64,000 nt of DNA from Paraprevotella sp. (GTDB lineage Bacteria > Bacteroidota > Bacteroidia > Bacteroidales > Bacteroidaceae): positions 1 to 64,000 of the forward strand of contig JAGBCQ010000001.1 in assembly GCA_017937925.1 (NCBI GenBank), read 5' to 3'. The notes under the pieces were generated by a model. It saw only the letters and a list, made by a program, of their open reading frames with translations, was not told the origin of the DNA and searched no databases. The position numbers and the translations under genes were made by a program. Below are positions 1 to 64,000 of this stretch, in pieces. Every line of letters begins with the position of its first letter. The first letter of the stretch is position 1.

Positions 1-246
1 GACAAGAATTTTTGAGGCGGAAAAGTTTTCAAAATTAAAACAATTTTAAATAATATGCAAGAAAACTGCTGTAAAACATAATTTTAAAGGGATGCCGAAT
101 GGGTGAAAAGGGAGCGAAATTTGGAGAAAAATAATATGGGGGATTTATTACTTTCGTTAGTTTTAGTCCCTTTGGGTTTCTATCGCCGGTTCAAAACGGT
201 TACATCGGAATTTTCGCGGCAGTGGTATGGACGAAGATTATGAAAA

Positions 247-314
247 TGGCGGACGTCCGACGTCGCGATGACGGACGTCTTGCGTTTTGACGACGGACGT
301 CCGTCAGTTTTGTG
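247..314 (+). repeat. GGACGTCC hairpin repeat, copy A
   Basis: The perfect palindrome CGGACGTCCG occurs twice (250-259 and 293-302) and flanks a related GACGGACGTCTTGCG segment, so the unit can fold into hairpins. A second copy with the same word order lies at 57406-57470. Both copies are intergenic and lie downstream of T9SS-type genes. This looks like a REP-like dispersed element; its function is unknown. Confidence 0.65.
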
Positions 315-338
315 ACGAAAGGAGCGCAGAAACTAAGA

Positions 339-500
339 GTGAAACATGAAACATCATTCTCGCACGCGCGCGCATTATATACTATAGGTTTCACAATCAT
401 GTTTCATGTTTCATTTTATTCCAAAAGCCCTTTGTGGATGCGGGTTTCAGAGTGAAACTTGATGTTTCATCACGGTTAATAAAGATTTTCATGTTTCATC
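339..500. repeat. Cluster of TGAAAC / GTTTCA repeats
   Basis: About nine copies of TGAAAC or its complement GTTTCA occur within roughly 160 bases. A 15-base word at 340-354 (TGAAACATGAAACAT) is exactly reverse-complemented at 399-413. Smaller inverted pairs follow near 453-470 and 490-497. The density is far above chance. It could be a multi-site operator, a degenerate repeat array or a remnant of a mobile element; I do not recognise it. Confidence 0.55.
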
Positions 501-530
501 ATGATTTTGAGTTGACGTTTTAAACTAATA

Positions 531-566
531 AAAGCCGTCGAGCGGAGTCATCCACCCAACGGCTTT
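531..566 (-). terminator. Putative terminator after first lyase gene
   Basis: AAAGCCGT (531-538) pairs with ACGGCTTT (559-566) across a loop of about 20 bases, 28 bases beyond the stop codon at 594. The sequence after the stem on the minus strand is AT-rich but has no uninterrupted T run, so confidence is moderate. Confidence 0.45.
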
Positions 567-593
567 CGGTACTACTTATAATAAGATGCTTAG

Positions 594-3500
594 TTATCTC
601 ACTACATATTTCACTCCATCAACAATATAGAATCCTGAAGGAAGTCCCTTTAATGCGTCCTTCATTTGTACACCTCTGCGCACAACAATACCGTTGACAT
701 TGTAAACCGTCACTTCCTTATCTGCTGAAGTTGCCTTGATATTTTGTACATCTACCAACTCACCATCAACATAAATATTCATGACATGAAGATTGTTAGC
801 ACCTTCCAAAACGGCATAAGCACTAAGGCCCTTTACCTCCTCTCCTACTTCGCCTCTGAGGAATATACTACCTGTATAATAATAAGCGTTTGTGTTATCA
901 AGCGTCTTGACACCATCGGTTCCGCATAAAGTTAAAGTCACATCACCGGATGTCATCGTCACAGTCCCTGTCGCATACGCACCTTTATTGATACGTACTT
1001 TCTCACAAGTGTATGTTAAACCAGTTTCTTTGGCTTTTACCAAATATGGCACTCCCGCCGTCATCGCTCTAACATCGACAAACTTCAAATCGCAAGCATT
1101 TCCATTCACTTCAAGGGCATCTAAAGCCTTTACGTCGTCAAATACTTTTTTCACTTGCGCTGATGTCAAATCGAATGGCAAAGCAACCAAATTCCAACCG
1201 TCTGCGGTAAGGTTCTGTTCTACCGTCGCATTACAATATAAACCATCTTGTAACGACAACTCTGTATCATTTTCAGAAAGTTCTACATCACTAATACCGT
1301 AATATATCAGACTAACATCTGCCAAACCTACCCAGTTCGCCGTATTCTCAGTGCCCGAAACGAGACCAATCTCCATTTTCTTTGAGGTAACAACACCATT
1401 GACAGTATAGTAATTCATTACTTCGCTGGTTACTTCTACTTTATCGGTATTCATATAAGCACTGATACCACCATCCACATATTCCGTTCCGAACTGATTT
1501 GCGCGGAATGCAGCCATCTTCAAAGAATAGTTACCATTGGGTAAACCTGTCACGACTTGATAAATTGGGCGAGCGCCATCCTTAAATATGTAGCCTTCAA
1601 TATCCCATTTTTCAAAGAACCAGTTACCGACATACTCTCCATTTTGCTCCGGATTATTCATCGGGCGGAAATTACCGGTACCGTCTGTCAACCATGTACC
1701 TTCCGACTTTCCTGACGCATTAGGAACCTTGAACGTCATATCGAAACCTATGCCATTGATAGGTGTCGCTCCTACCACATAAGCTTGACGCGCTGATTCG
1801 AGGTTGTCGCAACATTCATCTACATCAGCTGTCGTCGTTGCCAATTCTACATTCGTTTCGGCAGTTGTAATCGCCTTTTTAAAGACGGTCATTGTTGATG
1901 TATAGGTCGGCACAGAATTTTCCGCAATGGTTTCTACAACTTTTTTCATCTCTAAATAACGTCCATAAGCAACTTGCATAGATTTTGCTTTTTCTACCAC
2001 TGAAGACAAATTAGATAATGCCTTTGACAAGGAATCCGGACTGATATTCTGAACATCAACATTCAATGCCTCATCCAACAGTCCATTTACAGCCTGAGGA
2101 ATAGAGTCACGACTCACTGCACCTGCTTGTTCAACAACTTCCGACCAATTCTTAAGCAAATCGTTCTCGCCGAATCCTAAATACTCAATACGGAAATCGT
2201 TCAAAACGCACCACATATCAGTTTGTTCGCAACCTGCGCCTATCGTCAACTTTCCATCGGTTGAGAAGACATTAACACTGATGCGACCATCATTCAAATC
2301 GGCATTCATCTCATCCGCGTTCTGTCCCAGATGCAGCGTCAAATCAGTACCCACTTGAATAGTTGCCTCTGTCGCAAACGCTTTCACAGCTTCACCTCCT
2401 GTTTGCTTCGCATAAAGATAGAAACCCTTATTGGCATCAGCCAAATCACTACGCGCTTGCATACTAACACGATAGTTTCCGACAGGAAGACCACCAACCA
2501 CCTGATTTATATCGAACGAACTATGATAGAACTCTGCCACACCCATATTGAACATCGGATAGCCGGCATCGCTTGAAGTCACTGCCCAATTCGTCGTATT
2601 ACACATATCAAGACTCGCATTCTTAACTTTCTCTGTCATATCTACCGGATACGCTTCTGAAGCATTCGCAATTCTATATTGCTTGATTGCATCTTTCAGA
2701 GCATGATAAGCCGACATTCTATCAACAGCCTCGCCTTCGCTCAACAATGATTTTGCGTTGGCTAAAGTTTCCTGTAATGAACCATCATCAGTACCATAAG
2801 TCAATGTGTCAGCCTCAGCAATGACTGATTTCAACATCATGACCGGACTATAGTACACAAGGTTGACATCGGACATCGTCGTCCAACGACAAGCATTACC
2901 GGGTGCAGAACGTAAACCTATATCCAATTTACCATCTGTCACTTCTCCTAATACAGAATGTTTGCGCATCTCAGCTACAGACATTACATAAGAAACTCCT
3001 TCGTTGGCATACAACTCTATACAACCCGTTTGATGTTCCTTCTGAGTAGCAACCTCCAAACGATAGACACCAATCGGCATATTTGACAATACTTGATAAA
3101 TGACACGTTCGCCAACAGCAAAACTTGCGGTACACCATCTTTCAATCATATTCACATCCAATGCGTCACCACGCTTGGTATCGGAACCATCAATCGGGAA
3201 TATACGATAGTTTCCACCTAAGGCTTCAGTCTTCCAACTTGTCGTCTCATCAAACCATACATCGGCACCCGATGCCGGAAAATCGGCATCGCCCACTTTA
3301 GACGTCATATCGACTTGAACTTCGGCATTTTCAAGATACAGCACCCATGCACGTTCCATCGCATCGTATGCTGCATAGAATGTCTCTGCATCCTCTGCCG
3401 CCATCAAGGCATCCAATGCGTTAGTTAAAGGCTCGTAAGTCACATTATTCTCATCAACATGCGCTTTATACCTATTATATACTATTTCAAACTCCGCATA

Positions 3501-6020
3501 ACGAGCCTGAATAAGTTTCGCTTCGCCTAACACACGCTGGTATGCCACTGCCGTAGCAATATCATTGCCCGTCAACGATTTCAGGTCTTGTAATTTAGCG
3601 TACATACTTGCCGTAACAGAAGTTTCAGGTATAGCATCTGCCTCTTGTCGCATACGCTCCAAATCTTCTTCAATACTTTCAGATCCGAGATATTGCAACA
3701 TATAATTATCCATTGCGAACCAATTGGCGCCATTCACAGAGTTACCATAATTCTGATCGCTCAAATTTTTAGCTCCGAACGTAAACTTACCATCCTCACC
3801 CACATAGAGAGTCACTGAGAAATATTCGGGTACATTATCTAATGTAGCTATCGGTGTATTGACTCCATCTGCAAAAAGATAGACATCCTTAACGTGCTCT
3901 TTTGCCGCTGTTCCGGCTTTACCTTGTTGCGTGGCAATCATCATGGCACCTAATTCGTACTTACCGGGTGTCAATCCTTCTACCGTCTGTGAAATTTTGA
4001 AAGGATCTTGTCCCCAACAAGTCACACCATCCTCTTCTGTCGCACGATGACGTTCTATGAAAGCCGCATTGAATCCAGATATCGCTGTACTCATCTTTTG
4101 GAAACCATCAACATTGGTCGTCCATAAATCAAGGTTCTTGCAATCCGGGTCAGCCAATTTCACAGTCATATCATTCTCGTTCGGAATTATATTAAACGTC
4201 CTCTCTATCTTAACTCCCGACTCATTCGTCAGACGGAAAATCAACTTATGCTCTTCGCTGTCTTGCAATGTATAAGTATATGAACCGCCTGTTCCTAACA
4301 GTTTACCATTCTCATCAAACCATTCCTCGCTTTCAATATAATTCCAATTAGTATAACTTGTGGTTACTGTCAATTGGCGACCAATGCCCATCAAGACATT
4401 CTCCCCTTCAAAAGGTCTTCCATTATAAGTAGCTGTTACATTCAATGTACCACGAACACCTTCACCACGTACAGCCACAGAGAACAACTGCTCACTTTCC
4501 ACACCATTCTCGTTGGTATAAGTCACACGATACAGACGGCTGCTATCGGCCGTTATGACACGCTGATTACCTTCAGAGCCATCATCCCATTTCCAATTAC
4601 CGGTATCGTTTTCCCCTTTCAAGACTGAAGCAGTAAGGGTCAACTTCGTTCCCGGTTCTACATTCCGAATCTCGGCATAACGACGATTAACACCTGCACC
4701 AGTAATCATCGGCATGATAATAGTTGGAACCTTATCGGCAGCCACAGGCGCATCGTAGTGCATCAAGTCACCAAAACCGGTATGATCATAGTGTCCACTA
4801 TTACCACCATAGGCACCTCCACCACCTTCTATACCTATAATATCCTTCATTTTTTGGCAATATGGCATATCAAGTCCCATACGGTTCTTGTAATGATTGA
4901 TAAACAACTGCCAAATAGGACGCCATTGTCCGCGACCTGTTCCATTCAATCCTGCCATCCACCAGTTGGTGGTATAAGGCAAATCATCCGAACCGGTATT
5001 ATAGGCTGCCACATATTCAGCGGCTCCCGCCACCATCATTGAACCCGCCTTACCTGGAATCAGAGGATTATACAAGTTACAAAAAGCATTATCACCTTGG
5101 TTGTAGGCTATTTGGAGTGCATACGACAACAAGCCCAAAGCCGCCATAGAGTGACCTTGGTCACGACCGCTTTCCTGCATCTGGCAGAAGTAGCCCAACG
5201 GAGCACGACTATCCTTGTGGAACCAAGGAATCAATCCCCAACCATAGCCACACAAGCCTTGACCGAAAGCATCCGGATGCAAACTCGTCACACAAACAGA
5301 TTCATTACCGGGTCCCTCTTTTAACCAATACATACCATAATTATACAAGTCGGGCAAATCACAGAGGACACCTAACGAGATACAAAACATCGCATTACCC
5401 AAGCCCCAATTACTATGGTAATGGTACCAATTCTGTTCTCTCCATACCGTATCGTGACGACGCTCCAAAAAATCTTGTGCAACAGTAAACCAAACGTCAA
5501 TCATATACTGCTTAAACAGTTCAAATTCCTCTTTTGGCCATTTGTCATAATCGCGCATAATCTCCGCTGCATTAATAAACTCATAACCAGTAAAGCCTGG
5601 TATCAAAGAAATATTGGTATTACCTCCCAATGCCTTATTCCAAATACGATATGCATTTAAGACTTCTATCGCCCCATTTGCCGCATTCTCATCACCGGTC
5701 AATTTCCACAGCAACGCCAACTGATAAGCACGATGCGCATTTCGATAGGCATTCATATAATTCTCATCGCCTGCAATACCGCGCTTAATAATGTCGTTCA
5801 CTCCCCATAATCCTCCGTGATTACCACGTACTCCCGGAGCATTCTTCAGTACTTCAAGAGCAGCCAAAGTTTGTTCATCGCCTGCTGCGATACGAGCCTT
5901 AATGTTCTCAAAATCCTCTTCCGAATGTAGCAAACCCGGATGACGAAACGTTTGCGAAAAGACAGAAGTCAGTGCTCCCATCATTATCGCCAAACCACAT
6001 AAAACCAATCTTTTTCTCAT
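594..6020 (-). CDS. Secreted multidomain alginate-lyase-superfamily protein with T9SS-type tail
   Basis: This 1808-residue protein has an N-terminal signal peptide (about 1-22) and then an alpha/alpha-toroid domain (about 25-430) of the alginate lyase superfamily (PF05426-like). Candidate active-site motifs are NWYHYHSNWG at 197-206 and ESGRDQGHS at 283-291. Two Ig-like segments (about 450-640) follow, then several beta-rich carbohydrate-binding-like modules separated by helical linkers. The last ~200 residues contain a WNLVALPFD / AGVPYLVK module, and the protein ends in a VYNxxGxxV...GLPSGFYIV tail typical of Bacteroidetes T9SS sorting domains. It probably cleaves uronate-containing polysaccharide at the cell surface; the exact substrate cannot be read from sequence. 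The N-terminal half is closely similar to the next gene at protein and DNA level. No SusC/SusD pair accompanies it. Confidence 0.8.
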   Translation of the reverse strand: MRKRLVLCGLAIMMGALTSVFSQTFRHPGLLHSEEDFENIKARIAAGDEQTLAALEVLKNAPGVRGNHGGLWGVNDIIKRGIAGDENYMNAYRNAHRAYQLALLWKLTGDENAANGAIEVLNAYRIWNKALGGNTNISLIPGFTGYEFINAAEIMRDYDKWPKEEFELFKQYMIDVWFTVAQDFLERRHDTVWREQNWYHYHSNWGLGNAMFCISLGVLCDLPDLYNYGMYWLKEGPGNESVCVTSLHPDAFGQGLCGYGWGLIPWFHKDSRAPLGYFCQMQESGRDQGHSMAALGLLSYALQIAYNQGDNAFCNLYNPLIPGKAGSMMVAGAAEYVAAYNTGSDDLPYTTNWWMAGLNGTGRGQWRPIWQLFINHYKNRMGLDMPYCQKMKDIIGIEGGGGAYGGNSGHYDHTGFGDLMHYDAPVAADKVPTIIMPMITGAGVNRRYAEIRNVEPGTKLTLTASVLKGENDTGNWKWDDGSEGNQRVITADSSRLYRVTYTNENGVESEQLFSVAVRGEGVRGTLNVTATYNGRPFEGENVLMGIGRQLTVTTSYTNWNYIESEEWFDENGKLLGTGGSYTYTLQDSEEHKLIFRLTNESGVKIERTFNIIPNENDMTVKLADPDCKNLDLWTTNVDGFQKMSTAISGFNAAFIERHRATEEDGVTCWGQDPFKISQTVEGLTPGKYELGAMMIATQQGKAGTAAKEHVKDVYLFADGVNTPIATLDNVPEYFSVTLYVGEDGKFTFGAKNLSDQNYGNSVNGANWFAMDNYMLQYLGSESIEEDLERMRQEADAIPETSVTASMYAKLQDLKSLTGNDIATAVAYQRVLGEAKLIQARYAEFEIVYNRYKAHVDENNVTYEPLTNALDALMAAEDAETFYAAYDAMERAWVLYLENAEVQVDMTSKVGDADFPASGADVWFDETTSWKTEALGGNYRIFPIDGSDTKRGDALDVNMIERWCTASFAVGERVIYQVLSNMPIGVYRLEVATQKEHQTGCIELYANEGVSYVMSVAEMRKHSVLGEVTDGKLDIGLRSAPGNACRWTTMSDVNLVYYSPVMMLKSVIAEADTLTYGTDDGSLQETLANAKSLLSEGEAVDRMSAYHALKDAIKQYRIANASEAYPVDMTEKVKNASLDMCNTTNWAVTSSDAGYPMFNMGVAEFYHSSFDINQVVGGLPVGNYRVSMQARSDLADANKGFYLYAKQTGGEAVKAFATEATIQVGTDLTLHLGQNADEMNADLNDGRISVNVFSTDGKLTIGAGCEQTDMWCVLNDFRIEYLGFGENDLLKNWSEVVEQAGAVSRDSIPQAVNGLLDEALNVDVQNISPDSLSKALSNLSSVVEKAKSMQVAYGRYLEMKKVVETIAENSVPTYTSTMTVFKKAITTAETNVELATTTADVDECCDNLESARQAYVVGATPINGIGFDMTFKVPNASGKSEGTWLTDGTGNFRPMNNPEQNGEYVGNWFFEKWDIEGYIFKDGARPIYQVVTGLPNGNYSLKMAAFRANQFGTEYVDGGISAYMNTDKVEVTSEVMNYYTVNGVVTSKKMEIGLVSGTENTANWVGLADVSLIYYGISDVELSENDTELSLQDGLYCNATVEQNLTADGWNLVALPFDLTSAQVKKVFDDVKALDALEVNGNACDLKFVDVRAMTAGVPYLVKAKETGLTYTCEKVRINKGAYATGTVTMTSGDVTLTLCGTDGVKTLDNTNAYYYTGSIFLRGEVGEEVKGLSAYAVLEGANNLHVMNIYVDGELVDVQNIKATSADKEVTVYNVNGIVVRRGVQMKDALKGLPSGFYIVDGVKYVVR

Positions 6021-6142
6021 GATATTTTAATTTAATGTTTTTACCCTTTTATCCTATATTACGAATAAGACTACCATAATCACAAAAAATCCTCGCCTTT
6101 TTCTCAATCTTTTTACTTTAAACGCTCTTTACTTTGCAAAAT

Positions 6143-6185
6143 AAAAGAAAGAAAGGTCTATACTCCAAACGTATAGACCATTTTT
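6143..6185 (-). terminator. Terminator after lyase/peptide operon
   Basis: GGTCTATA (6155-6162) pairs with TATAGACC (6172-6179). On the minus strand the stem is followed by a T-rich run (TTTCTTTC...). It lies about 30 bases past the stop of the small peptide gene and separates that operon from the first lyase gene. Confidence 0.7.
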
Positions 6186-6208
6186 CCATTATATTTAACG
6201 CAAATAAA

Positions 6209-6379
6209 TTACCACATATCCCAATTAGGGTTCATATTCACGTCAGCATCCGTCACACCCTCATCGGATGCATTACCTCCGAACTCCATATCGTCCGTAA
6301 CAACAGAAGTCGCCATCATCGTGTTGACATTCACATTCAGACACTCCACACTCGGAGTCATGTACTTTTGTTTCTTCAT
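6209..6379 (-). CDS. Small peptide (56 aa), MMA-motif family
   Basis: The ATG at 6379 opens a 56-codon frame ending in TAA at 6209, only 12 bases after the stop of the 2130-residue lyase gene and just before a terminator, so it is the last gene of that operon. The peptide begins MKKQKYMTPS, has a hydrophobic stretch ending in MMATS (21-25), then a Gly/Asp/Asn-rich acidic part, and ends NPNWDMW. The first 25 residues align without gaps to the 52-residue peptide at 57166: K2, Y6, P9, V11, V16, M21, M22, A23 and S25 are shared. That second peptide also directly follows a giant T9SS-type gene. There is no signal peptide or lipobox. I know no assigned function; a secreted or modified peptide, or an accessory of the upstream protein, are possibilities only. 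Confidence 0.75.
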   Translation of the reverse strand: MKKQKYMTPSVECLNVNVNTMMATSVVTDDMEFGGNASDEGVTDADVNMNPNWDMW

Positions 6380-6391
6380 TGTATATATGTT

Positions 6392-9300
6392 TTAATGTTT
6401 TACTACCTTCTTTCCATTCACGATGTATATTCCTTTCTCTAAACCTACAAGTGCCTTTGATGCACTGACACCTGAGCGAATTTTAACGCCACTCAAAGTA
6501 TAAACATCCACTACCTCAGTCATTATGTTCAAACCTTCGATTTCATAGATTTCAGTCTCCTCTCCATCTATTTCTATCAACATCCTGTTCACTTGATTGA
6601 CAGATGATACGTAATTGATGTACGCACGATAGCCCTTCAAATTGACAGCATCGGCTTGGTCGGCATAATAGAAGATATTGTTGCTGATGAAGTATGTTCC
6701 TTGTGGCACCTTTCCGCTATCATAGTTACCTGTCATACTCACCACATCATTGATTGTGACTGTTTGAGGAATAGCAGACTTTACAATAGTAGAGTTGACA
6801 ATCAATTGGTTGACATTCTCTTCTCCACGAACTTTAACGATATATGGCACTCCGGCCTTGATTGTATCCACATTCGTAAATTTAAGGATCAACGCATCGG
6901 AACGCTCCTCGTAAGCAGTCAACTGTTTCACTGACTCAAACTCATCGACCGACATATCAAACGGTACGCAGAACGTGTTCCACTTACCGGCTTTCAGGGT
7001 ACGGTTCAGTGTAACATTGGCATAGGTATCTTCCGTTACCACATAAGCAGCATCTGTCTCATTCAAAGTCAAATCTACCGCCGGTATCTTATAGAGTTCC
7101 ATGTATTGAATACCAAACCAGTTGTTGTCATTATCCTCGTTGACATAAATTCCTAACTTCGTAGGTTGTTCATCGGTAGTCGCCTCATCCAATGTAAAAA
7201 TAGCATTGTCCCAAGATAAGACAGTCGTATTGACGGCAGAACCTTTCACTAAGGCATCATTTCCTACGCCCATGGCCAAATTGGCAGAAGGAACGTGTGT
7301 CATCGTCACATCATTATCAATAGCCTCTGCTGAGAACGTAGCTGCTCGCAGTTGATAAGTTCCACGTGGCAATGCTGTCTGTTGATACAGTAACCAACCA
7401 CTACCATTAGTGGGTTTTAATGCGAACGGCGCCCATCTTTCAACAAACTCCCAAACCTCCGGTGTTACTTCTGTACCTGCTTGAGCTGAATTTCGCTGAA
7501 CCTGGAATACATGGCCATCAACATCGGTATGCCATCCTGTAGGTTCACTTCCTGCTGCCCATGCAAACGTAGAAGGATTGGTCAACAAGAAACTCATATC
7601 AAATTTATAATCGGCATTAGGAGTTGCCACATCAATATAATTAAAGCGAGCCTCCTCACAACGCACCAATAATGCTTCTGCCTCAGCTACATTCTTTATA
7701 TCATTCTTACGACTTTCATGGATGGCAGCTTTCGCACTGGTAAATGCCAACTTATTATCATCCGAAGCAATAGAATTGTCTAAATATTCTTGCCACCAAG
7801 TAAAACCATTGATGGTTGCTCCCACTTCCGCTACCTTATTGGCAACATTCACTATATTTTTCGTACTTTCATTCAATGCCCAAATTGCAGCAGCATCTAC
7901 TACGTTAGGTTTCGTCATTGCCCCAACTGATGTTTCATAATCATCGGAAACTTTAGCTGCGATGACTTGAGCATTCTCTTTCATTGCATCCCACATTGCA
8001 CTCAGATCCGTACCCTTATAATACACTTTGAGTTTATCATAACATATCCAATTGTTAGCTTGATGCGAACCTGCAAAACCATAATTGAGGTTTCCATTCT
8101 CATCAACATAAACATGTACAATGGTTTTGTAATGTCCGGCATTGAAAGCCCTATTAGCTTGTTCCATATTATGTGGAAACATTTCAAACCATCCCATTTC
8201 ACCAGCATCGGAACAGTCCTCTTCATATCGCCATGAAACCGGGACAGAATATCGTGCGCCGGGACCATTGTTATCCGCAAAGAACACCGCCAAATTTTGG
8301 TCTAACTTTTCTTGCCATAAACCATAACAAGCTTCATTATGAGTATCTACCGAATAAAACGCATTGGCCTCCACCTGATACCATCCTGCCGGCATCCCTG
8401 TCAATGAACGCCATGTATCAAAAGCACAGTTCCAATACTCAGCGACACTATACCCTAAACCGGGTTGATAACCGTTGAAGTTCCAACCGGCATGACTTCC
8501 GTCAAAGTCGTAAGCGTCCACCAGGATTTCCACTCCGGAGAGTTTTGAAAGGTCCACATCTCCACTCTTCAATGCCGCTAATAACGCAGAACAAAGAGCA
8601 TCACGCAATGGCACAAGTCCTGCATTGTTCACAGTATTAAATTGTTCTTGTGTACTCACTCGAACAGAGTCAAGACTATTTTTCGCCTCGCCTTCGCTCA
8701 TCGCGGCAAGTACAACTTCGACATTCTCCAACTCCCTCAAAATTTCCGGCACCACCGGACTATTTATCATATCATAAATATCCGAAGCTTCCGTCAAAGC
8801 AGCACTATAAGCATCTATAGTTATGGGCTCGACAACTGCATTGGCTCGAATTTCCGCACGATTGATAAAAGCCTGAGGAAGATAATCCAATGTATCTAAA
8901 GACTCTTGTATCTCAGTGACCTTAGCTTCATAGCGAGCAATCTCTGAATAACGTCCATCATTCACATAAGTCAGTTTGAAGTTATCGAAATATAAAGCTT
9001 GGTTTGAATTACCCGTATGTGCATTGACTCCTATACGGATTTTATTATCTACTACCAACACTTCGCCTGTATAGATTCGATGACCACCATCAGGTTTGTT
9101 CACCCATGACGACAAATCCGCTCCATTCCAATTCATATTGACCCACTGTGTCTGATAACTGCTTTGTAAATAAAGATTTGTCCTATCACCAATATTCGAA
9201 TGTTGTTGAACTGATAATTGATATACGCCATTAGGAAGATTTATGTCTTGAGAGAGATTGAAAGTCCATTGGTGCCAAGTGTCGCTAACCACCTCAAAGT

Positions 9301-12300
9301 ATCCATTGCTGACATTACCGGCATCAGTCCAGCCCGTCCAACCTTCCAAGTCATAATTGTCGAAATTCGGATTTACTATCCACGATGTTACATCTGTGTT
9401 GTCCGCTGTCGGAGTTTCTGGTAAAGAATAATTTTCATCATAAAATTCAGCCATCGCCTCACGTAATTGATAGACTTGCTCCAACCGTTCCTCGTTAGTA
9501 CCGTCTTCAAGAACCGCCTCTGCCTCTGCTTTTGCCGTTGCAAGTTTTCCGTCCGTATCTTCACCTTGCATTAACAATTCGGTAGCCTCAGCTATCGTCT
9601 CAGAGATGAGTACGTAAGCACTTTTATAAACCACTTTTGCATCAGCCAACGAAGCCCAATTGCAAGCATTGCCATCGCCGGCTCGCATACCAAACGAGAG
9701 GACACCATTTGTCACTTCTGCCGAAACGCTATAACTACGTAAGTTCTTAACAACAGGAACAGCTGTCAATGAATCATTAACAAACAAGTTTATCACTCCG
9801 GCACCGGCACCCTTCTGTGCCGCTCCACTCAACGTATAATTTCCCATTGGCATTCCCTTCTTGACCATATAGAACAAGCGTTCGCCTGCCAAGAAATTAC
9901 TACCATTGTAACGTTCTAACATATACTGTCCTTCTGCCGTCCCTCGCTGCACTCCGGAACCATCAATCTCAAAGACACGCATATTACCACCTACAACATC
10001 GGTACGCCAACGAAGGTTAACATCCATCCAACTGCCACTTGAAGGCTTGTCAATCGCAGCATCCTGAAAATCAGGTGTAATATCCAAAGCCACCGTACTA
10101 TTCTCAATCAAAGAGAACCATGCAGTTTGCATCGCCTGCCAAGCTGCGATAATATCTTTCGCCGTTTCAGCGTCCTCAAAAGAATTGATAGCCTGTGCCA
10201 ACCCATCACTTCCGTCAGGATAGGTTTCGATATATGCTTTATATCGCTCATAACAAGATTTATAAAACGTATAATGTTTTTGAATAACTTGTGCTTCGCC
10301 CAAAACACTCTGCAACTCAAGAAGTGCTGATACGCTCACATCGCTTTGCTTGCCAAGCGTACTTAATTGGTCGCACAGCGAGGTTGGAACCATATTCTCA
10401 GTATAGGTAAGCGCCTCTGTCCGCATACTATCCAAATCGTGTTCTAAAGCATCCGTTCCATTATATAATAATGTAAAACAGTCCATTGCCACCCAATTCA
10501 ATCCTGATTCCGAATAAGGCTCATTTTGGTTCGCTATATTTTTCAAACCGATATTTGCTTTCCCGTCATTACCTACATAAAAATCAACCGTGAAGTTTTG
10601 TGCAACATTGTTGGGGGAAGAGACTGCTTCGTTCACACCATTGGCATAAAGATAGACATGTTGAACATATCCCTTTGCTTTATCATCCCCTTCGGCAAAG
10701 GTCTGTTGGGTAGCAATAACAGACGCACTCAATGTGTATTTTCCGGCTGCAAGTCCGGTCAGTTGTTGTCCAATATTAAAAGTTTCCATACCCCAACAGT
10801 CTGTATCATCTTGCGTAGCAACACGCCAACGTTCGATAAACGGCTGAGAGAGTCCCTGCACATTCGAAGTCATTAGTTGGAAACCGCTGACGTCGGCAGT
10901 CCATGCCGAAACATTCTCACATTCGGCATCTGCCAAGCGATAGGAATAATCATTCTCATCGTATATTATATTAAAGGTACGTACCGTCTTAACACCGGAT
11001 TGGTTGGTCAGCGTAAATGTAAGAGTATGGTCTGATTCGTCCGATAGTGTATAAACAATCGTTCCTCCCGTAGCGAGTTGCGCTCCATTCTCATCGGTCC
11101 ACACTTCACTCTGTATGTAATTCCAAGTTGAATATGCCGTCGAAATAGTAACTTTCTTACCTTTACCCATACGAATATCGTACCCTTCAACACTCTGGCC
11201 ATCATAAGTGATATAAGAGTTCAAAGTACCTTCAAGTCCTTCTCCTGTCACAGCAATAGAGAACATTTGAGTACTTTTTACACCGACTGCATTGGTATAG
11301 ACGACTCTATATATGCCGGATTTATTAGCAGTAATTTGACGTTGCTGCCCAGTTGCACCATCTTCCCATTCCCAAGTTCCTGTATTCTCTTCATCTTCCG
11401 GTAACGTTGCAGACAACGTGAGAACCGTACCCGGTTCTATATTACTAATTTCGGCATAGTGACGAGTTGCATTATCTGTTACAATGACCGGTTGCAATAT
11501 GGTCGGAACAGAATCGGCATGAACTTGAGGGTCATAATGCATTAAATCTCCAAAGCCGGTGTGGTCATAACCTCCACTATTATTACCGTAGGAACCACCT
11601 CCGCGTTCTATGCCTATGATATCTTTCATCTTCTGACAATACGGCATATCAAGTCCCATGCGGTTCTTATAATGATTGATAAACAACTGCCAAATAGGAC
11701 GCCACTGTCCTCGACCGGTACCGCTCAACCCTGTCATCCACCAGTTGGTGGTATATGGCAAATCGTCCGAGCCTGTATTATAGGCTGCCACATATTCAGC
11801 GGCTCCAGCCACCATCATTGAGCCGGTCTTGCCCGGAATCAGAGGATTATACAAGTTACAGAACGCATTGTCACCTTGGTTGTAAGCCGTTTGAAGCGCA
11901 TAAGACAACAATCCTAAAGCTGCCATAGAGTGACCTTGGTCACGACCGCTTTCCTGCATCTGACAGAAATAGCCTAAAGGACCACGTTCGTCAGCATGGA
12001 ACCAAGGAATCAATCCCCAACCATAGCCACACAAGCCTTGACCGAAAGCATCCGGATGCAAACTCGTCACACAAACAGATTCATTACCCGGTCCTTCTTT
12101 CAGCCAATACATGCCGTAATTGTACACATCCGGCAGGTCGCAAAATACACCTAATGAGATACAGAATACAACATTTCCCAAACCCCAGTTACTATGGTAG
12201 TGGTACCAATTTTGCTCACGAACGACTGTATCATGACGTCTTTCCAAGAAGTCTTGTGACAATACGAACCACACATCTATCATGTATTGTTTAAAGAGTT

Positions 12301-12784
12301 CGACTTCCTCGGCAGTCCACTTCTCATAATCACGCATAATCTCGGCAGCATTCAATAACTGATAACCGATAAAGCCGGGAATTAGCGACATATTAGTATT
12401 ACCTCCCAAACTCTTATTATAAATACGGTAGGCATTCAACACTTCGATAGCAGCATCTCCCGCACCCGTATCGCCCGTAATCTTCCAACGCAATGCCATT
12501 TGATAAGCACGCGCCGCATTACGATAAGCATTCATGTAATTCTCGCTTCCTGCGATACCACGGCTGATATGCTCATTGACAAACCACATACCGCCCCAGT
12601 TACTGATGGGTTGCAACGCATCAAGTGCAGCCAAAGTTTGTTCGTCGCCCGCTGCGATACGAGCCTTAATATTCTCAAAGTCCTCTTCCGAATGTAACAA
12701 ACCCGGATGACGAAAGGTCTGTGCCTTCAATGCACAGAATCCTATCACTAAAAAAGAAATTACGCAAAGCCTAAGATTTCTCAT
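6392..12784 (-). CDS. Giant secreted alginate-lyase-superfamily protein with carbohydrate-binding tail
   Basis: This 2130-residue protein has a signal peptide (about 1-21, cut before QTFRHPG) and a lyase-like toroid domain (about 22-430) with NWYHYHSNWG at 192-201 and RDQGH near 280. The domain is closely similar to the neighbouring lyase. Ig-like segments and a first set of carbohydrate-binding-like modules follow. From about residue 1125 (TADNTDVTSWIVNPNFD) to the end it is homologous to nearly all of the adjacent 1031-residue protein. The C-terminus carries the KAGKWNTFCVPFD / AGVPYIVK module and a VYTLSGVKI...GLEKGIYIVNGKK T9SS-type tail. The gene starts 11 bases after the stop of the upstream gene and is followed 12 bases later by a small peptide gene, so the three form an operon. 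It looks like a fusion of a lyase half and a binding-protein half. Confidence 0.8.
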   Translation of the reverse strand: MRNLRLCVISFLVIGFCALKAQTFRHPGLLHSEEDFENIKARIAAGDEQTLAALDALQPISNWGGMWFVNEHISRGIAGSENYMNAYRNAARAYQMALRWKITGDTGAGDAAIEVLNAYRIYNKSLGGNTNMSLIPGFIGYQLLNAAEIMRDYEKWTAEEVELFKQYMIDVWFVLSQDFLERRHDTVVREQNWYHYHSNWGLGNVVFCISLGVFCDLPDVYNYGMYWLKEGPGNESVCVTSLHPDAFGQGLCGYGWGLIPWFHADERGPLGYFCQMQESGRDQGHSMAALGLLSYALQTAYNQGDNAFCNLYNPLIPGKTGSMMVAGAAEYVAAYNTGSDDLPYTTNWWMTGLSGTGRGQWRPIWQLFINHYKNRMGLDMPYCQKMKDIIGIERGGGSYGNNSGGYDHTGFGDLMHYDPQVHADSVPTILQPVIVTDNATRHYAEISNIEPGTVLTLSATLPEDEENTGTWEWEDGATGQQRQITANKSGIYRVVYTNAVGVKSTQMFSIAVTGEGLEGTLNSYITYDGQSVEGYDIRMGKGKKVTISTAYSTWNYIQSEVWTDENGAQLATGGTIVYTLSDESDHTLTFTLTNQSGVKTVRTFNIIYDENDYSYRLADAECENVSAWTADVSGFQLMTSNVQGLSQPFIERWRVATQDDTDCWGMETFNIGQQLTGLAAGKYTLSASVIATQQTFAEGDDKAKGYVQHVYLYANGVNEAVSSPNNVAQNFTVDFYVGNDGKANIGLKNIANQNEPYSESGLNWVAMDCFTLLYNGTDALEHDLDSMRTEALTYTENMVPTSLCDQLSTLGKQSDVSVSALLELQSVLGEAQVIQKHYTFYKSCYERYKAYIETYPDGSDGLAQAINSFEDAETAKDIIAAWQAMQTAWFSLIENSTVALDITPDFQDAAIDKPSSGSWMDVNLRWRTDVVGGNMRVFEIDGSGVQRGTAEGQYMLERYNGSNFLAGERLFYMVKKGMPMGNYTLSGAAQKGAGAGVINLFVNDSLTAVPVVKNLRSYSVSAEVTNGVLSFGMRAGDGNACNWASLADAKVVYKSAYVLISETIAEATELLMQGEDTDGKLATAKAEAEAVLEDGTNEERLEQVYQLREAMAEFYDENYSLPETPTADNTDVTSWIVNPNFDNYDLEGWTGWTDAGNVSNGYFEVVSDTWHQWTFNLSQDINLPNGVYQLSVQQHSNIGDRTNLYLQSSYQTQWVNMNWNGADLSSWVNKPDGGHRIYTGEVLVVDNKIRIGVNAHTGNSNQALYFDNFKLTYVNDGRYSEIARYEAKVTEIQESLDTLDYLPQAFINRAEIRANAVVEPITIDAYSAALTEASDIYDMINSPVVPEILRELENVEVVLAAMSEGEAKNSLDSVRVSTQEQFNTVNNAGLVPLRDALCSALLAALKSGDVDLSKLSGVEILVDAYDFDGSHAGWNFNGYQPGLGYSVAEYWNCAFDTWRSLTGMPAGWYQVEANAFYSVDTHNEACYGLWQEKLDQNLAVFFADNNGPGARYSVPVSWRYEEDCSDAGEMGWFEMFPHNMEQANRAFNAGHYKTIVHVYVDENGNLNYGFAGSHQANNWICYDKLKVYYKGTDLSAMWDAMKENAQVIAAKVSDDYETSVGAMTKPNVVDAAAIWALNESTKNIVNVANKVAEVGATINGFTWWQEYLDNSIASDDNKLAFTSAKAAIHESRKNDIKNVAEAEALLVRCEEARFNYIDVATPNADYKFDMSFLLTNPSTFAWAAGSEPTGWHTDVDGHVFQVQRNSAQAGTEVTPEVWEFVERWAPFALKPTNGSGWLLYQQTALPRGTYQLRAATFSAEAIDNDVTMTHVPSANLAMGVGNDALVKGSAVNTTVLSWDNAIFTLDEATTDEQPTKLGIYVNEDNDNNWFGIQYMELYKIPAVDLTLNETDAAYVVTEDTYANVTLNRTLKAGKWNTFCVPFDMSVDEFESVKQLTAYEERSDALILKFTNVDTIKAGVPYIVKVRGEENVNQLIVNSTIVKSAIPQTVTINDVVSMTGNYDSGKVPQGTYFISNNIFYYADQADAVNLKGYRAYINYVSSVNQVNRMLIEIDGEETEIYEIEGLNIMTEVVDVYTLSGVKIRSGVSASKALVGLEKGIYIVNGKKVVKH

Positions 12785-12795
12785 TGTTGTTTTTA

Positions 12796-15700
12796 CTATT
12801 TAATAACTTTCTTACCATTCACGATGTAAACACCTTTCTCTAAATCTTTTAATGGGTCGATAAGACTTACACCACTCTTAATTTTTACACCACTCAACGT
12901 ATATACATCTGTCGCTTGAGCTTTATATGAAAGCCCTTCCACCTCATCTATATCCGTCAATTCGCCATCTACATCTATCATCATCTTATTTACCTCGTTT
13001 CCGCCTGATACATAATTGATGTACGCACGGTAACCTTTCAAATTGACAGAATTAGGTTGATCGGCATAATAGAACGCATTGTCGCTGATAAAATAAGCGC
13101 CTTGTGGAACCTTAGTACTATAATAATTACCTACCATTGTCACCACGCCATCAACAGACAATACCGTTGGCTCATTTGCTTTCACTACTGCCCCTGTCAC
13201 CGTCAGTTCTGTTATATCCTCATTTCCTTTTATTTTTACCATATAAGGCATACCTGCCTTTATTGCATCTACATCACTGAATGTCAGTATCAAAAGATTG
13301 GGACGCAATTCGTAAGCAGTCAATTGTTTCACTGACTCAAACTCATCGACCGACATATCAAACGGTACGCAGAACGTGTTCCACTTACCGGCTTTCAGGG
13401 TACGGTTCAGAGTAACATTGGCATATGTATCTTCCGTTACGGCATAAGCAGCATCTGTCTCATTCAAAGTCAAATCCACTGCCGGTATCTTATAGAGTTC
13501 CATGTATTGAATACCAAACCAGTTGTTGTCATTATCCTCGTTGACGTAAATTCCTAACTTCGTAGGCTGTTCATCGGTAGTCGCCTCATCCAATGTAAAA
13601 ATAGCATTGTCCCAAGATAAGACAGTCGTATTGACGGCAGAACCTTTCACTAAGGCATCATTTCCTACGCCCATGGCCAAATTGGCAGAAGGAACGTGTG
13701 TAATAGCTGCGTCACCATTAGTAGGATCAGCAGAGAAAGTCGCCGCACGTAATTGATAAGTTCCACTTGGTATGGGTGCCTGTTGATAGAGTGCCCAACC
13801 ATTTCCATTCTTCTGTTTGATAGAATAATGACTCCACAATTCCACGAACTCCCAAACAGTAGGTGTCACTTCGGTTCCGGAAACCGAAGAATTCTGCTGA
13901 ACTTGGAAGACATTATAATCCAAATCGGTATGCCACCCCGTCGGTTCACTACCTGCCGCCCATGCAAACGTAGAAGGATTGGTCAACAAGAACCTCATAT
14001 CAAATTTATAATCAGCATTAGGAGTTGCCACATCAATATAATTAAAGCGAGCCTCCTTACATAGTTCTAATAGGGCCGCAGTTTCATCCACTGTTTTTAC
14101 TTCATTCTTTCTTGCATCATGTGCACCTAATATCGTATTTTCAAATTCGGTCTTAGCAGCAACGGTTGCTACTGAATTATCTAGATACTCACGATATGGG
14201 ATTTCATTTATAGCCAAACCTACTTCTGCCACTTTATTGGCAACGTTTACGATATTTTTTGTAGTTTCGTTCATTGTCCATATAGCAGAAACATCTACAG
14301 TCGCAGGTTTCTCTATTGCACCAATAGACGCTTCATAACCACCGGAGACTTTAGCCGCGATGACTTGGGCATTCTCTTTCATCGCATCCCACATAACACT
14401 GAGGTCGGTTCCCTTATAATAGACTTTAAACTTATCGAAACATATCCAGTCCGCTGCTTGATTTGTGCCGGCAAGACCATAATTCATAATACCATTCTCA
14501 TCCACATAAGCGTGTATCGTAGTTTTGTAACGACCGGCATTGAAAGCAAGATTCGCCTGGTAGCGATTTACCGGGAACTTTCCTTCATCGCCCATATCAC
14601 CCAAATCAGAACAATCCTCCTCATAACGCCATCTCGCCGGAACTGAATACCGTCCTGCGGGACCATTATTGTCCGCAAATATCACCGCCGTGTTCTTATT
14701 TAACTTCTCCTGCCATGACGCGTAATTTGAAATAGACAAGACATATAACGCATTAACCTCAATCTGATACCATCCTGCCGGCATACCGGTAAGCGAACGC
14801 CATGTGTCAAAATTGCTATTCCAAAACTCTGCAACTCCATCGCCCAAGCCCATTGCCGGGCCATTAAAATTCCAACCCTCATAACTGCCTTCAAAGTCGT
14901 ACGAATCCATCAAAATCTCCACACCCGTAACTTTAGACAAATCTACAGTTCCACTTTTTAGGGCTGTCACCAATGCTGAACGAAGGTTATCACGCAATGT
15001 CGCAAGTCCGGCATTATTCACGGTGTTAAATTCCTCTAGCGTATTATTATACACCAAAAGGAGCGCATCTTTTGCGTCTCCATCACTCATCGCAGCAAGA
15101 ATCACATCGGCATTTGCCAATTCCTTTAAAATCTCCGGCACAATCGGGCTATTGATCATGTCATATATATCTGTTGCTTCTGTCAAAGCTGCACTATAGG
15201 TGTCTATCGTCACAGGTTCCACGACTGCATTTACACGAACTTCAGCGCGATTGACAAAAGCCTGAGGAAGGTAATCCAATGCGACTAGAGACTCTTGTAT
15301 CTCAGTAATTTTTGCCTCATAACGGGCAATCTCTGAATAACGTCCATCATTCACATAAGTCAGTTTGAAGTTATCAAAATAAACAAATTGCTGGTTATTC
15401 CCTGTATGCGCATCAACACCGATACGCAACACACTATCAACCACTAGGACTTCACCCGTATAGATTCGACTACCTGCCTCCGGATTATTTACCCAAGACA
15501 GATCTACCCCATTCCAATTCATCTTAACCCATTGCGTCTGATAACTGCTTTGTAAATAAAGATTCGTTTTATCACCTATAGCTGAATGTTGCTGGACAGA
15601 CAATTGGTAAACACCATTCGGCAATTTGATATCTTGGTACAAATTAAAAGTCTTAATATCCCAAGGCGTACTCTGCAAAGCAAAATACCCGTTGCTTACT

Positions 15701-15891
15701 GTATTAACATCAGAATATCCACTCCATCCCTCCAAATCATTATTGTCGAAATTCGGATTTACAATCCATGCCGTCACGTCCGTGTTATCTTCTGTCGGAC
15801 GCTCCTTAATGGCATCTTGCGCATTTATATTCTGTACGCTCATTAAAGTGGCAACTACGAGCGCCACATAGAAAAGTTGTTTTGTTTTCAT
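12796..15891 (-). CDS. Secreted carbohydrate-binding-type protein with T9SS-type tail
   Basis: This 1031-residue protein has a signal peptide (MKTKQLFY...NINAQ, about 1-25) and no lyase domain. It opens with a beta-sandwich module (NPNFDNNDLEGW, SNGYF, FYFDNFKLTYVND-like signatures) resembling CBM6/galactose-binding folds. Helical linkers and two further such modules follow, then the shared KAGKWNTFCVPFD / AGMPYMVK module and a VYTLSGVKIKSGV...YIVNGKK T9SS-type tail. It is homologous to the C-terminal ~1000 residues of the downstream lyase. A 390-base stretch (13312-13701) is about 98% identical to 6911-7300, which suggests recent duplication or gene conversion. It is the first gene of the operon. 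A likely role is binding the polysaccharide that the partner lyases cut; that is inference. Confidence 0.7.
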   Translation of the reverse strand: MKTKQLFYVALVVATLMSVQNINAQDAIKERPTEDNTDVTAWIVNPNFDNNDLEGWSGYSDVNTVSNGYFALQSTPWDIKTFNLYQDIKLPNGVYQLSVQQHSAIGDKTNLYLQSSYQTQWVKMNWNGVDLSWVNNPEAGSRIYTGEVLVVDSVLRIGVDAHTGNNQQFVYFDNFKLTYVNDGRYSEIARYEAKITEIQESLVALDYLPQAFVNRAEVRVNAVVEPVTIDTYSAALTEATDIYDMINSPIVPEILKELANADVILAAMSDGDAKDALLLVYNNTLEEFNTVNNAGLATLRDNLRSALVTALKSGTVDLSKVTGVEILMDSYDFEGSYEGWNFNGPAMGLGDGVAEFWNSNFDTWRSLTGMPAGWYQIEVNALYVLSISNYASWQEKLNKNTAVIFADNNGPAGRYSVPARWRYEEDCSDLGDMGDEGKFPVNRYQANLAFNAGRYKTTIHAYVDENGIMNYGLAGTNQAADWICFDKFKVYYKGTDLSVMWDAMKENAQVIAAKVSGGYEASIGAIEKPATVDVSAIWTMNETTKNIVNVANKVAEVGLAINEIPYREYLDNSVATVAAKTEFENTILGAHDARKNEVKTVDETAALLELCKEARFNYIDVATPNADYKFDMRFLLTNPSTFAWAAGSEPTGWHTDLDYNVFQVQQNSSVSGTEVTPTVWEFVELWSHYSIKQKNGNGWALYQQAPIPSGTYQLRAATFSADPTNGDAAITHVPSANLAMGVGNDALVKGSAVNTTVLSWDNAIFTLDEATTDEQPTKLGIYVNEDNDNNWFGIQYMELYKIPAVDLTLNETDAAYAVTEDTYANVTLNRTLKAGKWNTFCVPFDMSVDEFESVKQLTAYELRPNLLILTFSDVDAIKAGMPYMVKIKGNEDITELTVTGAVVKANEPTVLSVDGVVTMVGNYYSTKVPQGAYFISDNAFYYADQPNSVNLKGYRAYINYVSGGNEVNKMMIDVDGELTDIDEVEGLSYKAQATDVYTLSGVKIKSGVSLIDPLKDLEKGVYIVNGKKVIK

Positions 15892-16046
15892 TGTATTTGA
15901 ATTTTTAAATTTTAATCCCTTCTTTATAATTGTTTACGAATGACGTTATAAAAGTCCCAAAAAAACTTTTATTTTTTTACCACATATAATAAAAAAGTCT
16001 GACTTATGAGGATTTTCTGACTTATATCGGTTTTACAGATACAATA

Positions 16047-16078
16047 AAGGGCGCAAGACTTTAAAATCTTGCGCCCTT
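16047..16078 (-). terminator. Strong hairpin terminator after efflux operon 1
   Basis: A 12-base perfect stem, AAGGGCGCAAGA (16047-16058) with TCTTGCGCCCTT (16067-16078), has an 8-base loop. It lies 24 bases past the stop of the PII-like gene. The GC-rich stem with A/T-rich flanks fits an intrinsic terminator that would work in both directions. Confidence 0.8.
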
Positions 16079-16101
16079 ATATAGGGATAATGTTACGCTT
16101 A

Positions 16102-16395
16102 TCAAATAGTTTTTTCTATGTTCCAAACGAACGCACGCAACCCAAGCATTTCGGTTTCAACATCCATAGCGTGCAGTTCTTCCAACAAAGGTTCGACCTT
16201 AGCATCATCCACCACCGTCATAATAGCAGAACACATGGAAGGCCATGCATGGGAACCATAATGAGGTTCGCCGGTCTTGGAACCACGCCCCTGAACTTGC
16301 TGCCAGTAACTAAATCCGCGACAGTTTCGACGATCCAAAACTTCAATGATTCGTTCATAGAAAGCTTGATCGAATGTTATCATTACTGATTTCAT
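16102..16395 (-). CDS. PII-like protein at the end of an RND efflux operon
   Basis: This 97-residue protein has the size and fold pattern of PII/CutA-like trimeric ferredoxin-fold proteins: an N-terminal strand MKSVMITFDQ, a helix with ERIIEVLDRRN, the GFSYWQQVQGRG segment where the PII T-loop begins, and a last strand-helix-strand with a VVDDAKVEPLLEEL-like pattern. It lies 31 bases after the RND pump gene and before a strong terminator, so it belongs to that operon. PII-like genes next to RND pumps are a known variant group (sometimes called PII-NG). Canonical PII uridylylation and nucleotide residues are not evident. It may tune pump activity or sense a ligand; this is inference from position. 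Confidence 0.65.
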   Translation of the reverse strand: MKSVMITFDQAFYERIIEVLDRRNCRGFSYWQQVQGRGSKTGEPHYGSHAWPSMCSAIMTVVDDAKVEPLLEELHAMDVETEMLGLRAFVWNIEKTI

Positions 16396-16426
16396 CTTAT
16401 ATTCATTTTAAGAATTACACATTATT

Positions 16427-19400
16427 TTAATTGTGAACACGACCGCTACCTTTAACACGTGTCATCTTATCCTTGTGTGATTGGTAATATGCGTTCAACT
16501 CACGTTGTTTACGCAATGACCTACGTTTCATTTTCACTCCATTACCTGCAAACATACAATAAGCCACAGGTACAAATATCAAAGTCAACACCGTAGAAAC
16601 AGTTAAACCACCAACTACAGACCAACCTAACGGACGCCACATTTCTGCACCAACACCCGTACCTGTAGCCATTGGTAACATACCGAGAATGGTGGTCAAT
16701 GTCGTCATCAACACCGGGCGCAAACGGCTTCGACCGGCAGTCGTTACGGACCTAATAATACCCATACCACGCTCACGACACAACAATATATAGTCTATTA
16801 ACACAATACCATTCTTTACTACAATACCAATCAACATGATACCTCCCAACATAGACATAATATTGAATGTCTCACCTGAGAAGAACAATGCCAAAAGGAT
16901 ACCACTCAACGCAAACGGTACTGAGAACATGATAATAAACGGATAGCTTAAAGACTCGAACTGTGCAGCCATCACAATGTACACCAAAATGATAATCAAC
17001 ACTGCCAATATTCCTAAATCACGATTTGAATCTTGCTGATCTTCATAAGTTCCTGCAACTTTGATAGAGAACCCTTGCGGAATATCCATCTCATCAATAA
17101 TCGCATTACCAGCCTCTACTCCTTCACTCAATGCCATACCGGAAAGAACAGCATCGACCGTTACGATACGTTCGCGATCCTTACGCTCAATGGTAGGCGG
17201 AGAGAATCGTTCCACTACTTTACCAACATCCTTCACACGAACACCTTGACCGGCTGCATTATAAATCATGATATTTTCCAATGCCTCAATACTAGTACGT
17301 TTATCAGGTTCATAACGGACCTTGATATCGTACTCATCACCATCCTCACGGTAATATGATGCTACAGAACCGTTGACACGGTTACGAAGATATGTTGCTG
17401 CTGTTGTCAGATTCAAACCATGCAAAGCCAATTTCTCACGGTCAAAGTCAACTTGATATTCCGGTTGATAGTCACTACGGCTAATATTTACCTGACTAAC
17501 GCCTTCTACTTTTTCTAATTTACTCTTCAATTCCGCTGCGATTCTATCTGTCACATCAAAATCATAACCGTAAATCTCAAATGATGCCGTGGACTGACCG
17601 CCCATCGCAGCACCACCTCCTCCAAGTTTAACATCGGTCTTTACAAACTCCGGATAACCTTTTAGGTCTTCGCGCATCTCATCACAGACTTCAGATAAAC
17701 TCTTTTGACGTTCAGTTGACGGAACAAGAGACATATTAAAGGTTATGATGTGAGAACCATTGGTTTGCATGGACGCCCATGTATTGTCCTCATCCGCTTG
17801 CCCCACGGTAAAGTTGATGGCATTCAATTCTTTTTCATAACGGGTTTGCCATTTAGCAGAAAGTTCCTTTGCCAATTCTTCTGCACGCTCCATGCGCGTT
17901 CCTATTGGAAGTTCCAGACTAACTCCAACACGCGCATTGTCGGCTGTCGGGAAAAAGTCAGCCTTAATACCTGTCATTGTCAATGCAACTGTTCCTACAA
18001 AGAAAACTATACAAGCTATGACAACCGTCCAACGATGACGTGATGCCCAATCCAAACGACGTGCATACCACACATCCAATGCATCCAATGCTTTTTCTAT
18101 CGGTTTACGAGATGCAATAAACCACTTGCTTTGTTTCTTTTGTAATTTCAATAATTGTGAACAAAGCATCGGTGTAAAACTCAACGCAGATATGGTTGAT
18201 ATTGTCATAATCACGCACATCATCCAACCTAATTGTTCAAACAAAACTCCTGCCATACCTGTTACCATTGTTAACGGGAAGAATACAGCAATCATGGTCA
18301 ATGTAGAAGCTACTACTGAAATAGCCACTTCGTTGGTACCATGTATAGCAGCTTGTTTTGGATCAGAACCACGCTCTATGTGTGTTGTAACATTCTCCAA
18401 TACCACAATGGCATCATCCACCACGTTACCAATAGCGATACTAAGACACGACAACGAAATCATGTTAAACGAGCCATCTGCTACTAACAAATATATGAAT
18501 GAGGCTATCAAAGACAGTGGAATTGTGATAAAGATAATGACTGTAGCGCGCCAACGACCTAAGAATAAAAATACCACCACCACAACAAATAGGATAGCAA
18601 AACAAATGGTTTCCACTAACGAATCAATGGTGTTCAATATATTCTCAGAGGTATTAACAATAACTCCCAACTTCACATCAGAAGGCAGTCCTTTCTGTAA
18701 AGTGGGTAACATATCTATCACCTTCTGCGATATTTCAACAGAATTGGCTCCCGATTGTTTCTGAACAATAATCATGGCGCCTTGCGTACCATTATTATAG
18801 GCTTTCTGAGCTCGCTCTTGTGTGCTATCAACAATACGCGCTACATCACGCAAGTAAACAGGAGTTCCTCCATAAGTGCCAACAATAATATTCAACATTT
18901 GTTGCGGGTCATCAAACTCCCCTTCAACCCGCAAAGAATAAGTATTGTTACCAATATCAAATGAACCGCCAGGAACATTCTTGTTCTCGTATGCTATCAT
19001 TTGGCTTACCTGCTCTATCGTGATGCCATATGCCTCCATCTTATTGGGATCCATATAAACATTTATCTCACGTTCAGGCGCACCACCAATAGATACCGTA
19101 CCTACTCCGTCAATACGTGCCAACGGATTGGCTACATTGTCATCTAGTATTTTATATAACGCACTCTGACTTTCATTCGCTTGCACCGATAACATCACAA
19201 TAGGAATCATATCGGCAGAGAATTTGAAAATAATCGGTGTATTGACACCATCCGGCAAGGCAGAGCTTACCATGTCCAACTTGTCACGTACATCATTCGT
19301 CAAGACTTCAATGTCATGTCCGAACTCAAATTCTAATGTTACCAAAGAGGTATTTTCACTAGATTTAGAAGTGATATGTTTCAAATGCTCAACAGAGTTC

Positions 19401-19612
19401 AGCGTATTCTCTAACGGACGTGTTACGTTATTCTCTATATCGGACGCAGATGCTCCAGGATATGTAGTAATGACCATAATGGTATTCGACTCGATATCCG
19501 GATACAAATCGACCGGCAACCTGAGGAATGAGAAAAGACCTAATATAACAACTGCCAAAAAGCAGAGTCCGGTCATAATCGGTTTTTTTACCGCTCCTTC
19601 GTATAAACTCAT
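16427..19612 (-). CDS. RND efflux pump, inner-membrane permease (HAE1/AcrB type)
   Basis: The product has 1061 residues, a normal length for AcrB-type pumps. It begins with the cytoplasmic segment and TM1 (MSLYEGAVKKPIMTGLCFLA), followed by a large periplasmic loop, the TM4 motif GNVVDDAIVVLENV carrying both proton-relay aspartates, and the TM10 motif GIVVKNGIVLIDYI carrying the relay lysine. It is predicted to expel hydrophobic compounds or drugs with proton motive force, working with the adaptor and TolC-like proteins encoded just upstream. A short basic tail follows the last membrane segment. Substrates cannot be deduced. Confidence 0.93.
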   Translation of the reverse strand: MSLYEGAVKKPIMTGLCFLAVVILGLFSFLRLPVDLYPDIESNTIMVITTYPGASASDIENNVTRPLENTLNSVEHLKHITSKSSENTSLVTLEFEFGHDIEVLTNDVRDKLDMVSSALPDGVNTPIIFKFSADMIPIVMLSVQANESQSALYKILDDNVANPLARIDGVGTVSIGGAPEREINVYMDPNKMEAYGITIEQVSQMIAYENKNVPGGSFDIGNNTYSLRVEGEFDDPQQMLNIIVGTYGGTPVYLRDVARIVDSTQERAQKAYNNGTQGAMIIVQKQSGANSVEISQKVIDMLPTLQKGLPSDVKLGVIVNTSENILNTIDSLVETICFAILFVVVVVFLFLGRWRATVIIFITIPLSLIASFIYLLVADGSFNMISLSCLSIAIGNVVDDAIVVLENVTTHIERGSDPKQAAIHGTNEVAISVVASTLTMIAVFFPLTMVTGMAGVLFEQLGWMMCVIMTISTISALSFTPMLCSQLLKLQKKQSKWFIASRKPIEKALDALDVWYARRLDWASRHRWTVVIACIVFFVGTVALTMTGIKADFFPTADNARVGVSLELPIGTRMERAEELAKELSAKWQTRYEKELNAINFTVGQADEDNTWASMQTNGSHIITFNMSLVPSTERQKSLSEVCDEMREDLKGYPEFVKTDVKLGGGGAAMGGQSTASFEIYGYDFDVTDRIAAELKSKLEKVEGVSQVNISRSDYQPEYQVDFDREKLALHGLNLTTAATYLRNRVNGSVASYYREDGDEYDIKVRYEPDKRTSIEALENIMIYNAAGQGVRVKDVGKVVERFSPPTIERKDRERIVTVDAVLSGMALSEGVEAGNAIIDEMDIPQGFSIKVAGTYEDQQDSNRDLGILAVLIIILVYIVMAAQFESLSYPFIIMFSVPFALSGILLALFFSGETFNIMSMLGGIMLIGIVVKNGIVLIDYILLCRERGMGIIRSVTTAGRSRLRPVLMTTLTTILGMLPMATGTGVGAEMWRPLGWSVVGGLTVSTVLTLIFVPVAYCMFAGNGVKMKRRSLRKQRELNAYYQSHKDKMTRVKGSGRVHN

Positions 19613-19645
19613 ACTGATTGTTTTTCTATATACTCGATATTATTC

Positions 19646-20671
19646 TTACTTCACAACTTCTACTTCCACGCCATCAGCCAAGCGGTTCTGACCGGCAACA
19701 ACCACTTGCGCTCCTGCTGGCACACCACTCACGACTTCGTATTCATCACCTAAACGTCGGCCTAGTTGTACTTTATTATGAGATACTTTCCCATTGTCAT
19801 ATACATACACATAATGATCGCCTGCACCCATTTGTTTTACTACAGCTTGATCGGGAACTACCGTACGACTCTCTGTTCCAAATGTCAATGTCGCACGGGC
19901 AAACATTCCGGGGCGAACACGTTGGTTGGCATTGTTTAATGTAATCTCAACAGGGAATGTATGTGTTGTCGGATTGATAGTAGGATATACCAAACTTACT
20001 TTCCCGGCAAAAACTTCATCACCATAGACTTCTAATTTGACAGTTGCTCCCATCCCCTTCTTCACGCGAGGATAGTAATTTTCAGATACATTGATAATCA
20101 TCTTTACAGGTGAAAGACTTTCGATTGTAAGTATCGGCATATTGCCCGGCATATCACCATTGTCATAATTTCGTGCTGTAACTACGCCACTAATGGGGCT
20201 CAATAATTGGGTATTCTCCAATCTATTGGCATACATTGTCTCATTGACATCTAACAACATCTTGGCATTATCCCACTCGGATTTGCTTGCGCCACCCACT
20301 TTATACAACTCGTCAATTCGGTTAAATTCAACACGTTGATTCTCTATCTGTAACTTTAGTTGTTGCAACATAGCCGTATTCATTTGAACTAACACTTGTC
20401 CTTTGCGCACCATATCACCCACCTCTACATTTATTTTTTCTATGCGCATCACCGAATTAGACGAAATGTTATTCTTTATATCACTCTCAACGATGGCCGT
20501 ATATTCCTCTATTTGATCAACATCTTGAAGCCGACTTTCAGACAATTTCACCCTAGGTTTCTCAATTTGATTCTGTGCATCAGAATCTTTCTTTTCACCG
20601 GAACATCCTATTACAAAAATAGGGAAAACGGCTATTAGCACTAATTTCAAACAGTGTTTCATATCATTCAT
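19646..20671 (-). CDS. RND efflux periplasmic adaptor (membrane fusion protein), lipoprotein
   Basis: This 341-residue protein starts with a lipoprotein signal with lipobox FVIGC, so it should be anchored by a lipid. The order of a lipoyl-like half (VEVGDMVRKGQVLVQMN), a helical hairpin (LKLQIENQRVEFNRI...), the second lipoyl half (LLSPISGVVTARNYDNGD), a beta-barrel (VKMIINVSENYYPRVKKGM) and the membrane-proximal domain (VVPDQAVVKQ) is that of HlyD/AcrA adaptors. It bridges the pump and the outer-membrane channel. The gene lies between the TolC-like gene (15-base gap) and the pump gene (33-base gap). The alternative start at the internal ATG (MKH, residue 4) is also possible. Confidence 0.92.
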   Translation of the reverse strand: MNDMKHCLKLVLIAVFPIFVIGCSGEKKDSDAQNQIEKPRVKLSESRLQDVDQIEEYTAIVESDIKNNISSNSVMRIEKINVEVGDMVRKGQVLVQMNTAMLQQLKLQIENQRVEFNRIDELYKVGGASKSEWDNAKMLLDVNETMYANRLENTQLLSPISGVVTARNYDNGDMPGNMPILTIESLSPVKMIINVSENYYPRVKKGMGATVKLEVYGDEVFAGKVSLVYPTINPTTHTFPVEITLNNANQRVRPGMFARATLTFGTESRTVVPDQAVVKQMGAGDHYVYVYDNGKVSHNKVQLGRRLGDEYEVVSGVPAGAQVVVAGQNRLADGVEVEVVK

Positions 20672-20686
20672 TATTTTTTGTGTTTA

Positions 20687-22018
20687 TTATCTTTCATTTC
20701 CTAATACATAATCCAAATCGGTTCTTGCCACAAGGTAATCATAAATAGCTTGATTGTAAGTTAACTGAGCCTGCGTCAATGCCACTTCGCTACTATTCAA
20801 TTCCAAAATGGTTCCTCGCCCAACTTCATAGCGTTTCTCTGCGATAACACGTCCTTTCTCTGCTTGTGCTACAGATTCTTTGTTACTTGCCAACTGTTCC
20901 GTACTTGCAGTCATATTGTCCAAATAAGCTTGAACTTGCATATTCAATTGACGTTCGGTATTCAAGCGAGTCTCATTCAATTGTTCCAACTGAATTCGTG
21001 TACTTTTTACTTTTGTAAAATTAGAAGCTTTATATATAGGGACGGACAAAGTCAACGACAACGTTGAACTTGGATACCAATCATAATGCCAAAATTCAAA
21101 ATTAGGATTATAAAGTGATTGGTACTGATATGCATAATTCAAGGCCAATGTCGGCATGAAACTCGTCTTCTGAATCTTTAAAGAATGATTCAACAACTTC
21201 TCACTTAAATCCAATTGTTTTAATGCTGTATTATTATCTAGTGTAGTCACAACATTGGCATTATGATTAGCCACTTGCATTTCATAATTCTTCAAGTTGT
21301 CATTGATAAGAATATCCAATGCCTGATCACCAATGCCTAATAAAACTTTCAATTGCAACTTTGCCAAAGTTATGCCATTGCGTGCTGAAACGACATTAGG
21401 TTTCAAATTACGCATCTGAACTTCTGCTGAAATTTTGTCATATTCACTTACCTTGCCTTGCTCATACTTCGCATTCACCACATTGTAGTTCTTCTCGCTC
21501 ACAGCATAGCTCTGTTTCAATACGTCATAACTATCTTGAGCCAACAATAACTGATAATATGCTTTAGTCACTTGGTTTACTAAATCCAAACGAGAAGCCC
21601 GACTCTTCTCCATAGCCAATTCAATATCTGTTTTTGTCATCTTCATCGTGCGATATACTGCCGGAGCAAAAATAGGCAAATTAACACTTAATGCCCCATT
21701 CCATGTGCTCGTTGCATCTTTTCCCATCTTGAACTTTTGACCACCAAGATTCATCGTTGCCGCTTTTACCGTATAAGTGACGCCTCCATTCAAATCGACT
21801 GTTGGTAATAAATTTTGCCAAGCCTCTTTTTGACTGACTTTCTTTAACTCAATGTCTTGATTTGCCACTTTGATTGTGGGATTCTCTGTTAATGCAATCT
21901 CCAAAGCTTGTTCTAACGTCAGTTTGAGAGACTGCGTTTCCTGTTGCGCCTTTGCCATAACTCCTGTACATATTAGGGCTATAAGCAAAAGACTCTTTCT
22001 TACACCAATCTTTTCCAT
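20687..22018 (-). CDS. TolC-family outer-membrane efflux channel
   Basis: This 443-residue protein has a signal peptide (about 1-25, ending MAKAQ). It shows the internal two-fold repeat of the outer-membrane efflux protein family: LTLEQALEIALTENPTIKVA near the N-terminus, long coiled helices with LVNQVTKAYYQLLLAQ and YEQGKVSEYDKISAEVQ, a second strand set, and a final helical stretch with YEVGRGTILELNSSEVALTQAQ. It forms the outer-membrane and periplasmic tunnel of the pump whose adaptor and permease genes follow. It is the first gene of the operon. Confidence 0.92.
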   Translation of the reverse strand: MEKIGVRKSLLLIALICTGVMAKAQQETQSLKLTLEQALEIALTENPTIKVANQDIELKKVSQKEAWQNLLPTVDLNGGVTYTVKAATMNLGGQKFKMGKDATSTWNGALSVNLPIFAPAVYRTMKMTKTDIELAMEKSRASRLDLVNQVTKAYYQLLLAQDSYDVLKQSYAVSEKNYNVVNAKYEQGKVSEYDKISAEVQMRNLKPNVVSARNGITLAKLQLKVLLGIGDQALDILINDNLKNYEMQVANHNANVVTTLDNNTALKQLDLSEKLLNHSLKIQKTSFMPTLALNYAYQYQSLYNPNFEFWHYDWYPSSTLSLTLSVPIYKASNFTKVKSTRIQLEQLNETRLNTERQLNMQVQAYLDNMTASTEQLASNKESVAQAEKGRVIAEKRYEVGRGTILELNSSEVALTQAQLTYNQAIYDYLVARTDLDYVLGNER

Positions 22019-22114
22019 TTTTTTTATTACATTTCTTTTTATGCTTGCACACTATTAAAAGAATAACTGATTAAAAAAATTACTAGTATGCTCGCATATC
22101 CTTATTATGGACTA

Positions 22115-22149
22115 CAAATTTATAAAAGAAATCATAAAGAGACCGCAAA
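22115..22149 (-). promoter_or_regulatory. Candidate promoter of efflux operon 1
   Basis: On the minus strand TAAATTTG (22122-22115) matches the Bacteroidetes -7 box TAnnTTTG, and TTTG (22149-22146) lies upstream. The 23-base spacer is longer than the usual 19-21, so the call is weak. Confidence 0.4.
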
Positions 22150-22265
22150 CATAGAGACCGAGACGTAACAGTTAAACATTATTAACTCTGCGAGAAGAAA
22201 AGAACCACATTTTAATACTTTTAGCACATTCCTCCTTTTCTGATTCAATTAAAATATCGTTTTAC

Positions 22266-22296
22266 TTGCAAGAACAAACAAAAAAGACGTAATTTG
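22266..22296 (+). promoter_or_regulatory. Candidate promoter of RlpA/MetY genes
   Basis: TTG at 22266-22268 is followed after 21 bases by TAATTTG (22290-22296), one base shorter than the TAnnTTTG consensus. It lies about 55 bases upstream of the RlpA-like start. Confidence 0.3.
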
Positions 22297-22349
22297 CGAA
22301 GTTTTATATATCGCACTTCGTTCTGCGGTAAAAAGAACTGACAATATAA

Positions 22350-22868
22350 ATGATTTCAAGGAAACTACTCGTTTTCTACCTAACATTTGCTTGTTGCTTT
22401 ACACTATCGAGAGCACAAGACAGTTTACCTCTGAGGGCTTCTTACTACTCAGACTTTTTGCATGGTTGGTTAATGGCTAATGGAGAACCATACCATAAGG
22501 ATAGTATGACATGCGCACACCTTCATTATCGTTTAGGAACGGTGCTAAAAGTAAGAAATTTAAGAAACGACAAAGAGGTTATTGTCAAGGTTACGGATCG
22601 AGGGCCCTATGCTGAAAAATATTCATTGGACCTATCAAGAGCAGCCGCAGAAGAATTAGATTTTATATTCAATGGATTTTGTCCTATAGAGATTTGCTCT
22701 ATCAATCCGGACTTAATACCATTCAAAAAAGAGGAAGAAACTCAAACATTAAAAATAGAGTTGGAATATCAACCACTTTCCATCTTCCCAACACCTGTTT
22801 GGCAAATGGACGAGATAACCCAACAACAGAAAGTTTTTAAGTTTAAATTTAAATGGATAAAAGAATAA
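22350..22868 (+). CDS. RlpA-like double-psi beta-barrel protein
   Basis: This 172-residue secreted protein has a signal peptide (about 1-23, ending SRAQ) and an RlpA-type double-psi beta-barrel. The signatures are ASYYSDFLHGWLMANGEPY (the family's ASxYGxxFxGxxTASGE segment) and VKVTDRGPY. RlpA proteins act on peptidoglycan, as lytic transglycosylases in some species, or at the septal ring. The SPOR domain found in many RlpA proteins is absent; the C-terminal ~60 residues have no recognised domain. The central DRGP motif is intact. The metY gene follows after 17 bases, so the two may share a transcript, although no functional link is obvious. Confidence 0.8.
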   Translation: MISRKLLVFYLTFACCFTLSRAQDSLPLRASYYSDFLHGWLMANGEPYHKDSMTCAHLHYRLGTVLKVRNLRNDKEVIVKVTDRGPYAEKYSLDLSRAAAEELDFIFNGFCPIEICSINPDLIPFKKEEETQTLKIELEYQPLSIFPTPVWQMDEITQQQKVFKFKFKWIKE

Positions 22869-22885
22869 CATCATAAACACAAAAC

Positions 22886-24172
22886 ATGGGAAAAAAATTA
22901 AGAAAAGAATCCATCTGCGTACAAGGCGGATGGTCACCTCAAAAAGGTGAACCGAGAGTACTCCCAATCTATCAGAGTACAACATTCAAATACGACAACA
23001 GCGAACAAATGGCAAGATTGTTTGACTTGGAAGATTCCGGTTATTTTTATACTCGTTTACAGAATCCAACCAATGACGCAGTAGCTGCCAAGATTGCGGA
23101 ATTAGAAGGCGGTGTAGGCGCTATGCTTACATCTTCCGGACAAGCCGCTAATTTTTACGCAATTTTCAATATTTGTCAAGCTGGTGACCATTTCATAACT
23201 TCTAATACCATTTACGGTGGCACATACAATCTATTCGGCGTTACCATGAAGAAATTAGGTATTGAATGTACATTTATTGATCCGGAATGGGAAGACGAGA
23301 AAATCGAAGCTGCTTTTCGTCCTAATACTAAATGTTTCTTCGGTGAAACAATCTCAAATCCGGGTTGCCAAGTTTTTGACATTGAACGCTTCGCAAAAAT
23401 GGCACACCGCCACGGCGTACCTCTCATCATAGACAACACTTTCGCCACTCCCATAAATTGTCGCCCATTTGAATGGGGAGCAGACATCGTGACTCACTCC
23501 ACCACCAAATATATGGATGGACATGCTACAGCTGTTGGAGGTGTTATAGTAGATAGTGGTAATTTTGATTGGAACGCTCATGCTGACAAGTTCCCAGGAC
23601 TTTGTCAACCAGATGAGAGTTATCATGGATTGACCTACGCTAAAGCTTTCGGTAAAATGGCATATATGACTAAAGCGACGGCACAACTGATGCGCGATTT
23701 AGGTTCTATTCAGAGTCCGCAAAATGCGTTCTTGTTGAATTTAGGTCTTGAAACGCTCCACCTTAGAATGCCACGTCACTGTGAAAATGCCCAAATAGTA
23801 GCTGAATATTTAGAGAAAAACGAGCGCGTTGAATGGGTAAACTTTTCAGGTCTAAAAAGTAATAAATATTATGAGTTAGGACAAAAATACTTGCCCAACG
23901 GTTCATGCGGTGTTATTGCTTTCGGTTTGAAGGGTAGTAAAGAAGATGCAATCCGTTTTATGGACAGCCTAAAAATGATTTGTATCGTAACGCATGTTGC
24001 TGATGCTAGGACTTGTGTACTCCATCCGGCAAGTCACACTCATCGCCAATTGAGCGACGAGCAACTTCGTGAAGCCGGCGTTGCACCTGATTTGATTCGT
24101 TTGTCAGTGGGTATTGAAAATGTCAATGACATCATAGATGACATTCAACAGGCTTTGGATGCTTCAAAGTAA
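22886..24172 (+). CDS. metY: O-acetylhomoserine sulfhydrylase (PLP-dependent)
   Basis: This 428-residue protein belongs to the Cys/Met metabolism PLP-dependent enzyme family. The N-terminus has VLPIYQSTTFKY and YTRLQNPTNDAVAAKIAELE, the phosphate-binding area MLTSSGQAAN follows, and the PLP lysine is K208 in HSTTKYMDGH. Length and the LNLGLETLHLRMPRHCENA segment fit O-acetylhomoserine aminocarboxypropyltransferase (MetY), which makes homocysteine from O-acetylhomoserine and sulfide in methionine synthesis, rather than the shorter MetB/MetC enzymes. A strong terminator follows, so it ends its transcript. Confidence 0.9.
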   Translation: MGKKLRKESICVQGGWSPQKGEPRVLPIYQSTTFKYDNSEQMARLFDLEDSGYFYTRLQNPTNDAVAAKIAELEGGVGAMLTSSGQAANFYAIFNICQAGDHFITSNTIYGGTYNLFGVTMKKLGIECTFIDPEWEDEKIEAAFRPNTKCFFGETISNPGCQVFDIERFAKMAHRHGVPLIIDNTFATPINCRPFEWGADIVTHSTTKYMDGHATAVGGVIVDSGNFDWNAHADKFPGLCQPDESYHGLTYAKAFGKMAYMTKATAQLMRDLGSIQSPQNAFLLNLGLETLHLRMPRHCENAQIVAEYLEKNERVEWVNFSGLKSNKYYELGQKYLPNGSCGVIAFGLKGSKEDAIRFMDSLKMICIVTHVADARTCVLHPASHTHRQLSDEQLREAGVAPDLIRLSVGIENVNDIIDDIQQALDASK

Positions 24173-24185
24173 CAATCATCAAATA

Positions 24186-24221
24186 AAAAAATAAGATAGG
24201 CCTAGGTCTATCTTATTTTTT
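24186..24221 (+). terminator. Terminator after metY
   Basis: AAAAAATAAGATAG (24186-24199) pairs with CTATCTTATTTTTT (24208-24221), and the right arm ends in a T run. It begins 13 bases after the metY stop and separates it from efflux operon 2. Confidence 0.85.
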
Positions 24222-24284
24222 ATCCTAACGAGACATTCCATACATTTAAAGCGATTAAAAGAACATCAAATTAGCTAAAAAACT

Positions 24285-24315
24285 TTTGACGCTTTTTGCA
24301 AGTATTGTACCTTTG
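24285..24315 (+). promoter_or_regulatory. Promoter of efflux operon 2
   Basis: TTTG (24285-24288), a 19-base spacer and TACCTTTG (24308-24315) match the Bacteroidetes sigma-ABfr pattern TTTG-N19-TAnnTTTG exactly. The expected start point near 24322 is about 20 bases before the adaptor gene's ATG at 24344. Confidence 0.75.
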
Positions 24316-24343
24316 TTCCACCATTAAAAGAGTAAAGATAGTT

Positions 24344-25363
24344 ATGAAAAAAATTATTCACACATTAGCCTTTGTGCTGATGGTTTCAGCTTGTGGAAAT
24401 ACCCCCAAAACAAATCAAGAAGAAACTATGTATGTAAATATTGAAAAAGTTTCTAAAGATAAATCACTTCTTCGCACACCATACATCGGTGTTATTGAAG
24501 CACAACAAAGCACTATGGTAAGTTTTACGGGAATGGCTGTTTTGAAAACCATGACAGTAAGCGAAGGACAACGCGTCAAAAAAGGTCAACTTCTTGCGAC
24601 CATCGATGACACCCAAGCACAAAATGCTCTAACTGCAGCCAAATCAGCTCTTGAACAAGCATTGGATGCTCAAACGAGAATGAAACAACTTCATGACAAC
24701 AATTCATTGCCTGAAATGAAATGGATTGAAATAGAGAGTAAAGTTAAGCAAGCACAAGCGAGCTATGATATGTGCAAGAAGAACCTTGAAGAATGTGCTA
24801 TCTATGCCCCATGCGATGGAGTTATTGGAAGTAAAATCATGAATGTTGGCGAAACCGTTTTACCTTCAGAACCTGTATTAGATATTCTATCCATAGATAA
24901 GGTCAAAGTACGTGTCAGCGTACCTGAAAAAGAAATTTCTGGAATTACGAAACAAACTCCAAGTATTATTTCATTGGATGCTATACCGGAGAAAACATTT
25001 AAAGGTGGGTATATTGAAAAAGGCGTAAGCGCAGATGCCATTACGCATACTTACGATATACGCATATCACTAAACAACCCGGACTGGCAAATATTACCGG
25101 GTATGGTTGCAAAGGTTTATCTTACTTCCCAACAAGAAGAACCACAAATTACATTACCAATAAGATCTATACAACAATCGGGCAACAAAAAACTTTTTGT
25201 TTGGATTGTAAAAGATGGCAAGGCACAACGTGCTTTTATAAAAACAGGTGAAACCATTAACAACAGAATTGTCATTACCGAAGGTATTCAAGAAAATGAT
25301 CAAGTTATTACTGAAGGTTATCAAAAAGTAGGTGAAGGAACTCCTGTCAAAATTGGAGAATAA
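24344..25363 (+). CDS. RND efflux periplasmic adaptor (membrane fusion protein), lipoprotein
   Basis: I take the ATG at 24344 as the start. It opens directly with a lipoprotein signal (MKKIIHTLAFVLMVSAC, lipidated Cys17), and the upstream in-frame TTG at 24296 lies inside the promoter. The resulting protein has 339 residues. It shows the adaptor order: lipoyl half VSEGQRVKKGQLLATID, a helical hairpin, second lipoyl half IYAPCDGVIGSKIMNVGE, beta-barrel VKVRVSVPEKEISG and membrane-proximal strands. It is the first gene of the second tripartite efflux operon, and its order (adaptor, pump, channel) differs from operon 1. Confidence 0.9.
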   Translation: MKKIIHTLAFVLMVSACGNTPKTNQEETMYVNIEKVSKDKSLLRTPYIGVIEAQQSTMVSFTGMAVLKTMTVSEGQRVKKGQLLATIDDTQAQNALTAAKSALEQALDAQTRMKQLHDNNSLPEMKWIEIESKVKQAQASYDMCKKNLEECAIYAPCDGVIGSKIMNVGETVLPSEPVLDILSIDKVKVRVSVPEKEISGITKQTPSIISLDAIPEKTFKGGYIEKGVSADAITHTYDIRISLNNPDWQILPGMVAKVYLTSQQEEPQITLPIRSIQQSGNKKLFVWIVKDGKAQRAFIKTGETINNRIVITEGIQENDQVITEGYQKVGEGTPVKIGE

Positions 25364-25388
25364 TAGAAACCAGATAAACTGTCTAAAT

Positions 25389-28300
25389 ATGAAATCCAAT
25401 ATATTAAGTGGGTGGGCAGCATGGCCCATCAAGAATTATCGTATATCAGCCTTGCTGACTATTCTATTACTGATATTCGGTATATATGGTATTTACGTCA
25501 TGCCTAAGGATGAATTCCCACCATTCACCGTACGCCAAGGCGTAGTCGTTGCTGTTATGCCGGGAGCTACAAGTGAGGAAATTGAAGCACAAGTAGCCCG
25601 CCCCTTAGAGCGTTATATGTTCACGTTCAAAGAAGTTAATCGTTCAAAAACCACAACCACCAGTAGCAATGGGATGTGCATGATGATGGTCCAACTCCAA
25701 GATGACGTGAACAAAAAAGACGAAGTATGGAGTAAAATCAAACATGGACTAAACAATTTTAAAAGCAGTTTGCCTAGTGGTGTGTTGGCATTAGTAGTCA
25801 ATGATGAATTCGGTGATGCCTGTGCCTTGCTTATCACAGTAGAAAGTGAGCATCGAAGCTACCGCGAATTACAACAGTATAGCGATGAATTAGCAGACCG
25901 TTTACGCCGTATCCATAGTGTAAGCAATGTACGCCAATATGGTGAAATAAAAGAACAAATTACCATTTACGTAGACCGAGACCGATTGGCTGCTTATGGC
26001 ATTGGGCAGTCCTCCATCATACAAGCACTCAGTGGACAAGGACTAACCACTATGAGTGGGAGTTTGACAGGCAACAATCAAAACATTGTTCTGCATATCG
26101 TTCCTACAGAACGTAGCGAAGAGGAAATCGCAAATCAAATCATTTATAGCAATAATGGGAAGAACGTTCGTGTCTGTGACGTAGCAACAGTGAAACGCGA
26201 ATACGATACAAGTGAAAGTTATATTGAAAATAACGGAAACCCTTGCGTGTTACTTTCACTTGAAATGCTTTCCGGTTTTAATATTGTAGAGTATGGAGAG
26301 GATGTAGATGAAGTATTACATCAATTTAAGGAACAATACCTACCTGAAGATGTACAAATGCGCCGTATTACTGACTTACCACAGGTTGTAGGTGATTCCG
26401 TACATGATTTTTTACGCGATCTTATCATCTCTATGGCTATCATCGTTTTGGTCATGATGATACTATTCCCGTTACGTAGTGCCATTGTTGCGGCAATTAC
26501 CATACCACTGAGTACATTCATTTCTACAGGTATCATGTACGCACTCGGTATTCCACTCAATACCATTACTCTCGCTTGTCTAATCGTGGTACTGGGCATG
26601 ATTGTTGACAATAGTATTATCGTTATCGATGGTTTCTTGGAATATTTAGGACAAGGCATGGGCAGACGAGAATCCGCCGTCAAAAGTGTCAAACAATATT
26701 TCTGGCCTATGATGTTGGCTACGATTTGCATCTGTGCCATTTTCTATCCTTTAGTGCTAACTATGACAGGCGAGGCAAAGGATGTCATCGGACAATTCCC
26801 CATAACAATTACCATCAATCTTATGGTATCTTTAGCTGTAGCAGTTGCTGTTATTCCGATGTTGAATGCCGCCATCATAAAAAAAGTTACTCCTAAGAGA
26901 GACGGGAAAAAGGATATTACAGATTGGGTACAAACTATCTACGACCGTTGTCTTGACTGGACTTTCATTCATCCATATCTTACCATTGCAATAGCAACCA
27001 TACTCGTCATTCTTACCAGTCTCATCTTCCCCACTCTGAAGATGCGTCAATTCCCATATGCAGATCGCAATCAATTTGCGGTTGAGATATTTTTACCCGA
27101 GGGAGAGGGGTTAGAAAGGACTAAGAATGTTGCTGATAGTTTAAGAAATATATTACAAAAGGACAAACGCGTAACAAGTGTTACATCCTTTATTGGGTGC
27201 TCTTCTCCGCGATTCCAAATCAGTTATGCGCCACAAGTCGGTGGACGGAATTTCGCCCAATTCATTGTAAATACCCCTGATATACAAAGTACCTTCGATG
27301 TCTTGAATGAGTATGCTCCTAAATACAGTAATTACTGGCCGGAAGCATATTGCCGATTCAAACAAATGGATTTCCTTAACGTCCCAACATTTGAATATCG
27401 TTTTTACGGAAATGACTTAGATAGTATTCATGCAGCAGCAGAAATTCTAATGAGTGAATTGCGTAAAATGCCAGAATTGGAATGGGTACGCACAGACTTT
27501 GATCAACCGCATCCTATCGTAGACATCACACTTGACCCTATTGCTAGCGCACAAATAGGAATCAACCGCACCACCGCTCAATTACAAATGGCATTACAAA
27601 CAGGCAAGACGCAGGTCGGCAGTATTTGGGAAGAAAACTATGAAGTTCCCATTATCCTTAAAGATGCCAAAAGCGAGCAACTGACATATAGCGATGTCAA
27701 GGACATCCATTTATCCACATTCACAGGTAAAAGTGTCCCCTTACGTCAAGTTGCAAAAGCAAATCCTACTTGGAGTCATTCAAAAATCATACATCGTAAT
27801 GGCGAACGTTGCATCAGCGTAATAGCTGAGGGTAAACGCGAAGTTCTTGCAGCTCCCATACAAGCACGTATTGAAAATATCATCAAGGAGATGATTTTAC
27901 CAGTTGGAGTTCGCTCAGAGATTGGTGGCGAAGTAGAAAAAAATAATGAAATTGTCCCTGGTATCATCAGTGGTATTGGGTATGCCATGGTCATTATATT
28001 CTTCTTTATATTATTTAATTTCAAACGCTTTGGAATAACATTCACCTGTATGATTGCTATCGCCTTAAGCATTCCTGGGGCAATGATTGGATTAGCCATT
28101 GCTAACAAGACTTTGGGTCTTACCAGTTTGTTTGGCTTTATTACTTTAATGGGTATCATCATGCGAAATGAAATACTCATTTTTGAGCATGCAGACGAGA
28201 AAATGAAAGAAGGCTGGTCGGCTCGTGATGCCGCATATGATGCCGGACGCCGACGCATGGTCCCGATATTCCTTACCACAGCTACAACAGCCGTTGGTGT

Positions 28301-28454
28301 CATCCCTATGATTATTGCAGGTAGTTCTTTCTGGATGCCAGTGGGTATCACCATATTTGCCGGTGGTATCGGCACACTTATATTGATAGTTACAGTTCTT
28401 CCTGTTGTCTATTGGAAACTAAATCAGAACAGAGATATGTCGCATACCGTATAA
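25389..28454 (+). CDS. RND efflux pump, inner-membrane permease
   Basis: The ATG at 25389 gives 1021 residues beginning MKSNILSGWAAWPIKNYRIS before TM1. A longer frame from 25332 would overlap the adaptor gene and adds a charged non-family extension. It has the usual RND order of periplasmic loop (FPPFTVRQGVVVAVMPGATSEEIE), a TM4 region and second half. The TM4 motif reads GMIVDNSIIVIDG (VDN instead of AcrB's VDD), and the TM10 motif reads GIIMRNEILIFEHAD (R instead of the relay K). These are probably subfamily features, seen in other Bacteroidetes RND pumps, but they mean the proton relay is not AcrB-like. Substrate unknown. Confidence 0.9.
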   Translation: MKSNILSGWAAWPIKNYRISALLTILLLIFGIYGIYVMPKDEFPPFTVRQGVVVAVMPGATSEEIEAQVARPLERYMFTFKEVNRSKTTTTSSNGMCMMMVQLQDDVNKKDEVWSKIKHGLNNFKSSLPSGVLALVVNDEFGDACALLITVESEHRSYRELQQYSDELADRLRRIHSVSNVRQYGEIKEQITIYVDRDRLAAYGIGQSSIIQALSGQGLTTMSGSLTGNNQNIVLHIVPTERSEEEIANQIIYSNNGKNVRVCDVATVKREYDTSESYIENNGNPCVLLSLEMLSGFNIVEYGEDVDEVLHQFKEQYLPEDVQMRRITDLPQVVGDSVHDFLRDLIISMAIIVLVMMILFPLRSAIVAAITIPLSTFISTGIMYALGIPLNTITLACLIVVLGMIVDNSIIVIDGFLEYLGQGMGRRESAVKSVKQYFWPMMLATICICAIFYPLVLTMTGEAKDVIGQFPITITINLMVSLAVAVAVIPMLNAAIIKKVTPKRDGKKDITDWVQTIYDRCLDWTFIHPYLTIAIATILVILTSLIFPTLKMRQFPYADRNQFAVEIFLPEGEGLERTKNVADSLRNILQKDKRVTSVTSFIGCSSPRFQISYAPQVGGRNFAQFIVNTPDIQSTFDVLNEYAPKYSNYWPEAYCRFKQMDFLNVPTFEYRFYGNDLDSIHAAAEILMSELRKMPELEWVRTDFDQPHPIVDITLDPIASAQIGINRTTAQLQMALQTGKTQVGSIWEENYEVPIILKDAKSEQLTYSDVKDIHLSTFTGKSVPLRQVAKANPTWSHSKIIHRNGERCISVIAEGKREVLAAPIQARIENIIKEMILPVGVRSEIGGEVEKNNEIVPGIISGIGYAMVIIFFFILFNFKRFGITFTCMIAIALSIPGAMIGLAIANKTLGLTSLFGFITLMGIIMRNEILIFEHADEKMKEGWSARDAAYDAGRRRMVPIFLTTATTAVGVIPMIIAGSSFWMPVGITIFAGGIGTLILIVTVLPVVYWKLNQNRDMSHTV

Positions 28455-28469
28455 TAACACTTAAAGGAA

Positions 28470-29765
28470 ATGAAAAAATTAAATATCATCATATTATGTT
28501 TGGGGCTTTTCGCACCGACTACCAACGCACAAGATGTTAATACAAACAAACAATTTAGTTTGCCAGAATGTATCCAATGTGCATTACAGAATAATGCGGA
28601 GCTCAAAAATGCAAAACTCAATCTTCAAGTTGCTGATGAAGAGAAATCTAATGCTTTTAGTAACTATTTTCCTCAAGTCAGTGCAATGGGGGTCGGATTC
28701 ATGGGTGCTAAAGATTTAGTCCGAGGTGAAATGGAAGTTCCCATGATGGGTGCCTTCCCTATGTCTATGATAAAAAAGGGGGCACTAGCTACCATCACGG
28801 CTTTGCAACCTCTCTATATGGGAGGGCAAGTTGTCAATGGGAACAAGTTGGCAGCCGTACAGCAGGAGGTTCGTAAATTAGAACTTGAGATGACAGAAAA
28901 GGATGTTGTGCAAAACGTACAAACATACTATTGGAAGTTGGTTGCATTAAGAGGTAATATCGCCACACTCGACGCTGTTGAGAAGCAACTGAACGAGGTG
29001 CATAAATTGACTGAACAATATGTAAACGTAGGTGCAACAACAAAAAACGATCTCCTCAGAGTTGAACTAAAACAACAGGAAATCGCTAGTCAACGATTGA
29101 CTTTGAACAATGGTATTGAAGTGGTACGTATGCTCTTGGCACAACTATGTGGAGCAGAACAAAACACGTTTGATATTGCGGAGCAAAATATCCTCACACC
29201 GGCTGAGCCCAACACATATTTTATCAGTACCGACTTGGCACTAGCCAACCGTGAAGAGACACAACTATTAGATAAAGCCGTTCGAGCCAACACCTTACAG
29301 GTAAAAATGGAACGAGGCAAGAATCTGCCCACAATAGCCGTTGGAGCCACCGGACTTTACTACAACATGATGGAGAAAAATCAAGGTAATCTGATTGGAT
29401 TGGCTACTGTTTCAATACCAATTAGTAGTTGGTGGGGTGGCAGTCACAACATTCGCAAAGCTAAATTGGCTCTACAACAAGCCCAAAATACCCAACGCGA
29501 TACTCAAGAAAAATTACGTATAGACATACTTACGGCATGGAACTCCGTACAAGAAGCTTACGAACAAATCAACATTGCCCGACGCAGTGTAGCGCAAGCC
29601 GAAGAGAATTTGAGACTAAGTCGTGACCAATATAACGCAGGAACAACGGACATGACTGAGTTATTGGATGCCATTACGCTATACACACAAAGTCACAATA
29701 CACTTGTCACAGCCTGCGCCGACTATCAAAGTCGTATTGCAGAATATCAAAGAAAAACGAGATAA
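28470..29765 (+). CDS. TolC-family outer-membrane efflux channel
   Basis: This 431-residue protein has a signal peptide (about 1-21, ending TTNAQ). TolC-type features are FSLPECIQCALQNNAELKNAKLN near the N-terminus, the long helices KDVVQNVQTYYWKLVALRGN and VNVGATTKNDLLRVELKQQE, and the matching second repeat with SRDQYNAGTTDMTELLDAIT. It follows the pump gene after 15 bases and completes a full tripartite system. A perfect palindrome terminator follows the stop. Confidence 0.92.
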   Translation: MKKLNIIILCLGLFAPTTNAQDVNTNKQFSLPECIQCALQNNAELKNAKLNLQVADEEKSNAFSNYFPQVSAMGVGFMGAKDLVRGEMEVPMMGAFPMSMIKKGALATITALQPLYMGGQVVNGNKLAAVQQEVRKLELEMTEKDVVQNVQTYYWKLVALRGNIATLDAVEKQLNEVHKLTEQYVNVGATTKNDLLRVELKQQEIASQRLTLNNGIEVVRMLLAQLCGAEQNTFDIAEQNILTPAEPNTYFISTDLALANREETQLLDKAVRANTLQVKMERGKNLPTIAVGATGLYYNMMEKNQGNLIGLATVSIPISSWWGGSHNIRKAKLALQQAQNTQRDTQEKLRIDILTAWNSVQEAYEQINIARRSVAQAEENLRLSRDQYNAGTTDMTELLDAITLYTQSHNTLVTACADYQSRIAEYQRKTR

Positions 29766-29772
29766 GATTTCT

Positions 29773-29810
29773 AACGTAAATGAGGTGCATGCATGCACCT
29801 CATTTACGTT
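29773..29810. terminator. Bidirectional terminator, perfect 38-base palindrome
   Basis: Positions 29773-29791 and 29792-29810 are exact reverse complements with no spacer (centre GGTGCATG|CATGCACC). It sits between two convergent genes (ends at 29765 and 29830), 8 and 20 bases away, and T-rich sequence follows on the plus side. It should stop transcription from both sides. Confidence 0.8.
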
Positions 29811-29829
29811 ATCTTTATTTGTTTTCTAA

Positions 29830-31986
29830 TTAATAAACATCTTCTCCCAAACCTCCTGCTCCACTTATTTCTATTGGCACCATTTCAATATAGTCTAACA
29901 TAAAACAACCGGAATTGCCAAGCGTATAAACAGAACGGAATCGAATAGTATGGTGCTTTCCAGGTTCAACATTCACGTCACCGACCTTACGACGGTGTGT
30001 CGGCGCAATTTTATCGGACGTTCGTCCTTGTCCTGGAACGTATGTTGGTATCGGATTCTTCTCCGCTACACGATGATACTCCATATATATACCTTTACCG
30101 CCACGATAGAAACCATTATTTTTCATTGTACGATTATTCTCTGCCAATTCTTCGTCAGTAAGTTCTACGTCATAAATTCCTCCCACTCTAGCATCATCGG
30201 CAGCAAATCGTAAATCAACAGGAATACCTTGAGGAACGTCATCAATATAAATTTGGGCAATACCACGGTCCAACATACCAGCATAACCGATACGCACTTC
30301 ATAAGTTCCCGGTGGGACCGCAGGCAAACGGAAACGGACGTCATAACTTGAACCTAGGAAGTTAATTTCATCTCCTCCCATATTCCAAAATCCCAACTTC
30401 GGGCGTTGTACAAAGAATACGGCATCCTCATTGAATGTCACATTCTTTAAATAACCGGGTGGCATATAGTAGTTAAAACCATTCTTTCCGGTTTCTGTAT
30501 TATCCTCTGCCGTATAACCATGTGCCAAACGATAATTTCCATGCAGACGCATATTATTAGTCGTCAGTTCCGGGAAAAGAGTAACCATATCTGTACGAAT
30601 ACGGGTATTCATTACCTTATTTCGAGTTTCTGTATCAAATGCCAATATATCGTCCACATAAAAGAACGCACAGTTAATAGACATATAATCATTTACATCG
30701 GTGGGTTCTGTAATGTGAGCACCTCTCACTTTTGAGTAACCATTGTATTTTGAAGCATAAGAGTGATTGAGATATATCTCTGCATGAAACTCAACGTCAC
30801 GCTCTTCTTCTCGTCGATATACCTTCTCTATTTTCAATAGCGAATGGTCGAGCATGGTTGAAACCCATTCCGTCGGATTGTGAAAATTCGTAATTTGCCC
30901 CCAACAGTTAATCATTATGTCACGACTGTTGAACAAACGGTCAAGTACATGATACGACATAAATATGTTAAGCGGATTAAATCTGCTGGTTAGTTGATCT
31001 TTATTCCAATAAAGTTCTTCTTTTTCATTATCAATACCAAAGATTTGTTTTGACATCGGGTCTCCATACTTTTCACAGGCCAAATCGTATAATGCATCAA
31101 CATTTTCATCCAACGTCTTATTCGGGCTGAATAGATAATCGTATTTGTCATATAACACCTCATCAGGGACTACAAATATAGTGTATCCCATTTTGCGATG
31201 GTCAGGTCTTTTAGCTGTATATTCATATCCTTTATCAGTAGCCGAATGCTTTCCTCCAGAATATATTTTCTTTTTAAACTCCGGATAATTCCCTTTCACT
31301 GCTTCATACTTATCGTCTATATAAGTTTGCATTGAATCTAACAATCCACAACGCTCCAACGCCGCATAAAAAATCTTGCATCCATCGCTATTTTTACTTA
31401 ATAGTTCCTTCCCAAACGAAGTATTCGGAACGATAACATTCGTCACAGGATGAACGACACCATTTTCAACCGTATCATTTTTCAAAGTATTGATTATAGC
31501 GGATGAATTATTGATAATACTCAAAGCCAATCCGTTAATATCTACCGTATCCCCTAAAGACTTGATAATAAGCGGCAAGTCCACGGCATTGGTATATTGT
31601 GTCTCCAATCCGAATACCGACGTATATAAAACAAGATTCTCAACCATGTGAACTTTCACGATTGTATCGCAATACTCCACCGGAATGTCATCTACACACT
31701 CATACCCATGTTCTGCCATAAACTTCTCAATACCCGCATTTATCGGAGGAAAGAAAGTGTGCGAACCTCTTGCTCCGAAATAATGAGTATATCCGGCACG
31801 TTCAACAACCTTCTTAAAAAGGGAAAAGTCCTCGCGATTTACCAAATAATCGCCCATGGTCTCGCCCGTAAAAGTATAATAACTTTCCGCATCCATACTA
31901 TCATTGCAAGCAACAAATGTTGACAAGGATAACAATGCCACAATTAAACATATAAAAGATATGCTAAATGATTTAAGGTTTTTCAT
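29830..31986 (-). CDS. Fasciclin-domain outer-membrane lipoprotein
   Basis: This 718-residue protein has a lipoprotein signal with lipobox STFVAC (Cys27). The N-terminal ~200 residues fit a fasciclin (FAS1) domain: MGDYLVNREDFSLFKKVVERAG, SHTFFPPINAGIEKFM, VKVHMVENLVLYTSVF, and an ENGVVHPVTNVIVP segment. A second, more divergent FAS1-like region may lie at about 200-470. The C-terminal ~200 residues hold beta-rich stretches ending in RSVYTLGNSGCFMLDYIEMVP, as in carbohydrate-binding modules. In Bacteroidetes such proteins often sit next to SusC/SusD pairs, but here the gene is alone. A surface adhesion or glycan-binding role is inferred. It has a good promoter at 32039-32069. Confidence 0.75.
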   Translation of the reverse strand: MKNLKSFSISFICLIVALLSLSTFVACNDSMDAESYYTFTGETMGDYLVNREDFSLFKKVVERAGYTHYFGARGSHTFFPPINAGIEKFMAEHGYECVDDIPVEYCDTIVKVHMVENLVLYTSVFGLETQYTNAVDLPLIIKSLGDTVDINGLALSIINNSSAIINTLKNDTVENGVVHPVTNVIVPNTSFGKELLSKNSDGCKIFYAALERCGLLDSMQTYIDDKYEAVKGNYPEFKKKIYSGGKHSATDKGYEYTAKRPDHRKMGYTIFVVPDEVLYDKYDYLFSPNKTLDENVDALYDLACEKYGDPMSKQIFGIDNEKEELYWNKDQLTSRFNPLNIFMSYHVLDRLFNSRDIMINCWGQITNFHNPTEWVSTMLDHSLLKIEKVYRREEERDVEFHAEIYLNHSYASKYNGYSKVRGAHITEPTDVNDYMSINCAFFYVDDILAFDTETRNKVMNTRIRTDMVTLFPELTTNNMRLHGNYRLAHGYTAEDNTETGKNGFNYYMPPGYLKNVTFNEDAVFFVQRPKLGFWNMGGDEINFLGSSYDVRFRLPAVPPGTYEVRIGYAGMLDRGIAQIYIDDVPQGIPVDLRFAADDARVGGIYDVELTDEELAENNRTMKNNGFYRGGKGIYMEYHRVAEKNPIPTYVPGQGRTSDKIAPTHRRKVGDVNVEPGKHHTIRFRSVYTLGNSGCFMLDYIEMVPIEISGAGGLGEDVY

Positions 31987-32038
31987 TTTTCATTAAGATT
32001 ATAATGGCGTTATATAACTAATTCTAAAGATTAGTGTA

Positions 32039-32069
32039 CAAAATTAATTTATTTTACAACTATTACAAA
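32039..32069 (-). promoter_or_regulatory. Promoter of the fasciclin lipoprotein gene
   Basis: On the minus strand TTTG (32069-32066), a 19-base spacer and TAATTTTG (32046-32039) match TTTG-N19-TAnnTTTG exactly. It lies about 50 bases upstream of the ATG at 31986. Confidence 0.7.
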
Positions 32070-32152
32070 ACACTTACACATCTTTTTAGTTACGGTCCTT
32101 ATTCTTAACCTCTATTTCTTTTATCAAAGAACTTTTATTAAACTTTTCTTCG

Positions 32153-32179
32153 TTGAAAAAAGAAGAAATACTAATTTTG
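32153..32179 (+). promoter_or_regulatory. Candidate promoter of the DUF1846 gene
   Basis: TAATTTTG (32172-32179) matches the TAnnTTTG -7 box. A TTG lies at 32153-32155, with a 16-base spacer, shorter than usual. The -7 box is only 8 bases from the annotated ATG at 32188, so the message would be nearly leaderless, or a later start is used. Confidence 0.4.
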
Positions 32180-32187
32180 CATACATT

Positions 32188-33660
32188 ATGAACAAAGGAT
32201 TCAACAACGAGAAATATCTCAAGATACAGTCCGAACGTATTAAAGAGCGCATCGCCCAGTTCGGAGACAAGTTATACCTCGAATTCGGAGGCAAATTATT
32301 TGACGATTACCATGCTAGTCGGGTACTGCCGGGATTCCAACCGGATAGTAAATTACAGATGCTCCTTCAGCTAAAAGAATATGCAGAAGTTGTAATGGTA
32401 ATCAGCGCCAGAGACATTGAAAAGAATAAAATACGTAGTGATCTCGGCATCACTTATGACGAAGATATATTACGTATGCGTACAGAATTCGAGCACGTAG
32501 GACTTTATACCGGTGGTGTGGTCATCACGCACTATAATGGTCAAGCAAGTACCGATGCCTACCGTAAACGTTTGGAACGTTTAGGAATAAAAGTATATCT
32601 ACATTATACCATAGAGGGATACCCCAACAACGTGGATTTAATTGATTCCGATGAAGGATTCGGCAAAAACGACTATGTGGAAACTTCACATCCTCTTATC
32701 ATAGTGACGGCTCCAGGTCCCGGTAGTGGTAAAATGGCTGTATGTCTCAGCCAACTTTACAACGAAAACAAAAGGGGCATCAAGGCGGGGTACGCTAAAT
32801 TTGAGACATTCCCCGTTTGGAATCTACCTTTGAAACATCCGGTCAACATGGCATACGAAGCAGCCACAGCCGACCTTAATGATGTGAATATGATTGACCC
32901 ATTTCACCTTGATGCGTATGATAAGATTGCAGTCAACTACAACCGTGATATTGAGATTTTCCCTGTTCTTAATGCATTATTTGAGGGCATCTATGGTGAA
33001 AGCCCATATAAATCACCTACTGATATGGGCGTCAACATGATTGGTTTCTGTATGGATGGTGAAGACGTATGTTGCAACGCATCACGCGATGAAATCATCC
33101 GTCGCTATTACTACGCACTCTGCAAGTTAGCAGAAAAAGGCGACAATGAAAACGAAGTGAACAAAATAAGGCTTATCATGAAACAAGCCAAACTGACCAC
33201 AGATTACCGTCGTCCAACCGTTGCGGCACAAGAACGTAAGGAATTATCTGAAAGTGCTGCTGCAGCCATTGAATTGCAAGATGGCAGCATCATTACCTCT
33301 CGTACCAGTTCATTGCTCGGTTCAAGCGCCGCTCTCTTGCTCAATGCTACAAAATATTTAGCAGGCATACCTCATAGCAAAAGATTGATTCCTGAACATC
33401 TTATTGAACCGATTCAAAAAACCAAAGTAGAATATCTTCATGGACACAATCCTCGTTTACATACAGACGAAGTCCTTGTAGCTCTATCATTACTCAGCGA
33501 CCAAGATGAAGATTGCCGTAAAGCTCTTGACCAACTCCCTAAGCTAAAAGGGTGCCAAGCCCACTCCACAGTAATGCTTAGCGAAGTGGATCGCAAAATT
33601 TTCAATAAATTAGAGGTTGGTATGACTTGCGACCCGGTAAGGAAACTTTACAAGCATTAG
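32188..33660 (+). CDS. DUF1846 (UPF0371) family protein
   Basis: This 490-residue protein matches the full length and signatures of the DUF1846 family: FNNEKYLKIQSERIKERI at the N-terminus, LYLEFGGKLFDDYHASRVLPGF, VMVISARDIEKNK, and a TAPGPGSGKMA loop near 180 that resembles a nucleotide-binding loop. The family is conserved in many anaerobes and Firmicutes, but its biochemical role is not established as far as I know. It is a single-gene unit followed by a terminator at 33690-33724. No truncation or odd residues seen. Confidence 0.85.
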   Translation: MNKGFNNEKYLKIQSERIKERIAQFGDKLYLEFGGKLFDDYHASRVLPGFQPDSKLQMLLQLKEYAEVVMVISARDIEKNKIRSDLGITYDEDILRMRTEFEHVGLYTGGVVITHYNGQASTDAYRKRLERLGIKVYLHYTIEGYPNNVDLIDSDEGFGKNDYVETSHPLIIVTAPGPGSGKMAVCLSQLYNENKRGIKAGYAKFETFPVWNLPLKHPVNMAYEAATADLNDVNMIDPFHLDAYDKIAVNYNRDIEIFPVLNALFEGIYGESPYKSPTDMGVNMIGFCMDGEDVCCNASRDEIIRRYYYALCKLAEKGDNENEVNKIRLIMKQAKLTTDYRRPTVAAQERKELSESAAAAIELQDGSIITSRTSSLLGSSAALLLNATKYLAGIPHSKRLIPEHLIEPIQKTKVEYLHGHNPRLHTDEVLVALSLLSDQDEDCRKALDQLPKLKGCQAHSTVMLSEVDRKIFNKLEVGMTCDPVRKLYKH

Positions 33661-33689
33661 CAGTATACAAATACTGCCATATAAACTAC

Positions 33690-33724
33690 ACCCCGGCTAA
33701 CCTTTTGTTTGTCGGGGTATAATT
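33690..33724 (+). terminator. Terminator after the DUF1846 gene
   Basis: ACCCCG (33690-33695) pairs with CGGGGT (33713-33718) and ATAATTTT follows. It lies 29 bases past the stop codon. Confidence 0.6.
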
Positions 33725-33766
33725 TTATGAAAAGAAGTCAAAGCAAAGCATAATAGACTACAAAAT

Positions 33767-33798
33767 AAAAAGACGCCATCCGTGTGGACAGCGTCTTC
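33767..33798 (-). terminator. Terminator of the ribosomal protein cluster
   Basis: AGACGC (33771-33776) pairs with GCGTCT (33791-33796). On the minus strand the stem is followed by TTTTTATTTT. It lies 23 bases beyond the rplQ stop, the last gene of the cluster. Confidence 0.75.
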
Positions 33799-33820
33799 AC
33801 TTCTATATAGCAAAATAGAA

Positions 33821-34312
33821 TTACTCAGCAGTTGCTGGTGCTTCAGCTTCAGGTGTTGCTTCAACTACAGGAGTTTCAACAGGAGCTTCAGCTGCAACAG
33901 ACTTCTTAGAACGACGAGTGCGAGTCTTCTTAGTAGCCTGTTTTGCCATATTTTCATTGTAGTCAACCAACTCAATGAAACACATAGCTGCATTGTCACT
34001 TGGGCGGAAACCTGTTTTTATGATACGAGTATATCCACCTGGACGATCACCTACCTTTACAGAGATTTCCTTAAACAACTCTGTTACGGCATACTTATTT
34101 TGCAAATAGCTGAACACAACACGACGAGAATTGGTTGTGTCGTCTTTTGACTTTGTTATTAACGGTTCTACGTATTTCTTCAAAGCCTTAGCTTTTGCTA
34201 GAGTCGTAGTGATTCTTTTGTGCATAATCAAAGAGATTGCCATGTTTGCCAACATCGCATTTCTATGAGATGCAGTACGACTCAAATGATTGAATTTCTT
34301 ATTATGTCTCAT
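33821..34312 (-). CDS. rplQ: 50S ribosomal protein L17
   Basis: This 163-residue L17 has the core [26 protein letters not shown] at the N-terminus and the usual [25 protein letters not shown] segment near 90-115. A basic stretch ([11 protein letters not shown]) and an acidic/Ala/Pro-rich tail of about 30 residues follow; this tail makes the protein longer than the E. coli form (127) and is usual in Bacteroidetes. It is the last gene of the alpha-operon part, 5 bases after rpoA. Confidence 0.97.
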
Positions 34313-34317
34313 TTTAA

Positions 34318-35310
34318 TTAATCTTTATCTAATTTATATTTAGAAATATCTGTTCCAAACGACAGATTCAGACTCTCGAGCAAATCATCAAGCTCAGTGA
34401 GCGATTTCTTACCGAAGTTTCTGAATTTCAACAAATCAGTTTTATTGAATTGTACCAAGTCGCCCAATGTCTCAACATCAGCTGCTTTCAAACAATTCAA
34501 AGCACGGACAGAAAGGTCCATATCCACTAACTTGGTCTTCAGAAGTTGACGCATATGCAATACTTCTTCATCAAACTCCTCGTTGCCGTCAGCATCAGAA
34601 TTTTCCAATGTAATCTTCTCGTCAGAGAACAACATGAAGTGATAAATCAATATTTTTGCAGCTTCTTTTAATGCGTCCTTCGGGTGAATGGAACCATCAG
34701 TAGAAATTTCAAGAACGAGTTTCTCGTAGTCAGTTTTCTGCTCTACGCGATAATTCTCAACTGCGTACTTAACGTTTCTAATTGGAGTGTAAATTGAATC
34801 AATAGGAATGACATTAACATCAGTACAATAGATACGATTCTCTTCAGAAGGAACATATCCGCGACCTTTATTGATAGTCAACTCTATCTGCATCGTTGCT
34901 TTGGCATCTAAATGGCAAATAACTAATTCAGGGTTTAACACTTCAAATCCAGTCAGATACTTGTTGATGTCACCAGCCTTGAACTCTGTTGCGTTCTCAA
35001 CAGTGATGCTCACTTTCTCATTCTCGAATTCTTCTACTATCTTCTTGAATCTTACTTGCTTCAGATTCAATATAATGTTGGTCACATCTTCTTTAACACC
35101 GGGTACTGATGCAAATTCATGCTCAACGCCAGCAATACGCATTGTATTGATAGCATAACCCTCAAGTGAAGAAAGAAGGATACGGCGCAAAGCATTACCA
35201 ACTGTAATACCGAAACCGGGTTCCAACGGACGAAATTCGAATTTACCGTACTTATCGTCCGCTTCCAACATTAATACTTTATCAGGTTTTTGAAATGCTA
35301 ATATCGCCAT
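34318..35310 (-). CDS. rpoA: RNA polymerase alpha subunit
   Basis: This 330-residue alpha subunit has a complete N-terminal assembly domain ([31 protein letters not shown] at about 25-55) and a C-terminal domain (about 255-325, [25 protein letters not shown] and [16 protein letters not shown]) that contacts promoter DNA and activators. It lies between rpsD and rplQ, the conserved alpha-operon order. Nothing is missing. Confidence 0.98.
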
Positions 35311-35320
35311 TTTCTAATTA

Positions 35321-35926
35321 TTATTTAGAGTACAACTCAACGATCAACTGCTCCTTAATATTCTCAGGAATATCTGCACGTTCCGGTTTGTGGAGTAACT
35401 TACCAGACTTTGTATTTTCGTCCCATTCTAACCATGGGTATTTGCTATGATTGAAACCAGCCAATGCATTAGCAACTACTTCCAATGATTTGGATCTTTC
35501 ACGAACACCTATAATCTGGCCCGGTTTAACAGCGTATGAAGGGATATTCACTACTTCACCATCAACAATGATGTGCTTGTGTCCTACTAACTGACGTGCA
35601 GCTGCACGAGTAGGAGCAATACCCAAACGGAATACGATATTATCCAAACGGCATTCTAAGTTCTGCAAAAGAATTTCACCGGTAATACCACTTGTACGAG
35701 CGGCTTTCTCAAACATGTTACGGAATTGTTTTTCCAATACACCGTAAGTATATTTAGCTTTTTGCTTCTCAGCCAACATGACACCGTACTCAGACGTTTT
35801 CTTTCTTCTATTATTTCCGTGCTGTCCGGGAGGGAAGTTTCTCTTAGACAAAACTTTGTCCGGTCCGAAGATAGCTTCACCGAAACGACGAGCAATTCTT
35901 GATTTTGGTCCAGTATATCTAGCCAT
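35321..35926 (-). CDS. rpsD: 30S ribosomal protein S4
   Basis: This 201-residue S4 begins [17 protein letters not shown] and lacks the zinc-binding cysteines found in some S4 proteins at the N-terminus. The S4 RNA-binding domain ([30 protein letters not shown], about 93-125) is intact. S4 initiates 30S assembly and in many bacteria represses its own operon. A structured 113-base leader lies directly upstream (35927-36039), in line with autoregulation. Confidence 0.97.
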
Positions 35927-36039
35927 TTTATTCTGATTTTTAAAGGTTTGCAGGATTTAGTTCATTGCAGCCGCGACGACAGAAAGGAAATGTAGCCCTC
36001 GAAACTCGCCAAACCCTGCCTAATTTAGGTTATCTAATA
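35927..36039 (-). ncRNA. Structured rpsD leader, candidate S4 ribosomal-protein leader
   Basis: The gap between rpsK and rpsD is unusually long for this tightly packed cluster. On the minus strand GCAGGGTTT (36019-36011) pairs with AAATCCTGC (35958-35950) through 9 base pairs including one G-U, enclosing GC-rich sequence with CGAGTTTCG and GTCGTCGCGGC. A cis-regulatory RNA upstream of S4 in this class (S4-Bacteroidia motif) has been described; I match it by position and closing stem only, without a covariance search. Confidence 0.55.
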
Positions 36040-36429
36040 TTAAACTCTTCTTCTCTTAGGAGGACGACAACCATTGTGTGGCAATGGAGTAACATCAACA
36101 ATTTCTATTACTTCAATACCTGCACCATGTATTGTACGAATAGCAGACTCACGACCGTTACCCGGGCCCTTTACATAAGCCTTTACCTTTCTAAGACCAA
36201 GATCGTACGCAATCTTCGCACAATCTTGAGCAGCCATCTGTGCTGCATAAGGAGTGTTCTTCTTAGAACCACGGAACCCCATTTTTCCTGCTGAGGACCA
36301 TGAGATGATCTGTCCTTCGCTATTAGCCAAAGACACAATAATGTTGTTGAATGAGCTATGTACGTGTAATTGGCCCATAGCGTCAACCTTAACATTTCTT
36401 TTCTTAGCTGCGACTGTTTTCTTTGCCAT
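36040..36429 (-). CDS. rpsK: 30S ribosomal protein S11
   Basis: This 129-residue S11 has the typical [18 protein letters not shown] (about 16-33), [19 protein letters not shown] and the C-terminal [13 protein letters not shown]. It forms part of the 30S platform near the mRNA exit. Standard length; 9 bases after rpsM. Confidence 0.97.
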
Positions 36430-36438
36430 ATCTAATTA

Positions 36439-36819
36439 TTATTTAGTAGCTTTTTTCTTATTTGCAACTGTTTTCTTCTTACCCTTACGAGTACGAGCGT
36501 TGTTCTTTGTGCTTTGTCCACGTACAGGAAGACCGATACGGTGACGAACACCACGATAACAACCGATATCCATCAAACGCTTGATGTTTAATTGGATTTC
36601 TGAACGAAGATCTCCTTCTACTTTGTACTCTGCACCGATTACGGCACGAATACTACCAGCTTGCTCATCTGTCCAATCCTTTACTTTGATGTCTTTATCA
36701 ACACCTGCTTTTTCAAGGATCTTAGCAGAACTACTGCGACCTATACCATAAATATAAGTCAAAGCGATTTCTCCTCTCTTGTTCTGAGGCAAATCTACAC
36801 CAACAATTCTTATTGCCAT
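36439..36819 (-). CDS. rpsM: 30S ribosomal protein S13
   Basis: This 126-residue S13 begins [27 protein letters not shown] and has the helix-two-turn-helix and basic tail ([28 protein letters not shown]) that contact tRNA and the 50S subunit. Complete; follows rpmJ after 30 bases. Confidence 0.97.
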
Positions 36820-36849
36820 ATACTTATTATTTCTATTTGCTATAAATGA

Positions 36850-36966
36850 TTAACCCTGACGTGCTTTGAACTTAGGGTTCTTTTTGTTAATAACATACAG
36901 ACGTCCTTTACGACGTACAATCTTGCACTCGGGAGTACGTTTCTTTAAAGATGCTCTTGTTTTCAT
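36850..36966 (-). CDS. rpmJ: 50S ribosomal protein L36, zinc-free type
   Basis: The ATG at 36966 opens a 38-codon frame beginning [20 protein letters not shown] and ending KFKARQG, a clear L36 between infA and rpsM. Zinc-binding L36 has a Cys-Cys-Cys-His set. Here only the Cys of ECKIV remains; the first Cys and the later Cys/His positions are replaced ([13 protein letters not shown]). It is therefore the C-minus type, which works without zinc. Confidence 0.95.
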
Positions 36967-36977
36967 ATTCTTGTTTT

Positions 36978-37196
36978 TTATTTATATCTAAATACAATGC
37001 GACCTTTAGTAAGATCATAAGGACTCATTTCTACTCTTACCTTATCTCCAGGTAGAATCTTAATGTAATGCATTCTCATCTTGCCTGAGATGTGTCCGGT
37101 AATTTCATGTCCATTCTCTAGCTCTACTCTGAACATTGCGTTTGAAAGAGCCTCTACTATTACACCATCTTGTTCAATAGCCGACTGTTTAGCCAT
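36978..37196 (-). CDS. infA: Translation initiation factor IF-1
   Basis: This 72-residue protein is a complete IF-1 with a single S1/OB fold: [30 protein letters not shown] and the C-terminal [21 protein letters not shown]. It binds the ribosomal A site during initiation. It starts 2 bases after the map stop, which implies translational coupling. Confidence 0.98.
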
Positions 37197-37198
37197 AC

Positions 37199-37993
37199 TT
37201 AATATAATTTTCCTTCAATTTTTTCAATTTCTTCAAACGAAGATAATATTTCTGCCTTTCCATGATGTATCGCAATAGTATGCTCAAAGTGTGCAGCTAA
37301 CTTTCCATCGCTTGTCTTTACAGTCCAACGATCTGGCATCATTCCAATCTTAGGTGAGCCTAAAGTTATCATTGGTTCTATTGCTATACACAAACCGTTT
37401 TTAATTAATGGTCCGTTTCCACGGCGACCGTAGTTTGGGACTGCAGGATCTTCATGCATCTTCTTCCCGATACCATGACCTACAAATTCTTTTACTACTC
37501 CATAACCGTTTGACTCGCAATGTTGCTGTACAGCATAACTAATGTCACCAATTCTTTTTCCAGCAATTGCGGTCTCAATACCTAAATAAAGACTCTCTTT
37601 TGTAACTTTTAAGAGGTTCTTTGCCTCTTCTGTTACTTCTCCTACACAAAACGTATAACAAGAATCTCCATTAAATTCATTGAGTAATGCGCCACAATCT
37701 ACAGATACGATATCGCCACTCTCTAGTGGACGATCACTTGGTATGCCATGCACCACTTCATCATTTACAGAAGCAAAAATAGAAGCCGGGAACGCAGGTC
37801 CATACGGATTAGGGAATCCCTTAAAAGTTGGAATTGCACCATTATCCCTTATATATTCCTCAGCCAACTTATCCAACTCCTTAGTTGTAATACCCGGGCG
37901 GATAATTTTAGCTATCTCGGCTAATGCCCCCGCCACAACTTGGTTGGCGGCACGCATCAACTCTATTTCATCTTCAGTTTTAAGAAATATCAT
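37199..37993 (-). CDS. map: Methionine aminopeptidase type I
   Basis: This 264-residue enzyme removes initiator methionine. The metal-binding residues of the pita-bread fold are visible: D in [19 protein letters not shown] (two aspartates), H in [16 protein letters not shown] in AIEPM, and E in HFEHTIAIH near the C-terminus. No N-terminal zinc-finger extension, so it is the short type Ia form. It lies between secY and infA, a common order. Confidence 0.96.
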
Positions 37994-38006
37994 ATGAGAT
38001 AAATTC

Positions 38007-39350
38007 TTAATAAGCAGAGAAACCAGAACGACCGCGAATTCGTCCTGAATTCAACAAACCGTCATAGTGTCTCATGAGAAGATGGCTCTCTATTTGTTGC
38101 AATGTATCCAATACAACACCGACTAAAATCAACAAGGATGTTCCACCAAAGAATTGAGCGAACTCAGCTTTGACGTCCAACAATCCTGCAAAAGCCGGCA
38201 TACATGCGATCAACGCCAAACCTAATGAACCGGGGAATGTAATTCTAGACATAATTACGTCAATGTACTCAGCAGTATCCTTACCTGGTTTAATTCCAGG
38301 AATGAAACCATTGTTACGTTTCATATCCTCAGCCATTTGTGTCGGATTCAATGTAATTGCCGTGTAGAAATACGTAAATGCAATAATCAACAAAGCAAAT
38401 ATAACATTATACAACACACTGGTGTGGTCGACCATCATTTGCATAAACGGAGTTGCTTGATCAACAGACGTAAATCCCATCAACATAACTGGGATGAACA
38501 TCAATGCTTGAGCAAAGATGATAGGCATCACATTAGCCGCGAACAACTTCAATGGAATGTACTGACGCGCACCTCCATATTGTTGTCCACCAACAACTCT
38601 TTTTGCATATTGCACCGGAATTCGTCTTGTACCTTGTACCATTAATATAGCAGCACATATTACTGCCATCAATATAACAAGTTCCAAAATGAACATCAAA
38701 AGTCCACCACCGCTCATATTATTCAAGCGTGCAACAAACTCTTGTCCGAATGCTTCTGGCAAACGAGCTATGATACCAATCATAATGATTAAAGAGACTC
38801 CATTTCCCAACCCTTTGTCTGTAATACGCTCACCTAACCACAACACAAACATACTACCAGCAGCAAGGATTATGGTTGCAGTAACCATAAAACTGAACCA
38901 ACTTATTGTTGGATTCAATGCTCCAGCTGATTGCATTTTCAAATTTGTCAAATAAGCAGGTGCCTGAATAACAAGAATTGCAAGAGTCAAATAACGCGTG
39001 TATTGGTTCATCTTACGACGACCACTCTCACCTTCACGTTGCATTTTTTGGAATGCAGGAACAGCTATACCTAACAACTGAATCACGATGGATGCAGAGA
39101 TGTAAGGCATGATTCCTAACGCAAAGATTGAGGCGTTAGAGAATGCACCTCCCGAGAACATATTCAACAAAGACATCAAACCAGTCTCTGTTTGTGCTTG
39201 CAACGCAGTCAATTGAGATGGATCAATACCTGGAAGTACCACGAATGATCCCAAACGATAGATTGCAACAAACAGAATGGTGATGAGGATCCTTTGTCTA
39301 AGATCCTCAATCTTCCATATGTTCTTTAAGGTTTCAATTAACTTTTTCAT
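38007..39350 (-). CDS. secY: Protein translocase channel subunit SecY
   Basis: This 447-residue protein is the main Sec channel subunit with ten membrane segments. It has the early plug region (LPGIDPSQL, SLLNMFSGGAFSNASIFALGIMPYISASIVIQLL) and the conserved cytoplasmic loops, including RRIPVQYAKRVVGGQQYGGARQYIPLK. It carries all Sec-dependent proteins, including the secreted giants in this window before T9SS sorting. It follows rplO by 5 bases. Confidence 0.97.
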   Translation of the reverse strand: MKKLIETLKNIWKIEDLRQRILITILFVAIYRLGSFVVLPGIDPSQLTALQAQTETGLMSLLNMFSGGAFSNASIFALGIMPYISASIVIQLLGIAVPAFQKMQREGESGRRKMNQYTRYLTLAILVIQAPAYLTNLKMQSAGALNPTISWFSFMVTATIILAAGSMFVLWLGERITDKGLGNGVSLIIMIGIIARLPEAFGQEFVARLNNMSGGGLLMFILELVILMAVICAAILMVQGTRRIPVQYAKRVVGGQQYGGARQYIPLKLFAANVMPIIFAQALMFIPVMLMGFTSVDQATPFMQMMVDHTSVLYNVIFALLIIAFTYFYTAITLNPTQMAEDMKRNNGFIPGIKPGKDTAEYIDVIMSRITFPGSLGLALIACMPAFAGLLDVKAEFAQFFGGTSLLILVGVVLDTLQQIESHLLMRHYDGLLNSGRIRGRSGFSAY

Positions 39351-39355
39351 TGAAT

Positions 39356-39802
39356 TTAAAGTTTTGTAGCGTTACCACCTACAGCAACAATGGCAGCTTC
39401 TGCGCTCTTAGAGAATGCATTAGCTTCTACGTTTACTTTAGAAGTAAGCTGACCGTTACCTAAAACTTTTACCAATTGCTTGCCTGAAGTCAAACCTGCA
39501 GCGGCAAAATCTGCCAATCCTACAGTTTCCAAATTCTTAGCAGTAACCAAAGCTTGGATTGTATCAAGATTTATCGCTTTATACTCAACGCGATTGATAT
39601 TCTTGAAACCGAATTTCGGCAAACGACGTTGCAAAGGCATCTGACCGCCCTCAAAACCAATTTTCTTCTTATAACCAGATCTTGCTTTCGCACCTTTGTG
39701 TCCACGAGTAGAAGTACCGCCCAATCCTGAACCTGCACCACGACCAACTCTCTTACGAGTTTGCACGGAACCACAAGCTGGCTTTAAAGTATTTAATTTC
39801 AT
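39356..39802 (-). CDS. rplO: 50S ribosomal protein L15
   Basis: This 148-residue L15 begins MKLNTLKPACGSVQTRKRVGRGAGSGLGGTSTRGHKG, the Gly/Arg-rich extension that enters the 50S core, followed by FEGGQMPLQRRLPKFGF. Complete and in its normal place between rpmD and secY. Confidence 0.97.
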   Translation of the reverse strand: MKLNTLKPACGSVQTRKRVGRGAGSGLGGTSTRGHKGAKARSGYKKKIGFEGGQMPLQRRLPKFGFKNINRVEYKAINLDTIQALVTAKNLETVGLADFAAAGLTSGKQLVKVLGNGQLTSKVNVEANAFSKSAEAAIVAVGGNATKL

Positions 39803-39827
39803 TTCGTATCAATTTAATAGTAAATAA

Positions 39828-40004
39828 TTAATCTACGACTTTCACCAAGTGATGAAGCTTGCGAATCATACCGCGAGCCGATGGAGTATCTTCAATCTCA
39901 ACTACTTGATTCAGTTTTCTCAGACCTAATGTATCAAGAGTTCTCTTTTGATCTATAGGTGAGCCTATTCTGCTCTTTACTTGCTTAACTTTTATAGTTG
40001 CCAT
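39828..40004 (-). CDS. rpmD: 50S ribosomal protein L30
   Basis: I start this 58-residue L30 at the ATG at 40004 ([14 protein letters not shown]). A good Shine-Dalgarno sequence GGAGG lies 8 bases upstream, and the in-frame TTG at 40010 only adds two residues. The rest ([22 protein letters not shown]) is typical. Normal place between rpsE and rplO. Confidence 0.96.
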
Positions 40005-40017
40005 ATTCAAAACCTCC

Positions 40018-40530
40018 TTATCCTCTAAATACTTTATCTAAATTCACTCCACGGTTTTGTGCAATAGTTCTAGCATCACGCATCTCAGCTAATGCTAAGA
40101 TTGTAGCTTTAACTAAGTTGTGAGGATTTGAAGATCCTTTTGACTTAGCCAAACAGTCTGTAATACCAACACTCTCACATACCGCACGCATTGCTCCACC
40201 GGCAACAACACCTGTTCCGGTTGATGCTGGTTTGATGAATACTTCAGCACCACCAAACTTTGCAGCTTGCTCATGAGGCACAGTACCATTCAATACAGGA
40301 ACTTTAACCAAGTTTTTCTTTGCAGCCTCTACACCTTTAGCTATAGCAGCTGTTACTTCACCGGCTTTTCCAAGTCCCCAACCAATGATACCATTACCAT
40401 TACCTACTACAACAATGGCAGCAAAAGTAAATGTTCTACCACCTTTTGTTACTTTGGTAACACGATTGATAGCAACCAATCTGTCCTTTAATTCGATATC
40501 ACTGCTTATCTTAACTCTATTAATTGCCAT
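40018..40530 (-). CDS. rpsE: 30S ribosomal protein S5
   Basis: This 170-residue S5 has the double-stranded-RNA-binding N-terminal domain ([42 protein letters not shown]) and the C-terminal domain with [20 protein letters not shown]5 affects decoding accuracy. Complete. Confidence 0.97.
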
Positions 40531-40536
40531 AATCCA

Positions 40537-40878
40537 TTAAAATTTAAGTCCTCCGTTACGTGCTGCGTCAGCAACTTCTTTCACTCTTCCGTGATACAAG
40601 TAACCATTACGGTCAAAAACAACAGTTGTAATTCCGGCCTCTAAAGCTTTCTTGGCAATCAACTCACCAACTTTTGCAGCTTGTTCCTTCTTAGGCATTA
40701 CTTCCATACCCAAAGAAGAAGCAGCAGCCAAGGTTTTTCCGGTTACGTCATTGATAACTTGAACGTAAATTTGTTTGTTACTTCTAAACACTGACATACG
40801 CGGACGTTCAGCAGTACCTGAAATCTTATTGCGTACTCTATACTTAATCTTGATTCGTCTTTCTAATTTCGTTGTCAT
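40537..40878 (-). CDS. rplR: 50S ribosomal protein L18
   Basis: This 113-residue L18 ([38 protein letters not shown] and the C-terminal [28 protein letters not shown]) binds 5S rRNA. Normal length; 6 bases before rpsE. Confidence 0.97.
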
Positions 40879-40896
40879 AATCTTACAATTTTAAAA

Positions 40897-41469
40897 TTAC
40901 TTAGCACCAGCTGATTTACCAGACTTTCTACGAATTTGCTCACCAACGAACAAAACACCCTTTCCTTTATAAGGTTCAGGTTTACGGAAAGAACGAATTT
41001 TTGCACAAACTTGACCTAACAATTGTTTGTCGCAAGACTCCAATATAATCAGAGGATTCTGATTTCTTTCAGACTTGGTTTCTACCTTAATCTCATTCGG
41101 CAATTGGAAGAAAATGCTATGGGTATAACCCAAAGAAAACTCTACAAGGTTGCCTTGGTTGCTAGCGCGGAATCCGACACCTACAAGTTCCATTTTCTTA
41201 ACATAACCTTCAGAAACTCCTACTACCATGTTGTTAATCAAAGAACGATACAACCCATGGAAAGCTTGCTTTTGCTTTGTTTCAACAGTGTCGTTCTGTT
41301 CATCAATAGTAAGAACTAACTCAGCACCAGTATTTTCAATTTTAATTGAAGGATGTACTGCTTGAGTCATTTCTCCCTTAGGTCCTTTTACAGAAACTAC
41401 ATTCTCATCATTTACCGTTACAGTTACTCCGGCAGGGATGCTAATTGGCAATTTTCCTATTCTTGACAT
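40897..41469 (-). CDS. rplF: 50S ribosomal protein L6
   Basis: I start at the ATG at 41469 (MSRIGKLPISIPAGV), giving 190 residues. A GGAGG Shine-Dalgarno lies just upstream, and the longer frame to 41499 overlaps the end of rpsH. Both halves of the duplicated L6 fold are present, with the C-terminal FRKPEPYKGKGVLFVGE. Confidence 0.96.
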   Translation of the reverse strand: MSRIGKLPISIPAGVTVTVNDENVVSVKGPKGEMTQAVHPSIKIENTGAELVLTIDEQNDTVETKQKQAFHGLYRSLINNMVVGVSEGYVKKMELVGVGFRASNQGNLVEFSLGYTHSIFFQLPNEIKVETKSERNQNPLIILESCDKQLLGQVCAKIRSFRKPEPYKGKGVLFVGEQIRRKSGKSAGAK

Positions 41470-41483
41470 ATTCAATCCTCCAA

Positions 41484-41879
41484 TTAATATACATAACAAA
41501 GAACTTCACCACCGATTTTTAATTCGGCAGCTTCCTTGTCTGTCATTACACCTTTGGATGTAGATATGATTGCAATACCCAATCCGTTAATAACTCTCGG
41601 CATGTCCTTATAACCGGTATATTTACGCATACCCGGAGTAGACACACGAATCAATTTCTTGATTGCGTTCACTTTGTTCACTGAATCATACTTCAGCGCA
41701 ACTTTAATTGTCCCTTGAGGGCCATCTTCTACGAACTTATAGTTCAAGATATAGCCCTTGTCGAAAAGGATCTTTGTGATTTCCTTTTTCAAATTTGACG
41801 CAGGCACCTCTACCACTCTGTGCTTAGCTTGAATGGCATTACGCAAACGCGTCAAATAATCTGCTATTGGATCTGTCAT
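41484..41879 (-). CDS. rpsH: 30S ribosomal protein S8
   Basis: I start at the ATG at 41879 (MTDPIADYLTRLRNA), the family-typical N-terminus, giving 131 residues; the open frame continues 13 codons further upstream without family similarity. The C-terminal STSKGVMTDKEAAELKIGGEVLCYVY is typical. In E. coli S8 represses the spc operon; no such site is identified here. Confidence 0.96.
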   Translation of the reverse strand: MTDPIADYLTRLRNAIQAKHRVVEVPASNLKKEITKILFDKGYILNYKFVEDGPQGTIKVALKYDSVNKVNAIKKLIRVSTPGMRKYTGYKDMPRVINGLGIAIISTSKGVMTDKEAAELKIGGEVLCYVY

Positions 41880-41933
41880 TTTATAAAAAATTTTAATTAA
41901 TCGGGACTCTCCCGACAATATTAAATAAATAAA

Positions 41934-42233
41934 TTACCAGCTTGACTTTTTAACTCCGGGAATCAAACCACTTGAAGCCATTTCACGGAACTGGATACGT
42001 GAAATACCAAATTGACGCATATATCCTTTTGGACGTCCAGTCAATTTGCAACGATTGTGCAAACGGATTGGATTAGCGTTCTTTGGGATTCTTTGCAACT
42101 TTTGAGCAGCCTCAAAAGCCTCAATTGGATCACCAGTATTCACGATTTTCTTCAAAGCGGCACGCTTCTCGGCATATTTAGCTACCATCTTGGCTCTTTT
42201 TACCTCACGAGCCTTCATTGATTCTTTTGCCAT
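41934..42233 (-). CDS. rpsN: 30S ribosomal protein S14, zinc-free type
   Basis: This 99-residue S14 is the long form without the CxxC zinc ribbon. It has [24 protein letters not shown] and the C-terminal [33 protein letters not shown]. Like the L36 in this cluster it does not need zinc. Confidence 0.96.
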
Positions 42234-42239
42234 ATCGTA

Positions 42240-42797
42240 TTAATCGTTTTTAGCGTTTTTAAAAGGTAAGCCGAACTCCTTGAGCAATGCATAACCTTCC
42301 TCATCGGTCTTAGCTGTTGTCACAAAAGTGATATTCATACCAAGAATACGTTCGATAGAGTCAATGTTAATTTCAGGGAAAATGATTTGTTCCTGAATAC
42401 CCAAAGTATAGTTTCCACGTCCATCAAACTTGCTTTCAATACCTTTGAAGTCACGGATACGTGGTAATGCAACACGTACCAATTTCTCCAAGAACTCATA
42501 CATTCTCTCACGACGCAATGTTACCATTACACCGATAGGCATCTTTTTACGCAACTTGAAGTTTGCAACGTCTTTTTTGGAAACAGTAGCTACGGCCTTC
42601 TGACCTGTGATAGCTGAAATCTCATTAATTGCAATATCAATAATTTTCTTATCAGCAGTTGCCATACCCAAACCTTGATTGATAACAATCTTCTTGAGCA
42701 CTGGAATCTGCATAGTTGAAGTATAATTGAATTGCTTCTTCAACGCAGGAGCGATACGCTCTGCATATTCTTTCTTAAGGCTTGCAGTATTTCCCAT
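42240..42797 (-). CDS. rplE: 50S ribosomal protein L5
   Basis: This 185-residue L5 ([62 protein letters not shown]) binds 5S rRNA and contacts the P-site tRNA. The start overlaps the rplX stop by one base, which implies coupled translation. Confidence 0.97.
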
Positions 42798-43117
42798 TAC
42801 TTAATCTCCTCTCCTGATTTTTTTGCATAACGAACCAACTTGCCGTCTGCGTTTAATTTTCTACCAATACGTGTCGGTTTGCCTGTTTTAGGATCAAGAA
42901 CATTCAAGTTAGAAATATGGATAGCAGCTTCTTGCTTCACGATTCCACCTTGAGGATTCTTTGCGCTTGGCTTTTGGCTTTTTGAAACCATGTTCAAGCC
43001 TTCAACGATGGCACGTTGTTTTTCAACGAACACCTTCAACACTTTACCTGTGCGGCCTTTATCTTCACCGGCATTCACGTAAACTGTATCGCCTTTTTTA
43101 ATATGTAACTTACTCAT
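42797..43117 (-). CDS. rplX: 50S ribosomal protein L24
   Basis: This 106-residue L24 begins [29 protein letters not shown] (KOW motif) and continues with [33 protein letters not shown]. It helps initiate 50S assembly. Complete. Confidence 0.97.
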
Positions 43118-43138
43118 TACTTTATATTTCTAAAAAAA

Positions 43139-43504
43139 TTAAAGTACTTCAGGTGCCAAAGAAACTACTTTCATGTTTGCAGCACGCAACTCACGGGCAA
43201 CAGGGCCGAATATACGACTTCCTCTCAACTCACCTGCGTTATTCAAAAGAACGCAAGCATTATCATCAAAACGGATGTATGAACCGTCAGCACGACGGAT
43301 CTCCTTCTTAGTACGTACAATCAAAGCTTTTGATACTGCACCTTTTTTAACATCACTTGATGGGATTACACTCTTGATAGAGACTACAATCACATCACCA
43401 ACAGAAGCATAGCGTCTTTTTGTTCCGCCCAATACGCGGATACAAAGTGCCTCACGTGCACCGCTATTATCTGCTACTACTAATCTAGATTCTGCTTGTA
43501 TCAT
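43139..43504 (-). CDS. rplN: 50S ribosomal protein L14
   Basis: This 121-residue L14 begins [27 protein letters not shown] and ends [10 protein letters not shown]. It lies at the subunit interface. Normal length and position between rpsQ and rplX. Confidence 0.97.
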
Positions 43505-43506
43505 AA

Positions 43507-43764
43507 TTACTTAGCTCTTTCTACGATTTCTACAACTCTCCAACATTTTGTTTTGCTCAAAGGACGAGTCTCCATAATCAACACTGTGTCACCAACATGA
43601 CAATCATTCTTCTCGTCGTGAGCATGGTACTTTTTCGTTTTAGAAACGAACTTACCATAAATCGGGTGTTTTTCCTTGAACTTAGCAGCTACAACAATGG
43701 TCTTATCCATTTTGTCGCTTATCACAACACCTGTTCTTGTTTTTCTTAAATTTCTAGCTTCCAT
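43507..43764 (-). CDS. rpsQ: 30S ribosomal protein S17
   Basis: I favour the ATG at 43764 ([22 protein letters not shown]), giving 85 residues. An in-frame ATG at 43776 overlaps the rpmC stop (TAATG) and would add four residues, so coupled translation from there is also possible. The OB-fold signatures ([30 protein letters not shown]) are intact. Confidence 0.95.
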
Positions 43765-43775
43765 GTGGACCATCA

Positions 43776-43970
43776 TTATTTATTAAGTTCTCTCTGACGT
43801 AACTCAGTCTTCATTCGAGCGATATTACGACGTGCTGCTTTAATTTGTGCAGGATTCTCTAACGGAGAGACAGAATGGTTTAACAGCATCTGAGTGTAGT
43901 TAGCTTCTTCTGTTTGAATACGCTCTGCCAATTCATTGGTTGCTAATTCTTTTATTTCTGCATTCTTCAT
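43776..43970 (-). CDS. rpmC: 50S ribosomal protein L29
   Basis: This 64-residue all-helical L29 begins [18 protein letters not shown] and ends with the typical [17 protein letters not shown]. It lies near the peptide exit tunnel. It starts 2 bases after the rplP stop. Confidence 0.96.
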
Positions 43971-43972
43971 AA

Positions 43973-44398
43973 TTAAGCGTTTTTATCGTAATCACGTCTA
44001 ACAATAAACTTAGTTGTCACTGGAAGTTTTTGTGCAGCGAGGCGCAAAGCTTCCTTAGCCACTTCATAAGATACTCCCTCTACTTCAAAGATAATACGTC
44101 CCGGAGTGATTGGGAATACATATCCTACAGGGTCTCCCTTACCCTTACCCATACGCACGTCTGCCGGCTTCTTGGTTACAGGTTTATCAGGGAATATACG
44201 AATCCAAATTTGACCTTCACGTTGCATGTAACGAGTCACAGCAATACGGGCAGCCTCAATCTGACGACCAGTAATCCAGTGCGTATCGAGAGACTTGATG
44301 CCGAATGATCCGAAAGCCAATTGGTTACCGCGTTGAGCATTACCCTTGCAACGTCCTTTCTGCGGTCTTCTATATTTTGTTCTTTTCGGTTGTAACAT
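43973..44398 (-). CDS. rplP: 50S ribosomal protein L16
   Basis: This 141-residue L16 begins [25 protein letters not shown] and has [24 protein letters not shown], the conserved loop that reaches the A-site tRNA. Complete. Confidence 0.97.
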
Positions 44399-44416
44399 AA
44401 TTCTTAAAATTCAAAA

Positions 44417-45139
44417 TTAACGATTATTGTTCTTCTTTTTACGGAAGTTTTTGCCACCGTTGTTACCACGGCCACTCTCTTTTGGTTGTGTGAAGTTTGG
44501 TGTCAAATCACGCTTTCCATATACTTCGCCACGGCAAATCCACACTTTGATACCTAACAAACCAACTTTCGTCAAAGCTTCAGCTTGGCAATAGTCGATA
44601 TCTGCACGGAATGTATGCAACGGTGTACGTCCTTCCTTGTACATTTCTGAACGTGCCATTTCAGCACCATTCAAACGTCCAGAGATAAGAACTTTAATAC
44701 CTTCTGCACCACTTCTCATAGTGTTAGCGATAGCCATCTTGATAGCGCGACGATATGCGATTTTACCTTCAACTTGGCGAGCGATATTGTTAGCAATAAT
44801 CACTGCATCGAGCTCTGGCTTCTTTACTTCGAAAATGTTGATTTGGATATCCTTATCGGTAATCTTCTTCAACTCTTCCTTCAACTTGTCAACTTCCTGA
44901 CCACCTTTACCAATGATCAAACCCGGACGTGCAGTACAAACTGTAATCGTCACAAGTTTCAAGGTACGTTCAATAACGATTCTTGATACACTAGCCTGAG
45001 CTAAACGAGCATTCAAGTACTTACGGATTTTGCTATCCTCTAGAAGAGAATCTCCAAAGTCCTTGCCTCCGTACCAGTTAGAATCCCAACCTCTAATTAT
45101 ACCTAATCGGTTGCTTATCGGATTTACTTTCTGTCCCAT
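44417..45139 (-). CDS. rpsC: 30S ribosomal protein S3
   Basis: This 240-residue S3 begins [28 protein letters not shown] and contains the KH domain [18 protein letters not shown] (about 75-92). The C-terminal domain has [14 protein letters not shown] and ends in an Asn/Lys-rich tail. It lies at the mRNA entry. Complete. Confidence 0.97.
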
Positions 45140-45150
45140 ACTATTTTCAA

Positions 45151-45549
45151 TTAATCATTAGTTTTAGTGCCCACGAACAAAGTCACGTGATTTGAACGTT
45201 TGCGGATTCTATAACCTCTACCCTGTGGAGCTGGTCTCATTCTCTTCAATGTAGCACCACAGTCAACATAAATTTTTGTCACGAACAATTCGCCATCTTC
45301 GGCTTTACGATCGTTCTTTTGTTCCCAGTTTGCAATAGCAGAGCGCAATAACTTCTCTACATCTGCAGAAGCAGCTTTTGAAGAGAACTTCAAAGTTCCA
45401 AGTGCTCTGTTCACCTCCATACCACGAATCATATCAACCACATATCTCATCTTACGTGGAGAGGAAGGTACATTCTGCAACTTTGCAAAATATTGGGTTT
45501 TTAGGGCTTCTTTTCTTTTTTCAGCCGCAATTTTCTTTCTTGCTCCCAT
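45151..45549 (-). CDS. rplV: 50S ribosomal protein L22
   Basis: This 132-residue L22 has [27 protein letters not shown] and the C-terminal hairpin [20 protein letters not shown] that lines the exit tunnel. The wild-type-like loop gives no sign of macrolide resistance changes. Complete. Confidence 0.97.
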
Positions 45550-45585
45550 TTATATTTTACTTTATTATTTCAATAAACAACCTGC

Positions 45586-45855
45586 TTATTTCTTCTTGTT
45601 ACCGGCATGGCCACCGAACTTACGAGTAGGCGCAAACTCGCCCAACTTGTGTCCAACCATATTCTCAGTAACGTAAACAGGAATAAACTTATTTCCGTTA
45701 TGAACTGCAATGGTATGACCTACAAAATCAGGAGATATCATTGAAGCTCTGGCCCAAGTCTTTACTACACTCTTCTTACCGCTCTCATTCATTGCGAGAA
45801 CTTTCTTTTCGAGCTTAAATTCAATATATGGACCTTTTTTTAATGAACGACTCAT
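45586..45855 (-). CDS. rpsS: 30S ribosomal protein S19
   Basis: This 89-residue S19 begins [20 protein letters not shown] and ends with [20 protein letters not shown]. It binds the 30S head with S13. Complete. Confidence 0.97.
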
Positions 45856-45872
45856 AATTTACTCAGATTTAC

Positions 45873-46700
45873 TTATTTCTTATTACATCTTTCGATTATA
45901 TACTTGTTAGATTGCTTCTTAGGAGCTCTTGTCTTCAAGCCCTTAGCATACAATCCCTTGCGTGAACGTGGATGACCTCCGGATTGACGTCCTTCACCAC
46001 CACCCATCGGGTGATCATGCGGGTTCATAACAACACCACGGTTGTGAGGACGACGGCCCAACCAACGAGAGCGTCCAGCCTTTCCTGAACTTTCCAACGC
46101 ATGGTCAGAGTTTCCTACACTACCCACAGTTGCCTTACATGCGCTAAGAATCTGACGAGTCTCGCCAGAAGGCAACTTAATCACGCAGTAACGTCCCTCA
46201 CGAGATGTCAACTGAGCAAAATTACCTGCAGAACGGACTAACAAAGCACCTTGTCCCGGACGTAACTCAATATTATGAATTACTGTACCTACGGGGATGT
46301 TTTGCAAAGGAAGTGCATTACCGATTTCGGGAGCTGCATCCTTTCCTGACATCAATGTGCTACCTACCTGCAAGCCGTTAGGAGCAATAATATAACGTTT
46401 CTCTCCATCAGCATAATACAACAGAGCAATACGAGCCGAACGGTTCGGATCGTACTCAATTGTCTTAACAACTGCTGGAACACCATCTTTCTCTCTCTTG
46501 AAGTCGATAAAACGGAATCTTCTCTTGTGACCGCCACCTAAATAACGCATTGTCATGCGTCCTACGTTGTTACGACCACCTGATGATTTTTTACCACATA
46601 CAAGAGACTTCTCTGGTACCGATGCAGTAATCTCTTCAAAAGTACCAATAATCTTGTGTCTCTGCCCTGGTGTCGTGGGCTTAAATTTACGTACTGCCAT
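45873..46700 (-). CDS. rplB: 50S ribosomal protein L2
   Basis: This 275-residue L2 has the RNA-binding core ([40 protein letters not shown]) and the C-terminal [21 protein letters not shown] with the conserved histidine needed for peptidyl transfer. Complete. Confidence 0.98.
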
Positions 46701-46707
46701 CTTTTAT

Positions 46708-46998
46708 TTAAATATTGCTATAAAAATCAATTGTATCACCTTCTTTCAAAGTGACAATAGCTTTCTTAAACGCGTTTGTGCGTCCTTGAATAAGACCTGA
46801 ACGAGTGTAACGACTCTTTGACTTTCCTGAATAAACGCAAGTATTCACTGCAACTACAGTTACATTATACAAAGCTTCGACTTCCTTCTTAATCTCAAGT
46901 TTATTAGCATTAGGACGTACAACGAAGCCGAACTTATTCTGCTTCTCTGTAATTGCGGTCATTTTCTCAGTGACCAACGGTTTAACTATATATCCCAT
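46708..46998 (-). CDS. rplW: 50S ribosomal protein L23
   Basis: This 96-residue L23 begins MGYIVKPLVTEKMTAITEKQNKFGFVVRPNANKLEIKKEVE. It forms the docking site for signal recognition particle and trigger factor at the tunnel exit. Complete. Confidence 0.97.
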   Translation of the reverse strand: MGYIVKPLVTEKMTAITEKQNKFGFVVRPNANKLEIKKEVEALYNVTVVAVNTCVYSGKSKSRYTRSGLIQGRTNAFKKAIVTLKEGDTIDFYSNI

Positions 46999-47012
46999 AA
47001 TGTTACTTTTCC

Positions 47013-47642
47013 TTATTTGGTTAAGATTTCATCGACAACTTTTAGCGAGTCTTCAGTCACAACCATAACATCTGCGTTCAACACCTTGTATGTGTTCAGC
47101 GCAGAAGCGATCATAACATTGACACGTTCAATATTACGAGCCGACAAATATACGTTTTTATCTGCACCCGGCAATACGAACAACGCCTTTTTGCCATTAA
47201 CTTTAAGATTATTTATGATTTCTATGAATTGTTTAGTCTTTGGAGCCTCCATTGTAAAGTCTTCAACAACCACAATCGCATTTTCTTGAGCTTTATATGC
47301 CAAGGCTGACTTACGAGCCAAAACCTTAACTTTTTTGTTCAATTTGAAACCGTAATCACGAGGTTTCGGACCGAACACGCGACCTCCACCTACCAATACG
47401 GGAGAATTGATGTCACCGCGACGTGCACCACCACCACCTTTTTGGCGTCCTAACTTACGAGTAGAACCGCTTACTTCACTTCTTTCCTTTGACTTAGCTG
47501 TTCCTTGACGTTGATTAGCCATAAATTGCTTTACATCAAGATAGATAGCATGGTCATTAGGTTCGATATTGAAGATAGCATCATTCAGAAGAACTTTTCT
47601 TCCGGTATCTTCACCTTTGATATTTAATACGCTAACTTCCAT
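47013..47642 (-). CDS. rplD: 50S ribosomal protein L4
   Basis: This 209-residue L4 has the tunnel loop ([44 protein letters not shown]) and the globular domain. The start overlaps the rplC stop by one base, implying coupled translation. In E. coli L4 represses the S10 operon; I cannot show that here. Confidence 0.97.
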
Positions 47643-48259
47643 TATTTCTCAATTATTACGATTGAACCATTGTAACCCGGAACAGAACCCTTAATCAAAA
47701 GTAAGTTGTGTTCAGGAATCACCTTTAACACTTGAAGATTTTGTACAGTCACACGCTCGTTACCCATTTGTCCGGCCATACGCAATCCCTTGAAAACCTT
47801 TGCGGGATATGAGCAGGCACCAATTGAACCCGGCTTGCGGGCACGGTTGTGCTGTCCGTGAGTAGTTTGACCTACACCACCAAAACCATGACGTTTTACA
47901 ACGCCTTGGAAGCCGCGACCTTTTGAGGTACCAACAACGTCAACAAAAGATGCTCCTTCGAACATTTCTACTGTTACGGTGTCACCCAAATTTAACTCTT
48001 GTTCAAATCCTGTAAACTCGGCCAAGTGTCTCTTGGCGGTAGTACCGGCTTTTTTAAAGTGTCCCATCATAGGCGCTGTAGTATTCTTTTCCTTTGCTTC
48101 TTGGAAGCCAAGTTGAATAGCTGCATAACCATCTTTCTCAACACTCTTTACCTGAGTTACTACACAAGGACCAGCTTCGATAACAGTGCATGGTACATTC
48201 TTACCATCGGCACTGAAAACGGATGTCATTCCGATTTTCTTTCCTAATAATCCTGGCAT
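47642..48259 (-). CDS. rplC: 50S ribosomal protein L3
   Basis: This 205-residue L3 begins [32 protein letters not shown] and contains the long loop [40 protein letters not shown] that reaches the peptidyl transferase centre. Complete. Confidence 0.97.
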
Positions 48260-48280
48260 TTCAGTTAATTTTTAATGATA

Positions 48281-48586
48281 CTAAACCTTAATTTCTACTT
48301 CTACACCGCTCGGTAATTCAAGCTTCATCAACGCATCAACAGTCTTAGCTGTTGAACTGTAAATATCGATCAATCTCTTATAAGAAGACAATTCGAATTG
48401 CTCGCGTGACTTCTTGTTTACGAAAGTTGAACGATTCACAGTAAAGATACGTTTGTGAGTTGGAAGAGGTATTGGACCGCTTACAATTGCACCAGTAGCT
48501 TTCACTGTCTTTACAATCTTCTCAGCTGACTTATCAACCAAGTTGTGATCGTAGGATTTCAGTTTAATTCTAATTTTTTGACTCAT
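48281..48586 (-). CDS. rpsJ: 30S ribosomal protein S10
   Basis: This 101-residue S10 begins [25 protein letters not shown] and has the [31 protein letters not shown]-like loop (here [12 protein letters not shown]). It is the first gene of the S10 part, 92 bases after fusA, with a hairpin in the gap. Confidence 0.97.
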
Positions 48587-48623
48587 TGTTTTATTAATTA
48601 TTTAATTTATTAATGTAAAGGAA

Positions 48624-48665
48624 AGAGGTATGCCGATTAAGAGTCATTCGCTAACCGGCACCTCT
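48624..48665 (-). terminator. Hairpin between fusA and rpsJ, possible attenuator
   Basis: AGAGG...TGCCG (48624-48635) pairs with CGGCA-CCTCT (48656-48665), a 10-bp stem with a two-base bulge. On the minus strand it is followed by TTTCCTTT. It may terminate or attenuate transcription from the str part into the S10 part, or merely protect the message. Confidence 0.45.
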
Positions 48666-48678
48666 CACCTATTTTTAA

Positions 48679-50796
48679 TTATACTAAATCTACACGTCCT
48701 TTGATTTCTTCAAGAACCGCCTTAGCGATTGAACTTGAAACAGGAGCATGATGATCGTAAGTCATTGAAGAAGTTGCACGACCGGAAGTAATAGTACGCA
48801 ATGCAGTTACATAACCAAACATTTCTGCAAGTGGCACCATAGCCTTCACGATACGAGCACCGCTACGGCTTGTATCCATACCTTCAACTTGACCACGACG
48901 CTTATTCAAGTCACCGATAACGTCACCCATATTTTCTTCCGGAGTTACAACCTCCAATTTCATAATAGGCTCCATCAAGACAGGTTTTGCTTGAGCGCAT
49001 GCACTCTTATAAGCTTGCAATGCACAGATTTCGAATGACAATTGGTCAGAGTCCACAGTATGGTACGAACCATCAATCAATTCTACCTTCAAGCTATCCA
49101 TCGGATAACCACCCAAGATACCATTCTTCATGGCAGACTCAAAGCCTTTCTGTACAGAAGGAATGAACTCCTTAGGAATGTTACCACCGGTAACTTTATT
49201 TTCAAATTGCAATCCGCCTTCCTTATAATCTTCGTCAACCGGGCCTACATTTACGATAATATCAGCGAACTTACCGCGACCTCCTGATTGCTTCTTATAA
49301 ACTTCGCGCAAATTAACAGTCTTAGTAATAGCTTCCTTATAGTTAACTTGAGGCTTACCTTGATTACATTCAACCTTAAACTCACGTTTCAAACGGTCAA
49401 TGATGATATCCAAGTGCAACTCTCCCATACCGGAAATGACTGTTTGACCGCTTTGCTCATCAGTCTTAACTGTAAATGTTGGATCCTCCTCAGCCAATTT
49501 AGCCAAACCGTTAGACAACTTATCCAAGTCCTTCTGAGTTTTAGGCTCAACTGCAATACCGATTACAGGATCTGGGAAGTCCATTGATTCCAACACGATT
49601 GGAGCTGATTCATCACAAAGAGTATCACCTGTACGGATATCTTTGAAACCTACACCTGCACCGATATCACCCGCACTGATTACCTCAACAGGATTTTGGT
49701 GATTTGAGTGCATTTGGAACAAACGTGATACACGTTCTTTCTTTCCAGAACGAGTATTATAGATATATGAACCGGCCTCAACCTTACCTGAATATACACG
49801 AATAAAGGTCAAACGACCAACATACGGGTCTGTAGCAATCTTAAATGCTAAAGCAGAAGTTTTCTCATCTTCCGTAGCCTTACGTTCCTCTTCCTCTCCT
49901 GTTTCAGGGTTTGTACCCACTACGTTAGGAGTATCCAATGGAGAAGGCAAGAAAGCACAAACATAGTCCAACAATGTCTGAACACCCTTGTTCTTAAATG
50001 AAGAACCACAAAGCATCGGAGTTACCTCCATTGATACAGTTGCTGCACGCAATGCACGAAGAATTTCTTCTTCTGTAATAGTAGAAGGATCATCAAAGAA
50101 CTTCTCCATCAAAGCATCGTCAAACTCTGCCACCTTCTCTAACATATTGTTTCTCCACTCTTCTGCTTCATCCAACAAGTCTGCCGGGATATCCTCAACA
50201 TCATAGTCTGCTCCCATAGTCTCATCATGCCAAAGGATAGCTTTCATCTTAATCAAGTCAACTACTCCCTTGAATGTTTCTTCAGCACCGATAGGAATTA
50301 CGATTGGACATGGATTTGCGCCCAAAACATCCTTCATCTGACGAACTACCTCATAGAAGTCTGCACCAGAACGGTCCATTTTGTTAACATAACCGATACG
50401 AGGGACATTATATTTGTCAGCTTGACGCCATACAGTCTCAGACTGCGGCTCAACACCACCTACTGCACAGTAAGTAGCAACAGCACCGTCCAAAACACGT
50501 AAAGAACGCTCTACCTCTGCAGTAAAGTCAACGTGTCCCGGAGTGTCAATCAAGTTAATCTTAAATGTCTTATTATCCCATTTCCAGCTGGTTGTTGTAG
50601 CAGCCGAAGTAATAGTGATACCACGCTCCTGCTCTTGAGCCATCCAGTCCATAGTTGCAGTACCGTCGTGAGTTTCACCAATTTTGTGTGTCAAACCCGT
50701 ATAAAACAAAATACGCTCTGAAGTCGTAGTCTTACCGGCATCAATATGCGCCATGATACCGATATTACGGGTCATATGTAAATCATGCTTTGCCAT
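48679..50796 (-). CDS. fusA: Elongation factor G
   Basis: This 705-residue GTPase drives translocation. The G motifs are intact: AHIDAGKTT (16-24), DTPGHVDF near 85, and NKMD near 140. Domains II to V follow, with [15 protein letters not shown] in domain IV and the C-terminal [10 protein letters not shown]. It is the canonical ribosomal-cluster copy; the tuf gene that follows fusA in many other phyla is absent here. Confidence 0.97.
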
Positions 50797-50818
50797 TGTT
50801 TAAGCTGCTTTAAGTTTG

Positions 50819-51295
50819 TTAAAATCTAAAATGTGCAAATGCACGGTTAGCCTCTGCCATACGGTGCATATCTTCTTTACGCTTGAAAGCACCACCTTGT
50901 TCATTGAACGCATCCATGATTTCTGCTGCCAACTTGTCAGCCATAGTCTTACCACCACGCTTACGGGCAAACAAAATCAAGTTCTTCATAGAGATAGACT
51001 CTTTACGCTCAGGACGAACTTCAGTAGGAACTTGGAAAGTAGCACCACCGATACGACGAGACTTAACCTCTACTTGTGGAGTTACATTATCCAATGCAGT
51101 CTTCCAAATTTCCAATGCACTCTTCTCTTCATTAGGCATCTTAGACTTTACAGCCTCAAGAGCCGCATAGAAGATTTCGTAAGAAATATTCTTCTTACCA
51201 TCGTACATCAAATGATTTACAAACTTAGAAACTTTAACATCGTTAAAGACCGGATCCGGAAGGATCACGCGTTTTTTTGGTTTCGCTTTTCTCAT
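50819..51295 (-). CDS. rpsG: 30S ribosomal protein S7
   Basis: I start at the ATG at 51295 ([19 protein letters not shown]), giving 158 residues; the open frame extends upstream to 51349 but that part has no family similarity. It has [18 protein letters not shown] and the C-terminal [20 protein letters not shown]. Complete. Confidence 0.96.
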
Positions 51296-51411
51296 TTTTA
51301 AAAAACGTTTTTCAGTTTGGCTGTACTTTGTAATCTTCAACTCCCCCACCGGAGAATTTACTCAACCTTAGCTCAACAAACCAAAACTAATAAATGAATA
51401 AATTAATTTAA

Positions 51412-51795
51412 TTACTTTTTAGCGGCTTTAGGACGCTTTGCACCGTATTTTGAACGGCGTTGAGTACGATTTGCAACACCTGCAGTATCCAATGTACCGC
51501 GAACAATGTGATAACGTACACCCGGAAGGTCTTTTACACGACCACCGCGTACCAACACGATTGAGTGTTCTTGCAAGTTATGACCTTCTCCCGGAATGTA
51601 AGAGTTCACTTCCTTCATGTTGGTCAAACGCACACGAGCGACTTTACGCATCGCTGAATTAGGTTTCTTAGGTGTGGTAGTATAAACACGAACACATACA
51701 CCACGACGTTGAGGACATGAGTCCAAAGCCGGCGATTTGCTCTTTTCTACCAATACCGTTCTACCCTTTCTTACTAACTGTTGAATAGTTGGCAT
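51412..51795 (-). CDS. rpsL: 30S ribosomal protein S12
   Basis: This 127-residue S12 begins [24 protein letters not shown]. The decoding-centre segment [13 protein letters not shown] and the loop [13 protein letters not shown] keep the lysines that are changed in streptomycin-resistant strains, so it looks wild type. It is the first gene of the ribosomal cluster, with a good promoter upstream (51877-51906). Confidence 0.97.
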
Positions 51796-51876
51796 GTTGT
51801 TAATTTTTAAGTTGTTATATTTTATTTTTATTAAATTTCTCGTTCACAAAAGGCCACAGCGGGACTTTTCAGCGTG

Positions 51877-51906
51877 CAAAGTTACGTATTTTATTCTAAA
51901 CCGCAA
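51877..51906 (-). promoter_or_regulatory. Promoter of the rpsL ribosomal operon
   Basis: On the minus strand TTG (51906-51904), a 19-base spacer and TAACTTTG (51884-51877) fit the Bacteroidetes promoter pattern. The leader to the rpsL ATG is about 75 bases. Confidence 0.65.
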
Positions 51907-52130
51907 TGTATTTTCGCCTTTTTACGGCTCTTTCTGCTTAAAAAAACGCCATTATGCTGAAAGTTTTAACAAAGTTTTGCAGAAGGTAGTCTTTTTTAAG
52001 AGGCGCTTTTGGATTTTTACACCTGTCGTTGCTCCTTTTCTATCCTAAACTATAACTGTTCTGACGTCACAGGCGCAACTATAAAACATGGCACGGTCTT
52101 CATCTGAATGAATCAAGTAGTATTTAGACA

Positions 52131-52155
52131 TTACACCTTATTATATAATATATAC
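52131..52155. repeat. AT-rich direct repeat flanking the DUF3467 gene, left copy
   Basis: TTACACCTTATTATATAATA and the following TATA recur at 52555-52578 with a single mismatch over 24 bases, in the same orientation. The two copies bracket the DUF3467 gene. Function unknown. Confidence 0.5.
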
Positions 52156-52160
52156 AATAA

Positions 52161-52189
52161 AAGGAAGGAACGCACACTGCTCCTTCCTT
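52161..52189 (-). terminator. Terminator after the DUF3467 gene
   Basis: AAGGAAGGA (52161-52169) pairs exactly with TCCTTCCTT (52181-52189) across an 11-base loop. On the minus strand TTATTG follows. It lies 30 bases past the stop. Confidence 0.7.
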
Positions 52190-52218
52190 ATATCGAATCT
52201 GCGAAATTAAACACATGA

Positions 52219-52542
52219 TTACGCGTCTCCCTTTGCCATTCCAAAAGGAGCAATCGTCCTTGGCTCGCCGGTATGCATATCAATCGGTCCGAACGTCTGT
52301 TCATAACGGTTGATATTATCCTGCAAAGCATACAGCAAGCGTTTGGCATGCTCGGGCGCCATAACAATGCGCGATTTAACGGGTGCTTTTGGCAAGCCGG
52401 GCAACACACACGCAAAGTCCAATATCACCTCGGATGTCGAATGGGCGATCATCGCCAGGTTTGCATACACACCTTGTGCCACTTCCGGAGTTATCTCTAC
52501 TTGCAACATTCCTCCTTGTTGCTCATTGTTGTCTTGTTTCAT
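52219..52542 (-). CDS. DUF3467 domain protein
   Basis: This 107-residue protein has the DUF3467 pattern: LQVEITPEVAQGVYANLAMIAHSTSEVILDFACVLPG followed by VKSRIVMAPEHAKRLLYALQDNINRYEQTFG. It has no signal peptide or membrane segment, so it should be cytoplasmic. In Bacteroidetes the gene commonly sits between rpoC and rpsL, as here, but its function is not known; the position suggests a link with transcription or translation. In this genome it is separated from rpoC by an inserted surface-protein locus on the other strand. Confidence 0.8.
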   Translation of the reverse strand: MKQDNNEQQGGMLQVEITPEVAQGVYANLAMIAHSTSEVILDFACVLPGLPKAPVKSRIVMAPEHAKRLLYALQDNINRYEQTFGPIDMHTGEPRTIAPFGMAKGDA

Positions 52543-52554
52543 AATCGTATAGTT

Positions 52555-52578
52555 TTACACCTTATTATATTATATATA
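52555..52578. repeat. AT-rich direct repeat flanking the DUF3467 gene, right copy
   Basis: This is the second copy of the 24-base repeat at 52131-52154, with one mismatch. It ends 13 bases before the DUF3467 start on its upstream side, so it would lie in that gene's 5' leader. Confidence 0.5.
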
Positions 52579-52600
52579 TGAGAATCTTTGAACTACCGTA

Positions 52601-52608
52601 CAAAAATA
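52601..52608 (-). promoter_or_regulatory. Candidate -7 box of the DUF3467 gene
   Basis: On the minus strand TATTTTTG (52608-52601) matches TAnnTTTG about 60 bases before the ATG at 52542. I see no TTTG at the expected -33 distance, so the call is weak. Confidence 0.35.
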
Positions 52609-52692
52609 CACATTTATAACGACCAATAAAGCATAATACCAAAGAAAGACTGATTTTGATTCAAGTTTTTTATACTGCAACACCATCGGTTG

Positions 52693-52718
52693 CTCTCTAT
52701 AAAAGAGACAAACCAACC
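52693..52718 (+). repeat. Left inverted repeat of a putative invertible promoter
   Basis: CTCTCTATAAAAGAGAC (52693-52709) is exactly reverse-complemented at 52904-52920. The match extends inward through 52718 with 7 of 9 further bases. The core is itself an imperfect palindrome (TCTCT-ATAAA-AGAGA), as expected for a site-specific recombinase site. Confidence 0.8.
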
Positions 52719-52837
52719 GCACACAATCCTTTATTTATGCCGAGTTTTCAATCCATGATAGGTTTTTCGTAGAACAGACAACCGCAATCCAACAAACAGT
52801 TCGCAATACAAAATCGTCATTTTTTTCTTTCTTTTAT

Positions 52838-52868
52838 TTGCAGTTACCTACTATTCAAGTATATTTGC
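52838..52868 (+). promoter_or_regulatory. Promoter of the giant surface-protein gene
   Basis: TTTG (52838-52841), a 19-base spacer and TATATTTG (52861-52868) match TTTG-N19-TAnnTTTG exactly. The expected start near 52875 is followed at once by a hairpin AACCACC/GGTGGTT (52878-52884 with 52896-52902) and by the right inverted repeat, so the leader is about 108 bases and structured. Confidence 0.75.
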
Positions 52869-52894
52869 AAAAATATAACCACCTTAACTTAGTG

Positions 52895-52920
52895 GGTGGT
52901 TCGTCTCTTTTATAGAGAGA
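52895..52920 (-). repeat. Right inverted repeat of a putative invertible promoter
   Basis: GTCTCTTTTATAGAGAG (52904-52920) is the exact reverse complement of 52693-52709, with the match continuing inward to 52895. It lies in the 5' leader of the surface-protein message, 62 bases before the ATG. Confidence 0.8.
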
Positions 52921-52982
52921 ATACTAATAAATACAACAGAGAAACTAAAATTATATTAACCTATTTCTAAATTTTAAACCAA

Positions 52983-55900
52983 ATGAAAAGAAGACTACGA
53001 AACCTCCTGATGGCAGGAATAGCCATCTTGGGAAGCTGGAGTTACACTTCGGCTTACACTGTGGACGACTTGACATCCGCAGGTTGGACAAAAGTTGACA
53101 ACATTGAGAATGTCGATGTTTCTAAAAATTTATTCGTTTTTGTTGACGCAGGTTCATCCAACTATCTTATGACAGACCCTGGGGATGGAGGAAGAGCTAT
53201 TTACAAAAATATAGCAGACCCTGCTACTAACAAACATTATGCATGGTTACTAGAAGGATCTGGAGACACATATGCTATCAAAGGTTCAGACAGCCGTTTT
53301 TATTTCAATACAGGTGGCGCTGGGTGGGACAACTACATGAGTGTTACTAATGATAATGCAAATTATATCTTCTCATTAGCTGACGGTAAATATTCGCTTA
53401 AACGAACAACTGCAGAAGAATTCCTTGGTCCATGGAATGACAATGGCGCTGTTGCCAATGACGGAGAAGGTATTGCAGCGAATAAAGGTGCAGCAAAAGC
53501 TCCTGGCTTTTATATATATTGTATATCCAAAGAGGATTATTGGCCCGCACCTACAGAAGAAGTAAAAACATTACTGAACACTGCAACACCGGAAAGCCCA
53601 GTTGACATAACACACCTTTTAACCAATCCTAATTTTTCTGAAGATGTAACTATAGGCTGGAATCGTAAAGCCCCATGTAATTGGTATAACAATACGGGTG
53701 TAGACGGAACTCGTTTTGTTGAATTTTGTGATTGGAATGCAGGTTCTTGGAACGGTTCAATATCGCAAACCATATACGGAATCCCTAACGGAAGTTACAG
53801 AGTGAAAGCCGTAGGACAAGCCGCAAATTCAAATGTTACTGTTACCCTTACGGCAAATGGAGTATCTAATAATCTAAATTGCATAGGTGATACAGGTGGC
53901 AACGTTGCTATAGGCGGTGAAGTTGTAGCAGCTGGTACTGGACATGCTGGTTGGCAGTATATGGAAGTAGAATGTAACGTAACAGATGGTACATTGAATA
54001 TTAACGGAAACGCGACCTCTAACTCACAATATCGTTGGGCTAATTTTGACTATGTTACAGTTACGTGCCTTCAAGTTTTTGATTTATCCTCATATATCAC
54101 ATTGTATGAAGAAGCTTTATCCAATGCACAAAATATGCTTACAACATCGGAACAGTTGGAAAGTTCTGTCAAAACAGCTCTTAATACAACCATCAATACT
54201 TATAATAGCGTAGACCAAACCAGTCAAGCTGCATTGGAAGAAGCAATAGCAGCAATCAATACTGCAATCAACAACTGCAACACATCTATTTCAGCATACG
54301 CATCAGCAAAAGCATATCTTGACAAGATGGGGGCAGTTCTTGATAATACCAACGTATATACTCAAGACGCATACGATGCTAAATATGGAACATGGTTGGC
54401 AGAATACAACGCAGGTACACTTGCTACTTCTACTGCTGCGACATTGAGCGCAGACATGGCTTATAGCACAGGATGGCACTCAGCAAACAATATTGATGAA
54501 GTTTTACTATCTACTTGGACTATAGGTGGTGAAAAAGCTAATAACTATGACAAGGCATTATACATCAACACCTGGTCTCTTGAAGGTAATACAGATGGCT
54601 CAGAATTTTTTACTCCTTTCTTTGAGTATTGGGTTGGCGATGGCGATGTTCTTGCTGGAAATACCATCCAATCTACCATTACAGGCTTAGAGCCCAATGC
54701 CACATATTCTTTCACTATCCGTGCACGCGTACGCCAAACCAACAACCAAACGAAGATTGCCAATGGTATTACAATGCAAGTGGGCGAAGGCACTCCAGTG
54801 GATATCAGTTCCGGTACTATCTTCGGTATGGGTCCGTTCTTCATCGGTAACTTCTCAGCAGTGGGTGAAACCGACGCTGAAGGAACATTGACCGCTACCA
54901 TCACAGTGGCTGCGAATAGCAACATCTCTTGGTTATCATTCTACAATGCTAAATATACAGAGGGCGAAGACCTTTCTGCTTATATCGCTGACTATGAGTT
55001 CGCTTTGGCAAACGCTACCGCAGCTTTGAGCAAAGGTATGGATCCTAACTTACGTTCGGCTCTTCAAAGCACTGTTGATACATACTCTTCAGTGGATACT
55101 ACCAATAAGACAGCCTTGATTACCGCCAAGGAAGCATTGGACGCAGCACTTACAGATGAAATCCGCGCAAGCGTTGCCGAATTGGAAGGCTCAAGCATCA
55201 ACGGATGGAGTAGAACAGGTAATAGTGCTAATTTTGAGGTGAACACTTGGTCCGGAGAAGGCGCCACTGACGGTTCTAACATGACTACACCGTTCTTACA
55301 AAATTGGCAAGGAAAAGAAAACGGTGCCTTAGGTGACGCAGTCATGACTTATACTTTAACCGACCAGGCTCAAGGTTACTATAGAGTTTCTGCCTTGATT
55401 CGTTCCTTGAACGAGAATGGTGGAGCGGCTCCGGCTGGTACATTCATCTTTGCGAATACAGCCATTGAGCGTGCTTACAATGGTACAGCATGTACCAACG
55501 GTGTGTATGACGAACCGGAAGTTTATGGTTATGTAGGCGCAGACGGTAACTTGTCTATCGGTGTCAAGGTGATTCGCGCTAACGTAAACTGGGTTTCATT
55601 CAAGAACTTCAAGGTGGAATATCTCGGCACAGAATTGACTAACGATATGGTTAGCAACTTGACAGAAGAAGCTCCTTCGTTCACATACAACACTACAGCA
55701 CAAGCAACCCTTGACGCAGCAGTAAGTGCATTGAGCGGAACTCAAAACGCTGACAACTACGTAGCAGCAGGTTCTGCTATTGAAACAGCTTATAGAACCG
55801 GTGATGTTGATTTGACTGAATTGAATACTGCCATCGCAAATGCTGAAGCAGCAGCAAGCAGTAAGGTTCTTGGATTCGCTACAGGCGAGTACGCTCCTTA

Positions 55901-57140
55901 CAATAACGTTGAGGTTATTACTGCCCTTGCAACAGCTAAAACTTTCAGCCCGACTACTGTCTTTGATCAAACTTTAGTTGTAGAAATGACTAACACATTG
56001 AACGCAGCTTCATGGAACGAGAACACAGAAGAAGTGAACGCTATTTATGACGGTTCGTTTGAATACGCATACTCAACCGACGGTAATGTTAAACCTTTCG
56101 GATGGCATGCTACTAATGATCGCGACAATGCAACCAACGTTCGTTATATGTGGAATGTTGCTTCTAACGCCGGTTTGAACGCTACTTCTACCGGTAAGGC
56201 ATTGTTCACTAAGTACGAAGCATACTATGGCCAAGAAACCGGTTACACCATGCCATTGAAGGCAAACACCATCTATGAGTTGACATTCGTTTACGGTGGT
56301 TGGGACGATTGTAAAAAGGACGGTTATGTAACCGTGACCGCTCCTAACGATGATAACATTGAAGTAACAGTAAGCAGATTGCCGCTTGACGCTACTAACG
56401 GACACCAAGACGCAAACGCATGGAAGAGCTACAAGGCAAGATTCCAAACTAGCGACGCCGGCAATTACGTTCTCGGATTGCGCAAGGATAATGACGGTAC
56501 TACAGTGCAAAGCCAATACGTTTACGGCGATATGAAGTTGTTCACTGCTAAGGCTGAGGACATCAACTTTACATTCAAAGCGGACTATGGAACTTTGATT
56601 CTTCCATTCGACGCAGAATTGCAAGAGGGCATGGAGGCATACACATGTGACGGAAAAGAGGAAAATGAATTGACATTAACTCTGACTCCGGCCGAAAGTT
56701 TCGTTGCCAACACTCCGTACATCGTTAAGAAGACTGGTGCTACTACCGATTACACATTCAACGGTATCGCTTATAGCACTGCAACTACTTACACAGACGG
56801 TTTGCTTACTGGTACACTCGTTGACATGACAGCTCCTGCAGGTTCATTGGTATTGCAGAACCAACCAAGCGGTTTAGGTTTCTATCAAGTAGATACTAAT
56901 GATATCACGGTGAAAGCAAACCGTGTTTACGTGACCGAAGAAATGGCAGGCGTAAACGTACGCGCATTGATTCTTCCGGGCAATGAAACCGGCATCAACA
57001 GCGTAGTAGCTGAGGACAGCATCGTTGACGTTTACACTATCGGTGGTGTTAAGGTGAAAGAAGGCGTTAAGGCTTCTGAGGCTCTTAATGGCTTGGCAAA
57101 AGGCTTCTACATCGTAGGTGGCAAAAAAGTAATGAAGTAA
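52983..57140 (+). CDS. Giant secreted surface protein with carbohydrate-binding-like modules and T9SS-type tail
   Basis: This 1385-residue protein has a signal peptide (about 1-24, ending SYTSA). No catalytic domain is recognised. At least four beta-sandwich modules of galactose-binding/CBM type are visible (for example NPNFSEDVTIGW...YRWANFDYVTVTC near 215-360, and WSRTGNSANFEVNTWSGEGATDG...WVSFKNFKVEYLG near 735-880). They are separated by helical Ala/Thr-rich linkers that resemble FIVAR repeats. The C-terminal ~200 residues hold the shared GTLILPFD / NTPYIVKK module and end in VYTIGGVKVKEGV...GLAKGFYIVGGKK. It is probably a cell-surface adhesin or glycan-binding protein. It sits on the opposite strand inside the conserved rpoC-DUF3467 gap, is driven by a putative invertible promoter, and is followed after 25 bases by a small peptide gene. 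The first ~1.7 kb looks more AT-rich than the rest. Confidence 0.75.
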   Translation: MKRRLRNLLMAGIAILGSWSYTSAYTVDDLTSAGWTKVDNIENVDVSKNLFVFVDAGSSNYLMTDPGDGGRAIYKNIADPATNKHYAWLLEGSGDTYAIKGSDSRFYFNTGGAGWDNYMSVTNDNANYIFSLADGKYSLKRTTAEEFLGPWNDNGAVANDGEGIAANKGAAKAPGFYIYCISKEDYWPAPTEEVKTLLNTATPESPVDITHLLTNPNFSEDVTIGWNRKAPCNWYNNTGVDGTRFVEFCDWNAGSWNGSISQTIYGIPNGSYRVKAVGQAANSNVTVTLTANGVSNNLNCIGDTGGNVAIGGEVVAAGTGHAGWQYMEVECNVTDGTLNINGNATSNSQYRWANFDYVTVTCLQVFDLSSYITLYEEALSNAQNMLTTSEQLESSVKTALNTTINTYNSVDQTSQAALEEAIAAINTAINNCNTSISAYASAKAYLDKMGAVLDNTNVYTQDAYDAKYGTWLAEYNAGTLATSTAATLSADMAYSTGWHSANNIDEVLLSTWTIGGEKANNYDKALYINTWSLEGNTDGSEFFTPFFEYWVGDGDVLAGNTIQSTITGLEPNATYSFTIRARVRQTNNQTKIANGITMQVGEGTPVDISSGTIFGMGPFFIGNFSAVGETDAEGTLTATITVAANSNISWLSFYNAKYTEGEDLSAYIADYEFALANATAALSKGMDPNLRSALQSTVDTYSSVDTTNKTALITAKEALDAALTDEIRASVAELEGSSINGWSRTGNSANFEVNTWSGEGATDGSNMTTPFLQNWQGKENGALGDAVMTYTLTDQAQGYYRVSALIRSLNENGGAAPAGTFIFANTAIERAYNGTACTNGVYDEPEVYGYVGADGNLSIGVKVIRANVNWVSFKNFKVEYLGTELTNDMVSNLTEEAPSFTYNTTAQATLDAAVSALSGTQNADNYVAAGSAIETAYRTGDVDLTELNTAIANAEAAASSKVLGFATGEYAPYNNVEVITALATAKTFSPTTVFDQTLVVEMTNTLNAASWNENTEEVNAIYDGSFEYAYSTDGNVKPFGWHATNDRDNATNVRYMWNVASNAGLNATSTGKALFTKYEAYYGQETGYTMPLKANTIYELTFVYGGWDDCKKDGYVTVTAPNDDNIEVTVSRLPLDATNGHQDANAWKSYKARFQTSDAGNYVLGLRKDNDGTTVQSQYVYGDMKLFTAKAEDINFTFKADYGTLILPFDAELQEGMEAYTCDGKEENELTLTLTPAESFVANTPYIVKKTGATTDYTFNGIAYSTATTYTDGLLTGTLVDMTAPAGSLVLQNQPSGLGFYQVDTNDITVKANRVYVTEEMAGVNVRALILPGNETGINSVVAEDSIVDVYTIGGVKVKEGVKASEALNGLAKGFYIVGGKKVMK

Positions 57141-57165
57141 TAACGACAAAAACGAAACAAACAAT

Positions 57166-57324
57166 ATGAAAAGGATTCAATATATTCGCCCGATGGTGAA
57201 AGAATGCCACGTAGAAGCACAAGGCATGATGGCATTGTCCAGATTGGAAGGAAGTGCCAATAAGGAATATGAAGTTTTGGTAAACGAAGACGCGTTTACC
57301 GACATTTGGGGTAACGAGTTGTAA
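57166..57324 (+). CDS. Small peptide (52 aa), MMA-motif family
   Basis: The ATG at 57166 opens a 52-codon frame ending in TAA at 57324, 25 bases after the giant surface-protein gene and before a strong terminator, so it is co-transcribed with it. It begins MKRIQYIRPM, has MMALS at 21-25, an acidic stretch (NEDAFTD) and ends IWGNEL. The first 25 residues align without gaps to the 56-residue peptide at 6209-6379, sharing nine positions (K2, Y6, P9, V11, V16, M21, M22, A23, S25), and both end in an acidic, Trp-containing tail. There is no signal peptide. Function unknown; linkage to T9SS-type proteins is the main clue. Confidence 0.75.
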   Translation: MKRIQYIRPMVKECHVEAQGMMALSRLEGSANKEYEVLVNEDAFTDIWGNEL

Positions 57325-57345
57325 TTCAACCGACATACTAATCTT

Positions 57346-57385
57346 AAAGGTCCGTTCATCCGCATCGATGAACGGACCTTTTTTT
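57346..57385 (+). terminator. Terminator after the surface-protein/peptide operon
   Basis: AAAGGTCCGTTCATC (57346-57360) pairs with GATGAACGGACCTTT (57367-57381), followed by a T run. It begins 21 bases after the peptide stop. Confidence 0.9.
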
Positions 57386-57405
57386 ACCCCACTGAGGTCG
57401 CTGAA

Positions 57406-57470
57406 ATGCCGGACGTCCGTCGTCACGACGACAGACGTCTTGCGTTTGAACGGCGGACGTCCGACATTTT
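57406..57470 (+). repeat. GGACGTCC hairpin repeat, copy B
   Basis: It contains CCGGACGTCCGTCGTC, then GACGACAGACGTCTTGCG, then CGGCGGACGTCCG. The order matches copy A at 247-314, including the shared word GACGTCTTGCGTTT. GACGTCCGTCGTC and GACGACAGACGTC can form a long hairpin. It lies between the terminators of two convergent transcripts. Confidence 0.65.
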
Positions 57471-57517
57471 GAAGAGAAAAGCGTCCTATTTTGACTAGTT
57501 CCGGCAAAACAAAAAAA

Positions 57518-57553
57518 GACGAGGCGCGCTCCTTTTTTGAAGCGCGCCTCGTC
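57518..57553 (-). terminator. Terminator of the rpoBC transcript
   Basis: GACGAGGCGCGCT (57518-57530) pairs exactly with AGCGCGCCTCGTC (57541-57553). On the minus strand a run of seven T residues follows. It lies 29 bases beyond the rpoC stop. Confidence 0.92.
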
Positions 57554-57581
57554 CTGTTATAATCGAATATTACTATTCTAT

Positions 57582-60500
57582 TTATGCTTCTTCATCATCC
57601 TCCAAGTCAAGGATAGACTTGCGGTTAGCCATCAGGCGGTCATATTCCTCCTTGCTACCCACAACAATCTTTCCGAACTCACGCAGACCGGTTCCGGCAG
57701 GAATCAAGTGTCCACAGATAACGTTCTCCTTCATACCTTCCAACTTGTCGGACTTGCCATTGATGGCTGCGTCGTTCAATACCTTTGTGGTCTCTTGGAA
57801 AGATGCAGCAGACATGAAGCTTGAAGTCTGCAATGCAGCACGTGTGATACCTTGCAAAATCTGGATTGATGTAGCAGGCATAGCATCGCGAACTTGCACA
57901 GGGCGCAAGTCTTTACGTTTCAACGTAGAGTTCTCGTCGCGCAACTTACGTGCTGTCACAATCATACCGGCTTGCATATTCTCAGAGTCACCGGCGTCAA
58001 TTACCACCTTCTTGCCCCAGATGCGATCGTTCTCTTCCGCGAAGTCAAGCTTATCTACAATCTGTTGTTCCAAGAAACGTGTATCACCCGGCTCGTCTAT
58101 TTGCACCTTACGCATCATCTGACGTACGATTACCTCAAAGTGCTTGTCGTTAATCTTCACACCTTGCATACGATAAACGTCTTGAATCTCATTCACGATA
58201 TATTCTTGAACGGCTGTCGGGCCCTTAATAGCCAAGATGTCTGCAGGAGTCGTAGCTCCATCGGACAACGGCGTTCCGGCACGAACGTAATCGCTCTCTT
58301 GAACAAGGATTTGTTTTGACAATGGAACCAAGTATTTCTTAACCTCACCCAGCTTTGAAGTTACGGTGATTTCACGATTACCACGTTTCAACTTGCCTAA
58401 ACTTACCTCACCATCGATTTCTGATACGACAGAAGGGTTAGACGGGTTACGAGCCTCAAACAACTCAGTCACACGAGGAAGACCTCCGGTGATATCGCCA
58501 GCCTTACCAACTGCACGAGGAATCTTCACCAAGATGTCACCGGCTTTCACTGTTTGGTTATCCTCTACTGATAAGTGACCACCGATTGGGAAGTTATATG
58601 TTCGTATCAACTCACCATTCTCGTCAAGGATATGAGCTGAAGGCACCTTACCCTTATCTTTAGATTCGATGATAATCATCTCGCGCAAACCTGTTGTCTC
58701 ATCCGATTCAACACGATATGTCACACCTTCGATAACATCCTCGAATTGGATTCTACCCGGTGTTTCTGTTACGATGATAGCATTGAACGGATCCCATTTA
58801 GCAATCATCTCGCCCTTCTTCACCGTTGCACCTTCGTTCACATACAATGTTGAACCATAAGGAACGTTCTGAGTAAGAAGCACAATGCCTGTATTTACAT
58901 CAACGAAACGAACTTCGGCCAAACGACCTACAACCATCTTGGCTGCATTACCTGTCTCGTCAGCAATATCTACTGTACGCAACTCTTCGAACTCAACCTT
59001 AGAATCATATTTTGCAATGATAGTAGCATTTGCTGCTGCATTCGAAGCCACACCACCGGCGTGGAACGTACGCAATGTCAACTGAGTACCCGGCTCACCA
59101 ATGGACTGAGCTGCGATGACACCCACTGCCTCACCTTTTTGTACCATGCGGCTTGTTGCCAAGTTACGTCCGTAACACTTCATACATACGCCCTTCTTGC
59201 TTTCACAAGTCAATACGGAACGAATTTCAACGCTTTCAATTGGTGAATTCTCAATAGCTTGAGCCTTGTCTTCAGTAATTTCCTCACCGGCAGCTACTAT
59301 CAATTCTCCTGTTGAAGGATTGATAACATCGTGAACGGACACACGTCCCAAGATACGTTCTGAAAGTGATGAAATCACCTCATCGCCATTCTTAAGCGCT
59401 GTGCAGACCAAACCACGCAATGTACCGCAGTCTTCTTCTGTAATAATGACATCGTGAGAAACGTCCACCAAACGACGAGTCAAATAACCGGCATCTGCGG
59501 TTTTCAATGCGGTATCGGCCAAACCCTTACGAGCACCGTGAGTAGAGATAAAGTACTCCAACACGCTCATACCTTCCTTAAAGTTAGAAAGGATCGGATT
59601 CTCAATAATTTGCGCGCTCTCAGCTCCTGCCTTTTGAGGTTTAGCCATCAAACCACGCATACCAGACAACTGACTGATCTGACCTGCAGAACCACGGGCA
59701 CCGGAATCCAACATCATGTAAACGGCATTGAAACCTTGGTCGGCCTCTTTCATGGTCTTCAACAAGATGTCTGACAAGTTGTTATTGATGTGTGTCCATG
59801 TGTCGATAACCTGATTGTAACGTTCATTGTCGGTAATGAATCCCATACCATAGTCGTTTGCTATACGCTCAACTTCCTCATTACCCTTGCGCACCAATTC
59901 TTCCTTCTCTTCAGGAATAATGATATCGCCCAAGTTGAATGACAAACCACCAACATAAGCCATACGGTAACCTAAGTTCTTGATTCCGTCGAGGAACTCA
60001 CAAGCACGAGCCACACCTACTGACTTAATAACATCGGTAATAATGCCACGCAATGTTTTCTTAGATATAACATCATTGAAGAATCCGATTTCCTCAGGAA
60101 TGATTTCATTTACAATCACTCGACCTACTGAAGTTTCAATCATCTTCTCTACCAACTCACCATTCTCATTCAAGTCCTTAACAATAACCTTTATAGGCGC
60201 ATGGATATCTACACGCTTCTCGTTGTATGCAATGATTGCTTCTTCAGGACCGTAGAATGTCAAACCTTCGCCCTTTGAACCGGGACGTAATTTTGTAATA
60301 TAGTACAGACCCAACACCATATCCTGAGAAGGCACTGTGATAGGCGCTCCATTGGCAGGATTCAAGATGTTGTGTGATTGAAGCATTAAAATTTGCGCTT
60401 CAAGGATAGCCTCGTTGCTCAAAGGCAAGTGAACAGCCATTTGGTCACCATCGAAGTCGGCGTTGAACGCAGTACATGCCAATGGGTGCAATTGAATAGC

Positions 60501-61871
60501 CTTACCTTCAATCATCTTAGGTTGGAAAGCTTGGATACCCAAACGGTGCAAAGTCGGCGCACGGTTCAACAATACCGGGTGTCCTTTCATTACATGCTCC
60601 AGGATATCCCATATTACTGGGTCTTTACGATCTACAATCTTTTTCGCTGATTTAACGGTCTTAACGATACCGCGCTCTATCAACTTACGAATGATAAACG
60701 GCTTGTACAATTCTGCTGCCATTAACTTTGGCAAACCGCACTCGCCCATCTTCAATTCCGGACCTACGACAATTACCGAACGTGCTGAATAATCGACACG
60801 CTTTCCTAACAAGTTCTGACGGAAACGTCCTTGCTTACCCTTTAACGAGTCAGAAAGTGACTTCAAAGGACGGTTGGCATCGGTCTTTACCGCACTTGAT
60901 TTACGAGAGTTGTCGAACAAACTGTCAACAGCCTCTTGCAACATACGCTTCTCGTTACGGAGAATCACTTCCGGAGCTTTGATTTCAATCAATCTCTTCA
61001 AACGATTGTTACGGATAATAACGCGACGATACAAATCGTTCAAATCAGAAGTAGCGAAACGACCACCATCCAGAGGTACTAACGGACGAAGTTCTGGTGG
61101 AATAACCGGAAGTATCTTCATAATCATCCATTCCGGTTTGTTGCGATTGCGACTGCTACGGAATGACTCCACAACTTGCAAACGTTTCAATGAATCGTTC
61201 TTACGTTGCTGAGCAGTATCAGCATTGGCACTGTCACGCAACTCGTATGATAACTTGTCAAGGTCCAAACGCACCAACATATCATAGATAGCTTCCGCAC
61301 CCATCTTAGCAATAAACTTGTTAGGATCGGAATCGTCTAGATATTGGTTCTCTCTTGGCAACTTGTCCAAGAAATCCAAATATTCGTCTTCTGTCAGCAA
61401 ATCATTCTCTGCGACACCTTCTTCAGCCAAAACACCCGGTTGAATAACGATGTAACGCTCGTAATAAATTACTGAATCCAACTTCTTAGTAGGTAATCCT
61501 AACAAATAACCTATTTTATTAGGTAAGGAACGGAAATACCAAATGTGTGCAACCGGCACTACCAACTGGATATGTCCGGAACGCTCACGACGTACTTTCT
61601 TTTCTGTTACCTCAACACCGCAACGGTCACAAACGATACCCTTATAACGGATTCGTTTGTATTTACCGCAATGGCACTCATAATCCTTTGTAGGACCGAA
61701 GATGCGCTCACAGAACAAACCGTCACGTTCCGGCTTGTATGTACGATAATTTATGGTCTCAGGTTTCAAAACCTCGCCAAACGAATTTTCCAAGATTTCC
61801 TCAGGTGAGGCCAATCCTATGGTAATCTTCGTAAAATTACTCTTTACTTTAGATTCTTTTCTAAAAGCCAT
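57582..61871 (-). CDS. rpoC: RNA polymerase beta' subunit
   Basis: This 1429-residue subunit begins [27 protein letters not shown]. The N-terminal zinc site is seen as C66, C68, C81 and C84 ([20 protein letters not shown]). The catalytic magnesium motif [12 protein letters not shown] lies near residue 470. The trigger-loop and bridge-helix region and the second zinc site ([17 protein letters not shown]) are intact. It follows rpoB by 27 bases. It ends in an acidic tail (LDLEDDEEA). Nothing unusual apart from the foreign locus placed after it. Confidence 0.98.
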
Positions 61872-61898
61872 ATTCTATATTAATTAAAGAGTTCAATG

Positions 61899-64000
61899 TT
61901 ATTCAAGCGTAACACTCAATCCTAAACCTCTCAACTCGTGAAGCAACACGTTCAAAGATTCCGGAATTCCCGGTGTTGGCATCGGCTCGCCCTTAACGAT
62001 AGCTTCGTAAGCCTTTGAACGTCCTACGACATCATCGGACTTGATGGTCAAAATCTCTTGCAATACATGAGAAGCGCCAAATGCCTCAATTGCCCAAACC
62101 TCCATTTCTCCGAAACGCTGTCCTCCAAATTGTGCTTTACCACCAAGAGGTTGTTGCGTAATCAATGAGTACGGACCGATAGAACGCGCATGCATCTTAT
62201 CTTCAACCATGTGTCCTAATTTCAACATATAAGCTACGCCGACTGTTGCCAACTGGTCGAATTTCTCACCGGTTTCACCGTCGTACAACTGGGTTGAACA
62301 ATAACGTGGTAAACCAGCCTTATCGGTCCATTCACACAAATCATCTAATGTAGCTCCATCAAAAATAGGAGTAGCAAACTTAACGCCTAATTCCTTACCT
62401 GCAGCACCGAGTACAGTCTCGAATATCTGACCGATGTTCATACGAGAAGGCACACCTAACGGATTCAATACAATATCCACCGGTGTTCCGTCTGCCAAGA
62501 ATGGCATATCTTCTTGACGAACCACTTTAGATACGATACCTTTATTTCCGTGACGTCCTGCCATCTTATCTCCAACACCAATCTTACGCTTCTTAGCGAT
62601 ATAGACTTTTGCCATTTGAATGATTCCTGAAGGCAATTCATCTCCAATTGTTATGGCAAATTTCTTACGCTTCAGCTCTGCATCTAGTTGCTTATATTTC
62701 TTCAAGAAGTTTACAATCAACTGGCTTATCAAGTCATTCAAATGCTCATCGTCAGTCCAATTGCTCAATTGGATTCCTGTAAAGTCTAAGTTTTCCAAAG
62801 CAGAAGCTGTAAACTTAGCTCCAGAAGCAATTACTTCGCTACCAATATAATCCTTAACGCCTTGTGAAACCTTATCCTTAGTCAACTCCAATAATTTGTC
62901 AACAAGAATCGCTTTCAAATCGTCAACCTTGCTATTGAACTCTTCATCAATTTTCGGAAGCAATTGTTTGTCCGCAGCCTTTGCCGCACGTGTCTTGATA
63001 GCACGAGAGAACAACTTCTTGTCAATAACAACACCGCTCAATGAAGGTGATGCCTTTAAAGAAGCATCCTTAACATCACCGGCCTTATCACCGAATATAG
63101 CACGTAGCAACTTTTCTTCAGGAGAAGGGTCTGATTCTCCCTTCGGAGTAATCTTACCAATCATGATATCACCTGGTTGTATGCGAGCACCAACACGAAC
63201 AATACCATTTTCATCCAAATCCTTAGTAGCTTCCTCGCTCACGTTTGGAATATCAGAAGTCAACTCTTCAACTCCACGTTTTGTTTCACGAACCTCCAAT
63301 GAGAATTCTTCAACATGAACTGAAGTCAAGATATCTTCTCTTACCACACGTTCATTAAGCACAATAGCATCCTCGTAATTGTAACCCTTCCAAGGCATGT
63401 AAGCTACAAGCAAATTCTTACCCAATGCTAACTCTCCATCTTGGGTAGAATATCCTTCTGTCAAAATATCACCGGCTTTCACACGCTGACCCTTTTCACA
63501 AATAGGACGCAAGTCTATTGTCATGTTTTGGTTGGTACGACGGAACTTAGGAATACGGTATTCTTTCAATGCAGGTTCGAAACTTACGAACTCTTCTTCT
63601 TCAGTACGGTCGTACAAAATACGAATTGTAGTAGCATCCACATACTCTATAATACCATCGCCCTCAGCTGTAATCATTGTACGCGAATTCTCACAAACTT
63701 GCTTCTCAATACCAGTACCAACAATCGGAGCCTCACTTCTTAACAATGGAACTGCCTGACGCATCATGTTAGAACCCATCAAAGCACGGTGAGCATCATC
63801 ATGCTCAAGGAATGGAATCAAAGAAGCAGCAATTGAAGCAATTTGTTGAGGTGCAACGTCCATCAAATGAACCTCAGATGGAGGAACAACAGGATAATCA
63901 TCATCACGACGACACTTAACTTTCGTACGAATAAATGTTCCGTCTTCATTCAATGGTGCATTACCTTGTCCAATGACTTTGTTTTCTTCTTCCTCTGCCG
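61899..64000 (-). CDS. rpoB: RNA polymerase beta subunit, C-terminal part (cut by window edge)
   Basis: The frame is open through the right edge: the codons before the apparent TTG start at 63953 continue as [20 protein letters not shown], so about 699 C-terminal residues are present and the N-terminus lies outside. Recognisable parts are [86 protein letters not shown]-type sequence near residue 480-530 of this part, and the end [12 protein letters not shown]. The rifampicin-binding cluster lies upstream of the window, so resistance cannot be judged. Confidence 0.97.

Follow-up and report, generated by a model that had tools for sequence, protein, structure and literature searches.

The 64,000-nt stretch of Paraprevotella sp. 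DNA analysed here (contig JAGBCQ010000001.1 of GenBank assembly GCA_017937925.1, positions 1 to 64,000; hereafter the window) raises the question of whether the short interval before a gene for a large surface protein is a promoter that can be turned around, and, if so, by which enzyme. Our preferred reading, to which we give a probability of roughly 0.88, is that 52693-52919 is a phase-variable invertible promoter in which a 195-nt segment is flipped by a Tsr-like tyrosine recombinase, switching the surface protein ON and OFF. The features concerned are as follows.

52219..52542, - strand: neighbouring gene across the switch, DUF3467 (PF11950); a -7 box belonging to it lies beyond the repeat, at 52601-52608 (- strand)
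52693..52718, + strand: inverted repeat, left arm (core 52694-52708, TCTCT-ATAAA-AGAGA)
52709..52903, no strand: the 195 nt enclosed by the core sites, proposed to invert
52837..52867, + strand: promoter of Bacteroidota type, oriented ON, exact match to TTTG-N19-TAnnTTTG, 31/31 nt the same in the sister species (G003)
52894..52919, - strand: inverted repeat, right arm (core 52904-52918, TCTCT-ATAAA-AGAGA as read on the - strand)
52983..57140, + strand: controlled gene, 1385-aa secreted or surface protein with an N-terminal signal-like sequence (by eye) and a C-terminal KxxxK
57582-61871, - strand: rpoC, named from its sequence
G000:C6:148544-149749, elsewhere in the same genome: free-standing Tsr-like tyrosine recombinase, 402 aa, PF13102 and PF00589

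The inverted repeat, its promoter and the gene behind it

The initial annotation had described a 17-mer at 52693-52709 as exactly reverse-complemented at 52904-52920. The repeat (CTCTCTATAAAAGAGAC) is indeed exact, with its right copy one base further left, at 52903-52919, and the match extends, as had also been noted, over 26-nt arms (52693-52718 and 52894-52919, 175 nt apart) that agree at 24 of 26 positions (92%). Both arms have the form TCTCT-N5-AGAGA with an identical N5, and their core sites lie 210 bp apart, centre to centre. Between them, TTTGCAGTTACCTACTATTCAAGTATATTTG at 52837-52867 on the + strand is an exact TTTG-N19-TAnnTTTG promoter aimed, as first proposed, at the gene whose ATG is at 52983. 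By our computation inversion would carry this promoter to 52745-52775 on the - strand with its -7 box at 52745-52752, which agrees with the earlier estimate of about 52752-52745. A promoter between inverted repeats of 26 nt falls within the range of 10-40 nt given for invertons in the excerpted text of PMC11892184.

Perfect inverted repeats of at least 17 nt with arms 20-1000 nt apart numbered four in 219 kb of the window genome, whereas 20 Markov versions of that sequence yielded one in total, an expectation of about 0.05 for each version. Some other identities were considered and set aside: two Rfam matches fell far below their gathering scores and were taken as chance, a miniature transposon was rejected on seeing no flanking target duplication (by eye) and no other copy of the 17-mer, and the 23-nt promoter core had no exact match in viral contigs.

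The gene at 52983-57140 sits between rpoC and DUF3467-rpsL. Its 1385-aa product matched no Pfam model at cut-off and nothing in NCBIfam, and its C-terminal region is common to other inverton-controlled large proteins of the genus. Checked for type IX sorting, it has the KxxxK end and matched none of the Pfam or NCBIfam type IX sorting models, and its predicted structure, modelled in two parts with weak mean pLDDT values of 58.8 and 45.3, was too weak for comparison. The junction between rpoC and DUF3467 (window 52543-57581) differs from genome to genome within the genus: of 16 others (G003 left out), 3 have rpoC directly against DUF3467, and the remaining 13 have no rpoC end in the upstream stretch examined (at most 1.5 kb) and carry other open frames there. 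Two short sequences in this neighbourhood recur elsewhere. An A/T-rich element (TACACCTTATTATAT..) lies at window 52131-52154 and 52553-52578, on contig C23 of the window genome and in three other genomes of the genus, and is perhaps a shared leader motif; the stretch directly before the start codon (AAAATTATATTAACCTATTTCTAA, window 52950-52982) is closely matched by a sequence a short way ahead of an ATG in a genome from another genus (L060).

A full-length orthologue of the 1385-aa gene (85% identical) was present in only one of the 18 genus genomes, G003, a metagenome-assembled genome from yak cecum (Paraprevotella sp. RGIG9451). Its left arm is on contig C139 and its right arm on C268, both of which end inside the segment; we drew nothing from these ends since the assembly has about 380 contigs. 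When the arms were aligned without gaps, both read CTCTCTATAAAAGAGA.. in the window and both CTCTCTCTATAAGAGA.. in G003, so that the two arms have changed together, and position 21 holds a further change common to both. All 31 nt of the promoter are the same in the two species. Chance is untenable as an origin of the repeat, since the same arrangement with changed letters is present in this second species. The locus is in the ON orientation in both assemblies, and no flipped assembly was seen. A DNA search with the window segment matched 9 of 399 family genomes, at length only in the window's own genome and in G003; the other seven matches were stretches of about 30-50 nt that we mostly read as chance.

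A class of TCTCT-N5-AGAGA sites and the evidence that its segments invert

We first met the TCTCT-N5-AGAGA form at short inverted repeats beside relatives of the Tsr-like recombinase of this genome. In a pattern search, pairs of such sites spaced 176-206 nt apart occurred in 30 of 399 family genomes, belonging to 11 of 30 genera, against one genome for the reversed pattern, and pairs spaced 146-175 nt apart occurred in 12 of the 18 genus genomes (reversed-pattern control, 0). The genus holds 58 distinct pairs in 13 of its 18 genomes, a total reached from 19 and 42 matches after setting aside one pairing between unlike sites and two matches that repeat an element already counted. The N5 was identical within the pair in all 22 pairings from 19 loci (two G003 contigs also looked at are without one) and in 36 of 38 pairings from the 30 family-search loci; of the two exceptions, one couples an arm with a third, close-by site (L119) and the other takes its arms from adjacent elements (L135). 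Across 114 genus arms, which come from 57 pairings selected for matching arms with the window included, the spacer mostly starts with T and ends with A. The window arms are atypical in this set: their first spacer base is A, found otherwise only at L234, where 104 of the 114 arms have T, and their AGAGA is followed by C, which no other arm has. A TAnnTTTG box lies in 53 of the 57 segments (4 are without one) compared with 19 of 112 flanks of equal length.

Several members have additional sites. An extra copy stands just beside one arm at L158, L159, L162, L121, L123, L132, L134 and L138, and L135 (G189:C3:166982-167592) has two invertible segments almost back to back near one recombinase. At L101:2588-2859 (G009:C1) a different palindrome, TTTTGCTTAAGCAAAA, occurs in several copies next to a distantly homologous recombinase and may belong to another inversion system with multiple sites. 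15-mers of the site form were absent from the literature text searched, which does not extend to logos in figures or to supplements.

Direct comparison of two related genomes, G001 and G017 (14 and 10 loci, flank by flank), yielded seven orthologous segments matched in both flanks and inside. Four of the seven are inverted between collinear flanks (L145/L160, L146/L162, L205/L158 and L206/L207) and three are collinear (L199/L200, L201/L202 and L203/L204); L147/L161 and L208/L159 share only 25-28 nt inside and were left out of this count. Both orientations are therefore seen at the level of the site class, and inversion at such sites has taken place since the G001 and G017 lineages parted. One of the flipped pairs, L145/L160, carries a homologue of the window surface-protein gene.

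In the 19 loci that gave the 22 pairings, the segments stand next to genes of several kinds. UpxY-type capsule antiterminators adjoin L147, L155 and L161 (passing the NCBIfam UpxY cut-off) and, judged by eye from a similar start, L146, L153, L156 and L162. Relatives of the window surface protein adjoin L145, L149, L150, L151, L154 and L160, to which L152 was assigned through a start near-identical to that of L151. The gene at L148 encodes a 738-aa protein without family match and that at L159 a 1364-aa hybrid two-component regulator; no such gene lies near L157 or L158. Among the surface-protein loci, eight in number, the position of the promoter is nearly constant, its start being 119-129 nt from the arm at its back in segments of 186-196 nt (window, 129 nt and 195 nt), and three are ON (window, L154 and L160) and five OFF (L145 and L149-L152).

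The window genome itself has two further pairs, at C12 ~11212-11402 (L215:3213-3403) and C17:1695-1883 (L216), in both of which one arm departs from the pattern by a single base; the two pairs have the arm CTCTAAGTAAGAGAGCAAC in common. The C12 promoter points away from a 119-aa gene, lipoprotein-like by eye (OFF), and the C17 promoter points toward a 158-aa gene (ON). These came from 244 kb searched at one mismatch, where four candidate pairs were found by distance, three of them (C12, C17 and the window) with matching spacers; the rest of the genome was searched with the exact pattern.

The site form, matched spacers, flipped orthologues and adjoining recombinases of the class together give good support to the proposal of the initial annotation that an invertible promoter serves the large surface protein. 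We weighed four other explanations against it. The segment might be a formerly invertible one, now locked with its gene fixed ON because the cognate enzyme is lost or inactive there; both known copies are ON, no recombinase adjoins them and the window arms depart from the genus consensus. We regard this as unlikely, given that the C12 and C17 pairs of the same genome stand in opposite states and that the arms are matched within each species despite having changed between species, which speaks for continuing constraint or recombination.

About equally doubtful is a two-gene switch, in which the flipped promoter would drive DUF3467 and the rpsL operon behind it. Once inverted, the promoter would face left with the start of DUF3467 about 200 nt away, and the -7 box of DUF3467 itself (TATTTTTG, 52601-52608, kept in G003) has no -33 box at the usual spacing in the window. 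Against this, TAnnTTTG boxes stand upstream of DUF3467 (by eye) in 15 of 16 other genus genomes, none of which has this switch there, so DUF3467 does not need it. The alternation between two genes suggested by the initial annotation is thus unsupported, DUF3467 having its own box outside the repeat; it is a possible second target of the flipped promoter, although not a needed one.

We think it very unlikely that the arms are two identical operators through which a DNA-binding regulator represses or activates by looping, on DNA that never inverts. Each arm is near-palindromic and the core sites are 210 bp apart, as operators might be, but the N5 is free between loci and identical in nearly every pair, which fits a strand-exchange region and not an operator; moreover, orthologous class segments were found flipped, and many sites of the same form are adjoined by recombinases. 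Least probable is a role of the arms as RNA structure, the mRNA hairpin that the initial annotation had held against its own proposal, for although the right arm falls within the predicted 5' leader, where it could fold into a small hairpin, the left arm is outside the transcript, being upstream of the promoter, and in neither species did the leader fold better than its shuffled versions (z -0.76 and -0.23).

A candidate recombinase acting in trans

Under the invertible-promoter reading, a Tsr-like tyrosine recombinase would bind the two TCTCT-N5-AGAGA sites, which would have to share their central bases, and would flip the 195-nt segment between the cores. The promoter would point at the surface-protein gene in the assembled state (ON) and away from it in the opposite state (OFF), and flipping would in this way set expression of the protein. 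Our candidate for this enzyme, which would work in trans, is the orphan recombinase at G000:C6:148544-149749.

The initial annotation had left the choice between an Mpi-type serine and a Tsr-type tyrosine recombinase. We found no match to the serine recombinase model PF00239 in the window genome, a 78.6%-complete assembly, whereas 10 of 14 control genomes matched; the Mpi type is accordingly disfavoured and the Tsr type likely. It had also suggested a search for other copies of the repeat and an adjoining invertase. No recombinase gene lies beside the window repeat, and the 2.06-Mb assembly has no other occurrence of the 17-mer at up to 2 mismatches and so none beside an invertase, which makes the window site an orphan. 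PF00589 had five matches in the genome: two XerC/D-like proteins, two that we read as integrases beside excisionase-like genes, and the free-standing recombinase on C6. An inverted repeat that follows a tRNA beside the latter was considered as a site and rejected, as its arms lack the site form.

A tree was built from 30 of the 51 matches to the Tsr-like recombinase; in it the C6 protein belongs to a clade (support 95/100) with one member in each of 10 genus genomes, the window and G003 proteins being sisters (95/96). All 10 members keep the R, R, H and Y positions that we take to be the catalytic residues. None of the 10 has a site pair beside it, even at 3 mismatches (flanks of at most 1.5 kb, shorter at contig ends), and among the other 20 homologues in the tree a flanking pair was found for 7 at 1 mismatch and for 13 at 3. 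Recombinases homologous to L045 lie inside 14 of the 30 family-search loci (19 of 38 pairings). Orphan pairs, defined as having no recombinase homologue within 3 kb, are associated with the clade: they occur in 9 of 10 genomes with it vs 3 of 8 without (Fisher p 0.043; with the split G003 pair included, 10 of 10 vs 3 of 8 and p 0.0065) and number 47 vs 4 (Mann-Whitney p 0.0024), statistics that ignore genome kinship and assembly quality and are a lead, not proof.

The C6 recombinase may therefore be the enzyme that acts on the window site, and an enzyme unseen in the 78.6%-complete assembly is also possible. We give about even odds to a broader proposal, that the orphan clade is a genome-wide master invertase of Paraprevotella that works only in trans on TCTCT-N5-AGAGA sites and shuffles UpxY capsule promoters and large surface proteins together. 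With a site form and a candidate enzyme named, switching surface proteins and capsules become predictable from sequence, and a common controller of the two kinds of switch becomes testable. Were the master-invertase reading true, the enzyme would have the same role as Mpi, an unrelated serine enzyme, in B. fragilis.

Comparison with known inversion systems

Surface proteins of Paraprevotella as a gut commensal affect the host, one case being trypsin degradation via type IX cargo (PMC9477747, in excerpt). Promoter inversion by serine and tyrosine enzymes, both local and distant, is established in Bacteroides according to the excerpted texts of PMC4747536, PMC12632263 and PMC3090145. The nearest parallel is Tsr19 (BF2766) of Bacteroides fragilis, a single tyrosine recombinase that flips a local and a distant promoter (excerpts of PMC4747536 and PMC3090145). 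The system proposed here likewise has a tyrosine recombinase acting at a distance on promoter segments of surface structures, and repeats are duplicated beside some segments (here L158, L159 and L162) as in the Tsr19 region; unlike Tsr19, the proposed enzyme is without any local segment. The comparison is one of enzyme class, reach and arrangement. Mpi of B. fragilis is a global serine recombinase of capsule promoters (excerpts of PMC4747536 and PMC12632263). The likeness to its regulon lies in one proposed enzyme for many capsule and surface promoters genome-wide, with UpxY genes downstream in relatives here, but the enzyme class differs, no serine recombinase having been found in the window genome.

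The available portions of PMC8748976 describe invertible promoters of gut Bacteroidales, Paraprevotella xylaniphila among them, that have an invertase next to them and in many cases upxY downstream. These share with the window switch the bacterial order, the consensus TTTG / TANNTTTGY and the UpxY link; they stand beside their own invertase on integrative elements, whereas the window switch is an orphan in a ribosomal-gene neighbourhood. PMC11892184, as far as its excerpted text goes, reports many inverton repeat motifs (hCom2, PhaseFinder groups), and our promoter segments are grouped by repeat letters in the same way. The orphan master enzyme is possibly a new element. The window switch and the enzyme that probably controls it from a distance are newly recognised members of a well-known type.
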